The notes under the pieces were generated by a model. That model saw only the letters and a program-made list of their open reading frames with translations, searched no databases and had not been told where the DNA came from. Below, piece by piece: positions 1-64,000 of a DNA stretch of 64,000 nucleotides. Numbering within the stretch: position 1 is the stretch's first letter; each line of letters begins with the position of its first letter. Made by a program: the position numbers and the translations under genes. Origin of the DNA: Deroplatys truncata (Eukaryota; Arthropoda; Insecta; Mantodea; Mantidae); NCBI GenBank assembly GCA_030765065.1, contig CM060990.1, positions 460,000,321-460,064,320 on the forward strand, read 5' to 3'.

Positions 1-2187
1 ATGCATAGTAGGCCTTTCTTATGCACAATGTTTAGTCGTAACTTAAGATAACGCCACTTGATAGTGCAAAGGTCGATTTACTCCTCCCCCTCCTTCCAAA
101 TACATGTCATGCGGGAAGTATCAAAGACAGGCTCGGCGATTGGACATGGCTGCTATACAAAAGAGATAATCTGCTACAAAATCTCAGGGCAAAAGCAGAA
201 TCTATCTAAAAAGGAATTATTGTAAGCAGAAATTGTTTCACTCATAAAAAATATGACATGAAGAGCTTTATGGATATCATTTTTATTAATGACTATGTGG
301 AGAAAATCTACTTACCTGCTACCGTATGCTGGAAAAGCATAGGACTTAAACTAAGTGATCTAACGTTGGACTAACGATACAATACGTGGATTGACAGTTT
401 TAGAAACGTCTGCAACTGGGACCATGCAATGAAGATCATCTGCTTGCATTCATTCAAACATTTGTATCCTGTTTCATGCCCCTGAAATTACTATGAGTCA
501 GTGACGGAAGATGCAAAAATTAGTTCCAAAATTCTTATATATACCCTACTGGAACAGTAGATGCAATCACGGCAAATTGCACCGTCAACCATACAAACCA
601 GAAAGTAGAGTGAAAGCTAAAGAGTAGATGGCAGCCCTCTGCCAGACCTTAGCGAGTGCGATATGGAATTGGCTAACACTGGCGGCGCACTTTTACATAA
701 TACAGCTTCTTCTTATTCCAACCCCTGTAACATCACATTCTACGGCTGTGAATTTAGACTGCAATAATGAAGTCCTCGTAAGCGGGAGGTGGTCTGGCCG
801 GGGAAGGGGCTGCTACGCACATACCACCCCCCTCACGCTACGGAAGGAACAGAGAACTAGCAGGGAGATTCTCGGAAGAAAATAAACACAGGGTGCATCC
901 CTTTTAAAATAACTACTGTTGTTTTCACATTTTCATCGCTGCATGGCAAGTGCAAAAGGCAATCGCTCTAAGGTTAAGGGCGCAGTTAAAGGACTTCAGA
1001 AATGCTGTAATATAATAAACTTCTTGGGGACTGTTACAAATGAAGCATCCTTTAATTAATACCTGTTTATTGCTTCTAGTTCACTGATGTAAATTAAAAT
1101 AATAATTCAAGAGCTCAGGCTGTCACATAGTTCCAGAAGAACAAAGAAAGGTTACAATTACATTCAATAAACTATGCGCCAGTTGTGTAACATATCTTTA
1201 TACTGCATTATGAGAGTTATTACAAAATATGTTTAAATGATAATCCTATTATAAAACCTTTCCGAGGAATTAATTAGCTTACGAGCGAAAAGTAGCCTCT
1301 GTTTTAAACTTCAGATATTCTTTGGCAAGGTTGCTGCATTTATTATTTAACACAGGCAGAATTTTGCGGCACGAAAGACTTCCAAGAATTAAAGATCTTT
1401 TCTGTTCATAAAAAATACGTTTTTAAATCAACGTGAGCGATTTGTTGCGATACATAAACGGCGAGAAGTAGAAGAAGATATATAATTACCACGCATACAT
1501 TTTATCTTTCCACGCATATGTACAGGACCTGAGTTGCTCGATGACAGCTGCGCCACACCGCAATATCCCTAAGGATTGCTGTTATTGTGCGCAGTGTTGA
1601 CGTTCATTTCTGTATTTGTTGCTGTTACTTGAGGCACTGTGTATAGATTTATTATAAAATAAAGAATGTTCATGTACTGTTAACTTTTTAAGAAACACGA
1701 ATCAGCTGTCACACAATTTCATGAGCATGCTCTCTGGTCGACTGTGAAAGAAATTCACAAAAATGCAATAAATACTAAAGTAACACACGAGTAAAAGTAA
1801 CTAACGAAGTTGAGCTGCAACGTGTTAATACAAATCCATTTTAATGTTTTACTTTAGAAACAAATTAAGAACATATTCAAAATAGTCTTTAAAAACAGGT
1901 AAGCAAGTTTTCTGTATTTTGGCAATCTCAGCTGGCATGATGCAAGCACCTTCGCTGTGTACGCCGTCCGCAAACGTGGATTGATAAGATATCTATCTGT
2001 ACGATAGGTATATCTAACTCGAGTGCAGGTCGCTTATCCACACATAATATTGCGTTCAACAGCCTCACAGTCCCACTGTGGTGGACTATACCACTCTGAA
2101 TAAAGACTAATGAGAATGAGAAGAAAGAATGGGTTCAGGGGTAACTGCGAATATATAGAAACGGAAACTTAGGCGACTATTTTGTTT
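1..2187. other. AT-rich sequence without a recognised gene
   Basis: I see no recognisable coding region, RNA gene or repeat here. An 85-codon open frame at 628-885 (+) has no motif I recognise, and nothing suggests it is expressed. Confidence 0.6.

Positions 2188-2233
<46 letters not shown>
2188..2233. repeat. Compound (CA)n(TA)n microsatellite
   Basis: About eleven CA units run directly into about twelve TA units. This is a plain dinucleotide compound microsatellite. Confidence 0.95.
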
Positions 2234-3679
2234 GTTTACATCCAAGACATTTAATTTCAAGGCATGGTATTTTCTAAGCTTCTGGTAGACTAATTCTTTG
2301 CGGTATGCATATTACTTAAACAAGTGCCCTATTCAACGTAGCTAAGGATAGTGAGGAATCTTAAACCTCAGATAAAATGAGAAATGAATGAAAGACTGGA
2401 CTTAGGTGTTTAGAACCATTGTTATTTTCCATTTCAGTTACAGTCTGAAAATATTTGCTTCTAAAACCAAGTGATAAGCCGCTGAAAGTTTTCCCTGTGA
2501 GTTTTAAATTTGCAATTCTCACATGAGGTAAAACAGGTTACGCCATATTAAAATAAAGAAAATGTAATAATGTGCATCGAACTCTAAATGTGGCAAATGC
2601 CTGAATATCGATATAAATTAAATCTTTTGGAGCATTCTTGCAAAAGAATGCTATCATTTAGGAACATAAACATGTTTTCTAGTGACGCATGTTATTTTGC
2701 ATATTCTATAATCCTTATTAAACCTCCAAACCGCTGCTGGACTCCTGCTAAGACAAAATTCCTCTCCACAAAACCGAAAATAGGATTTGTACCGTGGAAA
2801 ATTCAACCACTGTTATGATTTTTAACACATACAAATTTTCACTTTAAGCCTGTAGGTCAGATATTTAATTCTCCCCCTGTTGATATGGTAGCGCTGCTGC
2901 CTGCCGAGTGAGAGACACTGGGTACTGGCATAGTGAGTAATCTTGAACGGGTAGCACTCAGCCTTGTGAAATCCTCCATGACCAGTTTAGGAGCTACTGT
3001 ATTGAAAAGCAGTGACTCTCTAACTTGAAGATCGAGCATGAGTAGTATGGGAACTTGGCACGCTGACCACTTGCCATCCTATTGCCCTAAGCCCATAATG
3101 GCCTTTGCGGAAGGCCTTGTTCCGCCTGTGTTATTGTGCCACAGTGAGGAAGGCAAACTTTAAGCACATGGGAATTTGTTTTCAAATTTAAGCTACAGCA
3201 TCTTATTGACCCTAAATTCTCGCAGTTATAGCTCCCACACTATTTATTAAGCGTCTTACAAACTCGTGATGTTTCATGATACTTGGTACATGCTATAAAG
3301 TTGGATTTGCAATCATGGCATTGCATATGTCGCATCATACTCAGTAAGCAGGAAAGTTTAAAGTTGTGTGTATACCATCTATATATAGCAAATGAACATC
3401 TTGAGAACTGTAAACTGTTGTGTTGATGTGGTCGTATTTTGTCACCATCTGGTGGTGAGAAGTGAACGACAACACGATATCAACAAGTGACATTGGGTAT
3501 ACATAATCCGAACATCAGCATTTATAAAAGTTTAATGATAATGATGTTAGAAATCAAAACCAGAAAGTAATGTCCCCGGTAGAGCAAGTGAAAACGGTTG
3601 CGTGTTTAGCAAAACCAGTCAACAGGAGAGATGTACTACGTTTAGCCTATGTACTTGTAATCGCCAGACACACTTTTGG
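2234..3679. other. Unassigned sequence
   Basis: No gene or repeat is recognised. Short open frames (2588-2818 +, 2857-3039 -) have no recognisable motif. Confidence 0.55.
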
Positions 3680-3905
3680 TATGTTAACCCCTTCGCTGCT
3701 AACTCGTAGATTTTCGGTCATCAGTCCCAGCTGTGTTTGGTTTTCCCTGTTTACTTAATATAGTGCCCATGTTTATAATTCTTAGGCGGAATATTTCCTT
3801 TCCAAATTTCCTTTCCCAATTATGTCATTTATTTCATTTCATATTAACACCACCTGTGGTGCCGTGTGAAGTAAGAGCGGGCGTTAAACCCTATCAAAAA
3901 TATTT
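3680..3905 (+). repeat. Degenerate SINE-D copy
   Basis: The segment 3785-3900 carries the SINE-D body seen better at 58171-58445: TTTCCTTTCC, then TTTCCTTTCCCA, an ATCATTTCATTTCAT-like stretch, and the 3' signature GCGGGCGTTAAACC (compare ACGGGCGTTACGTTAATCAC at 58.4 kb). A GGTCATCAGTCCCAGC sequence near 3717 may be a decayed B box. No target duplication was found. Confidence 0.6.
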
Positions 3906-4584
3906 ACGAGTATAATTACGCACTATATCCAGGTACACATTTCTGGTTTCTTTTACACTTCTGATAAGTCTGCTAGCTCTATTCAGTTCTGAAATGAATC
4001 CCATTGGCTTTCTGTGAATGCAGGGCGGAAAATGCGGATCATGTACTGCTGTTATATAAGTATGTGGCCTACAATTTCGCGCTCGGGCGGAAATCATTCA
4101 GGCTAAGAGGAACAATGTCGGCATAGTTCAGTCAGCACCGCGCGGTCGATGGTTCCACGAAGTATATGACAGTATGAAGATTAATAGAAAATTTCACAAC
4201 GGACGAATCCGTAGAGTGATAAACTGAATAAAATGCTTATGTCTTAATAGCAAATCTTGCCTCAAGCACTGGACAAGACAAGACAAAATAAAAAGCTATT
4301 TTAAGAGTAGTAAACAAATGATTACGATTTGTTATTGTTGCTCTGCATAATGCATGTAATTTGGAGGATAAGGGAGAAAGGAGAGCATTAATGAAAGAGA
4401 CGCGGGAGATATCTTGCAATCTCACCTCAGCAGAGCTTGCAGTTAGCCCCACGGCCTCTGTTTAGCATTGAGTCGGAGGATGAGACTATAAGAAGGATGG
4501 AACATGGTGTAATAAAGATGGGGTAGAAAAGACACAATGGACTTGTTAACGCAATTATACAGGCCTCCTCTGCTCACACCCACC
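3906..4584. other. Unassigned sequence
   Basis: No gene or repeat is recognised between the SINE-D remnant and the TTCC microsatellite. Confidence 0.55.
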
Positions 4585-4621
4585 CTTTCCTTCTTTCCTT
4601 CCTTCCTTCCTTCCTGCCTGC
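4585..4621. repeat. (TTCC)n microsatellite
   Basis: Imperfect tetranucleotide tract of CTTTCC/TTCC units, ending in CTGCCTGCC. Confidence 0.85.
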
Positions 4622-5719
4622 CGTCCCGTTTCCGACGAACAGTGTTCCTCTCTCGACTAAGGCACATGTCTAACGTCAAGATTAAATTCATGTTCTCCGA
4701 GACAGTCCCCTAGATTAACTCATTTTTCAAGCAGAAATTAGGATCTCGAAGTGTTTGCATTTTGGATGCCGCGCTCTTTCTTTTCTCTTTCTGTCGCGAA
4801 GATGGCCCTTTCTTACAATTTCTCTCCATCTTCCGCCTAACACTGGTAGGGGCCCTCTTGGCATTTCGTCTTATAGTTAATGAAATTTTTATAATGCAAA
4901 TAATGTTTCATCTGTTCCCATTCAGCCGTGGTACTGCGATTCGATTACGCTGGGTTTCTCTCCTCTCCTTTCTCCTACTGTAATTTGGTAGAACGTCGCA
5001 TTTGTCAAAACATCCGTCATGATTTCATTTTTACTTCGTTACGCTTGGTAAAAAGAAAAGGGAACCTTAATGGCGAAGGCTAAGTTAGTAACAATTAAGA
5101 AACCTTGTTATGGCTACTGCTGCTCGGGGCGAATGCATCAAGAGCAGGGATTTTTGAGCCTGTATTAAGGCCATAATAAAATGCACTAACAACGTATGCC
5201 TTAGAGTGCAACCATACTTAATGTATAAAACTCTTACCGACTGAACTCTAAAGGTATTAAATTAAAGGATATACAAACCATCTGGATATACAGAATGGAA
5301 GGTGGCCTATGATCATCCGTGAATAGGATGACTCTTTGTAATCAACAGAACAAAAAATCTTAGTGCCGTTTTGCTGCTTTTAAAGAGGTTTTGAGGAAAA
5401 AAAAGGAAAATTGCTTAATATTAACTCCATTTCAAATAAAGATTTTACGAAGCTTCTATACTTTTTCAAATATTCCTCAGAGGAGATTGAAAGATAAACA
5501 TTTTCTGCATGTTTAAATACATTTTGAATTAAAACAATTCGCACGCTTACTATTATTATAAGCTTTCGAAATTTGTCTCGGTTGAATCTAAATTGTTAGT
5601 CACGAGACTACACATGACAACACTGTGAGATCAAAAGAAACGCACATCAGCTGTTTGTTTATAAAGAAGTGCACTTCAACTGTTGTTTATTGCGCTTATG
5701 GCTTGTTTTCGAAACAGCG
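4622..5719. other. Unassigned sequence
   Basis: No gene is recognised. The 5' part and left terminus of the mariner-like element that follows could lie in this stretch, but I could not find them. Confidence 0.5.
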
Positions 5720-6325
5720 GATTGTCAGTTAGAAGAAGAAATCCTTTACTTGGTAGAAGAAGATCCTGGAAGCAGCAGCTGTGGTATAGCTCGCGCTTTC
5801 GGCCTATCACATTGGACTGTTTTGAGAACATTAAAAGAAGGATTGCTACGCCCTTATCATACTCCATGGGTCCAGCATCTTTCTAAAGCGGATTATGCAC
5901 CAAGAGTAGCATTTTCCGAATGGTTTCTTCAACAAGGAGGGGACTTTACCCTCAACATTTTTGCAATGGATGAAACAGCGTTTAACAGAAATGGAGTAAT
6001 TACCATAATGCACACACCTGGGCTTACAACAATCCACACACAATAAGACAAGACAGCTTTCAGCACAGATTTTCTGTAAATGTTTGGGAAGGAAACATAG
6101 AAAACACATTAATCGGTCCGTGGATTCTTCCTCAGGCTTTAACAGGAGCCATCTATCTCCAATTTCTTCAAGCAACGTTACCAGTTCTGCTCGAGGATGT
6201 TCCCCTGGCAGTAAGAAACAATATGTGGCTACTATATCACGACGCACCTCCGCACGTAGTAAGTAGGGGCGTATGTGGCCATCTACACAACACCTACGTA
6301 GAACGCTGGAACGCTCGGAATGGAC

Positions 6326-6334
6326 CAATATGAT
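6326..6334. repeat. Target-site duplication of SINE-B, left copy
   Basis: CAATATGAT here is repeated exactly at 6577-6585. Both copies lie at the point where the transposase relic is split. Confidence 0.9.
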
Positions 6335-6576
6335 TAAATTGGGCTTTTTATTTATGAACGCTCATTAGCTGCTGTGGTCCCTAGCACCCCATTCTGTATT
6401 AGGGTGAAAGAGCGGTAATTTTTCTCAGAGGCCTCTTCAGACTTGAGGTTCTTTTACGTGCCGTAAATCTACGATACGGAACCACCGGCTTTACTTCCCT
6501 TACGAAGGAAGCCATGCCAAAGAGTATTACGCCCGAAAAAGTCCATCGCCCTCTGCAGGGTTTGAACCCGCGAGAG
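6335..6576 (-). repeat. SINE-B, 5'-truncated, inside the transposase relic
   Basis: On the minus strand this reads a B-box-like GGTTCAAACCC, then GCAGAGGGCGATGGAC, GGGCGTAATAC, GGAAGCATGGCTTCCTT-like sequence, ACGTAAAAGAACCTCAAG, GCCTCTGAG and the 3' end CATAAATAAAAA. The same order appears at 50467-50751 (+). The copy starts close to the B box, so the A-box half of the tRNA-derived head is missing. It sits between two exact 9-bp copies of CAATATGAT, which shows retroposition into the mariner-like relic. Confidence 0.92.
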
Positions 6577-6585
6577 CAATATGAT
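6577..6585. repeat. Target-site duplication of SINE-B, right copy
   Basis: Second CAATATGAT copy. The transposase similarity (WPPRSPDL) resumes directly after it. Confidence 0.9.
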
Positions 6586-6819
6586 GGCCACCAAGATCGC
6601 CAGATCTAAATCTAATCCATTGTTTTCTCTGGGGAGATAAAAAACTCGCGTATACATTACAGAAGTGGAAACGTTGCAAGAAAGAGTACTTCGAGCAGCG
6701 TAGGAATTAAAAGAACAACCCGGACGTACTTCGTAGAGTGCAGCAGAATTGGGGAAAACATTGCGAAGCATGTATGTTGGCGAGGGTTGCACGTTTTGAA
6801 CAATTTTTCTAAACATTAA

Positions 6820-8269
6820 AAATAATTTCTCACTGATTTTCAGTTCTTGTCTTGCTTAATTATTCATAGAGTTTTATAATTCACAATGAAAGTAAGGATA
6901 ATCTTGTAACTTGGGCTTCTCAAGCTTTTATTTACCTTTATAAATAAATATTCTTATTAATAATTTACTTCCTCAGTTCTATATTCCGTATGATCTTTAG
7001 GTTACGTTACAATCATGTGTAGTTTTCCGTTTATTTGTATACCGGAAGTGTTTATTTGTTTGTTGCCATAGCAGTAGATGCTGAAGAATTAAAAGTTAAA
7101 CCTGTTGAATTTGCTGTGTTGCAATATTTCGCGAAATAAAATAGTAATTATCTCAAAAAGGAAAGCTTTATGGAAAATGTTTATTAAGGAAAAACACTCC
7201 AAACAACGTGCTTTTTCATAGCTTAAAGGGTCGATAATAGGTCACCTTTCACCCTGTATAATTGGTACTTTAAAAGCTTTAATTTCGTTTAACATACTTG
7301 AAAATTTAACTCTTTTGCTGCTACATACTTAGGATACCCAGCCACCGCGTGCTGCTGATTAGGCCGCCTCGATTCTTTTTCTCTCAATGAGGAATGCTTT
7401 CCAAAACATTTGAGACGACTGGCTTTCATTAATTGTTTGCTTTGCATCTGTTGCGCGGGGCTCGACCCGTTAGTCCCACTCTGCATTCTAAGAAATCAAA
7501 TGGGAATTATGTTATCTTTGAGCAGAACTAACAAACTTCTTCGAAAATATAAAGGACGCATGCGATACCAATATAACATGCATGTAAACATTGGCACTTC
7601 GTTGTGTGAATTGCGAAATCTAAAATCGTAACCGCATACAAAATTAAAGCAAAAAGTGGGTCAAACACGGACACACAGATGATTCAAAAGACAGACAGTG
7701 CATCCCAAAGCACACAGATGGTGTCGTGAGGAAAAAAACTAAACGAACCCCAGAGGACAACACGGATGTATATATATGTGTACTTTCATCGACAGCGTAT
7801 AGTTATTTCCAAATAGTAAGCGAATCACCTGTTTCAATGTCCGTATGTCGTTATGGGTTCAGTATGTCGTTATGGGTTAATAATTAACCGTTAAATTATT
7901 TAAGTTACTTTAGTTTTATAGGCACCCAGCAAATATTTATAACTCATAGCAAATTTTAAAGCGGCGACCGTCAACATCGATATATTCAGTACAAAGGTGC
8001 ATGGCCCGAAACGCGCTCGGTAATATACATGGCGACTATTGTGAAACGAGAGAGGCAGCTAGAACCCTGCCACTTCCTTCTTAGTTTCTATGGGACTTCA
8101 TTCACAAATGACTCGAAATATCCCCCAGGGAAAGATTCAGCGGCTTGAAAGCCACAAGTGCGCTTGGACAAGGGTAGGAGCCTCTATTTGGGTATATGTT
8201 GTCCAGATCAGCAAAATGGACAGTCCCTCCGCGTGTTGCAGCCACATCGTTTCGCCGAGAACTTGGACT
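6820..8269. other. Mariner-like 3' flank and unassigned sequence
   Basis: The sequence CACCCTGTATA at 7252-7262 looks like the right terminus of the mariner-like relic, since DUF4817-type elements commonly end in CACCCTGTA next to a TA target. Its left partner was not found. A 19-20 bp direct duplication of GTATGTCGTTATGGGTT lies at 7842-7880. The rest holds no recognised gene. Confidence 0.5.
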
Positions 8270-8282
8270 ACGGACCCCACAA
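8270..8282. repeat. Possible target duplication of SINE-A, left
   Basis: ACGGACCCCACAA here resembles ACGCGCCCACAA at 8850-8861, on the two sides of the SINE. The match is imperfect. Confidence 0.5.
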
Positions 8283-8849
8283 CCGAGCGAGTTGGCTCAT
8301 CGGCAACGTGTGAAGCTCGCATTCGGAAGGTCCCGTGTTCGATTCCAGGCGATCCCACATTCTGGCCATGGGTTTTTCTGGTTTCTCCGGGTCGGGAGAC
8401 GAATGCTGGGGTGGTTCCTCCGCTACCACGACTTTCCTGTCCATCATTTCCTTCATCGTCAGCTGTTTCAGGGTTGTAAGACCAAGCGATAGTGTTCGGT
8501 GTGTTGCGACTGGACGGTGGAGGTGCGCTTTGTGAAAGTTTTTCCCTGGTGTCGGTCGGATTGCTCACGGATTTATCCTCCGAGTGCTCATGGAGCACGC
8601 TCCCCATACAGGGACCCCGGGGGTTTGGGGTTAGTGGGCGGGCTTGAGCGGCGCGGATTCGTTCAATCTGGAAACGTTAGGGATCGCGTCAATACTTGCG
8701 CACGTCGTCTCGATTTGGTCGGCCTTCGGGTCTTTCCCTTATCCTCCCACCCAGAGGTCGTGTTCGAAGCACAAAGAGGCACATTGTCCTATATCCGGTG
8801 CTCTGGCCCAGTTTAAGGGGCTCCTCTGTGATATTTACCTTTACCTTTT
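8283..8849 (+). repeat. SINE-A, near full length (about 567 bp)
   Basis: This is a tRNA-derived retroposon. The head begins CCGAGCGAGTTGGCTCATCG, has CTCGCATTCGGAAGGT in the middle and a B box GTTCGATTCC near 8338. The body has GACGAATGCTGGGGTGGTTC, TTTCAGGGTTGTAAGACCA, GTTCAATCTGGAAACGTTAG and CTTCGGGTCTTTCCC. The 3' end is a short repeat, TTTACCTTTACC, rather than poly(A). Copies with the same plan lie at 59460-60033, 54946-55460 and 53415-53960 (-). The open frames across it on both strands are artefacts of its GC-rich sequence. Confidence 0.92.
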
Positions 8850-8861
8850 ACGCGCCCACAA

Positions 8862-9403
8862 TTCTAGCAGCACATCTGGAGTGAGCTATAAGTAACGTTG
8901 TGTTGAAACGTCAAGGAAACCAGCAGTATTTTGCGAAAAGTGGTGTACGTTCATCCAATGAATCGTTCTAGACTTATTAGAGCTTAAGGCTAGAAGTTCT
9001 AACCACTGGTTTTTATTTCAAATTGCTCATTTTAGTCTACTCTGCAATCTGTCTATTCCAAGAGATGGTTATATACACTGCACCTATCAGTGGCGTAGCC
9101 TGATTATCAGACTCGGGTATGTAATTCGACGTATATTGTAAAATTCATTAGAATGTGACCCAAACTAAACAGAATTGTTCATATCAGCATATTTAATCTC
9201 AGTTGCGTAGTTTAAACAAGATGTTCATTATACAATTTAAAATTATTGCCTAGTAAATTCATTAATGCATGCTTGGTACACTGGAAGGTAGCTTAATAAA
9301 CATAATTTAGGATCATGATGTTATCATTATGTTATTATTTTTATTTTAACAAGAAAAGTTAATAATACAGACAGCATGATTCAAGAGAAAACCTCTTTTT
9401 CTG
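8862..9403. other. Unassigned AT-rich sequence
   Basis: No gene or repeat is recognised. It is next to the truncated C-terminal end of the minus-strand hAT relic. Confidence 0.5.
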
Positions 9404-9824
9404 TCAGAGCTTACATCTGTAAAGCAAATAAATCTCTCCAACATTTCCGTCAATAGTTATGTCTCGTAAAACAGTAGAGAGTTGCTGTTTACTACTTATG
9501 TCAGTAGTTTCATCTAATATCAGTGAACCAAAGAAAGTAACAGAAACGTCATGACGGCACTCACACTTGAAATTCTCGATAGCAGGTGAAGTTGCACGAA
9601 AAACAGTCAATTTTCCAATCTTCTTGCAGAGAGGTATCATATGCTGCTAATCCATTTAAATAATCAATGTAGTTTGAAGGCCTTCCTTTCTCATTGTGAC
9701 CACGAAGAGCAAGTACTTGTTTTCCTAAAAAGCATACGGCCCGTACAAAGTGAGAAAGTAAACCTCTATTCTTTTTCACTTCACTGTTACGCTGTTCGAC
9801 TGAGAGCTTATACTGACTATTCAA
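9404..9824 (-). pseudogene. hAT transposase fragment (ZMYM1-like, DUF4371)
   Basis: The minus strand encodes a fragment of the hAT-superfamily transposase often annotated as zinc finger MYM-type protein 1-like. The first frame (9824 down to about 9625) contains KKNRGLLSHFVRAVCFLGKQ and LALRGHNEKGRPSNYIDYLN, matching the family pattern of NR-(I/L)L-AVCFL-KQ-LAFRGH. After a frame change near 9625 the second frame contains ATSPAIENF, then SLILDETTDISSKQQLSTVL, where the Asp of LDET corresponds to the first catalytic Asp of hAT enzymes. It ends with DGNVGEIYL. The zinc-finger N-terminus, the remaining catalytic residues and the C-terminal dimerisation domain are absent. It is a dead fragment of roughly 140 codons, and I saw no terminal inverted repeats or 8-bp target duplication. 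Confidence 0.88.
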
Positions 9825-12483
9825 TGAAAATCGTATTCTGGGAGTTTTCCCGAGGATTTTTAGTTGTTTTTCACATATTTCATGATTACAAGAGTATTTT
9901 TGTTTTTTTGTTGCCTAATAAATGTTATTTAAATCTTCATAACCGCTGGAATTCCAGATACACTTTTCATTTGAAAAAAAAAAGACATGACCAACAAAAC
10001 AGTCTGTTTAAGATTTTAAAACCAAACAGCCATGGCTCACTTTCATAAACTTTGATGTTGAAATGCCTTACACATTTTTAAATGTTAGTTGTAATATTGA
10101 TTGCGGGCTTTGAAGGAGCTGTTTTATATAATTATATCTTCCTTTTCAGGGAAATTTAATGACTGAAAGTTTCTTAGCTTGAGTTTGCCGATCACACAAC
10201 AGTTTATTTCCACACACGATAGGGCTTTAGGGTGCAATTATATTGCTTATCATCTAAGATCCCCGTGTTGGAAATCTTAAAATTCGTGTCATGCTAATGG
10301 CAAGGTAACTTGGACAGTGCTAAGCACTTGCACATTCTCTGCAGTTTCTGAATAGTCTATGTTTTTGTCTGAAACCTAATTTTGGACAGTCTTGTTTGCG
10401 TTTATGATTTGCTTCACATATGATGTGCTTCTCTGAAAATGCTATCATTAATACTCTTGTGGAAATCATAGCAAGCGCGCTATCATCGACGACCAGCAAG
10501 CCTTCGCTCTACGATGACACAAAATAATCGAAGAAAATGAATGCCCCTTCTTCACCGCTCCAACAATCTTCACAGCAGCGGCTTCAGTATTGAGTTGACA
10601 CCAGTATATCAGTTTCCCGTGAAGCATGTTTCAGCGCTGCAACGTTCCAGTGTGGCTGAGCACAAAAGAGCAACAGCAATGTGCACTGTGATTCCAGTAA
10701 AAATGATAATATCGCGCTTTAGATTCTAACATGACACGACTCCGGGTCTTTAAATAAGATGGTTTACTTACAAGAAATAAGTAAGAAAAGATTATGGAAG
10801 AAGTAGCATTTAGCTCTAAACAACTTATCTAGTCTTTAAACAGTTTCGCCAATTTAGTATCTGTTTTGAATTATTATGTTTTAATTTTTGAAAAAAGTAC
10901 TTTTACAAAAACATAATATTTATTGATTTTTGGACAAAGTAAAACAAAAACGTAAATTAAAACCCAGGTACAAACCATTATAGAAATGAAATCATTTGCA
11001 AGCGTTTTGTGCAGTTTTCTTTTCTCTTTCAAAAATGTAAGGCTAAGACGAAACCGTATTATCAGTGAGTTGCCTCAAACTGCTAAGCCATTGTATTACT
11101 TACAAACTGTTAATTCTTTAGACAGCCGTAAATTACAGATGAATTATTGTATTTCAATACATCCAAAGGAATCTCAACTTGATTAGTTAGTCTTCAGCTC
11201 ACTTGTTAAAGAAATTCGATAAAATCAAATCCCAGAGAAGGAATTCTACATGTTTGAAACCACGCATAAGGTTATTCCACCAGCAAGGGAGTTGGAGGAG
11301 GCATTTACAGTCTGAAACCTATGTTTGAGTACTCCTCGCTTCCTCAAAAGCTCCTATATTTCATTTTCATCATCGCCTTTCTTTAAAGCTCTGCTACCGC
11401 GTAGCCACCCATCAAACTGATTTTAATATAATGCCAAAGAAGATTCGAGGAGCAGTAATGTCGAAGTGGCAGCAATGTTAAAACGATTACCTTGTTTAAT
11501 ATTCATTTGGTTCGAATTCTTGAATACTAAGTTGAGAAAACCCCTGCAGTGAGGGGCTTGGTTAACACGACAAAGGAGATAGAGAAGCTATCTTGATGGA
11601 GCTTAACCAAAATAACTTATGCCCTCCAAGTATAGCAGCTTTTAGCGATTTGCTTCTTCAAGATTTTCAACAACTTTGCAAGTCGGATATCCTCCTCCTC
11701 TTTCCAACACTCCTCAGTGTAAACTTCGGAATCTTACAACTTGTATTATTTTACAAGTTTCTGTTTGCTTTCTTTGCTTGTACATATTTACCTGCCTTTC
11801 AAGAATTAACAATCTCTAATGTGGTACAATATAAACAATAAGTTAAGTGGTGTACAGTTAATGTGGAGGTTCAACGAGGTGTAGCGATAACACGAAATAA
11901 GACAGACTCTAATGTACTTCGGAAGTAGAAAGAGCAACCTTTGTAGTGTGGCGTGATAATGAATAACATGAAAAATATTTAAAGCGCACTGCTGTGATGT
12001 ACCCGTATTAAATAAATTATTTAAATTGTTGGTATCGTAATTGTTGAGAGCAGATATAAGTAATTAAATAAAGAAATGACAGTGAGCTAAAGAAATAATC
12101 GCAATAATTTCCGTATATTAAATCAACGTATAATGTAATAAGCTTCAGTTGAAAGATTTTGTCCGGAAAGACGAAGATAATTAGGAAGTCAGATTAGCGA
12201 AAGTCATTAGTATCAGCCAAAGTAGTGAAAGCATTCGCATAAAGATTCTGGGAATTCAGTTAGGTTATAAGCTCAGTACGTTTGCAGGATCACGTAGGCA
12301 GAATTCTGGAAAACAGAAAGGCACTTAGATTCTGAGATTTTAACCAAGCCCCATGGTAACAAAGTTAAGAGACGCACTTAGGATTTTAAGTATTGGCTGC
12401 GCTTGAAAAATGACGTTGGTGGGGAATAATGAAGTAGACGGCGCTAAAAGAAATAAAGGCGTGCAATTTTATATAAGAGAGTT
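9825..12483. other. Unassigned AT-rich sequence
   Basis: The part nearest the hAT relic may be its non-coding or heavily decayed N-terminal sequence. A small hairpin (CCCCTGCAGTGAGGGG) lies near 11541-11556. No gene is recognised; the open frame at 9641-10048 (+) is antisense to the hAT fragment in its first part. Confidence 0.5.

Positions 12484-12514
<31 letters not shown>
12484..12514. repeat. (CT)n microsatellite
   Basis: Uninterrupted CT dinucleotide tract of about 31 bp. Confidence 0.95.
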
Positions 12515-12517
<3 letters not shown>

Positions 12518-13740
12518 ACCGGCACTGGTACTTACATTCGTTCGTGCACACAGTTGTGCATACATTAGTTATTCTCTTTGGTACTGTCACCGGTACGCGC
12601 TGCTCGTGTAATATTTTAAGCGCCTAGTGTGGTGCAAGTGTAATCAAGATTCAGCCGCTCTTGCGAGAGGTCTCGCCGATAAGCATTTTTGCGACTCACG
12701 GCAAGTTACGCTACTAGTTTCTCTTATTGCGGAAAGTTATTTCAAACCGTAAAATTTGATACTGCAGAAGTTGCAGGAATAATAATTCAGTTGTTACAAT
12801 TTCGAGTGCTACGATTCATAATCAGTTTCATAGTTCATCTTCAAACAGTCGGCAACTCGCTTTGAAAGCTAAGTATTAGATCACATTAAATTTCTCAGTC
12901 AATTTAAACTGGCGTTATCCTTTAACAATACACCCACGCACACCCTGAGAGAAAGATCGTATAGCTTACCACTGGAGCAGCTGGCGCACGAGACAATAGA
13001 ACGAGCTACGGATCACGGCAGCAGAATCAACAACGAAGCAGGTAAAATATACGGCTTCAAAAGTGCCGGCCATCATATATACTGCTTTAATGTTACGGCT
13101 TAAAATACTGATACCCGGGTTTGTAACGATGTATCATATAAGGTCAGAAATTGTAGAAAATGGAATTTCAAAACATGTTCAATTTCCTGTTTGTCGTCTC
13201 AACATTAACAGCACGTATAAAAATGTTACGTCAACCGGCGCCTATACGAACGCGGATGAGTGGATTACGTTTCCCTACGTGTCGGTGTTTTTTTTTAAAC
13301 CTTATGCGACGACTGTTATTATGACGTCAACGGTAACCAGAGAATATCGTTTAAAAAGGGCGGATACATTTTCAGGTATAAAACTCCAGAAAATACATCC
13401 TCGTTCTCTTTTTCTCTGTTTTCTTTTCTTTCTCGCCAAAGAGTAAGAACTTTATAGCATCTCTTCTGAGGTACACACATAGTTTCTGTAGGGATAGTAA
13501 AAGTAGTAGTAATAACAATAATAATAATCATAGTTTTATAAAGAGTGACTTCTAATTTCGTGAACTTCACCACTAATATGCCACTGGCCAAAATTCTGGT
13601 GGCGAGATTTTCAAATGGCCCGTCCCTGTCATTGTGGTAATGTTAATAATGCAGTGTAAGGCGATTCAACTTCGATCCCCGCTTGCAGCACGTAGGTTTT
13701 ACCGTATTGGGAGGTCTGGAACGGCTTCAGTAATTTACAG
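12515..13740. other. Unassigned sequence with a 127-codon open frame
   Basis: The open frame 13063-13446 (+) shows no domain I recognise and starts with GTG, so I do not call it a gene. Two similar imperfect palindromes, GGTACCGGCACTGGTAC and GGTACTGTCACCGGTAC, lie at 12515-12531 and 12580-12596. Confidence 0.5.
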
Positions 13741-14800
13741 TTCTGCAGTTAGCGCACTTCGTTACGCAGTTTACACTCATCTTGAACAAACCTCACACGT
13801 AAAGTATATTTAAATGGTTTCATGAAAATATATAATTCTAACTTTGTTACTATTACTCCTTTCATCCCAGTGTAACGTTTCGGTTTGCAGAATTACAACA
13901 TCGTGAATTCAGCTACAAAGTCTTACATTTTCATACTATGTAATAATGTGTCATTTATGTATTATATATTTTAAACATTTATATTACATATTATATACAA
14001 ATTTGATGGTTAAATATTATGCAAAATATCTAGGCTCTAATAATGACACTATTCTGTTGGATATCGTTATAACACGGCTCTGCAGTTAAGGCACTTCCGT
14101 ACGCATTTTCGCTTATCTAAGACAAACATTTCACTGAAAGTTGGGTTTTATAGTCTCTACTCCAATCTGCTCCTTGATTACCAGCATTCGTGTCTATTAA
14201 GATATAAAATATACAAAATTTTTCATTATATGTTATAAAATAACCAAAAACGTTATACAGAATCTGATTAAATTATGATCTAGATTTACATAATAGCAAG
14301 AATTACAATTAGGTAACGTACGTGTATTTTCAGAGACCATTGATAGGTATACCTGTAAAGGAATATTCTGTGGAAAGAATGTTTTGGTTGAGATAAATCT
14401 CATAAATTTTTCTTTTTAATTAAAATTATAATCTTATATATAATTTACGTTGGCAGCCTCAAGGGCAATGAGTAATTAAATTAAAAACTAAATGCTTTTG
14501 TAACATTATTTTAAATGGTAATAATAGGTATATAATTAATTAGATGTTACTTATTGACTACATACACATACTTGGAAGTTTAATATTACTTAAAATTCTT
14601 GGGAACTAATGATGATATTACCCATACCCCTATAATTCTGCAGTTAACGCACTTGGATGCTCATATTACAGTAATTTAAGATGGAAAAAATGTCACCAGC
14701 CGGTACTTCAAACTGCTCCGTTTGTTTGGAAGCATTCGTGACATTATCCAGCTGATATTGACGATCTGGGAGTTTTGAACTAGATAACACAGCTTTGTCA
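13741..14800. repeat. Diverged threefold direct repeat
   Basis: The motif TCTGCAGTTAxxGCACTT occurs at 13742, 14078 and 14637 (spacings of about 337 and 559 bp). The three sites share downstream blocks, for example CTTGAACAAAC / CTAAGACAAAC after sites 1 and 2, and CTGCTCC followed by AGCATTCGTG after sites 2 and 3. This looks like an old tandem array or three relics of one element. I cannot assign it to a known family. Confidence 0.5.
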
Positions 14801-16291
14801 TTCATGCCATTGGTAGCTTGCCGAAATCTCCATATTGATGGGTGTCAAGATGCTCGTTTAGAGATCCGACACACGGAACCCTTAACGATTCTCACCAAAA
14901 TTTGAATGCATGAAACCCAGCATTGCCACACGAAGACAAGGGCGAAAAGTGGAGGGAGGCCTGGAAGACGCGGCCTGCGCGTTACACGACGTGGGCTCTT
15001 ATGGCATGGGAGAGCGAATAAAGGCCAAGGAATGGTTAAATCATTCCCGCATCCTCCCTTCCCCTTTGTGCTTTGTTTTCTCGTTAATTCTCTCAAAATT
15101 GCGTTCCTGGCTCATACCTAGGGCATTGGTATTCACTGCCAAGCTTGGCCCGCCCGAGCAACAGAGACAACGCTAGAAAAAAGGAAAGAAAAAAAAAAGG
15201 AGAGAAAAACTTAAAAACTCGGAGGCTGGCTGGCGTTTCATCCCTTTTGAGAAAAGATCCCTTATCACATATTTCATATGCAGGGAGGGGCGAGGAGGGG
15301 TCGTGCGGTGGTATGGTGCTGGTGGAGGGGGCTGTTTTGCTTGCCTAGAGCAATATTATTTCCATATTTTTCACATAATGCGCCCCTGTGTATGGCTTTT
15401 ATTTCATGTGACATCATGGTAATGCATTTTAACGTCTTATCATTCATTGCGGCATCTTCACAACTCCATGCAAAGAACCCGGACCAAGTAAATATTTGTT
15501 CAAGATGGGCCATATAGCTTTTTTCCCAGAGCCTGATGTACGAGGAATGAGCACTGCAAAGGCCCAAGCACGCGCCTCGCATAGAAAGAGAATGTGGGAG
15601 GAGGAAAAAAAAGGAACGTGGTGCATGCCGTGCCCGACTGACTCACCCTGGAGTCCGGGGTCGTCTACTGGGTCGCTCTTGGTGGGACAAGAAAAATAAA
15701 AGCACGCCCTCGCAATACTTACGTGGATGTATACGGAAATACAAACATGGACGCCGTAACTGCTCTCTGATGGCAGATTTCCTGGAATTATGGGCTATAA
15801 AGAGAAAAATTTCAAATTCTACTGCGTACATTTTCGCTCACATCCACACAAATATCTTCACACTATCTTTATCTTTCTCACTCGCTGCGCATTTCTCTCT
15901 TCTTTCTCTAGAGCCAAATGTGGACGTGGTTCTTACATTTCCAGAGGAAAAAAATGGAACTTTCATCTTCTACACTAGTACTTCCCTTTTCAGTTTTAAG
16001 AAATAAACAACACGTTTACCCCATAAATACATTAAGGAAACTCCGTAGGCTACAGCTTCCGACACTCCTTTTACATTCCTTTAGCACTTGTAAGTCAAGA
16101 AATATATTTTGGAGATTACACTCTCCTTTAGGTGAAAACTTCAGGTGTGCAGTAACTTTTGATAAAAATGGCCTTACACAAACGCTATTAAAAACAGTAA
16201 CCGAAACAGGAATGACACGCAATATGTGATTGTACTTTATCCGGCATTCCTTTATCCACTTTGCTAGATGTTTTTTAATAAATAATGATAC
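14801..16291. other. GC-richer unique block, no gene recognised
   Basis: About 14880-15700 is richer in G+C than its surroundings and matches none of the repeat families in this window. Many short overlapping open frames on both strands (for example 15274-15582 -, 15278-15517 +) have no recognisable motif and look incidental. It could be a conserved non-coding region or part of an exon or UTR, but the sequence alone does not decide this. Confidence 0.45.
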
Positions 16292-16315
16292 ATTATTATT
16301 ATTATTATTATTATT
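16292..16315. repeat. (ATT)n microsatellite
   Basis: Eight ATT units. Confidence 0.9.
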
Positions 16316-16950
16316 TTACATTAATTTACGACATTAGCAACAGCTAGAATCACATCAGCGTTGCCGGTGTTACGAAATTTTGTCTTGTAGATGTTCTTTC
16401 ATATGACAGTAAATCTCCTGACAAAACATGTCACCTTTAAGGATACCCAACTTTGAGAAAGGTAAAAAAAAAATGTCAACATTTATTTTAGTGCTATTAA
16501 GCACTACAAACCGTCTACTTCAGTTCTGTGGTGTTTTTATAGCTGTACGATCTTCTAAAGCATGTCATATAGCGACTGAAATGCCTGTAAGCCTAGCTTC
16601 CTATAAAAGCTGTAGTAAAAACATGTTTCTTCAACATTAATGTGAACAAACCATTCAAGAGACCTCAAGAATCCTCAAATACTAAATTAGCTGCAGAGGA
16701 GCAGAGAAAGATGATAGGGGACCTGTATGTGCAATAAATGCTTTTCAAGCAGCATTAAGTCAGAAACAGTGTTATTTTAGCGTTATAATTTTTAAACTCT
16801 GTTTTCTGGAGTTTTCATTTGTGGGCACATTCTTATTTTAAAATTGTTCCACACGATGTACTGTTTGCTGTAAATCAGTGAAAATATACCTCCTTATTAA
16901 TAACAGGAGAAAAATTGATATGAATGTATGTTAACTTACTTAGTTGTGAA
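16316..16950. other. Unassigned AT-rich sequence
   Basis: No gene or repeat is recognised. Confidence 0.55.
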
Positions 16951-17497
16951 CCGAGCAGGATGGCTCAGGCGGTACCGTCTCTGACCCGCATTCGGGAGGT
17001 CGTGGATTCGATTCCCGCGGCCAAACCTTCTGGCCCATGGTTTTGGGGAGGGTTTCACTAGGCGAATGCTGGGAAGGTTCACTACATCCCCGAATTTCCT
17101 GTCCCTCAATTTTCACCTCCATTCTCATTTCAATTCACCTTTCTGTTTCAGGGTTGATAGTGTCGGCGGGAGTCTCAGGCGTTGCATGGCAGGGGAAAAC
17201 GATGCTTTATGCAACCCTTCGTCCCCCGGAATGGGGGCGGTCTCCGAGTCTCGGAACCCCATGTGGGATGTGCAAGCCTACAGGGGGAGGGGAGCCGGTA
17301 GCACCAGCTGCCATCTGGGGAGGTTCAATCTGGAAAAAGATAGGGAACCTGCCCTCTGCTTTGTCGTACCTCCTGGTCCGGTCGCCCTCTGTCTCCTCCC
17401 TCCCGGGACACCCCGTCAGGGTCTCAGGCACAATCTTGTAGGTCGAGGTGCTGCTAAGTCCCGCTCCGTACCTAGTCCTACTTCTACTACCTACTTA
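16951..17497 (+). repeat. SINE-A2 (variant-body SINE)
   Basis: The head is CCGAGCAGGATGGCTCAGGC, then CCGCATTCGGGAGGTCGTGG and a B box GATTCGATTCCC near 17005. The body keeps some SINE-A landmarks (GGCGAATGCTGGGAAGGTTC, TTTCAGGGTTGATAGTG, GGTTCAATCTGG) but much of the 3' half differs, including CCTCCCGGGACACCCCGTCA and an end of CTACTTCTACTACCTACTTA. It is a separate subfamily from the copies at 8.3 and 59.5 kb. No convincing target duplication was found. Confidence 0.85.
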
Positions 17498-17844
17498 TTA
17501 AACAATAATATTCATGCTGTGTAAATTTTTAAGTAACAATTTAAAGTTTCATGCTTTAACATTTACTTTTCCCAAACTAGTACGACAATTTAAACTTATC
17601 GCTATTATTTATTAATATAGCATTAAAGAATTTAATCCAAAATACATTTTTTTTCAAAAAATAATTGTATCGTGTGGAGTAAATTTGCAAAGAGTAGGAA
17701 AAAACAATAATACTATTAATATTTCTGAAACTAATTTAAAAATATGTACGTTTGGTATACATGCCATAGGTATATTAAACGCTGATTGCTATGATAAAAT
17801 TTCAAATGAATCGAACTGAAATTGTGGAGTATTGACATTTCTTT

Positions 17845-17998
17845 AAGCATGTTTAAATGCAATCCCGTTGCACCGGGATTGAACTAGCAACCTCGGGCAC
17901 AAAAAAAATCATCCCTCAATCAACGGTGACACCAAGGCCGGCAAAAGTTGAGCAGAGTTTAACTGAGCTATGCACCTCCTTTTCAAGACGTAAGTTAT
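17845..17998 (-). repeat. tRNA-headed SINE-like element (group F)
   Basis: On the minus strand a box A-like GGTGCATAGCTCAGTTAAAC is followed about 80 bases later by a box B-like GCTAGTTCAATCCCGG, then GCAACGGGATTGCATTTAAA. The spacing is too long for a functional tRNA, so I treat it as a SINE remnant. Confidence 0.55.
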
Positions 17999-20900
17999 TT
18001 CATGAAACTAGGTAAACTAAATGTTGATTCTCAGTAGTTTTAAAAAATTCCAAAAAGAAATGGTTATTTTGAAATATGTGCTTGCATAATCTATAGCAGT
18101 GCACTGATAGTCCCGAGTGTTTCCTCGTGCTACGCGTGTGAATTGATAACTGTGTTTTCCTAGATCACAAGAAGGTATTTACAAAGAAAAACCAAGGGCA
18201 CTTTTTGACTTTGGGACGACTTATATTGTCACACTACCAGCCTGAATACTTGATGATTCATTACTGAAATGTTACACCTGAAGACAAATGAAAATGTTAA
18301 CAAAACGTTTTTTCAAAATAAGGTCTAGTTTCACCGGTTTGCAGCAAGAAAGTCATTCTGTTACATCCCGAATAAAGATACAACCTTTAATTTAGATGTG
18401 CAATATTCTTTTCCGGCATAGATTGGTATCTCCGAAGTATCCGTAAAGTAATTCTTCGTCATAAATGGATGTATTTTATTATTTACAAAATGGAAATTTC
18501 TTACCAGAATTATTATAACCTAACGGGCAACAACTAATGGAACGCTATCATCGGCACAGGCCAATCATGGTGCTCTATCTCACTATTTTATTTTCTAATT
18601 TGTGCAAGGCATATAATCAAGACATCATTGTGATTATACCAGGGACAGACACCCTTCATCCATTTCTGTAAGTATAGTTTTCATCCTCAATGTGTGTACA
18701 CGTCTAGAACTTATCCTAAACACGGGTGAACTGTTTGTTCAGATTTTCTTTTCATAAAATATAATTATTTACTATCACCATTAACCACGTTTGCTGATTT
18801 ACAAAGCCCAGAAAACTTCGTGTGTAGGCTAAATTGTCTGTACTGTGTGTATAAGAATTACTACCCTATAGTCAGGAACGCCTCCTCGTGGAGCGTAGGT
18901 ACAATATCCACTTTGGATCGGTGCCGAGTCCCCTCCGTAGTCACTCCAATCCAATCCAACCCTATAACGAAAGCCCCTTTAACTGTTTATTACAAAATAA
19001 TGGAATAAACATACAAAATAATTATTAATCCTTCCGTTTGAATTTTGTCCTACTTCGATTATCTGGTGCTCAGGATCGTGAAAAGTTCTCTCCTTGATTA
19101 CTTCCTGCCGTCATTTAAATATTGCTTTTCAAACCTAAGCTCATTGAAAGTTCTCATTTTGTGTCAATGCATAACAGTATTAGCCAGCTCATTTTCATCC
19201 TAATTCTTAATTCATATTTTCAAGCACAGGTAAGCGTTTTGGGATTTGGGTTAACATCGTTTAACCCGAAATCTCATATCGGCTATGACTGAATGCATCA
19301 CAAATGAAAACTCAGGTATCTAAAGTAGTGAAGTTCATGCATTTACTTTAAGAATTGAGGGGAAACCTTTGGATCCAATGTAAGAATCATCACAAATACG
19401 AATTGCATTTTACCGATAAAAATTTTAACATGCGGACCACAGCGAGAGAGGTCAACAGCCTGTGCAACCTGGAGTGACCTTGAGTCTATTGAAGCTACCT
19501 TCCAACATTTCTTTGGCCAATAAATTTTTGTCCTGTGGGAAACAAAATGTACCCGTTATAACTGTTCTTTCTACTTGTTGTTTATCAGCAAAACAATGAA
19601 ATATTAGATGATTTGAACAAATTTAATATTAGGTGATTTTGCCCTTTGCTAACTGTTTATTACATTCAGGATTTTACTTTTATGGTAATGCTAGCTGTAC
19701 TCAAATCCAACCGCAAGGTCTATGCTACTGAATGAGAATACATAGTAAAAAAGGTTTTATACCACAGTATAGCATTTTAATCGTTTGGGGAATATCTTTA
19801 ACATCTGCAAAGTTTGATGCACTTGCCCCTGACTCAGAGTGCTAGGAGACGAATTGCAAATCATTTATAACTTAAATTCGTATACTTCTCCCAAAAAATG
19901 TATTTAGAAGCACATTATCTGATTAAGACCTCCATCTGTTCAGTATCTTGCAGATAGTACCATCTGAAAATGTTCCTTGATCCGTTTCAAATACAAAAGG
20001 TTAAAGACTAAAAAGATAGCTCTGAAAAGTAAATGATGAAGTTTAATTATCGTTCTTTAGCAACTGTCAACCAGTAAAATGTGCTGCACAATTTAGAGGT
20101 ATTCCTCCAAATTTGTTTAAATGCTCTTGAAAACCACATTTCACCTTACGAAAGCAACATATTTGAAAATAGGTGTTTTCATAAAAACTCAAGGGTCAAT
20201 AGGCCAAGAAATAAATTGAGCTACTAAACACACCTCAAGTAGAAAATACAATTTGTTCATACATTCCTTTTTAGCTCCGGCTCATTGTAGAATACAAGTC
20301 CTTTTATAATCATTATTCCAAGCGCTTGATTCGTGGTGAATGGAATCACACAATTCTCTTTCTTAAACTTTCTCTCTGTTTATCTGCTGAGGTGGAAGAA
20401 AAGAATGGAATGAAACATAAAACAACATGTCGGGTGGGTTTAGGATGGGGGTGTTGGAAGAAGGGTGGAGAACCAGGCAGAAAAATTAGAAGCGAAGGAA
20501 TAAAGTTCGTCTGAATTATTCCAAAGAACGAAAAAAAAAAATAACACTTCAGTAAATAGCTCCGAGATTGACAGACACGAGAAGGGTGGGGAACGCAAGA
20601 TTCTTTCTTCCATTCTTTCTGCTTTTTAAACAAGAGTTTTTCATCGGCGAATTCTTCACGCCACGTTGGAAACATTGGTGCACAATACTGTTTAAGATGG
20701 GCGTGTCTTCCATCTACCTCTGGAGGACGGTCGTTGGTTGGAAAACACCCATCATACCAAACTTAATAGAAACTAATTGCTATTTCCCTTTTTAATTGTT
20801 TTATCTTTACTTATTTTACTCTCCCTCTTTTGGGATTCATATTCAAAATCCAACTGCAGTGGTGATTTCCTGAGTGTGTTGACTTTGCTCAGTGTTTTGC

Positions 20901-21049
20901 GAAGTTGAGCTCCTCTCTGGTGTCTTTAGTTATTGCCAGTACGTATATAAAATGTGAAAACAAATAATATATGTACAGCAATTGTTCTTTCTCATTCATT
21001 GTGTGTAAGCAAGATTAGAAAGTTGAATCAATATTCAAATATGTAATAC
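17999..21049. other. Unassigned AT-rich sequence
   Basis: No gene, RNA or repeat family is recognised over about 3 kb. Open frames at 18820, 20326 (+) and 20346 (-) are short and without motifs. Confidence 0.55.
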
Positions 21050-21115
21050 AAGGCCGGACTCGAACCACGAATTTTCGATATACCACACCGACACTCTACT
21101 ACGGAATTTCTGTAA
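21050..21115 (-). repeat. tRNA-like SINE head (group F)
   Basis: The minus strand reads GTAGTAGAGTGTCGGTGTGG, then ATTCGTGGTTCGAGTCCGGC, an A-box-like and B-box-like pair spaced as in a tRNA. The stem partners are poor, so this is a SINE head or tRNA pseudogene rather than a gene. Confidence 0.5.
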
Positions 21116-22100
21116 CCGATTTCTGCGAATGGCATTGAATTTTCCCATCTATCACGTTGACCTTGGCGTACTTTCAAAGTAATCTCAGTTATAGTAGTGA
21201 CAGGTATCGGCTTGCCACATTCACACAAGGCGACCCTTTTACCATCCCCTTCGTTAGACGTTTCACCACAAATTTGTACTCTTACCTTTAAGAAAATTTG
21301 GATAAATGTGCTAAATATTCGAATATCAGGCCAGCACCTCATGAATGTCATAAATCTGTCAAATTTCCTCAACGCTACAATCAATGGCGCCGATATGGAA
21401 CCCCAATTAGTATGCCTACTGTACTCTGGGATGTCCTATCTCAAAGGCGAATATAAATGCAGTGGTAGCAATACTATTTATTGAGCGATATATTCGAATG
21501 AACACGAACCGCGGCTACCTTGAAAATAAATTGAGACCTTTTTCTCACTTCAAGAAATATGCTATACAGATTTATATGAGAAATGTGAAAAATGAAGAAA
21601 TCTTCAATAAAGCAAATCTTCTCAAAAGGAAAGAAAAGAGTTTGTAATCACTGATCACCTTCCTTATTCCACAAAAGACTCCATTTCCCTCTGCGGTGAA
21701 AACAATTTAACAATGAACCACATGGATATCACCACCACATACGAGTATAGTCATAGTAATACATTCTTTGCCAAAAGGTATTTTTGAAATGTAATTCAGC
21801 GCTTATTTCCTTCTTGTACTAAAAAATACGATGCGGGATAAAATCCAAGTAGACTTCAGGAAGGTGGCCTAGATTGAGAGGAAATACGCGGCCAAAAACG
21901 CAATACTCGGGTTAGTTTTTCAGTGCTTTCTAAGTTCAACGTTACTATAAATATTTACTTCATTTCCATCCGAGGCTTAGGTAAAGAATCGACAGGACCT
22001 TTAGATTCAAACTTCAATGTGCTGCCATACTGGCGTAAAATACCGATGCTATTTTTCATCTCATTAAGCGCATGATCTATGTCCCAGACAAAAACGCGCA

Positions 22101-22102
<2 letters not shown>
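21116..22102. other. Unassigned sequence with a 95-codon open frame
   Basis: The frame at 21197-21484 (+) has no domain I recognise. No other feature is seen. Confidence 0.5.

Positions 22103-22137
<35 letters not shown>
22103..22137. repeat. (TC)n microsatellite
   Basis: CT/TC tract of about 35 bp, followed by GTGTGTAT and a short GAGAGAGA. Confidence 0.95.
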
Positions 22138-22143
<6 letters not shown>

Positions 22144-22807
22144 ATGAGAGAGAGATAATAATCATTATTTTCCATGTAATTTCAAAAAGGGTTACTGACA
22201 TGACCTCTGAATACAGATGGACGTTTTTCTTGTAGGTAATGCATCCAGGAATATGGTGCTGTTCTTTTCAAGGAGAGCCCTTTCTACACCACACAGGTTA
22301 TTAACGTTTTCCACTTCTAAAGATGGATACATTCGTCAAAGTGTATTCTTTCGTGGTCGTCAGCTGCGGATCTTTTGTTTTTTCCTTCAGGACATCTGTG
22401 TTCTATGTGATGTACAGTCTGTTATCTAAATTATCTCTATGACTTTGGCCCCATTTTTGATGGGGATACAATTTTGATTTACTCTATTCAAAAAGTAAAG
22501 TTCCCTGTTTAAAGCTTGTATCGTTTAAGGCTGTTAGCTCTGCTGAATGTATTGCATAGTGAAGTCTTGCTTGTCCCGTCCTACATTCAGAGAAACCCAA
22601 TAGGAGCCTCAACATTCAGCAGAATAGTAGAATTATCTATAAATGTGTACTAATAAGTCAGAAGACCACGGTCTTAAATCGCAAAGAAAGTATTTCACAC
22701 ACAGCGAAAAAGCTAGCGCAGCCAAATCAGGACCACCGGTCACTTGTGCTAATTAGTTACAGAGCAAAGGTTAAACTTACATAATTGAAAGTATAATTGC
22801 GCGTTAA
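22138..22807. other. Unassigned AT-rich sequence
   Basis: No gene or repeat is recognised. Confidence 0.55.
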
Positions 22808-22818
22808 TCAGCATATGC

Positions 22819-23348
22819 CACACAATACAGGATATACAACGGAAGGGAACACCTCGCACTACGCAACCTATACAGAGATCTGTCGTGGCTACCCCTCCCC
22901 AGGAGGAATGGATGACGTGAAGGAATCACAGGAGGCTACAGACAGCAGGCAGACAGGCTACAATAACGCGCAGGAGTCCGTAACATTTCCTGGTTTGAGG
23001 GCCCATTCCACCGCTGGAGTCATCCAAAATGGGCGATGAACGACCCATACAACCTAGCCAGCCCTCTGAGTGTCCACAGGAAATACTCATTCCTTGGAGC
23101 AAGCACTGCGCCAACTGTCCGGTACTGCTTCACACTGCGAAACCTGAAAGCACGCCTGAAACATGAGAAGGAAACGGAATGAAAAGGAATGGGGGAGAGG
23201 AAGTCGTGGAAGAAGAGAAACCATTCCAGCATTTGCCTACCGATCAGGATAAACCACGAAATACTCAAGGTGGGCGGTCAACGGGAAATTGAACCTGGGG
23301 CCTCCCGAATGCGAACCTTGCATGCTAACGCTATGCCAACTCGCTTGG
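22819..23348 (-). repeat. SINE-A3 (third body type), with target duplication
   Basis: On the minus strand the head reads CCAAGCGAGTTGGCATAGCG, then GGTTCGCATTCGGGAGGC and a B box GGTTCAATTTCCC. The following body shares GTAGGCAAATGCTGGAATGG and TTTCAGGCGTGC with SINE-A, then diverges completely (CTCAGAGGGCTGGCTAGG, CTCCTGGGGAGGGGTAGCC). TCAGCATATGC at 22808-22818 and TCAGCATATAC at 23349-23359 flank it as an 11-bp duplication with one mismatch. The ORFs across it (22797-23039 +, 23020-23268 -) are not genes. Confidence 0.85.
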
Positions 23349-23359
23349 TCAGCATATAC

Positions 23360-24289
23360 ATACTAAGTGTCTGTCTTTGTCTGTGTGCGCCTGAGTGTGA
23401 TAAACAAAGGAGTGGAAAAGTCTGTCGCAAGCGGTATTTCCGATTTCATCAGTTCTATGAGGAATTTACTCTCAGAACTTGTGAAAATGTCACAAGCCTT
23501 CCCACACATATGTTTGGAAGTATCGGACGCCACAGTAGGGATTCGAAGCTCGTACTCCGAGCATTTTCCTCTGCAGATTCCCTTCCCAATATCAGAGACC
23601 TATATGGGCATTGGACACTTCACTCTCCTAATCCTACTATAGGGGATAAATATCCTAACCTACCTTGGAGGAACATCTGGAAGATTTTCCTGATACAATT
23701 CAATCTCGACGGAATGGAAATCTAACGCCTACAAGACACTGAATGCCATCATACTCACTCAGAAAAGCAATATCGACACAATAATAATTCAGCGCGATGT
23801 CTCGTTGCCAATACATCGATAGGTACAGTTTATCAACGGTTCAAAACCTGTATACTCGAAACTTGGAACTGCATCCGCTGCCATTATTTGGAGAAAACCC
23901 CAATACCATTTAAAATCATTCATTACAGCTGAATATTCAAATTAAACACCATGTATCTGTCCCAGTACGGCTTGCAATGAAGTAATTCCATTATATAGTG
24001 AAAGAATCCGCGGCCTTCAGCGATTTGTGACATCAGACCCGCCTTGAAATAAAAGAAATGACTCTTTACCAGAGCCAGCTTTCTCTTTGAAGGACTTCAC
24101 ATGGCAGATGCAGGCTACCACATTTCGAAAGAGCGCCTGTAATGATCTTGAGCTGATGTATATGCAGGGCCATTATAAATGAGCTATACAAAATATGCCG
24201 CCATTGCTCTTGAACCGAGGGTAGCGACAAAGTCTTATGCGTTTAGAAAGTTCCGGCATATCCTCAAGTATACTATACACCCGCTGGAG
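23360..24289. other. Unassigned sequence
   Basis: No gene is recognised. The long frame ending at 23725 begins inside the SINE and has no recognisable domain. Confidence 0.5.
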
Positions 24290-24440
24290 CGAGGTTTTTT
24301 AATAGTGTTTAACGCCCGTCCCAGGTGGCGGGCATTGATGATCATGAGATGAATGATAACTGGGAAATTTGGGAAAGAAACTTTCCAGGCCGAAGTTTAG
24401 GATATCTCCCCTGCATTTGCCAGTTATGACAATTTAAGTT
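24290..24440 (-). repeat. SINE-D fragment
   Basis: The minus strand contains CATAACTGGCAAATGCAGGG, CCTGGAAAGTTTCTTTCCCA, AATTTCCCAGTTATCATTCA and ACGGGCGTTAAACACTATTA, in the same order as the SINE-D body at 58.2-58.4 kb. The tRNA-like head is not recognisable. Confidence 0.65.
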
Positions 24441-24882
24441 CCTTTTTGTATAACTAATTTATAATGATCCTATGTCCAAATCCCCTCATCAGTTGTCGTT
24501 TGTGTCACATGATGACCTGTCATCATTATTTACACATATATCGCTTTGTTTAATTTTTTGTGTGTAATCCCTACACGTATTCCGAAACAAACAGGTAAAT
24601 AGAAAAACAAATACGGATCCTTGGATTTCCGTGCTGATGCTCGGAGTTTCAAGTCTCATTCAACCTTCAAACCTTAGCCTTCACATGAACAGTTTGAAAA
24701 AAACAATTGAAGAATTTAACTTAACCCTAATGAATGGATATTTATAAGCCTGGAATTTGGAAGCGTTTACAACATTGGAAGTGACATTTTAATGCAAGAT
24801 ATCTGGAAGTAATTGAAATCGATTTGGAGGTTGGTTGGAAGAAATGATTCAAATAAAACAGAGCTTAACGTGTACTCGTCAC
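24441..24882. other. Unassigned AT-rich sequence
   Basis: No gene or repeat is recognised. Confidence 0.55.
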
Positions 24883-24962
24883 TGTAGCTTAGCGGCATAG
24901 CATGGTTACGAAATATCAAAAATCCTTTGCTCAAGTTCCAGCCCGAGTGTTTCTTCAATTTG
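24883..24962 (+). repeat. tRNA-like SINE head (group F)
   Basis: CTGTAGCTTAGCGGCATAGC (A-box-like) is followed at tRNA-like spacing by GCTCAAGTTCCAGCCCGAGT (B-box-like). The sequence does not fold cleanly as a cloverleaf by eye, so it is a SINE head or tRNA relic. Confidence 0.5.
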
Positions 24963-25174
24963 ATTCAATTTTCACCCTTAGCTCATACACGATCATTGTG
25001 AAGGCACACTTAAGGAATCTAAATTATCTCTATAGTTTGGTATAGAAATATATGTATCTCAGCATTGCAAGTCGGATATAAGTTCGACATCTCAGTGGAC
25101 TTGAAATGCCTTGCAAGTTCACTGGGATAAGTAAATCAGATAAGAGATGTTCATTGCGAGTTTGGAATCTTGTC

Positions 25175-25250
25175 GTAGTATCTCAACGAACAGTACCATG
25201 ATAGAAAGCCGAAAATCGTGGTTGGAGTCCCTGCTGTGGCAATGAATGTT
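25175..25250 (+). repeat. tRNA-like SINE head (group F)
   Basis: GTAGTATCTCAACGAACAGT is followed by TCGTGGTTGGAGTCCCTGCT. The arrangement matches the minus-strand unit at 28800-28900 (GTAGCTCTACAGGGAGCAGT, then GGTAGTTCGAATCC), including a following GGCAATGAAT / GGCATTCAAT. Confidence 0.45.
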
Positions 25251-27871
25251 TAAAATGTGATTTAACCTTCCAAGAATTAACAGATGTTACATTCACATTC
25301 TTTTTCTCGGGTTTTGTCTATACAGTTTTTGTACTGTATACATATAATCGGAAACTGTTCTTCTAGATTCTGTTTTTAGAACGAAGCATGGAATTAACAC
25401 ATGTAAATACATGTATTCCGTCATATGAAGGTGGTCACTATACATTAGCAAAATTAGATTACCAAAAAGAATAGTTTGGTTCATCACGATAGCAAAATCG
25501 TGTCAAGAGAAAATAAAAAGTGATGCGCTTTAAAAGCTACGGCAATATTATTGTTCATTATTGCTCCAGTGAGTCGTAGGTGTAATACCCAAGTATATTT
25601 CGGCTCATTAAAGAAATGGATCAACGGAACAAAGCTTTTACGTAATGCCTATAGAGAAAGCTAATCTGCGAGTTGTTTCCAGCGAGAACAACTCCTAGCC
25701 AGTTTGGAAAATGACGTAAATGCCTGGATACTTGATTCTCTGAAGCCTATAAGAGCATAAATACGCCTAAAAACTTGCTTCTTAAAGAATTGTTACCTAA
25801 AAAAAGCAAGGAAAGTACCATGCATAAGGGGGAGTGAGACGCAAGAAGTGGTTTTCTAAAGTATTGAACCTTTGGTTTTGCACAATGTTACAAGAAATTA
25901 TAGAAGTAGGTATGTGCAAGAAGTTTCGCCTCAATTTGCAATTATATTTTTGAATTATTACTTAATTTATATACATTTTTATTAAGCTCAAGATGTCACT
26001 CTTTCCTCATACTTAAATAGCAAACTATTCTATGGAAAGTTTCAAATGGTGGATATGTTTTCTTTTCTAAAGAAAACTATATTTTATTCTGTAGAGGGTA
26101 AAAACAAGCCAAAATGGCACGTGGTTGTACAGATCATTTTAATAAACAAAAATATACCAAATTTTCAATTGGATATTTAATTACACGTTTTGAAATGCAT
26201 TGTGGAAATATTTTTTACTTCTATCTCTATTTCTGAGGGAGATGATGGATAATAAATATGCGGGAAACAGCAAGAAAACTGAACGTGAGAAAAATTGACA
26301 TGAAGGTTGTCATGCAAGGTTACTTAATTAACACAAGTGTTTTAAAACCAGCGTTTTAAGTATCAGTTGCATCCGCTCTAGGAAATAAAATTTTACAAAA
26401 TTTTACTAGAAAGCGACCCATCTCTTCTTGCTTCAATATCAAACTGTGTATTCTATTTTTGACAAAACTAGTAACATGCCACACTTTCCCCATTAAATCG
26501 CGCCTCTGTTCTTACTCCGTGAAGTTATGGACGTAAATCCATTTGTTACAAATGTCAGTTGGTGCCCCTATACCCCTGTAGGTTACTTAAGCAGCTACTC
26601 TTTTTGAACTGTGTTTTCTTTTTCTAACTTTACTTTCACCTTATGAATGAATCGATAATTTATTGTTGTGATAAACATGTTATTTTATTGGCTGACAACG
26701 GTTCCATTACCTAGTCCCAAGTTAAGCACAGGCTATGGAGTTAATAGATAAAACAGAGTGATGCGTTTTAGTGTGTACGGTGAGGAGTAAATCCATGTGA
26801 GAAAAATTAATAACTCGCACCGCGAAGGGAGTTCAACAGGATTTTTGTGAGCATTCAAAAAAATACAATGGTAATAATAAAGCACTTATAAAATTAGACA
26901 CATAGTTTGCTTACGAATAGCTTAAACTCTTAATTACATGTTAAAAGGGCTGTCCATTTTCAATTGCTGTTGGCCATGTATTAAGAGTTATGCATTTATT
27001 TTCCAACAGCCCAGAAATACAATTTTGCTGTTTAGTGTTAGCCCACACTAGAGCATTGTGAACATAAATACATAATATATTTATTCTGATTTTGAGCTTG
27101 AGGTATGAAATCATCCTCGTTGGTAATGTACACCCGAGTGCAAAAGAAAATATCCAATATAGGAACTGGGCGATTTAACTTGGTATTGATATCTATAGCT
27201 ACGTGTTTTACAAGCGCAATAATAATATTAATAAATACAATGATAATAAAATAATAATGTGTCTAAATACTGATGCAAAACGTTACTGAAATTGGCAAAA
27301 ATATCGAAATAATAGGCAATTATAATTAATAATGTTCCATCAATGGGATTCAGTTCAAGGATGTCACAATTCAGTAGTGCTTGCAGCATTGCATTCTTAT
27401 TTAGTGGTGGCAATAGTTCTGGACTTCATTTCCATGTCTACTTCAGAAGAAATTTTAGGGCTTTACCCCAACATAATAGAATTCATTAAGAGAGTTTACT
27501 TTGATCCTCTTTGCATTTCACACATCACTCACTGGTACAGTCCGGTGCAAAAAAAAAACCTACAGCTGCTTTTGGTTTCGTATAGTGCTGTTTTTATTTA
27601 ATGCTGGCAGAATTCCCTTGTCGCTGTGTTCCACACCTGCCCGGATTTGCAATTCTCTTATTTGTTTGAAGAAAGTAAGCGTCGAAAGGGGTGGGAAACG
27701 GAAGCATTTTACCTGAATGGCTGCAAGGTATCGCCAGACATTTTTCACATCTGACCGTCTCTTATTGGTTTGATGTCAAAAGTCTGGCACTGAAACCCTA
27801 ACCAATGAACAGTGGTCAATTTCCGCCTCAGAAGCGGAGGAAGCCGGTGGAGGGGGTAAGACAAACATTAT
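25251..27871. other. Unassigned AT-rich sequence
   Basis: No gene or repeat family is recognised. A possible hairpin formed by GGGCTGT (about 26949) and ACAGCCC (about 27006) is the only structure I noted. Confidence 0.5.
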
Positions 27872-27988
27872 GTGATAGACAGACAGACAGGCAGGACAGG
27901 ACAGAACCAGGTAGATAGAAAGATACAGACAGACAGACAGACAGATAGATAGATAATAGAATAGACAGACAATTGGATGGATGGATGG
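27872..27988. repeat. Imperfect GACA/GATA/GGAT microsatellite cluster
   Basis: Successive tracts of GACA, GGACA, GATA and finally TGGA units, with interruptions. This is a mixed tetranucleotide cluster. Confidence 0.9.
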
Positions 27989-28799
27989 ATATTTTTATTT
28001 TTATAAGCCATAAGTCATAAAATTACAACTTAAAGTTAAGTGCATGTAAATTGTAAGTGCACTCTTTAATTGCAAGTAATAAATAAAGTGAAGTGGTTGG
28101 ATAAAATTGGTATTTAAACAATTTCCTCTTTATTATGTCATTTGAAACGAGCAAAGGAGGGACAACAAACCGAAAATTACTGCCCGTAATCAGCAAGCTT
28201 ATGGCACAGCGAGGACTGCTGAGTTATGGAGTACTGCAAGAACAGCGTCAAACTGGTGGAAGAAAAACCACGAATGTGGGTTACTGGATACGCAAATCAG
28301 GTGGCGTATTTAATTATAAAAGCACAATGCAGTCCGTATGACAACAGAAGCTTCAAAAACACATCACAACGTGATACAAAGCAAAATTAAAGGGCAGGTG
28401 AAGTAAACAGTTTAATAAATAAAGTTTTCAGGAGAGATAAATTATTTTACTTTGAATAACAATCATTTAATAGAGTAGGGCATTATGGAGTTGTTGCTAT
28501 TATTGTTATTATTACTACTTCTATTAATAATAATTGTTTGCAAAGCTACAAGAGCAACAGACATATTGGCTTTGAATTATAAAATATCACAAACAAGCAT
28601 GGTAAGGAACTGAGTTATACGAAATGAACCACATAAGACAAAAAACATTACAAAAGGTCGCAAAACATAGCATTTTTGCATTACTTGGAAAGGGTTGGTA
28701 ACCTCCTTTATATTCCTTTTCTTGCAAAACTCTGATAATGAAATGTATTTAAGGTAATACTAATTCCGAATTAACTATCGAAACGTAAAATCAGAATAA
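27989..28799. other. Unassigned AT-rich sequence
   Basis: No gene is recognised. The frame 28135-28341 (+) has no motif. Confidence 0.5.
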
Positions 28800-28900
28800 A
28801 AAATTGAATGCCATAGTCAGGATTCGAACTACCGATCTTCAGCTCCCCGTACCACTGCTCCCTGTAGAGCTACGATGTCGATATGATAACATGTCATGAA
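28800..28900 (-). repeat. tRNA-like SINE head (group F)
   Basis: The minus strand has GTAGCTCTACAGGGAGCAGT (A-box-like) and GGTAGTTCGAATCCTGAC (B-box-like) at tRNA-like spacing, followed by TATGGCATTCAATTTTTT. I interpret it as a short tRNA-derived SINE. A diverged tRNA pseudogene is the alternative. Confidence 0.55.
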
Positions 28901-31646
28901 ATTCTCCAGTGACTCCAACTTTTTCCGGTAAAACAAGGAATTCTTAACTTCTCTTGAGATATCATACCCCACTGTGGATACTTACATACTTTTTCATTCT
29001 GATTCTACCTTTCTAGCCTACGGAAGAACAATTAATAAAACTGAATTGATTCTCAACGAATCTAAAACTGCCTTGGATCCTAGCCTCTGGTGCAAATCCG
29101 CCATCACGAACAAAAGACTATGCAAAAAGCCGCCGATCAATTTGGGTTACTAGAACTGGTTTATTACATCGGTACGATTTTTGTACCCAAGTGTACATAG
29201 TTGTTTCTTGTAATTTGTTTCAGGCCAGTCATAGAAATAAGTCATAAGTTTTGGGTAGACACAGATGACTGATAGATACGTGGAAACCTTAGGAAGATAA
29301 ACAGGTTTGTTTTTATTTTTGCTCCACAGCATATGTTAAAAATATGTTGATTATCAGAGGGTTAAGAAAAGAGTCTTTGCAAAAGTAAAGTTTGCGCTAT
29401 AAAGCCCGTTTACTTAGTCGAATCATCGTGGGAGGAAAATTACGTAATGCACCGCCGTACTTGTACATACAAATAGTATTAAGGATTGGATTGCGCACAC
29501 ACTGATTGCTGATTGTACCCGATACTAATGATACATATTATTCGTGTATTTAAATCGGGTAGGTAATCTGAAATTACCGCAAGTGTCTGATATTTTCTTT
29601 TCATCTTCTTCTTTTTTTGTGTGGTTTACAAGGATAATTTTGTTTGCTACTTTATCATCTGAATAATCGTGTAGTAGGTATATTAACGAAGAAGCAGGCT
29701 GGCTTGCAGCAAGGAGAGGATTTTGAGTAGATCCGGGCCGAATATGTAAGGAAATGAAGCCAGCAGCTGGCGTAAGACAAGGGAAGGGTTCTCGCAGTGC
29801 TGGAGGTGTTTCAGAACCATTTATAGCTATACTAAATGTTGCCTGAGGGAATCCTGCATGTGTAATTTCACGAAGGGAATATTCAAGTCCGTGGCGCTAC
29901 TACTAAGCTAATCTTAGGTTAATTCCGTTACTTGGGAGAAGGGGGGGCTAGACGCTTTGTCGTCGTTCTTGTCGCAGCAAAGTCGCACGACTGCGACTAT
30001 CTTGTTCGCCAGATGGTTATGGTCCTCCTAATGATACCCTGCATAGGCAGGACACAACCTACCCTGGCTGCGAGCAAGCTACCTAATTGCTTGCCATTGG
30101 TCTATATGGGAGGGAATCCACCCCAATCCCCTACCGAAATCAAATCTCCTTACTGGAATCTCAAATAGTTTGGGCTATTAACTGGTCAGATTGTGACCAT
30201 ATTATGTAATTCCATGCAGTATTAATCCTTAGTAATAGCGATTCAAGTTTCTTGTACTTACACCTTCATAGCTTTTTTGAGTGTTAAAGGTAAAATAAAA
30301 TTGATGTAAAGGGAAATCTAGTTAATAGGTTCAAAGTGCCTGTAAGAGTGGCGTCAACACTGCCGTAATATAACTGTTTTTATTTTTATATGTACTTGAC
30401 TAAATTGTGCTCTTTAGTGTTTCTAAGTGCATGCAGAGGGAAGCTGACAAATACAGCAATTTTATATACATTTGTTCAAATACTTATCCTACGTTCTCTA
30501 CTGAAAGTAATACACATTCTCGAAGTTTGTTTTGCTGTTCCTTAAAGGCGATGAGACTGTTTATAGCTTTCATGGAGGTTGATTTAAACGCTACACGCAA
30601 GGCAAAATTCAAACTCTTAGTACAATGAGTGCATTGCTTTATGGAAGTAACAAATTCTAAAACTTTCTAGTATTACATTTTAAACATTTATCCAGGAATT
30701 GTCAAAGTAGATCATTTATTTTGTGTTGGAGTTTCTGTTGAAATTTTTAAGAAAATTTAATCAAGATCCGTATGATGCGGAACATTTCTAACGCAACTAA
30801 ATGTAAGGAAAGTGCCTCCGAAAGTTTATCTAACATAACCAAACCTGTGCAACTGATAACTTAAAGTTGTCTTACAGGATTTGAGAATGTTGCCATAAAA
30901 AGTGTCAATTAAAATTCGGAAAATTTTTAGGCTTGAAAACGAGAATTTGGATTAAAAAATAACTTGAGTGAAGTTTCAACTTAAAACACAGTACAAGCAA
31001 ATTTCGTTCAGTGCTGAGAGTAAGTAGATAATCCTTATTCAAAGCTCTAGATTTCGTAAGTCACTTTGTGTTTCATTGTATATATCTCTTGCAACAACGT
31101 GAATTTATTCTCAGTTGGAGAAACGATTACATCACCCTCACTCCCCTCCTAAAAGAGAGAGAGGATTTTTAGTATTAGTATTTCTGTGATTTTTATTTCG
31201 ACAGGAAATATTACACGAGATACAATCACCCCTCGTGTGAATTCACAAGCCTTTTCTTTATTTAACATACTCTGATTTTAAGATACAAATTACACTTTAT
31301 ATGACACATATAAAGTAAGTTTACGTGATGAACACGCATAGGACATAAATGTACACTAAGAATTCAACAAGTTATGCACACGCTTGTCTAGAAATATGCA
31401 CTTAATATATTTAGAAATTACACTTAAATTAAAACAACGTGCATTAAGAGAATATTAATTAACCAACTGTTTTTCCTATTTAACACACACTGTGAAATAA
31501 TAGTTTATGTACAATTAATAGAAATAAAATTGAGTTGTTTAAAAAATAAATGCAGAAATATAAACCTGAGAAATATGGGAATGACATGAAATAATACAGA
31601 TAATTTTAATACACAGGCATATCGATTTTTGTTGTTTTCGACTATC
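28901..31646. other. Unassigned AT-rich sequence
   Basis: No gene or repeat family is recognised over about 2.7 kb. The frame at 29932-30168 (+) has no recognisable motif. Confidence 0.55.
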
Positions 31647-31658
31647 GTATTCTTACTT
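31647..31658. repeat. Target duplication of SINE-C, left
   Basis: GTATTCTTACTT here corresponds to GTATTCTTCTCTT at 31984-31996, on either side of the SINE. Confidence 0.6.
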
Positions 31659-31983
31659 CACGGAGCGAGGTGGTGCCGCGGCAACGTGTGCGACTCGCAT
31701 TCGGGGGTTCAAACCGCCGGGGCCGATCAAACTGGCCGAAGGTTTTTTCGCGGTTTCCTCGGTGACTAGGCGAATGATGGGATGGATAACTTGATCCGCG
31801 AATTTTCCTATCATCGCTTCATTTCATTTCCTTCTTCACCGCCATACCAGGCATCGCCAATCCTGCATCTGCTATGATCCACAGTTTACTTGCTCCTGAC
31901 AAGCTACTGACCCAAGGCAATTGCCTTGTAAGTCCTTTAGGATGTAAGTCCTACAAAGAGGAAGGTAATCCGTTGAAGATTAA
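31659..31983 (+). repeat. SINE-C, near full length (about 325 bp)
   Basis: The head starts CGGAGCGAGGTGGTGCCGCG at 31661, followed by GACTCGCATTCGGGGGTTCA with the B box in GGTTCAAACCGCC. The body is short: GACTAGGCGAATGATGGG, TTCATTTCATTTCCTTCTTC, GACCCAAGGCAATTGCCTTG, GTCCTACAAAGAGGAAGG and the 3' end TAATCCGTTGAAG. The same body is found at 38585-38920 (-) and, split by another SINE, at 50432-51061 (-). The head is of the SINE-A type but the body is unrelated. Confidence 0.9.
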
Positions 31984-31996
31984 GTATTCTTCTCTT

Positions 31997-32814
31997 GTAT
32001 ATGGATGAAACACTGAATGAAAAGATGAGAGAGTAAGTATCCTTATAGAAATTCTGGTATAAGGCTCACCACTAAATTTCACTATCAAATTACATATATA
32101 TTGCCTATTTATATCTGCTTCATCTAGTGCTTCGCAAAAGTCGAAATGCTGTTTTATGGAATTTATTTTTAAAGTTAGCGCATGAGATATATACGTATAT
32201 CTGCCACGCTTTGAATATCCAGTTTACTAGATTTTGGATAGGTTTCCTCAAGGTAATGCGGATCGAATTTTATTCGATACATTCAGAAGATCTGACAAGA
32301 GAAGTATTCGGGTTTTCACTGCAGAAATAGAATCTAGTATACACAAACTAAAGCACCTATTTCAGCCATAATAACTAAGTATAATCAATCGCAAGTTTTC
32401 CGCCCATGGGCAGGTCCTTCACGGTAAATTTAAATTACTTCATTAATCTCTACTGTAATAGGGAGCGTGCTTTGTAACAATTTTGCTACGCTATGTCTAA
32501 GTCTCTCATATTGTTATCTCAGCCTCATCTTAACTGTTTAGTATTGATAATGTTGGCTAGACATTGCCAAAGTAAAATAAAAAATGTTTATTTACTATTT
32601 CGAGTTTGAATACATAGGGAAATTATTGTAAGAGCGAAGTGGACGAGGGTAAACCTTTGAACGTACACCAGTGGAAAGAAAAAAAGTCATCCTCAGAGTC
32701 CATGTGCGGATCGGAGGGCTTCATGTTCCTTCGTAAGAGCGGTGTTCACAGCGCACATGCAGAACTGTAGCGCAATTAGCACCTTATAAGCTACTGAAAA
32801 CAAGCACGCAACAC
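31997..32814. other. Unassigned AT-rich sequence
   Basis: No gene or repeat is recognised. Confidence 0.55.
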
Positions 32815-32895
32815 CGGTACGGTGGCCGAGAGGTTAAGAAGGTACTGCTTGGCTCCTAAGCTCCTCGGTTCAAATCTCGCATTGGTTGTTAATTT
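32815..32895 (+). repeat. tRNA Ser/Leu-like head
   Basis: TGGCCGAGAGGTTAAG (32823-32838) has the class II tRNA D-arm pattern and GGTTCAAATCTC (32867-32878) is B-box-like. The acceptor and T stems do not pair well by eye and no anticodon loop can be assigned, so it is a SINE head (it resembles the SINE-D head at 58.2 kb) or a tRNA pseudogene rather than a functional tRNA. Confidence 0.55.
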
Positions 32896-32933
32896 TATGA
32901 CTGTATGTGTAGAACATAATTTGCATTAATAAT

Positions 32934-33290
32934 AGGTGTCCCATTAATACGGGTACTTGAGATCAACTTTGAAATTTTAAATGGGAACATGGGTTGTTTA
33001 AGGTATCATTGGATAGTACTTTTAAAATGAAACAACTTTTACCAAAACTTTTTTTCCTCTCTTCTAATGTTTACTCACAAATGAACGACCTCCTTGTCAA
33101 CATTTTGCACCAGTTGTTGATGGTGTTCATCTGGCTGTATGGTTACCGATGTGGCTTCAACAGGATGGCTGTCCGGCTCATTTTTCACTAGGCAAGTTCT
33201 TGACCAGTTGTTTCCTGGACGGTGGATTGGACGAGAATTCAAGACATGGCTCATTTTCTTTTGTCCAGGGGTGTACACAGTAAACCTTAG
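32934..33290 (+). pseudogene. Mariner-like transposase fragment, internally deleted
   Basis: A block near 33125-33185 reads DGVHLAVWLPMWLQQDGCPA in one frame, matching the second-Asp region of DUF4817-type mariner-like transposases (Asp codon 33164-33166). After a frameshift near 33185 the motif FPGRWIGR follows at about 33211. Everything N-terminal of this block and the third catalytic motif are missing. Only about 150 bp upstream, GGTGTCCCATTAATACGGGT (near 32936) resembles the terminal sequence of such elements, which suggests an internally deleted copy. The open frame 32994-33191 (+) overlaps it in the wrong frame. Confidence 0.8.
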
Positions 33291-35017
33291 ATAAGAGTTT
33301 TTCAAGAAGAAATTGTCAAATAACCCCTTGTTACTTGCTAAAGTTCAAATTCTTTTCTGTTTGATAATTTCTGGTATACCTATAAGAATACAAAGAGGCT
33401 CCCTCGCGGCAGACGAATGTCAGCTTCGGCTGTCTCCACGACACTAGTTTTGCTATCCTATCTTCTTTATTGCGGAGGGGGGGAGGGTTATTGAAAATTT
33501 TAAATACACTTCTGCAGGAGTTCTTAACAATCAAGAAAGTCTTTTTTTTCTGACTTTAACTAAGGTTAAGTCCTTAGCTACCTCCCGAACTCTAAATTTA
33601 GACATACGAAGTGAAATCACAGACAAACGATACTACTACGATTATTACACCACACTCCGCTTTCCATAGAGAGAAGTTTTGAAATCTCGAAAAGATAGCC
33701 AGCCAGGTAACAGTTCCCTACTGAGAAGCGTATTTCAATGTCTACTGTCTGTTTGTCAAATGCTTTTATTGCTTCAAGAAAGAACTGTAGCTTTCGGACC
33801 AACAGTGAAGGAAAACTCTTCTACTGCTCAATTGATGTGCTCTGCTCGAAAATTGGCAAAACGTCAAAGGAGGTTGCTTGAAATTAACTCAAGGTTGGCC
33901 TGTTAACGAATCATTGTTGGTATCTCCGGACCAATGGTATCTACTCCTAGAGCATGAGCCGATCAAGTTTTAAAACTGTGCCAAAGAGAACTTATTGGCA
34001 AAGTGCACTTGCTATGACAACCATTTATGTCCGCTGAAAGAAATCGCGAGTATTCTGATGAACCAAAAACGAACTGATTTCTATAGTAAAAAGTGAAACA
34101 GTGCTACGAAGTTGAAGTCAGCTTTGAATCTCCAACGGAGTTTAACTTCAGTTTCAGTTTGTGTGCATTGCGAGTTGCAAGAATTTTACTCTCTTGGTGC
34201 AAAGAGAATATAGCTATCATTTTCTCGAAGAAGTTTCAAACACCCTTAAATGTCATTATTACATCGGTAAGGCCTTAAGTAATTTAGTAAAATTGAGATG
34301 CTGTAAGTCCCTTTGAGTTCTAGTTGACATTAGTAATTAACGTCAATTATTTTTTGGAACTTATTTATGAGACTGCAATATTCGAATGTGGAAACCTTGA
34401 GTAAGGACGCGAGAAATTATGACTATCCTTGATAGTTTAACAATTGAAACTTAATGTGTTACAACCTGCTAAATATCGTATTTCGTAAAGTGTTTAATCT
34501 CCAGTGTGTCTACTGGACATTGAATTTGTATTTCCAGGACTTTTAGGTACATTGTTACTTATACCACGTATTTCATGCATATATTTATTATTACTTTTGC
34601 AAACTGATATACCTGTCTTCCTCTTAACAAAACAGTTAAATTTCAATTACGCACTTACATTTATACAATACTATAATTTGTAGCTTCACCCTCGTCATCC
34701 CGTTATTGAAAAGTTTTTCTTTCCTTTCCTCCTTTATCCTATTTTGCAATGTATCTTTATGTGGGATCTTATGAGCAATCAATAACTATAATATTTATTT
34801 GATTTACTACTGAGTCAATTTTTTCTAATATTAAAGTATGCAAGTTCATAAAATAGACTGATTTTAAGTACAACCGTACGCTGAGAGGGCAGCAGTAGTG
34901 AAGATAATTCTTATCTTAGTTGGAATCATACTTTTCCTAACCTGCATTAAAAGTTATTGTTTACCATGTGACAAAAGGAGTTCCAAAAGTACTACTGATA
35001 TTTTAAATCGTGAATAA
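33291..35017. other. Unassigned AT-rich sequence
   Basis: No gene or repeat family is recognised. Confidence 0.55.
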
Positions 35018-35068
35018 CATAATAATAATAATAATAATAATAAGAAGAAGAAGAAGAAGAAGAAGAAT
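35018..35068. repeat. Compound (AAT)n(AAG)n microsatellite
   Basis: About eight AAT units change directly into about eight AAG units. Confidence 0.95.
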
Positions 35069-35699
35069 TACTTAGGTGTTCCTTAAACATTAATCAAATC
35101 ACAATTTTATAGAAAGCAAAATGTGTAAAACATGGAGGTAATCTTCAGTAATGTAATTTTTGTAATGTTGCATAAAAAGCAGATAAAATAAAGTACAACA
35201 ATCTTATTATTTACTTCATACCGTCCCCATTATGGAGGAAACACTTGCACCTTATGTTTGGTTTCAGGGTGGTAATGTTTCATCAAAATAACTAAATTGT
35301 CTATAAAATATTACGCCAAAAATCAAATTTTAGGCTGACAAACATCCTGCACACGTTTCCCTAAGAATTTACTCTATAGGTGTTTGGTAAATAAAAGAAT
35401 TTCACCGAGATTTCCCATCGTAGAACCAAAAAATATGCGAGATCATGTATATAAATACACTAGTTAAACTTGTGGAAGGGATACTTCATCACGGCATCAG
35501 AATAAAATTGTTGATGTTTTCAAGAACATGCGAATCACGTTGTGCTTTATTTAGTTTTTTTTTCCATATATCGTGTCCACAGTAGGCAGAGTAAATTATA
35601 TGATGTATAGAAATGGAAGCTATGCAGAACACTGCAATTCCAGATTAGGTCACGAATTTCCTTGAAGTCGATTGGCAGGCAGTAAAAGAGAATTAAGGA
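35069..35699. other. Unassigned AT-rich sequence
   Basis: No gene or repeat is recognised. Confidence 0.55.
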
Positions 35700-37250
35700 G
35701 ACCTGGGGAGAGTTTTCACTTAACGAAGCTAATGCGGTATGGTGTTGGTATAATATGCAAATTTCGACCTTCCAGCGTCAGGGGTAAAGGTAGGGAGGAG
35801 TAAAAGTGAAACGCAGGGTGAGACGAGAGATGAGATGGGACTCTGCACCATTGTGTGTGCACAGAATGCACACCGCCCTCTTCTTCTAGCCTTCCTTTTC
35901 AAATTACTTCGATAGAAGTTTTTGGAACCAACCAGCCCACCCGGGCTCTAACTTTTATACCAAAATGAGCAATTTACAGCCATCAATGCTCTGATGAACT
36001 CAATTAAGCTAATTAACCTTTGTGAGTGTGAGGAATAGAAATTGCGAACGTCGGAGCGCATTTGGCTTTTTGAGTCGTGCGAGTATTAGTATCCCCCTTC
36101 ATTTACCTTCCCTTATCCTTTGCAATGCTTGGAGGCTTCTCGATGGTGTGGGAACTTCACGTACCTTTAAATTTGCCAAAAAGTCTTTTTACGGTTGTTT
36201 TGAGTTGGGAGATATCTTTGGCATTCATGGAAGTGCCTGCAACGTTGGTCGAGGAGAGGATGATGGAAGGAAACGTGGGTGTCGCGAATTTCGGGTTTGG
36301 AAACCTCCAGCATGCCAAGCACGGGAAATGCTAAAGGAGAAAATTGAGAAACTTTAACCAATTTAATGGGGGGAAATATAAATGCCCAATCTGGGAGCGT
36401 GCTTGCAATGTTTATTGGGACCTCTTTCTCGCTTTCTCTCCCTGCGAATTGACTGTTGGAGACTAGTTCGTTTTCTGGCCGGAATGAAGTTAAGAAGCGT
36501 TCCGCCACGAGGTTTAACGATTGTTACTGAGGTGAGGGAACTCAAAACTATAGCAACTCTCCGGAGTAAATTGCCGTGCATTTCCAGCAGAGGGCCGATA
36601 ATTCCCTGCTCCAACGATCTTGCGCGCTTGTTTTTATATATTCATTATTCTTCTTCATTTTTCCCTTCTCGTTCAAGGGAAGCAAGAAGGCGGGGGTGAA
36701 ACGGGAAAGGTGATGGATTATTTCAAGTAGGAGATGGAGCTGAGGAGAACGTGCTGTTGCGTATGTTTAGGTCCATTAGCAAGGGTCAGGTATCCTAAGG
36801 GACTCACACGTCATTGCTACCCCGCGGCCAGCACCTGTATGTTTACAAAGGCAGAACGTTTCCCTTCCCTTCGACGAAACTTATCTACCATGCTAACCAC
36901 CTGGCCCTTTTCCTTCGAATTGCATTATTCCAAGTGTCAAAGCTTGAAAGAAGGCGCGCGCATGTACGGTGGGGGAACTTAAGGCGGTGATGATAAACCG
37001 TTTAGCGTTACCGGCTGCCGCCAAGACCTGAATGCTAACATGATCTAAACTCAATTTTGGTTGGAGTGGTTTCTCGCTTGGAGGATTCACTGGCGTGTGT
37101 GAGTGTGTGTGGGGAGCGATTTGTGGTGGAGGGGGCAGAGTGAGGCCGTTACGAAAGGGGGAAAGTGTAATGACCAAATCTTACGAGAAAGTTGTCCCCA
37201 ATGAGCAATTTCCTTCGTGAGTCCGGGTGATGCTCTTTGCGGAGAAAACG
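35700..37250. other. GC-richer unique block with homeodomain-like sites
   Basis: This stretch has more balanced base composition than its flanks and carries none of the repeats of this window. Around 35990-36020 it contains CAATTAAGCTAATTAACC, with clustered TAAT/ATTA cores of the kind bound by homeodomain proteins. Overlapping open frames on both strands (36022-36357 +, 36167-36508 -, 36382-36699 +) have no domain I recognise. A conserved non-coding element or unrecognised exon is possible; neither is shown. Confidence 0.4.
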
Positions 37251-38574
37251 GTAGCAGAAGAGGCTATTGCTCTACGATGTTTTGACCCTTAGGGCTTTAG
37301 TCTCTTACAATGAATGAATGGATACGTGAAGCAAGACCTTGATGCCTTTATATAATTTAATTCCTGGATGACCTTTGGTGTTATCCTTAGACTTAAGTGG
37401 TTTTGGCCTCGGGGCATCGTAGTACATAAACAACACCCTTTACATCATATATAGGTATTTGTTTGCGTAAGAACGTCAATCCACATAAGCTCAATCGTAT
37501 GAATGTGTGCTGTGTGTAATGAAATGCTTTCAACTTTCCACAACTTCGTATCCTAGACTGAAAGTGCTAAAATATTTATGCTCTGTCTAACGTAGTATTC
37601 TCCAACTTTAATTATAGTTATAAAAGAATCAGAAAAGGTGCTTTTTGGTTCATAGTATGTGGAATAATTAAAGACTGCCAGCAGGAAATTTATGCACAGT
37701 TATAAATAAAATAAATGCAATATTAATTGGCACTAACAATACTTTTGTGAACAACGTACAGTTTTAAAATACGTCTTTATTTATTAAAGAAATACGCCTA
37801 CCAAGGTTACATTTAAATATCATACAAATTTTACACAAATATAGCTAATAAATTTATTCTACATACACATTAAAAGAAAGATATTTAGACAAAGTTTTAA
37901 AACTGGCCCTTTTTAAACCTCTGGTCAGGCCGTTTTCAATGTCTAAACTGAAGAACAATTTATGCAAATTAGCTGCATACATATTTGCTTGATCAAAACA
38001 AACCACCGCGGATTTCATTCAGATATTTAGACTTTAATGTTAAATACGAATGTTTAAGAGAACATTCATGCTTACATTTACAAGTTATGCAATAAACCTT
38101 TCGTCTTTCCAGAAAATTCTACAACTCGAGCTACGAATACCCTACTAAATATCCTTAAGCATGGATCGCAATTGCATGAGTGAAAGTTTTGCTGTGCGTT
38201 CACCAAACTACACATTATTGACACACTGAAGTCACTGTTAATTATGAAGATTTTGTCAGTATCACAGAAGTGCCTGTAAACAATAAGCACGATTTATTAA
38301 GACACGATCTTCATTTAAGAATGCCACTAATTTAACGGAATGCAGCACTGCAATTTAACGAAAATCTTGGAAAAGGCCAACTTTCTGTTTTGAGCTAGAA
38401 ATCACAGAGTCTAGGATTTAAAGTTCATTTTTAATTTTGATGCTGTGAACACTTGATGGAATAAACTAAACATGTTCAACTTAAACCTTAACCTTTGACA
38501 GTATTTCTTAGCATTTTCGCTGAATACAAATGTTCTATATATTGAAGTTTTCAATAATTTCTTTGAAACTGTAA
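37251..38574. other. Unassigned AT-rich sequence
   Basis: No gene or repeat is recognised. Confidence 0.55.
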
Positions 38575-38584
38575 ACACATTGCT
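38575..38584. repeat. Target duplication of SINE-C, left
   Basis: ACACATTGCT here matches ACAGATTGCT at 38921-38930 with one mismatch. Confidence 0.65.
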
Positions 38585-38920
38585 TCATCTTCTTAAACGG
38601 AATACCCTTCTCTTTGTAGGACTCACAAGCCAATGCCTTGGGTCAGTGGCCTGTTCGAGGAGCAAGCAAATTCTGGACCATAGCGTATCCAGGATAGGTG
38701 GTCAGCCCAATGCATGGTCTGGCGGTGAAGGAGGAAATGTAGTGATGAAAGGGATGATAGGGATTGGCGGATCAAATTAACGAACTCAACATCCGCCTAG
38801 CGAGCAAGGCAAGCTGCGAAAAAAAATCTTCGGTCAGATTGGTCGGCCCCGGGGGTTTTGAACCCAGGACCTCCCGAATGCGGGCCACAGACGTTACCGC
38901 CGAGTCATCCCGCTAGGTAT
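38585..38920 (-). repeat. SINE-C (minus strand)
   Basis: Minus-strand head: GCGGGATGACTCGGCGGTAA, CCGCATTCGGGAGGTCCTGG and B box GGTTCAAAACCCC. The body ends GACCCAAGGCATTGGCTTGT, then GTCCTACAAAGAGAAGGGTA and TTCCGTTTAAGAAG, as in the other SINE-C copies. It has a 10-bp target duplication. The frame 38580-38780 (+) lies in it and is not a gene. Confidence 0.9.
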
Positions 38921-38930
38921 ACAGATTGCT

Positions 38931-40656
38931 AAACACCTAAAAGCTATATTTTAGGTTAATTTCTCTACCGTGAAGCATTTTTGCAAATACCTAAGGCAGA
39001 AGAATTTCATTATTATAAATTTACAATAACATATTTTACAAAAATATCTTCCCTCGGGTTAATACTAGTGCAAGGGCTATGTGATGCGTTCTTCAAACTA
39101 TAATAAATGATAGAGAAATTGAAAAGAAAAATCGACTTTAAATTTTCATCGTGGAGAACAGGCAAAGCTCAACAAAATTCATTTTTGAAACGTAAGCGGA
39201 TAGACGTAAACGAAAATAAAAACAGGTACAGAATGGAGTTCGGAGGCATTCGTGACCGCTCAGTGTTAAATTATAAATTAGAGGACTAAAAACCTTTGAA
39301 GATGCGACTTTCAAGATTAAAAGCCCTATCCCGCCAATGTTCCATTTTCTAACGGCATGACCTACTTAGAAGCAACCAAGATATCAGACTGAAAATTTTC
39401 AGGATGTAGAAGCATGCCTTATAAGCTCGCTGGTCTACTTTCATACAGTAATATGTATTATTAAGAAATATATTATTTTTAATTGCACTTTTTTATTAAA
39501 ATGTATCAGTAATTAATTTTTTTAAATATAACTAACCAATTTATTAACGCCAAAGCAGACCAGTCACAGACTTAAGGCGTTGTTTTATCATAAACGTTTA
39601 ATTTAGCTATATTAAACAGTTCATGATAAAATGGGTCATTTATATAAAACATGTCATTAATACAACTGTTCAAAGTAAAAATGGAAAAAGCACATATATA
39701 TTTACAAAGAAAAATTCAAGTTAATTGGACATATGTACGCTGCCTATTTAGAAGTGGTACCAATTTGTAGACTAAACCTTCCTCTAAAATATTATGCAAA
39801 ATATATCCCTCTGCTTCAAAGAGTAGCTACAGGAATTGTGATTTTTTTCCTGTCAAGTGTTGCGGGATTCAGAGTACAAAATGGCAGAGGAAGTGCCATT
39901 TTTAGAAATACATTTAAAATATAAGAATTGTGCCTACAATGATAAAATATGTATACAACTAAACAGGAAATTCCAATTTATAAGACTACACAAAGAGCTA
40001 AGAATGTCTTTTTTTTGGCAATTTTCGCTATTTAGTCTCCCCTTAAATGCTGCAGTCAAATAACCTTATGAATTACTATTTCTCGCGCAGTTATACAGCC
40101 AAAATATATAAGCTGTACTGCAGCATACACTAATTGAAATCGTGAAATTATTGAATGTGATGCGAAAAATACTTATCATTTTAATATTTAAATGAGAATG
40201 TTTGCGGAGTTATAGATATGTATCGCACCTTGGAAATATCCACCAGCACCTCTCTGCCTGGGTTGTGAGTATATCTCGTTCCTTCTCTATCACCTGTCTG
40301 CGCTTCATCAGCTCTCGAAACCATTTACTTGCGACCACTACTCACATTTCCAATATTCGTGACAAAGAGAGTGGTAGGACTAAGGGAAGGTCCGAGTGAA
40401 GGGTGAAGTCTCCTCTAGACCCCATCCCAAATGCTTTTCCCTACCGAAAGCCCATAACCAAGGCATGGAGCACCGGGACATCTACGCGCTTGCCTGACAT
40501 ATTTCCATAGCTTAACACCGAAGCATATTTCAGAAAACTGTCCACAGCCCAAGAGGTTGACAAATTTCTCATTTTACAAAGAAATAAGGGAGGGAGCCTA
40601 GCAGCAGGTAGTGTGTATACCACACCCTGCCCCTTCAGGGCGCATTGTCCTCGCAT
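38931..40656. other. Unassigned AT-rich sequence
   Basis: No gene or repeat family is recognised. Confidence 0.55.
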
Positions 40657-40681
40657 TGTGTGTGTGTGTGTGTGTGTGTGT
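40657..40681. repeat. (TG)n microsatellite
   Basis: TG tract of about 25 bp. Confidence 0.95.
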
Positions 40682-41370
40682 CTATACAGACGGGCCGGTT
40701 CACTGTAATTTAGTGCAGTCCATTCCGAGTAATGCCTATGACTGCTGAATTTCACACATGAAAGTCCATTTTACGACTGGCACATTGAATAAAGGCGGAC
40801 CATTTCTGGTCCGTCACTGTATCCATCTCCCAGGGAAATGGCAATAATAATACGCGCAACGCGAGAAGGGGGAACCCCACACCTCCCTCCCCCTGATTTA
40901 CGAGGGCTCTGGCAGGGAAAACTGTCGATACTAACGCCATCTGGCTCGGTCCTGCCCTGCCTCGGTCTCTCGGTCTGCACTGGACAGCCGTCATTTGTTA
41001 CTTTCTCAAGTTGGGGGTCCCCAAACAAATCACACAGCTGACCAACCGTGGGGGTGGAGGAGTGAGGACAATATTAAATAAATGCCCTCTCTTTTACATA
41101 ACACCTATCAAGTTTTACTCTGCACTTTTTCTCTTTCTTTATCACCGTCTCCCCTTTCGGTACGAATCTGGAGGATAAGCTCAAAGCTAAAAGCGCGCAA
41201 GAGGACCAGACTTCAACATAACCTATCATAGAGCGGGAGACCACATTTTTCAAGCGATAGAGGAGAGAGGTTGGATTAGAAGAAAGAATAGGGGTTTAGA
41301 GGAATGCGTTGGTGAGAGAGAGAACCACCACCTCGCGAAGGTGGAAGTGAAAGCGCAATGGAATCACGCG

Positions 41371-41372
<2 letters not shown>
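40682..41372. other. GC-richer sequence, no gene recognised
   Basis: Overlapping short frames on both strands (40752-40994 -, 40838-41041 +) have no motif. It matches no repeat family in the window. Confidence 0.45.

Positions 41373-41402
<30 letters not shown>
41373..41402. repeat. (GA)n microsatellite
   Basis: GA tract of about 30 bp. It produces the Ser/Leu- and Arg/Glu-rich spurious frames that cross it. Confidence 0.95.
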
Positions 41403-41404
<2 letters not shown>

Positions 41405-41930
41405 GGAAGGAATAGCAAGACGAACGAACGCGAGAGTGGGTGATGGGCGTGCGGGCGGGCGGCGCACTGCTGAGGATCACACTCGTGGGGTCGCCGAGAC
41501 CGGCCAGTCGCGGAAGGCAGAACCGCTTCCTTGCGTAGAGATGGTGAAAAGAATTCTCCGCACAAGCTAAGTACCAGAACATGCTTCTTCGACTCTTTCA
41601 CTGTTAACAAAACGCTTTCTTCTTTCGTGGTTCCTTCCTCCCTCATGACAAAATCGGTGTCCTTTAGGTGCACGTTTCTCCTACTGAATGATCTATGATT
41701 ATAACTTTGGCCCCATTTTTTTTATTTAATAATGGATATGGACACAATTTGGATAGCACTAAATAACAATGAAGTGTCGATGTCTGTATGCATTTTATAC
41801 CGGTATTATCTGCCTGGTTAAGTTGGCAATAATCCTGCTAGACCTTTTTAATGTTGATATACCATCTATCAATTTTCTGTGATAGCAGGACGCAACACAC
41901 AATGCGTCCATCGCGCGTGATCTTATATTG
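41403..41930. other. Unassigned sequence
   Basis: No gene is recognised. Confidence 0.5.
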
Positions 41931-41950
41931 CCCCCCCCCCAAAAAAAAAA
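41931..41950. repeat. Poly(C)-poly(A) tract
   Basis: A C run of ten is followed directly by an A run of ten. Length errors are likely here in sequencing. Confidence 0.8.
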
Positions 41951-44389
41951 GAACCAGCACCACGCGGTCGCTTGCCGGGCTATGTATGTAGCAGTAAAAT
42001 GTTTAAAAATATATGCCCCTAATGAAACACGTATTAGATAACTAAGATTAAAGTTCGAATTAAAATTGTAAAAGCACAAATAAGGTGTCCAGTGCATTTA
42101 CTAAATGCACATGAATCACAATATCCTGTAAATATGCAAAGCTTAATTAGATTTATTGCTGCTAAAGGGTGCTTACAATTGATAGATACCACCAACATAC
42201 CTGTGAAACAAGTGCCCTCTTGCCACATCACGGGTGACGACCTCTATGCTGTCTTCTCGGCCGTCGTTAATACAACAATGCAATATTTAGCTACACCGAA
42301 CCGGATACATACACAGCATCACGCAAACTTGATGGTCATCGATTATTTCTTTGGCCTGCCTGCCTAAACCGTAACAGTGAAAGAGAAGGGGGAAGAGGTT
42401 GCGCAAAAAGGGCTAGTTGAGGCTCTTGCCTAGGAGACCGGCGCCGAGACTCCTACCCCGCTTGGGCGCTTCTTGCACCGTCTCATTCCAAGAGAACATG
42501 GTACCTACTCTCTCCCTTCACCCCCTCTTTACCTTCTCCACTCCCACTAACCGACCCCCTCCCTAACGATCCTCTTTTCTCCTGCCACCGAAAAGCTTGC
42601 ACTTTATTCCTAACCAATGAGAACCTCTCCATGATTGACAGACAATCCGAGCAACAAACCCTGCCACCAATGGCATTCATATTCTTTCTGGTTGTGGTGA
42701 GAATCTTTTAGCTTATGTTTGCAGTGTCAATATCAAACTTTCCCCCTGCCCAATTCGTTTTCCGTGGTGCTGCTCTGGATTCCAGGGAAGAGAGAAAAAG
42801 CGTCCGAAAGAGATGCGGACCTAGAGGTGTATTAAATGAAATGGCCCAAGGAAATAGAATAAAACGAAATTCAAAATATAATTCGACATCGCATAGGTAT
42901 TCTTGCTCCGGTGTCTCATATACATATTCACATACAGACACATTGCTTAAATGTTCTTATGCAATTAGAAACCTCCCTAAGCTCTACCCTGTGCCAACCT
43001 CTGGATGAGCTTCCCCATTCTCTAACCCATACACATATTTGCATGCGAGGGGAAACATCGCGGGAGTTAGTGGGATGTGGAATATGTGTGTGCACGGATG
43101 GTTTAGTTCATCATTTTTAGACGCCCAGCCATTTCCTAGATGCTCATATTTTGAGCGGCCAGACACTGGCTATTGCTACCGTTGCAACGCCACCCTCTCT
43201 TTGGGAGCAGCAGGCAAGGCGATTCAATAAAACGATGGCAACAGCTTATACGTAGATCTGAACAGATTACTACCAAGTTTTCCCAACTCTCAGCACTTTT
43301 TACACAAAAGTCAAAGAAGATAGTGCAGCAATAAATATTGACTGACGCAAATGGGCATAAATCGCATTGATCATCATCTTGGCGGGGACAGAAAAAGTGT
43401 GTGCATTATGAGAGAGGGTGAAACGGAAGGAAAAAATGGAAGGAGGAAGAAAATGAATCTTTAAAAAATGCAGGCTCGAAACTGCTGGAAAATGTTAGGT
43501 ATTTTATTGTTTCAGTCTTTCGTTTTGCTGGATCCGTTTTCTTTCTATCGATATGAGTTTTCAAAAACGTGGAGGGAAAACAGAGAAAGGAATGTGGTAT
43601 ATATGGAAACCCGTAGAAGTGTGTTTACTGTGACACTTTTACTCTCGGTCACTTCTTTATGCCATATCCAAAGATTTTTATTTATTCTCCCTTTATTCTC
43701 TTTTCCATCTGGGGAAGAAGTCTCCCTTCGCTGTTTTTCTCTCCCTTTCTCAAGATATCTTACCATCCCCGTCATACTTTCTTTCACCTTCTCCTTCACC
43801 AAATAAAACACTCTCAACCACCGGACGTTCAGGAACTCGGTCGTGTTGAGGACTTAGGTTTTAAAACTAATGTTTTAATCTAATATCTGCTATATGTGAA
43901 TTAGGGCGAATTATCGACCTAAGGGATGAAGAACAATAATTTCTCCAACCTCTCCTTAACTCACGCCTATTGAATTTTCTGCAATATCCCAATATCCTGA
44001 ATTTATTTCTTCTACAGCTTACTTGGTATAAAACAAGTATTGCATTATGCAAAAAGTTGATACGATTTTTCGTTGAAAACTCACATTTTGAGGTACGCTG
44101 AACCTCCACACCCTCCAAAACGCCCCGTGATCCTGTTTGTATCTGTGAACATCGCAATTCAAAAACGACAATACCCTCAGGGACAGTTTTACTCAAAGGC
44201 GGTGCCGAAGTGTCAGTTTTGCTTTTCAGACTAATTACTGAAACGCTTTGTATTATACCACAAACCTGCCTGAATACGAGACATACTATCAATGGAGTTC
44301 TTTAAGCAGTTGGGTTTAACCATCCTTACTGTTCACGAAATGGGTGCCATTGTGGAGATAAATCTTAAGAACGGAATTTTGCCACAAAC
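41951..44389. other. Unassigned sequence with several open frames
   Basis: The longest frames are 43867-44292 (-, 141 codons) and 43468-43806 (+, 112 codons). Neither has a domain I recognise and neither shows signals of expression I can support. The region is compositionally less AT-rich than the window's average up to about 43.8 kb. Confidence 0.45.
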
Positions 44390-44800
44390 CTGAAAGCCAA
44401 GGATAGCACCTATCTCTAAGCATAATGTCTCACTAATACCAAACCTAGGTATATTTGAAAGTTTTACATATGTAAGGTGCAGTTTTGCAATGAATTCACC
44501 AACCGAAAAACCCCTTTATAGAGAAAATATTTCGTTACTTCTTATTTTCTTAAAAATGCCTTAAACGAATTTGATTAAAATATTACGCAGTTCAGATTAT
44601 TGAAATCACAAGTAAAACATATAAGGGATTTCTGTAAAATCCTGCAAACTAATTGCTCTTACTGGATTTAATACCTTTGGGAAGCCACAAGATAGAAAAT
44701 ACTAGAAAGTGTGCAACTTGTTTCAAAATTATTTGTGGCACTATTTTCAAGATATTTGCTTCTGTACTTCAAATTTTTTTTCAGAAGCCAAGCGGAACAC
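44390..44800 (+). repeat. Repeat E, diverged copy
   Basis: It shares with the copies at 52.0 and 61.6 kb the order AAAACCCCTTTATAGAGAAA, TATTTTCTTAAAAATG, ACGAATTTGATTAAAATATT and the core TTGTGGCACTATTTTCAAGA (44735-44754), followed by TACTTCAAATTTTT. It is the most diverged of the copies I recognise. Confidence 0.6.
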
Positions 44801-45190
44801 TCTGAAAACTACATAAATGGAAATTCTTTTGTTTGTCATGTTTAACTCAAGAATTCCATATATCAATCTACTTTGCTAGGCGTTCACTGCTGTCCCATCT
44901 TCTTGTATGTGCCTGCGTTCCTACAGCATTTATATTGAAACTATTTCTGACGAATATTCATCATGAGTAACAAGAATAAGGAAGAAAACTAAGGTTTTAT
45001 ATAATAATTTGCAGCGCATTTAAATAAAATCCATCATAAATGCAACATATTAGTGTGATTGTAATTCATTAAATTTCAGTAAAATATAAATTAGGTAAGT
45101 AAGGCTCAACTTAAAAAATAAGCCACCAAAAGCTAAACCAGTTAAATAAGTAAAAATATGTTAGTGAATACATAAAAAACACATAGCTTC
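44801..45190. other. Unassigned AT-rich sequence
   Basis: Part may be the 3' end of the diverged repeat E copy. No gene is seen. Confidence 0.5.

Positions 45191-45245
<55 letters not shown>
45191..45245. repeat. (TTA)n microsatellite
   Basis: About 18 TTA units, the longest trinucleotide tract in the window. Confidence 0.95.
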
Positions 45246-45246
<1 letters not shown>

Positions 45247-45604
45247 AAGCTTTTTAAAACAATAAACTAAAGCTCCCTTCGCAAGGATAGGAGTAGATAT
45301 CTTCCAAGTTTACCGAGATCAACATGTACCTTTGTGGAACTATTATAAACAATACCGCTATATCGAACGCTACAACCACTTCAGACAACGGAAGTGCAAA
45401 TTCAACATGTGCTGGGTGTGAATAATACTCCTCACTTCATTAGTAAACGAAACACAAGAAGAGTAAGTACGTGGATGCATTAAACATTGCATTATGTATT
45501 ACACCTTAGTATCTCTAAATCTCTTCTATGAAGTATATGGCTTGCTTTTGTAGCAGGGTAGGAAACATTTTGTCCAAAACTCCCATTAAATTGAAATTAC
45601 AATA
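45246..45604. other. Unassigned AT-rich sequence
   Basis: No gene or repeat is recognised. Confidence 0.55.
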
Positions 45605-45861
45605 ATAAAGCGCGGAGTATGCAGATTTTGCCAAAAATCATAATGTTTGATTTACCCTGGCCTATTAAACCCAGATAGGTGTATATAGATATACACCTAT
45701 ATATATATATATCTATATATATATATATTACTTGCCTAATTTTTAGGTTTATATACGTTTTAATGCCTTTAATACATCACGTAAAATCATAATTTTTCAG
45801 GCAAGTTAAACTGTATAATTATTCTACAATTATTTTCAGAAAAAGACTCGACTATAACATC
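45605..45861. repeat. 257-bp tandem repeat, unit 1 (intact)
   Basis: The unit begins ATAAAGCGCGGAGTATG, runs through TTTTGCCAAAAATCATAAT and an internal TA-rich microsatellite (about 45671-45729), continues TTACTTGCCTAATTTTTAGG and ends GACTCGACTATAAC. The next unit starts with the matching ATAAAGGGCGGAGTATG at 45862. Confidence 0.9.
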
Positions 45862-45970
45862 ATAAAGGGCGGAGTATGTAGATTTTGCCAAAAATCATAA
45901 TCTTTGATTTTCCCTGGCGCATTAAATCCAGGTAGGTGTATACACACACACGCACGTGTGTACATATATA
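45862..45970. repeat. 257-bp tandem repeat, unit 2, left part
   Basis: Matches unit 1 from ATAAAGGGCGGAGTATG through GGTAGGTGTATA, then a CA/GT microsatellite, and stops at the TA next to the Tc1 left terminus. Its right part resumes at 49109. Confidence 0.9.
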
Positions 45971-46900
45971 CACTTCCGTTTGTGAAAATTGCAACACCAA
46001 GAAAGAATTTCCCGAATAACTCCAAACTTGGTGGAAGTGAGAAGAGTGTGCAAGCAATAAGTGATTAGGTTTGCAGAGAGATGGGGTACGCGTAGGCCGA
46101 GCAGAGCCCTCTCGTGTCGGTCCGACAAGGTCAGTGTTGCGCACAGTGTAATAAGTGCAGAGCTGGCAACCAAGGTGGAAATAATAAAGTGAGTGCCAGT
46201 ATGCCTCGTCAACGTCAAAGGGAGCCATATCGGCAGGTGAGTGAGTTCGAACGGGGCAGAATGATCGGTCTCCGGGAAGCGGGTTTGTCACACCGTGACA
46301 TTTCGGCTCGTACAGGGCTTGCTGTTTCGACAGTGATGCGTGTGTGGAAGCAGTGGATAGATGAAAGTCGTACGCATCGAAGAGCGGGTACTGGACCACG
46401 GAACATAGTCACAGCACGGGATGACCGTCATCTTGTCCGCATGGCCATAACGGACCGTACAGCTTCATCCACAGTGTTGGCTCGACGCTGGAGCACTGCA
46501 ACAGGTGTGAACTTGTTTGCATCAACGGTTCGTCGCCGTCTGCTGCAGGTTGGACTGATTGCATGCATGCCATTACGTCCGTTTCCATTGTCCAGAAACC
46601 ACAAGCTCCTCCGACTGCAATGTGCACGTGAACACCGTCACTGGGGTGCTGAGTGGCAAAATGTAGTCTTTTCGGACGAGTCCCACTTCAACGTGTCCTA
46701 CAGTGATGGCCGCATACGTGTCCGGCGGTACCGTGGTGAGAGCAACCTGGAGGACTGCATTGTTGAGCGGCATAGCGGATAAACACAAGGTGTGATGGTT
46801 TGGGGCGCCATTGATTACAACAATCTATCTCGCCTTCTATGAATTGAGGGCACTTTGAAAACCAACCGGTAAACTAGTCGCGGGCATCCTTTCCCCAACC

Positions 46901-46931
46901 GGCTTCAAAGCGAACGGAAAGCTTTGAAGCC
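46901..46931. repeat. Subterminal perfect hairpin
   Basis: GGCTTCAAAGC (46901-46911) and its exact complement GCTTTGAAGCC (46921-46931) are separated by 9 bases. It sits about 30 bp inside the left end of the nested transposon, where subterminal transposase-binding repeats often lie. Confidence 0.85.
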
Positions 46932-47189
46932 TGACCATAAACCCATCAGTAAACGATTAGTAGGGTCTTCCCATCCCTTAAACACAACACGTGGTCCTTT
47001 CTCCAGCTCCACCAAAGCAAAGCGTTGTTGCCGGTTTTAGCAGCTGTGACTGTTCGCTCGTGCTTTTCTTCCATGTTCAGCTAAGCTTCTATATTACTTC
47101 TTCAGAGAAGTTATATAGTGTTTTACTTAGTGCAGTTTTGTAAGTTTAGCAGTGTTTAATAGTTATTAGCGTTTAATAGTTTAATTAAG

Positions 47190-47309
47190 ATGTGGAGACC
47201 TTGGGAAACGAACCAAGTTGATGCCCCTCCGGTCGCACCAGCAAGTGACCCTCTGCCGAATATCAGTAATGCCAAGACCACGAAGAAAAGGGCTACAAAA
47301 ACTGAATAA
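47190..47309 (+). CDS. Short frame in the nested transposon, unknown
   Basis: A 39-codon frame begins MWRPWETNQVDAPPVAPASD and ends in a Lys/Thr-rich tail (KTTKKRATKTE) before TAA. The Trp/Pro-rich start and basic end look more protein-like than the surrounding frames, and it could be the 5' exon or N-terminal remnant of this element's transposase. Repeat E begins almost immediately after the stop, so the frame may have been truncated by that sequence. I recognise no domain. Confidence 0.3.
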   Translation: MWRPWETNQVDAPPVAPASDPLPNISNAKTTKKRATKTE

Positions 47310-47314
47310 GCAAA

Positions 47315-47905
47315 GCCAGATTTTTATGTGTAATGTTCAAGAACATGTAGAAAAGAACCTTTTATGTGGAAAAATGTTTGTTATTGTTTTGAATTTCTCA
47401 AAAACAGCTTAACGATTTTTAGTAAAATACCGCAAGATTAAGATATTTGCAGGAAAAATAAAATTTGTATCATGAATTTTATATTCTGGGAATAACTTGT
47501 AAAATTTTCCTCGTTCTCAACTTGTTGTATTACTGGTAAATTCTAAGAGAGAGACAAAATCTTACTCTGCGTAAAATGCAATCCCGGTAAAGGACAAATT
47601 TTAGGTCAAATTGTGTTAACCATTTCCGAGAAATTTTTTGTTGTTGGTTTGAATTTTGAAATACAAGTTGGAAGTCTCTGTTTGTATTTTCCTCGTGGTC
47701 ATGCTAAGAGCATGGAATTTCAAAGTCATCATATAGTCATCTGTATTTTAAAAATCTGACTATCGCTTTAGCCTATGTATCCTTATATTTACAACGATAT
47801 GTGCAATGAAATTTTATCTTATTATTTAAGAAGTAGATAGAATAAGCTTTTGTGAAAGTAGTTTGTAGAAGAGTGAGTAGAGATAATCTTGTGAATATAA
47901 TACAT
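47315..47905 (+). repeat. Repeat E copy inside the nested transposon
   Basis: Shares TTTTATGTGGAAAAATG, TTTCTCAAAAACAGCTTAAC, the core ACCATTTCCGAGAAATTTTT (47619-47638), GTTGGTTTGAATTTTGAAAT, AGAGCATGGAATTTCAAA and the 3' block GTTTGTAGAAGAGTGAGTAG with the copy at 52.0 kb. The 5' part of the unit is missing. Confidence 0.8.
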
Positions 47906-49108
47906 AAGATTTTTTTTTTATTTTCTTTCTTTTGCCTTCGTATTTTTACTTATCCTGCATTTTATAATAAAGCTATTCATTTAAGTAAACAGAAGATGTC
48001 ATGCTTATAAATCTTACACCTTAAACAATACACAACTTCTTGTATTAGCTTTATATTAATAAAACATTGTTGTGATACAAGTGATAAAAAACTTTTTACC
48101 ATAGCTCCGCGCACAGCATAATCAAAAATGATGCTTTGATTTGGGAGTAAGAGTTCCTTTCAAAATAAATTAATATTTATGTATTTTAATTATTTAATGA
48201 TAGTCCAACAATGTATAGTTTATTCGGAACATGTTTCTAAGTTTCTCTCGGATATGTTAACATGCATTTCTATTCTTGTAGCGCAGTATATTAGTTCAGA
48301 TCATTCATTAGTTCAGTTATATTTTAAAGCGTTTGCAACTTAATTGTAATTACTATGCGATTTATAGTTATTTACATAGTTATTTTGTGTGTAAAGCAAG
48401 CAGACAAACTGCATGATTGTATTCTGTACATGTGGAAATCACCTGCAAAGTTTTGCTTTTAAATACTATTTTTAATTTTGGCAACAACGCGCATATGCAC
48501 ATGGATGTCACTAAGATTTTATGGTGCTTGCGGTTAGGGAGGGTAGGGAACAAGTGTTTGGCTACTGCACAAAGGTCGCCGCTTGGGGATCCGAAGGCTG
48601 CGATGACCATATCTAACGGTGGTTGTAGAGCCTGAGGTACCCCCCCCCCTGCATCAGGCATCTCCACAGGCCACATTTCAAAAGGACAATGTCCGGCCAC
48701 ATATTGCGAGCAATGTACAAGCCTTCGAAGATCGACGGGTACCATTGCTTCCCTGACCTGCACGTTCGCCTGACATGTCGCACATCGAACATGTCTGGGA
48801 TATGGTTGGTTGGCACCTGGTACGTCACGGTCCTCCAGTAGCCAGTGTCACGGATTTGTGGGCTCGAATACAAAATGCGTGGAGGCAAATCCCTCAGGAA
48901 TTTATTCAGAAACTTTTTGACACTTCGTATAGCAGCTCTAATTACAGCGCATGGAGGCCACACCAAATACTGAATAAGGGCTCAAAGGTCATGTATAGAT
49001 TTGAAAAATGTACCATTGGTACTTGTCATGTACCTAACCTGTGGTATTAAATTCATTGAATGTATGCGTTTCCTTCTTGGTGTTGCAATTTTCACAAACG
49101 GCAGTGTA

Positions 49109-49241
49109 TATTACTTGCCTAATTTTTAGGTTTATATACGTTTTAATACCTTTAATACATCACGTAAAATCATAAGTTTTCAGGCAAGTTAAGCTATATA
49201 ATTATTCTACAATTATTTTCAGAAAAAGACCCGACTATAAC
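49109..49241. repeat. 257-bp tandem repeat, unit 2, right part
   Basis: TTACTTGCCTAATTTTTAGG through ACCCGACTATAAC matches unit 1 (from about 45729) closely. It directly follows the TA at the right end of the Tc1 element. Confidence 0.9.
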
Positions 49242-49866
49242 AGCCAACACCGAGAAGATAAGAGGCAGTTTAGTGTAAAATCGATGTGTCCAGCTGTACA
49301 AAATGTGAAAGTCAGAACGAATTACACTTAAATATAGAATAAAACATTCTCTTTCTACTTAGCGTTCCAACTTACTATTAAGTTATTCCCTAAATAAGTT
49401 TAATATCCGATATCCGAGAAATTAGTTAGAATTATGGTTGGTATACATTATGGTATGTATAATTCCAGAAAATATCGAGTACTGAATTTCATAATAGGGA
49501 AGAGCAATATATCACCTTTACTGTGTACATTTGTATGTCTGAAAAGTATTAGTCCATAAGCAGAATTACCTTATTATAATTGCTCTTGCAGTATTTCACG
49601 ACAATGAAGCAATGGTAAATGATGAGTGATTAAAGGAGTGTGGTGTCAAAACAACCGAGAGCTACGCGAGATTTGTCTCTTCTGTATAAGGAAAAGCCCG
49701 AAAAGGGTTATCCAAACACTTATCGCTACCAAGATTTCAATTCAACTCCTTAGATTACTAGGCAGCCTCGTTACCCACTACACACGAAGAGTGTCCGTCA
49801 GTAAGATTGCCCTCCATGAATGTTGAACACGGAGTTTCAGTTTCTTTTAAATCTATCTTTGGAGAG

Positions 49867-49871
<5 letters not shown>
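49242..49871. other. Unassigned AT-rich sequence
   Basis: No gene or repeat is recognised. Confidence 0.55.
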
Positions 49872-49898
<27 letters not shown>

Positions 49899-49917
49899 TG
49901 TGTGTGTGTGTGTGTGT
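49872..49917. repeat. Compound (GA)n(GT)n microsatellite
   Basis: GA units change directly to GT units. Confidence 0.95.
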
Positions 49918-50419
49918 ATTTTTAATACACATTAAGACAGTCCACCTCATTTCATTGAACAAAAGCTAAGTTGTTAGTAACATTTCAGTTTTTAAAATGC
50001 TTTATCCCTCTTGTTTTCCGAAATACACAACGAACAGCCACTCGTCTTAGTAGTCACGCAAGCACCACTTCCATTATCTACAACGCTATTCGTTCTTTAT
50101 TTAATAGCGCCTTTAACATCCCTTAATAAGAATAATAATAGTACTAATTATAATTCGTATAATTATTAACATTATCATTATAATTATATCATTAGATATA
50201 ACTATATTACTGTAATTTTATTATTAATTTTCATTAACATCAGGCATAGGAATTTCTATGTATTAAAGCCAAGACGGAAAGAAATACGGTTGAGCTGTCA
50301 CTGGACTATAGCAAATTGTCGCAGGTAAGAAACCACCCCACCCCTCGTACAGTCTTTTGGTGTTTTCAGACAGCACTCGGACCGATTTTTACTTGCGTGT
50401 CAATGACCCTTGACCTCTG
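49918..50419. other. Unassigned AT-rich sequence
   Basis: No gene or repeat is recognised, apart from AAT/TTA-rich runs near 50130-50230. Confidence 0.55.
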
Positions 50420-50431
50420 TTGCATTACATT
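50420..50431. repeat. Target duplication of SINE-C, left
   Basis: TTGCATTACATT here matches TTGCATTCATT at 51062-51072, with a one-base indel. Confidence 0.65.
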
Positions 50432-51061
50432 CCTTCTTCAACTGATTACCCTCCACTTTGTGGGATGTCGTCCTACGTGGTCTAGGGGTACCATGCTAGC
50501 TTCTAGTTCCCGAGGTCAGGAGTTGAAACCCGGCAGAGGGCGATGGATTTTTTTCGGGCGTAAAAATCCTTAGCATGGCTTCCTTCGGAAGGGAAGTAAA
50601 GCCGGTGGTCCCGTCTCGTAGATTCACGTAAAGGAACCTCAAGCCTGATAAAGTGGCCTCTGAGCAAAATTTCCGGTCTTTTACGCCCAATATAGAATGG
50701 AACGCTAAGGGCCATAGCAGTTAAAGAGTGTCCATAAATAAAACTCAAACTCTTTGTAGGATTTACACCCTCAAAGACTCATAAGCCAATGCCTTGGGTC
50801 AGTAGCCTGTCGAGGAGCAAGTAAACTCTGGATCATAGCATATCCAGGATGGGTGATCAGCCTGGTATGGCGGTGAAGAAGGAAATGAAATGTAGTGGTG
50901 AAAGGGATGATAGGAAAAATCGGGGATCAAATTATCCCACCCAGCATTCATCTAGCGACGAGCAAAACTGCGAAAAGGACCTTCGGTCACATTGGTTGGC
51001 TTCAGGACCTCTAAAATGCGGAACACAGACGTTACCGCCTGAGCCATCCCGCTCGGTCGTA
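50432..51061 (-). repeat. SINE-C split by SINE-B
   Basis: On the minus strand the head is at 51058 downward (GAGCGGGATGGCTCAGGCGG), then the SINE-C body with GACCCAAGGCATTGGCTTAT and the signature TCCTACAAAGAG at about 50750-50762. The expected continuation (GGAAGGTAATCCGTTGAAG in the 31.7-kb copy) is not adjacent. It is found beyond the SINE-B, at about 50433-50455, as GGAGGGTAATCAGTTGAAG. The SINE was therefore complete before SINE-B inserted into its 3' end. Confidence 0.88.
50467..50751 (+). repeat. SINE-B, fuller copy, nested in SINE-C
   Basis: This copy keeps a tRNA-like head: GTGGTCTAGGGG (50477-50488) as A box and GAGTTGAAACCCGG (from 50520) as B box. The body has GCAGAGGGCGATGG, GGGCGTAAAAATCC, GCATGGCTTCCTTCGGAAGG, CACGTAAAGGAACCTCAAGC, TGGCCTCTGAG, TAGAATGGAACGCTAAGG and the tail TCCATAAATAAAAC. 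CTTTGTGGGAT (50456-50466) and CTTTGTAGGAT (50752-50762) flank it as a target duplication; the target is SINE-C sequence. Confidence 0.88.
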
Positions 51062-51141
51062 TTGCATTCATTGTAGTGATAACGGTTTTAGTGTAGATAA
51101 GTTGAATCCAGTTGCTTAAGAATTTCTATGCCTATTAATCA

Positions 51142-51174
<33 letters not shown>
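51142..51174. repeat. (ATT)n microsatellite
   Basis: Eleven ATT units. Confidence 0.95.
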
Positions 51175-51175
<1 letters not shown>

Positions 51176-51779
51176 GAAACAGGTATTTTGAGCACAAAGT
51201 GGCGTGTTTTTAATGGAAGTGGAGCAGAAAATATACTAAATAAAATCAGAACTATGATGGAATTTATTACACGTTTAGTGCAAATTTGTAACGAGTTATG
51301 GCGCTATTACACGTTTACGCGCAGGATAAAACAGTTTCAAATAATTCATTTGAAAGAAAGAAAACCAAAAAGGAAGCTGATGATGCCTAATTAGTTCCTA
51401 AAAAGTGTTCACTCACCTTTAATTTATCAAAGTTCAAGAGCAAGTTTACTCATCAACGATTTCCTCCAGAAACATCCAGTTAGCACCATTATTGTTCTAC
51501 TTTCATTCAGGTTAATGACTATTGCATTATTTTTAATAAGCCACTTTGTGCTCAAAATTATCGTTTTTAAAGATGCTTTAATTCCTTTCTGCTAAATTAT
51601 TAGTCCTTTGATACCTTTTGATCAACTAAAAACAGCTCATCCATTTATGAGTAATAGAAGGTATTTAAGGTGCAATTTTAAATGCCTCGCCTGAAGTTTA
51701 ACGTTTCGAACCTTCTTTAATATAGTCTTCCCAAATCTGAACCACATTTTCCGTTGAATATATTCAACAATCAAATGCA
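51175..51779. other. Unassigned AT-rich sequence
   Basis: No gene or repeat is recognised. Confidence 0.55.
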
Positions 51780-51803
51780 TTTATTTATTTATTTATTTAT
51801 TTT
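51780..51803. repeat. (ATTT)n microsatellite
   Basis: Six ATTT units. Confidence 0.9.
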
Positions 51804-51984
51804 AAACTGCATCACTGCTAAATTCTGGGTTATTTTTTACCTGAGGAGCCAAATTGTCGTGAAGAAATATAACCATCGCTCATCATACCTAAACCTTAAT
51901 GTTAATAGTTTATGCATTTAATATGTTCGTTATTGCTAAAGTTTTCCTGGTGTCCGTTGCAAGCCCTTATTACTTTCTCTGCCA

Positions 51985-52772
51985 CCTACCTGAAGAAGTA
52001 TTGTATTCCACCCAAAAATTTGATGTCGGGATTTCACCGGAAATAGATGTTTTGGGGCCCCCTGAACAAAAAAAAAGCAGTTTTAGAGAAAGCTCCGCAC
52101 GCGTGTCTGTAAAAAAAGAAATGTTCCATAAGTACCAAACTTTGTATTTAAGTTCAGCATCTTCCAAGGATGCGCCACGGAGATTTTAAAGAAAATCCCC
52201 CCCCCTCCGAAATACCTTTACATGGAAAAATTTCTGATATTTCCTATTTTCTCAAAAATGATTAACGACTTTGATTGAAGTAGTATATATTAAAGTTATC
52301 TGTAGCTCAAACAAAATCCATATCTTAAATATACTAGGAATAGTCCGTGAAGTCCTCTTTATTATGAAAGACTTTTGTGTAATTGATAAACCTTAAGAGT
52401 TAGACAAAATCTTATTACACAAAAATGTATATCTCTTAAAGCACAAAAATCATGACAATTAAATGTTTTGTAGCGCTCACCATTTCCGAGATAGTCTTTG
52501 TTATTGGTTTAAACTTCCAAATACTTATACTGTTTCAATCGGTAGGTCGTGTACGTTTACGGTCATGCAAAGAGCATGGAATTTCAAAACCATCACATAG
52601 CGACTCGCTTTTTGAAAACATGACTATCTCTTTAGCCTCTAATATTTTTCTTATGCCTACAACCGAATGTGTACATGCGCAATGAAAGTTGATCTATAGC
52701 AACAAGAAATAGATTGGAAAATAAGCATTTGTAAGAATAGTTCGTAGCAGAGCGATCAGAGAAGTTCATGTT
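51985..52772 (+). repeat. Repeat E, near-complete copy
   Basis: Begins CCTACCTGAAGAAGTATTGT and contains TTTCACCGGAAATAGATG, TTGGGGCCCCCTGAAC, AAGGATGCGCCACGGAGATT, GACTTTGATTGAAGTAG, TCCGTGAAGTCCTC and the core ACCATTTCCGAGATAGTC (52479-52496). It ends near GATCAGAGAAGTTCATG. No coding potential: the open frames 51899-52189 and 52452-52685 shift relative to the other copies. Confidence 0.85.
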
Positions 52773-53142
52773 TTTTTAGGCAGCAGACAAAGCAATTAAG
52801 TAATACCTCCCTTGGAATCAGGGGCGGAAAAATCACCATTTCCATCGTCACATAAAGGCTAAATGCTAAGCTTCTCCTGAACATTTTTGTGAACTGAATA
52901 TTCCTGCGGGGCGACAGTCACCTTACCCACCAGACCACGAATTCCCCTACATCAGGGATGTTGAAGACAATGCCAGGGTTTCTTAGCATAAAGGTAGCTA
53001 CAGGCAACAAAATTTGATTCCACTTCTGATCCAAAAGTACAACTCCAGCAGAACTGCTGAAATTCTCGTATCACATCACCGAGGCACTGTCTGCGTCCGT
53101 GCTACTACACTCCAGCTTCAATCCTTCCTATGGGTATAGTAC
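52773..53142. other. Unassigned sequence
   Basis: No gene or repeat is recognised. Confidence 0.5.
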
Positions 53143-53468
53143 ACAACATTTCAGAAAGTACTATATATCACACACACATATATATATTATAGTATATACC
53201 TATACTATCGTATATATATATTTATTATAGGGAGTTAGTAGTTAGATAGATTGACCTCCAGTAACTGGAGTATAGCACCACAAATAGGCCATTGTGGGCT
53301 CTTTGTGCACAACATTTCAGAAACTACTATATATCACACATATATATATTATCGTATATACCTATATAATCGTATATATATTTATTATAGGGAGTTAGTA
53401 GTTAGATAGATTGACCTCCAGTAACTGGAGTATAGCACCACAAATAGGCCATTGTGGGCTCGTTGTGC
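53143..53468. repeat. Tandem duplication (166 + 160 bp) with a SINE 3' end
   Basis: Unit 1 (53143-53308) and unit 2 (53309-53468) both run from ACAACATTTCAGAAA, through a CA/TA-rich stretch, GGGAGTTAGTAGTTAGATAG and CTCCAGTAACTGGAGTATAG, to CATTGTGGGCTC-TTGTGC. They differ by a few substitutions and small length changes in the microsatellite. The last part of each unit is the 3' end of the adjoining minus-strand SINE-A. Confidence 0.93.
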
Positions 53469-53960
53469 TTCTAACGTGACATCCGGGAGTTTGGGATGAA
53501 GGGGAGACCCGAAGGGCGACCAGGTCCGAACGAAGATGTGCGCTAAAAAGGACGGGGCCCCTAACGATTTCAACATGACTCAATCCCGACGCCGGCTAGC
53601 CCTGCCTTGGCCACCCGCAACCTGGAAGTCCCGAGAATAGAGTAGACACGTCCAGAAGAAATTGGCCGCCAGCAGTATCACCAAGCGCCAGGTAGAAGTC
53701 CTTCCATAGCGCAAATTCCATCGTCCTGCAGCAAAACGCCAACCGCCGTCACCTAAAATAGATGAAATAAAACGAATAAAAGGAAAGGATGGAGACAGCA
53801 AACGATGGACAGGAAATACATGGTAGGAGGGGAACCAAGCCAGAATTCGCCTACCAACCAGAGGAAACCACGAAAACAAGTGTTGCTGGCCTGGCGGGAA
53901 TGGAACCCAGGACCTCCCGAATGCTAGCCTCACACGTTACCGCGGAATCATCTCGCTCAG
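53415..53960 (-). repeat. SINE-A subfamily copy (minus strand)
   Basis: Minus-strand head CTGAGCGAGATGATTCCGCG, then CTAGCATTCGGGAGGTCCTG and B box GGTTCCATTCCC. The body includes TTGGTAGGCGAATTCTGGC, CTTCGGGTCTCCCCTTCATC and a 3' end of CTCCAGTTACTGGAGG, resembling the copy at 54946-55460 more than those at 8.3 and 59.5 kb. Its 3' end takes part in the neighbouring tandem duplication. Frames at 53385-53933 (-) are artefacts. Confidence 0.88.
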
Positions 53961-54945
53961 TATTTTGAGGGGGTATTTCCTATCATATTTTATTCTTCGA
54001 ATATAATACGGTTTGGAACTACACTACTAATTTTTCTCCGGTAGGTAGGTATACCCTCAAATTGACGGAACTGTTTTTTATGCTGAGGAAATTTATTTGT
54101 ATTATACAGCTTCCTTGAGCTATTGCTGACGTAGAAATGGCATAGGACGACCGCTTCAAGCTTTTTCAACAAACTACTGCCTCAAGTAATTGTAGATGAG
54201 CAGAAGAGCATCTCATAAGCCATCTTATATTACTAAAAGTGTGAAAATGCTGCTGCTAGGAAAACGAAGGCCGTGCACCTTCTTGACGATGAGAGAAAAG
54301 CGAGCCTGCGGAAGGGGGTTAGCATGCATTTCATTTCTTGTCGTGGGAGGAGGGGTTATTGGAAAATCAGGCCTCACACCTGCTACATCCAGTGTTGCGA
54401 GCCCACCGAGATCCCATACAGCGCGGAGACGAAGAGCTGCTGCGATATATATTACATACTTACAAAATCCCTTGCTACCATCATCACTAGGGGAGAGAAG
54501 ACGAATAAAACGTGGAGTACGACGACTAAATGACAGGGAAGGGTAAAAAAAGGCAGAAAAACCAATAGGATTCTCACCCCTCCATATCCACTTTGTACAC
54601 GCTTCGCCTCCCACCAGTTTTGTAGCCTTTGTCGTCAAAATCATTTCTACCAATCTTTTGAAGAGGCTCGCATGTACTCCGCTGTAATCCCCTATCTAAA
54701 CCTGCCTATTTCTTAGCATGCTCCTCAGAAAACCAAGTAGAGGGCAACAAATAACCGTCGACAAGTGTCAAGCAAGAAATAAAACCAATTTCATTGATAT
54801 CAATCTTTCCCTTTTTGTGTGAATGTGTAGCCAGGCCCCGCCACCCAAGGCGTAGCGGGGTCTTCTTGAATCATATGCTACTTCCCCAACATTTTAAACT
54901 TACAAAGTAGGTATTTCACAAGAAATATACTATAACCTATAGCCA
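53961..54945. other. Unassigned sequence with opposing open frames
   Basis: Frames 54196-54546 (+, 116 codons) and 54225-54653 (-, 142 codons) overlap on opposite strands and neither has a recognised domain. I do not call a gene. Confidence 0.45.
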
Positions 54946-55460
54946 CCGAGTAGGATGGCTCCGCTTTAACGTCTGAGATGGCAGGTCTTGGGTTCATTTC
55001 CATTGGGCCGGCCACAATAACTATGGATTTTTTCGTGGTTTCCTCTGGTCCAATTTTACCACGAATTTCCTGCCCATCATTTCCTTTCATCTCTTTCACC
55101 TCAGCTGTTTTAGGGTTGTAGGACCAGGCAGTGGCGGTTAGTGTGTTGCGGCAGGACGGTGGAATTTGCGCTACTTAAAGACTTCTCCCAGATAATTGGC
55201 GGGACTGCTGGGTCCCCTTTCTTCCTGGGAGCTGTCTCGTCTATTTCAGCGACCCCAGGTTGCGGGTGGCTAAGGCAGGGCTAGCCGGCGTCAGGATTGG
55301 CGTCATGTTGGGACCCAGTCCTTACTAGTCGGATCTGATCAACCTTCGGGTATCCCCTTCATCCCTTCCTCCCAGGGGTCATGTTGGAAGCATAAAGGGC
55401 CCACTATGGCCTACATGCGGTGCCGTGCTCCAGTTACTGGGGGCCCCTCCGCCTGACTAT
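54946..55460 (+). repeat. SINE-A subfamily copy
   Basis: The head CCGAGTAGGATGGCTCCGCT and B box GGTTCATTTCC are diverged. The body has TTCGTGGTTTCCTCTGGTCC, TTTTAGGGTTGTAGGACCAG, GTGTGTTGCGGCAGGACGG, GTTGCGGGTGGCTAAGGCAG, CTTCGGGTATCCCCTTCATC, GGGGTCATGTTGGAAGCATA and CTCCAGTTACTGGGGGCCCC. It belongs with the copy at 53415-53960. Confidence 0.88.
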
Positions 55461-55729
55461 TCCTAACTCCTCAACGTGTTTTACATAAAATCCTTATGTG
55501 CAAACCACCACACAACTTTCTCTACCCATTACCAATTATAGGTATCCCTTATAAGGTGAACTATTTATATAAATGGTGATTATTCATTCTGCTTAGTTAA
55601 TCACCATCAACGCTTGTGTAGAAATGGTTTCAACTTAGACTGTACAGACTGGGGTACATGTGTGAAGTGGAAGCGAAACAATGGTTTATATCACAAGTCA
55701 ATTTTTGTTACTAATGAGATAATACAAAG
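55461..55729. other. Unassigned AT-rich sequence
   Basis: No gene or repeat is recognised. Confidence 0.5.
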
Positions 55730-56450
55730 GAAAAAAAAAGAATTGCACATATCCAAATATGTCCTATCAGATTACGCACTAGCATAACGTAAAAATATAA
55801 ACATGAGTATACTAATCAACGAATATTTCGGAAATGGCTGATTCTTCAAAAGTTGTGTGACAAAACAGAGCTCTACATTATAAAACAAATAGTAAAAATG
55901 AAGAGAATTTCACAGGCTTTTCACGAAAAATTCAGTAGGTATATTCATTTTGTACGCCGCCTCAGACATATAGTATTTTAGACAAAAAACAGATTTTTTT
56001 TTTCCGTTTCTTTTTGGACAACATAAAATGTTTCCTTGTTAAACTTAGCTTGGGGTAGAGAGGTTCTTTTTTCTTTAGCTTTGTCTGGCATCATTAAACG
56101 TTGTCTGGCCCAAGTTATTGGGTTTCTTAAATTATTTAACGTTCCTTTTAACACATAAAGTTGCAGATATGACGAATGAAAATTAGGGGTGCTAAAGTGT
56201 GCCAGGGCCCACTCAGTTGAGAGCTACCGAATACAATCCGATAAAGGACATTCGGAAAAGTGGAGAGAGGAACTCCAGGTTGGAAGACAGGCATCACACC
56301 TGTACACCCTTAGTGAAGTTACAGTGTTCACTAACCTACACACAATAAACACAGTAACTATAGAAGATGAAAAAAAATCGGATTGAGGGAATATGTAAAT
56401 GTTTATTTCCAGTGATATTCGATATCAAATCTTTGAGTCTAATGCAATAC
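55730..56450 (-). repeat. Repeat E, second unit of a head-to-tail pair
   Basis: The minus strand begins at the boundary near 56450 with GTATTGCATTAGACTCAAAG and ATATCACTGGAAATAAACA, corresponding to the start of the other unit. It later has GTGAAATTCTCTTCATTTTT and the core CAGCCATTTCCGAAATATTC (55823-55842). A middle section matches poorly, so it may carry an insertion or be strongly diverged. Confidence 0.65.
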
Positions 56451-57300
56451 TTTATCTACTAGAAAGAAAAAAAAATAACATGTACATTCACATGACTTTC
56501 TCTACCTACTGTCGTTTATTTTATACAGCTTTCACAAACTAATCTTACGGAAGCTTATTTTTCCATTTTGTTCATGTTAATCGTGATGAATCTTTGCACA
56601 AATAGTCTCATTACACACTTCGTTTCAGGTGCAAGATAGAGGTAACCGAATCGATAGTCAAGATGTTTCAAAGCGGGCCGCCATATGCTGGCCTAGAAAT
56701 TCCATACTCTTTCCACGACGTCGCAAGAAACAACTGAATAGCGACAGTATTTAAACATGTATCAAAGTATTGAAAAATTCAAACCAATAATAACGGGTAT
56801 CTTGGAAATGGCTAATGCCACAACAAAATCATTTAAAATGGTTGTGTGCTTTAAAGAGATCTAAATTTTTGTCTAGTACATTTTTATCCTATGCTTTACC
56901 AGTAGTATTAAATTATTAAAAAAAATCTTCGAAATGAAGAGGACTTCACAGACTATCCCAGAAAATTCTAGATATACATTTTATTTGACATGTAAATATC
57001 CTAAATATATCGCATTTTATTAAAATTCATTAGAGTGATTTTTGAGGAAATCGAAAATTTTGAAGAATCTTCCATATAAAGGGTAGTTTGGATAGGGAGA
57101 TTTTTTTTAAATTTTCGTGTCACATCTTTGGAAATATGAAGATAAATTTTTTCGGACTTTTCGTTTTTGGGTTCTGCTGTTCACATACACACATACACTC
57201 ATACGGAGCTTTTTCTAATATTACTTTTTGGATTAAGGGGCCTCAAAACATGTATTTCCGGTGAAATATCGACATCGAGTTTTTGGCTGGAATACAATAC
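56451..57300 (-). repeat. Repeat E, complete unit (about 850 bp)
   Basis: On the minus strand it starts near 57300 with GGTATTGTATTCCAGCC, then TTTCACCGGAAATACATG, TTGAGGCCCCTTAATCC, TTTCCAAAGATGTGACACG, GTCTGTGAAGTCCTCTTCAT and the core TAGCCATTTCCAAGATACCC (56797-56816). It ends GACAGTAGGTAGAGAAAGTC near 56495 and passes directly into the next unit. Equivalent positions in the two units (57291 and 56441) give a period of 850 bp. Confidence 0.82.
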
Positions 57301-58170
57301 CTTCTCTACCTGGTAGGTACGTGGTAGAGAAACTAAAACAGGAAATACAATATTATCGAACACATGTAACAATTTATCAATTCACAGCTCAGCTATTCCA
57401 ACCTTCATCAGAAAAGGAAAAGGGGGGGGGGAATATACTGAGGTACCGGCCTCGTTTGACTCATTCTCGAGATCTCAGAAAAATAAAACTAGCAGCTTCC
57501 TATAAGTTTAGAAAACGAAGGTCTCCATGTCGTCTTTTCCTCACTTTCCCTCCGGCTTTTTGCCGGCCTAAACAATTTGGTTGTAGTGTGGGGGAAATGA
57601 TGGCGGGACGGACTTGCTGGGTTGAGCGGCCATTAGCCCGCTCTGACCATTTGGCTCGAGTCCTGCCGATTCAGCAGACTCTCGTCACCCTCCCCCATAT
57701 ATAGCTTGCTGCCTTGGTCCACCGCGGTCTTTCCCTAACTTCTGGAGGAAACCTGACGATGGCCTAGCTCACCCCATTGTCCCCTCCTACGTGCCAGTCT
57801 CTCTCTTTCACACACACCTTTCGCCTCCCACAACTAATGAAGTAGCCACTGCCACTTAGACTTCACATTTTTATTCGTCATTCCACAACGGAGAAAAAGA
57901 CCTTCCCTACCAGTTTCTCGTGCTGTTTCCTCTTTTCTCTGCCTTATATGAAGGAAAGGACAGTCAGCGACTGTGTAAATTGCACAGTCCTACCTGCTGT
58001 TCTCAGTAAATTCGCTTTTAACAAACATCATCCGGTATTCTGATCTCACACCTCTTAACAAGCGCTTCTTCTCCATGATTAAAATTTTTAAAGGGAACTC
58101 CTGCACCGCCAAGGTCCTGGTAAGCTACTTGTTAACCTGTTTGAAAGGTGTTCATCACCTAACTAAAATA
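57301..58170. other. Unassigned sequence, GC-richer in the middle
   Basis: The 147-codon frame 57261-57704 (+) starts inside repeat E and has no recognised domain. A run of nine G lies at 57422-57430. Part of 57420-58080 is less AT-rich than its flanks. No gene is called. Confidence 0.45.
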
Positions 58171-58445
58171 CCGACAGGAGTGGCTGAAGTAGTTAAGACA
58201 TGAATCTTTGAACGGGAGGATCTCGGTTCAAATCCCGTCATGATCGTTTTCCTTGATCGAGTTTTTTTCCAGGCTTCCTTCAGTATTCATAATTGGAAAA
58301 TGCCGGGACTGGAACAATTCCTTTCCAGATTTCCTTTCCCATTTATCATCATTTCGTTTCATGTATCATTAGTGTCCACCGCCTATAGTAGCAAGAACGG
58401 GCGTTACGTTAATCACTACCGAACAATACAATGCCAGTGGGACCC
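58171..58445 (+). repeat. SINE-D, best copy
   Basis: The head GAGTGGCTGAAGTAGTTAAG resembles a class II (Leu/Ser-type) tRNA D-arm. The B box GGTTCAAATCC is at 58225-58235. The body has CATAATTGGAAAATGCCGGG, TTCCTTTCCAGATTTCCTTT, TCATCATTTCGTTTCATGTA and the 3' segment ACGGGCGTTACGTTAATCAC. Partial copies are at 3680-3905 (+) and 24290-24440 (-). No clear target duplication was found. The frame 58240-58497 is not a gene. Confidence 0.82.
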
Positions 58446-58487
58446 AAAAGCAAAGGGAAGACAAAATATTTTAAATGTTCTACCATT

Positions 58488-59060
58488 AAGTATTTAGAAA
58501 GTATTGTTATTTGACATAAAAAAAATATTTCAAATTTCTCCACAGATGTGCGTTTTTGGTTCCCATTTGTTTCTCTATTTGTGAACCGCATAACTGAATA
58601 CCCACAGTGGAAAAAATCATATTTTAAATTACTTCAGGCATGTTTAAAATATATAAGACGAAAATGTTCAAGATTTTGCCCACACCTAAAACAATCTTTA
58701 CAGTGGCAGCCTTTTGGCTCTAACGACTTTGATTAAAAAGGCTTTAGTTATTCGCATGGCAAATTAATGCACCTATATCTCGAATTCTTGTTAAATTCAC
58801 AGTAAACCTCTCTTTATTTCTAACACTTTTATGTAACTAGTAAACCTTAAAGAGACTGACAGATACTTACTGCGGAAATAATATGTAGCTCATTAAAACG
58901 CTTAACTTCTGCCAATGATTTTCATTGTATTTGCCGTTTCCGAAATCTTCGTTAGTGATGCATAGCTTCTACCGCGGTAAATTTTATTTCGATTCGCCAA
59001 TGTTAAAGTGAGAGAAAATGTGGCTATTTTGCTTTCTATCCATGAGCTCATTATTAATAA
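58488..59060 (+). repeat. Repeat E, diverged copy
   Basis: Contains AACGACTTTGATTAAAAAGG, ATATCTCGAATTCTTG, CTAGTAAACCTTAAAGAGAC and the core TTGCCGTTTCCGAAATCTTC (58931-58950) in the usual order. The 5' part is weakly conserved, so the start is approximate. Confidence 0.7.
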
Positions 59061-59445
59061 ACATGGGTTTGCGATTTGAACACTAGGTATGTATTTTCTA
59101 CGTCTTGCATGTAACCAAGCCAGTTAATTAAACATTTATTGGCAAACATTTGTCGGGAATAACGATCAGCAGATACAAAGTCATGTAACCGCTTTTATTG
59201 CGCTTACAGCTAATACTACATCGAATGGTAGAACAAGGTAGAAGTAACTCAAGAATGCATCATGGCCGTATTGATCGAACTCGTTAAATGTAAATTTCCT
59301 CACATGGTGGAAAGCATGCCAACTGCAACTGATTATTTGGGTATCATTTTATTCACTTGTTTTTAGATGCATACACGATGTAAATTGAACTAAGGTTTAT
59401 CTTCATCACTGGTGAGAGTGATGGCGATTCAGTCATTATCATCGT

Positions 59446-59458
59446 AATAAAATTTCCT
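59446..59458. repeat. Target duplication of SINE-A, left
   Basis: AATAAAATTTCCT here matches AATAGAATTTCCT at 60034-60046 with one mismatch. Confidence 0.85.
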
Positions 59459-59459
59459 A

Positions 59460-60033
59460 CCGAGCGATGTGGCACCGCGGTAACGTGCGCGACTCGCATT
59501 CGGGAGGTACCGGGTTCGATCCCGGCGACCGCCCATTCTGACCCATCCTTGGTTTACCTGGGTCGGCAGGCGAATACTGGGGTGGTTCATCTACCACGAC
59601 TCCCCTGTCCCTCATTTCCTGTACCCATCATCTTCCTTGTCAACTATTTCAGGAATGTAGGACCAGGTGACGGTGTTCGGCGGGTTGCGGCTGGGCGATG
59701 GCTGTGCGCTCTATAGAGGTTTCTTCCCGGGCGTCGCTGTGGGAACTGCTCAGTTAAGTCCCTCCTCCGAGTGGGCCTCACCCCACTCGGGGGTTCGGTG
59801 ACTTGCGGGTGAGCCCGGGCGGCATAGGATGCATTCAATCTGAAAACATTAGGGACCCTGTCTGTGCTTGCGCCCGTCGTCATCCGGATCTGGTCACCCT
59901 TCAGGTCTCTCCCCTCATCCCTCCCTCCCGGGAGTCACGGTAGAAGCACAAGGGGCTGACTGTCCTGCGTGAGGTGCTCTGTTCCAGTTTCGGGACCCCC
60001 TCCGTTCCTCCGTTCGTCCGTACCTTTACCTAT
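59460..60033 (+). repeat. SINE-A, full length, with target duplication
   Basis: The head is well preserved: CCGAGCGATGTGGCACCGCG, GCGACTCGCATTCGGGAGGT and the B box GGTTCGATCC at 59513-59522. The body matches the 8.3-kb copy (GGCAGGCGAATACTGGGGTG, ATTTCAGGAATGTAGGACCA, TTCAATCTGAAAACATTAGG, CCTTCAGGTCTCTCCC) and it ends TACCTTTACCTATA. A 13-bp target duplication flanks it. This is the best preserved SINE in the window and defines the family: about 574 bp with a tRNA head and a TTTACC-type tail. The frame 59644-59883 (-) is an artefact. Confidence 0.95.
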
Positions 60034-60046
60034 AATAGAATTTCCT

Positions 60047-61628
60047 GCTATTCTCAATGGTTTTAGAGGAAATTAAGAAACAAACGTTCTTCTGGATTTT
60101 GAATGATCTGTAGCACTGGACTGATGAGCTGCAGTTGCGATACGAGAGGTTCAAAATGCGTCTAACTGGTGCCAAAGTGCGACATGTGTCGTGATAAGGG
60201 TGTTCCCTTAGGCGGAGCGAGTAAAAAAGAGCGGAAGTCAAGGTAGCAAGCCAAGAAGACTTGATGACTGAGCCACTATCTATGCTATCCTGCTATTCAA
60301 TCTGAAAGCGTGCTATTTTATTCACGCATTATTTCGTTTAAATGTATGCTTATAACAAAGCATGTTCAGAAAACTGTCAACTTTCATCACTTTAAAGCTA
60401 AAGTTTTCAATTTCATCCTCTATGCTGGAAAACTTGGAAGTTTGGTGTGTCCTACAGCGTGGATATTCCTATTTGATAAACGTCCAGCGCTTTTTAAGGT
60501 ACGCTTATTTACATCGATTTTATTTTAAAAGCCTTCCTGTTATTATATGAATACGAACATTTTACTAGGAAAACAGGTACATAAAATAAATGAAAGAATA
60601 TTTTCACGAAAATAAAATAATTAACAAAATACAATTACCCGTGGCTAGAAAATGGTAAATCTGAGTCAGCTTCAGTAAGCAAATGTCAATATAGCTAAAC
60701 CAATATAAGTATATTCTCATATAACTTCAATAGTAGAGAACCTGTACAAATCTACTCACAACAATATGAAATACAGATCTTCTGGAGAGTGAAAATAAAC
60801 ACAACAACAAAGCCTTACGCTCACCTACCGTTTACTCATAGATGGTGGGAAAGTAGATAGCAATAAAAAAGTCATCTTTATTTTTCAAAGAATTAACTAC
60901 CAGGCTTTGTATTCAACAAAAACCTTCCGAACAAACTGAATACAAGACACATAACTGACTAGCATTGCAATTGCGAGTGCCTTTTATGAGCTGGCTTGAA
61001 ACGTCTCAATTGCTCCCGAAACGAGCCTAATGGTAAGAGCCTAAGAAGAGAGTGAAAGCAAAGGATACCGCCTGTCGTCGATAAAATTGCGTCAATAATT
61101 AATTCGTATCTATGCTTTCTAATAATTCATGTAGAGCTATAGGTGTGCAACTTGCCAATCATTGGAAAGGTGAAAAATGTAGTGCTAAGGTAGCATTCAC
61201 TTTTGTGTCGATATTCTACCATTGAGGTACCGTGGTGTATACCTTGGAATGAGTTTGAGCTCATCTCATCTGATTCACGCATACTTTTAAAACGATCTCA
61301 GATACTCTAAGAAGTCGTACTTTAAAGGCGACTTGCAGTATTGCAATATTTTCCACCTGTACATGACCACTATGAAGGAATTGCCATTCAATTAATCCTA
61401 ATGGTGCGGCCAACTGTAAGCTCAAATCTAGAAGTACTTCTGGCGATGTAAGCCTCACTTGACATCCTTGAGTATCTGAAATATCGTTGAAGGTAAGCCG
61501 AGGGACATGAATCAACGAGACAAATTCAATGCGAGTTCAAAGACAATGGTCACGTTAGCTCAATAGCGAAGTGTCAGCATGGAATGTCAATGGGACATGG
61601 GAGTGAATTTTACTTTCTATACTTCGCG
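60047..61628. other. Unassigned AT-rich sequence
   Basis: No gene or repeat is recognised. The frame 61261-61515 (-) has no motif I can name. Confidence 0.5.
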
Positions 61629-62455
61629 CCTAGTAGATAAGTAGGGGAAATATTTCACTCTACATTTGAGGTCCCCTGAATAAAAAAAAATTGTATAAAA
61701 GGCCTGAGTGTTTGTTGTGTGTCCTTGAACAGCATAGCTCAATAACCAAAAGTCGGATAAATATCAAACTCATGTTTAACTTCCGTATCGTCCAAAGATG
61801 CGACACGAAGATTTTTTAGAAAATTCTCCACACCCCTAACTACCCTGGTAATTGAAGAATGTTAGGTATGTCTTTCTCAAAAAAGGCTATGGCGATTTTG
61901 ATTAAAACACATTATATTTAAGTTATTTAAATGACTAATAAAATGTGTATCTTGAATTTTTTGGGAATAGCCTGTAAAGTCCTCTTCATTCAGAAGCAAG
62001 TTCATATAATTTTGTATAACGGACAGACCATAAGAGATAAACTAAACTTTGCTGCATAAAAAAGTTATAGAGTTCTTTAAAACGCACAATTTATTTCAAA
62101 TAACTTTTTTGTGGCATCAGCCATTTCCGAGATATCCGTTATTACTTGTTTGAATTTTTCAATACTTTTGTTACTTTTAAGCGCTGTCGCTATTTATGGA
62201 GAGATAGTATGAAATTATAAGGCTAGCATATAACGAGCTGCTTTTAAACATCTGACTATCGTTTTGTTTCCTGCATCATACTTTAACCTACAACGAAATG
62301 TATAATGAAATTATTTCTGCAATGACTTGTATCGATTAATATGAAGAAGTAAATAGAAAATGAGCTTTCGTAATAATAGCTTGTTGAAGCCTATATAAAC
62401 GTAAACGATAGTGGGTTGAGAACGTTATGTGAATGTAACATCAGATTTGTTTCAT
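61629..62455 (+). repeat. Repeat E, near-complete copy
   Basis: Starts CTAGTAGATAAGTAGGGG, then TTGAGGTCCCCTGAAT, CAAAGATGCGACACGAAGAT, GGCGATTTTGATTAAAACAC, CCTGTAAAGTCCTCTTCATT, the core CAGCCATTTCCGAGATATCC (62119-62138) and the 3' block GTGGGTTGAGAACGTTATGT. It aligns over its length with the minus-strand unit at 56451-57300. Confidence 0.85.
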
Positions 62456-63315
62456 ATCTGACTCAACTTTCCAACCCTAGCCTACACACAGCCAATGTGA
62501 CATCACTAACCCAAGGCATGCCATTATTTGGACAAAAGCTTAAACGGCGCCTCAACGTGGGAAGGTTATATATCAATTGATGTAATTTTTCTAAAGTACT
62601 GAATATACTTCATAGCTTATGCATGCTAAAAGTTTCTCTCAGGAAACGCAGCGTTTGAGAGGAGCTGGACATCGTCCTGTAGTGTTTCACTCGGATGCTA
62701 TTGATTAGTAAGTTTACTTTGGTGTCAAAGGTTTCTCTAGTTAATCGATTCTACATTATAGCCACATAGCAATTAGGTAACTTTGCCACTGGCAGTGCCA
62801 GCATGCTCTACAAGGCCTCTCATTCCTCAACAACCAAGTAATAAGTACACATCATCCAATTTGCAAACATCAACTATACAAAGATAAGTGTTAAACGCCA
62901 TGGTTGTATACTTTCACGGTATTTGAACCAATTTCCCTGACTTCAAGTTGCCTAATGCTGTGAGATGTATGTACCGGCAGATCTCTCGTAATAAATGGAG
63001 TGCATTTTGGTTATACTTTACCGCATTATCATAGTCAATCTGCGTTATTGCAACTGCTGTCTAACGGCAAATGCAGTATACTTCAAATATATACAGTTCA
63101 GTTACTTATGTTCCCTAAAGTAATAGATGCTTTAGAGAATCAGAGTTGCTGTCTAAGTCCCGGATTAACCACAACTTCTCTGTTCTAATGGGGAGCTTTC
63201 CGGAAGCAATTCGCAGCTTTCCCGCTAGTGAGCGTCGGAGGGCTTCGCGGTCTAAAGTAAGAGAGCTAGTGTCCGGACAACCTATCTATAGAATAGGTTG
63301 CGTAAAATACATATA
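62456..63315. other. Unassigned AT-rich sequence
   Basis: No gene or repeat is recognised. The frames at 63000 and 63146 (+) have no motif. Confidence 0.5.
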
Positions 63316-63317
63316 TA

Positions 63318-64000
63318 CAGGATGTTAATAAACTACACCGACCTCATTTCACAGATTTTAGACGTGTTTGACATAAGCAATTTGATATAGGAAATGCACA
63401 GTCCACGCCTAAACATAATGCAGTTTACGGTGTTAAACACAGATGCAGATAAGTCGGTGTTAAAGCAAAGCCGGATGAAAAATTGGCTTAGAATGTCTTT
63501 AAAACTGCTGCATGAGTAAAGAAATATCGATTTTCAGCAGCTCGTTATTAGCGTTCTCAAGATTTAATGCCACAAGTATCTCTCAAATCTCGAACTAATC
63601 ACTTGACAGTGCGAGAGTGAACATCGATTAATTGACTTCTTGCGTTATGCAGCTTACTCTAGACATTTCTTTAACTGCTCGAGTGGCTCAATGAGTGTCG
63701 CCAAAAGCTGTTGTCCCGAAGGTTTGTTTCCTGTTATGCAATTAATCGTTTTTTAATCTCACACGAAGAAAAGCTGCGATACGTATACTCAGGACGCGAT
63801 TCTGATTTGTGCAGTAACACTACTATCATTTCCTTGATTCGACTCAATGAGGTTAGTATGTTGAGGACTGTCTATGAGAACAACATAGAGAACATGTACA
63901 CCTTCTCTCAACTTGCAGATATACACCTCATTTGCGGTGAAACAAGAAATAGTGGTTTAGCTGTTGCAGCACTGTACAGGGAATGGTATCCCGATAGGCG
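63318..64000 (+). mobile_element. Mariner-like element, 5' end, runs off the window
   Basis: CAGGATGTTAATAAACTACA at 63318 next to TA resembles the left terminus (CAGGGTGT-AATAA type) of DUF4817-containing mariner-like elements. A 575-bp leader follows and then the start of a transposase at 63894. The right half lies beyond the window. Confidence 0.6.
63894..64000 (+). CDS. Mariner-like transposase N-terminus (DUF4817), partial
   Basis: From the ATG at 63894 the frame stays open for 35 codons to the window edge. It reads MYTFSQLADIHLICGETRNS, then a segment ending ALYREWYPDR. This matches the N-terminal helix-turn-helix of DUF4817-type transposases, which has the pattern (F/Y)-x-E-LADMH-(L/F)-(V/I)-YG-x-C-N-G, then A-(V/A)-x-EY-x-R-x-(Y/F)PNR. 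Unlike the relics at 5.7 and 33 kb, this copy retains its N-terminus and shows no damage in the visible part. Whether the rest is intact cannot be judged here. Its product would cut and paste the element at TA sites in the nucleus. Confidence 0.8.
   Translation, partial: MYTFSQLADIHLICGETRNSGLAVAALYREWYPDR

Follow-up and report, generated by a model that had tools for sequence, protein, structure and literature searches.

A young, putatively non-autonomous Sailor-type transposon nested within an old Tc1 copy in the mantis Deroplatys truncata

Among MITEs and deletion derivatives of Tc1/mariner transposons, copies that have kept their ends around an internal deletion outnumber the coding copies. 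Duplication of a TA and short inverted ends are common to most of the Tc1/mariner group (PMC8533490). In the published description of Sailor the spacing between D and E is about 82 residues (range 78-111), the motifs read I/VVYLDET, VIIMDNA and HCELNPIEL, the inverted ends usually begin with GT and CC, and arthropod elements are 1.8-4.4 kb long (PMC8533490). As portrayed there, Sailor is of modest copy number and mostly TATA-inserting, this duplication being predominant and not universal. The main text of that paper uses the term MITE 0 times and non-autonomous once, about class I, and a literature search on DD82E/Sailor found no non-autonomous Sailor family among the papers listed.

The locus described here lies at 45605-49241 of a window of 64,000 nucleotides (the whole stretch of DNA that was analysed, from contig CM060990.1 of assembly GCA_030765065.1). 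A sequence-only reading of this window had proposed a nest of four layers, namely a tandem repeat, a Tc1, a second TA transposon and a segment of a repeat E, with coordinates that proved exact to the base. As that reading had it, the outermost layer consists of two 257-bp direct units, the second of them interrupted at a TA. Self-alignment gave an intact unit 1 at 45605-45861, which serves as an empty-site control for the Tc1, and alignment placed the left part of unit 2 at 45862-45970, terminating in the target TA, and its right part at 49109-49241, preceded by the TA at 49107-49108. After rejoining of the two parts, 219 of 257 aligned columns were identical to unit 1. The outer element itself occupies 45971-49106 (3.1 kb) and is flanked by TA at 45969-45970 and 49107-49108. 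Its 36-bp inverted ends, located at 45971-46006 (plus strand) and 49071-49106 (minus strand), are alike at 34 of 36 positions, or at 35 of 37 if counted one longer. The two arms of the tandem units are unequally conserved, the right arms agreeing at 96% over 136 bp and the left arms at 83% over about 110 bp, i.e. a divergence of 4% versus 17%; part of the repeat is an AT/AC microsatellite. Conversion of the right arm could possibly underlie this difference.

The outer element resembles Tc1 (DD34E) in its inverted ends, in its TA duplication and in a D-E spacing of 34, which was found in 5 of the 19 other copies examined (a further copy carries D instead of E at that spacing, and 13 were unreadable by motif). 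The window copy departs from these by an insert, by a private stop and by a spacing of 33. Ahead of the private TAA stop and the insert, its transposase gene runs from 46201 to 46779 on the plus strand, Pfam HTH_Tnp_Tc3_2 being matched on 46114-46779 (1.6e-12). Past the insert, the gene continues at 48612-49050 (plus strand), where it contains a stop and is one codon short in the DDE region; this portion had no Pfam match alone, and a Pfam search with its piece at 48775-49047 matched no family. A search of viral contigs with the Tc1 transposase, and one of solved structures with that query, found no relative. The TAA stop was present in 1 of 20 copies (the window and 19 others). Compared with the consensus of the 19 others, the window Tc1 differs at 36 of 899 and 24 of 491 compared sites, thus 60 of 1390, and the other copies lie at 2.4-5.8% from consensus. 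As these distances are similar to that of the window copy, the Tc1 burst is old.

The Tc1 transposase gene is in turn split at a TA by an element of 1738 bp at 46872-48609 (plus strand), which is bordered by target TAs at 46870-46871 and 48610-48611. This bears out the 1.7-kb element with imperfect inverted ends that had been read from the window. The inverted ends (46872-46903 on the plus strand, with positions 1-9 variable among copies, and 48578-48609 on the minus strand) are weak but keep exact register when counted from the TA, with 20 of 32 positions alike. This in-register score was attained for 53 of 400,000 pairs of TAs drawn at random from the window, and in 2 of 200,000 shuffles. 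If register was ignored, the best local match between the ends scored 12, a value that shuffling attained once in 300 trials for ends of 60 bases, and 36, 112 and 186 times in 300 for ends of 200, 300 and 400 bases, respectively. Beyond about 60 bases unregistered ends are therefore unremarkable, and the evidence lies in the position of the ends and above all in the other copies. A reverse Helitron, with the CTAG end and a nearby hairpin as its signs, was dropped given the TA duplication and the in-register inverted ends.

The genome (4.29 Gb, 818 contigs) was searched with the left half of the Tc1, which gave 40 rows among the matches listed; 20 loci were examined, one of them being the window. 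In all 19 others the insert was absent, and the alignment left a gap of 3-24 bases between the two Tc1 halves. Twelve of these empty sites read CGGTACCTAACGG, one (L047) reads CGGTATCTAAC and 6 show other small differences, whereas the window reads CGGTA, then the 1738 bp, then TATCTAACGG. This comparison indicates that TA was duplicated and nothing else. A target duplication of four bases was rejected, since the empty Tc1 site shows TA alone. The G of the left GTA, which all of the first 10 copies have, had also been considered as a base of the element, but it precedes the left TA in only 18 of the 31 copies of exactly 1738 bp and in 20 of 40 later on, which points to a target preference. One might suppose from its place inside one Tc1 that the 1.7 kb is cargo of a Tc1 variant rather than a separate insertion. 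The sequence-only reading had named other Tc1 copies with the same 1.7 kb as the sign of this, and they were found in 0 of 19 cases; likewise, of 40 copies of the insert the window's own is the only one flanked by Tc1 (the flanks examined span 1.5 kb in 10 copies and some 300 bases in most of the remaining 30). Insert-free Tc1 copies and Tc1-free flanks thus refute the cargo reading, which we consider exceedingly improbable.

The inner element is widespread as a separate insertion. With the 1738-bp query at least 40 copies, complete or almost complete, were found at 99-100% on many contigs, the window's own copy among them, besides two fragments next to one copy. A left-end pattern allowing up to 3 mismatches occurred at 986 places genome-wide and its reversed control at 0. 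The presence of at least 39 copies at 99-100% elsewhere, together with these 986 left ends of the family, identifies the inner element as an independent mobile element. Tc1 was seen in the examined flanks of 0 of the 39 other 1738-type copies and of 0 of 40 left-end places sampled. TA stands at the left flank of all 40 best-scoring copies. It also stands at the right flank of 39 of them; the remaining copy, L030, ends at position 1731, short of the right end. The 31 copies of exactly 1738 bp deviate from their consensus at 0-5 sites, and 91 of their 95 variants are singletons, which gives a star-like pattern; for the window insert, 4 of 1738 sites differ. Because the 40 copies are the best-scoring ones, their narrow spread is partly a matter of selection and the true spread is understated.

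The sampled left-end places were taken from the first 100 of the 986, of which 36 following the order of the list on contig 1 (passing over two places already in the copy set and one partner end) and 4 picked for odd first letters. These 40 comprised 18 long copies, 13 of about 255 bp, 5 old ones (about 80-84%), 2 left-only or deleted and 2 partial; without the 4 picked places (n=36) the numbers were 16, 12, 4, 2 and 2. Long copies sampled by place (n=19) are 0.06-1.73% away from consensus, and 8 of them contain 22 extra bases at position 161. The 255-bp form consists of the first 158 and the last 98 positions with one base common at the joint; 11 of 13 are of the same length, at 0-2 sites from consensus. 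With regard to end-keeping internal deletions the family is thus like MITEs and Tc1/mariner derivatives, the 255-bp form taking 12 of the 36 list-order places, whereas the form in the window is large (1738 bp) and has a truncated repeat E within it. The short form was seen at L063, L066, L067, L072, L076, L091, L095 and others, and at L095 two 255-bp copies lie close by in opposite orientation. At L031 (G000:C10:220310271-220313337) the 1738-bp element adjoins a partial inverted second copy, perhaps as a result of self-insertion.

Copies that share the ends of the inner element encode a transposase. Two of these (L064 and L100) have about 1.5 kb extra exactly at a joint in the 1738-bp form, which alignment to them places at 47362-47367 of the window, and both contain, as does L089, open frames of one transposase. 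A remnant of 39 codons from the start of this frame, followed by a stop, is retained in the window at 47191-47310 (plus strand), where it matches the start of the open frame in L064; a 2-base gap relative to the relatives stops the remnant frame ahead of the deletion joint. The L089 frame (416 residues) matched Pfam DDE_3 (1.9e-11), with a spacing of 82 from the second D to the E. Its motifs are IIYLDET, LIIMDNA and HCIFNPIEL, which over three motifs are four residues off published Sailor. A search of its own genome with this frame gave 111 rows, the best 100 scored of 315,727 candidates, and at least 16 rows besides the query's own place covered residues 1-388 or more without a stop. The same frame, used as a single-protein query that can reach only close relatives, yielded no relative in prokaryote genomes. 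From end to end, one coding copy spans about 3.5 kb. The two right ends of coding copies that were read are identical over 483 bp. Of 40 listed right ends that were assigned to the coding kind by their end sequence, 12 are identical over 480 bp (the query's place included) and all 40 are at 99-100%. The coding copies with DNA read are 80-83% like the 1738-bp form, and are thus its cousins rather than its direct parent, which was not found among them.

On the basis of the spacing and motifs of these relatives, the inner element is filed as a putative non-autonomous deletion form of the Sailor type (DD82E). It might alternatively derive from an ordinary Tc1/mariner or pogo element unrelated to Sailor, as TA duplication and short inverted ends are typical of most Tc1/mariner elements (PMC8533490). 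This is very unlikely, considering that the relatives sharing its ends encode the spacing of 82 with IIYLDET, IIMDNA and HCIFNPIEL, and that the 39-codon remnant starts that same DD82E frame. Compared with Sailor as published (PMC8533490), the spacing of 82 residues, the closely matching catalytic motifs and the coding element of about 3.5 kb are alike. In contrast, TA is duplicated here and not TATA (from the empty Tc1 sites and 39 of 39 two-ended copies), deletion forms predominate in our sample, and two element-borne bases, variable at the left, stand between TA and the conserved end; there are 986 left ends of all forms, as against at most 341 published copies, which were counted by a stricter criterion. 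As to the terminal bases, 4 of 13 coding copies carry CC on the left, and their right end reads TATG-GTTGTC in 2 of 2; the 1738-bp form has CT at the left after TAAA and GT at the right after TATG. The points that are new relative to the published description are a high-copy, putatively non-autonomous family of the Sailor type, a 2-bp TA duplication versus TATA, and a hypervariable left terminus.

In the 40 near-identical copies, deviating cells numbered 18 of 360 at positions 1-9 and 117 of 69,160 at positions 10-1738, with one in the last 12 positions. The left 9 bases accordingly vary about 30 times as much as the interior, and the right terminus is nearly constant (L001-L040, with L101-L115 for alleles). 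Among these 40 copies the left end reads AACTAGTCGC in 30 and TACTAGTCCC in 4, six other haplotypes occurring once each. The left ends of transposase-carrying copies read AACTAGTCGC in L106, AACTAGTCCC in L107 and L109, TACTAGTCCC in L111 and AAGTAGTCTC in L113-L115; L101, L102, L103 and L112 have AA, TA, AT or TA ahead of CCTGTCTC, and in L108 and L110 four bases separate the nearest TA from CTAG. For L106-L115, of which 36 bases each were read, the interiors are known from the transposase match alone. In 1 of the 13 left ends read, that of L106, the exact terminus of the 1738-bp form was found. A plain reading of this variety would be two or three master lineages, together with selection on the end. 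It is conceivable, if rather doubtful, that the left terminus is rewritten during transposition, the ends being exchanged or re-made by short-tract conversion or by error-prone fill-in at a tail left exposed. A right end that hardly varies argues against simple damage to the tail. The two bases between TA and the conserved end do belong to the element in the Sailor-type family here, a point that may be relevant to the TATA duplication reported for Sailor. If ends are indeed rewritten, the published TATA duplication of Sailor may partly consist of TA plus an element-borne pair.

The innermost layer is a truncated repeat E at 47361-47883 (plus strand), recognized by similarity to other E copies, so that the segment which had been noticed inside the inner element is indeed there. 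It is 66% identical to 52217-52762 of the window, where parts of two further places also match, and copies of the repeat differ by 30-34%. In the coding relative L064 positions 1927-2458 match repeat E at 67%, including a part that is absent from the 1738-bp form. Its presence already in coding relatives, together with a divergence of about one third among its copies, makes repeat E the oldest piece of the nest though the innermost. The layers had been taken to give a time order, and this holds from the tandem unit through the Tc1 to the second TA element; it fails for repeat E, which did not come last but was carried in. The locus thereby shows that depth of nesting need not follow order in time, as a transposon can bring an old repeat into a young layer. 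We infer that repeat E was an independent repeat captured by the element. That its copies are instead worn remains of the same Sailor-type family would accord with the presence of E at the corresponding place in L064, L100, L077 and the 1738-bp form. This we regard as improbable: copies E1-E3 of the window and those beside L067 and L083 had no match to the element ends in the searches made, E is reversed beside the coding part of L089, and its similarity ceases inside the element on both sides.

With regard to relative age, the 60 of 1390 sites at which the Tc1 deviates from its own consensus, compared with the 4 of 1738 of the insert, indicate that most of the decay of the Tc1 preceded the insertion. 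Judged by these divergences, the Tc1 was already old when the inner element landed. A history in which an old Tc1 in a nest received a young Sailor-type insert carrying an older repeat E is very probable. In this history the ancient repeat E would have entered an ancestral cut-and-paste transposon of the Sailor type (DD82E), 3' of the transposase gene. One such element may then have lost about 1.5 kb, a stretch running from about codon 58 of its transposase to a point within repeat E, and would thereby have become non-autonomous with both ends kept. Independently, a 257-bp stretch would have been duplicated in tandem, and a Tc1 (DD34E) would have entered a TA of the second unit and decayed. 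Very recently the non-autonomous element would have spread genome-wide, presumably mobilized in trans by the transposase of full-length relatives, and one copy would have inserted at GTA in the dead Tc1 transposase gene, with duplication of TA.

What emerges is a recent and wide spread of a TA-inserting, putatively Sailor-type deletion form in a 4.3-Gb genome, beside coding copies. The occurrence of this form next to uninterrupted coding frames and identical right ends makes the genome suited to studying the movement of Sailor in trans. Elsewhere in the window, an open frame at 5618-6043 has a weak match to a Tc3-type helix-turn-helix (0.017, below the cut-off) and is perhaps another decayed transposase. 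In addition, two tandem copies of about 165 bp at 53139-53468 are 93% alike and partly related to 55390-55470.
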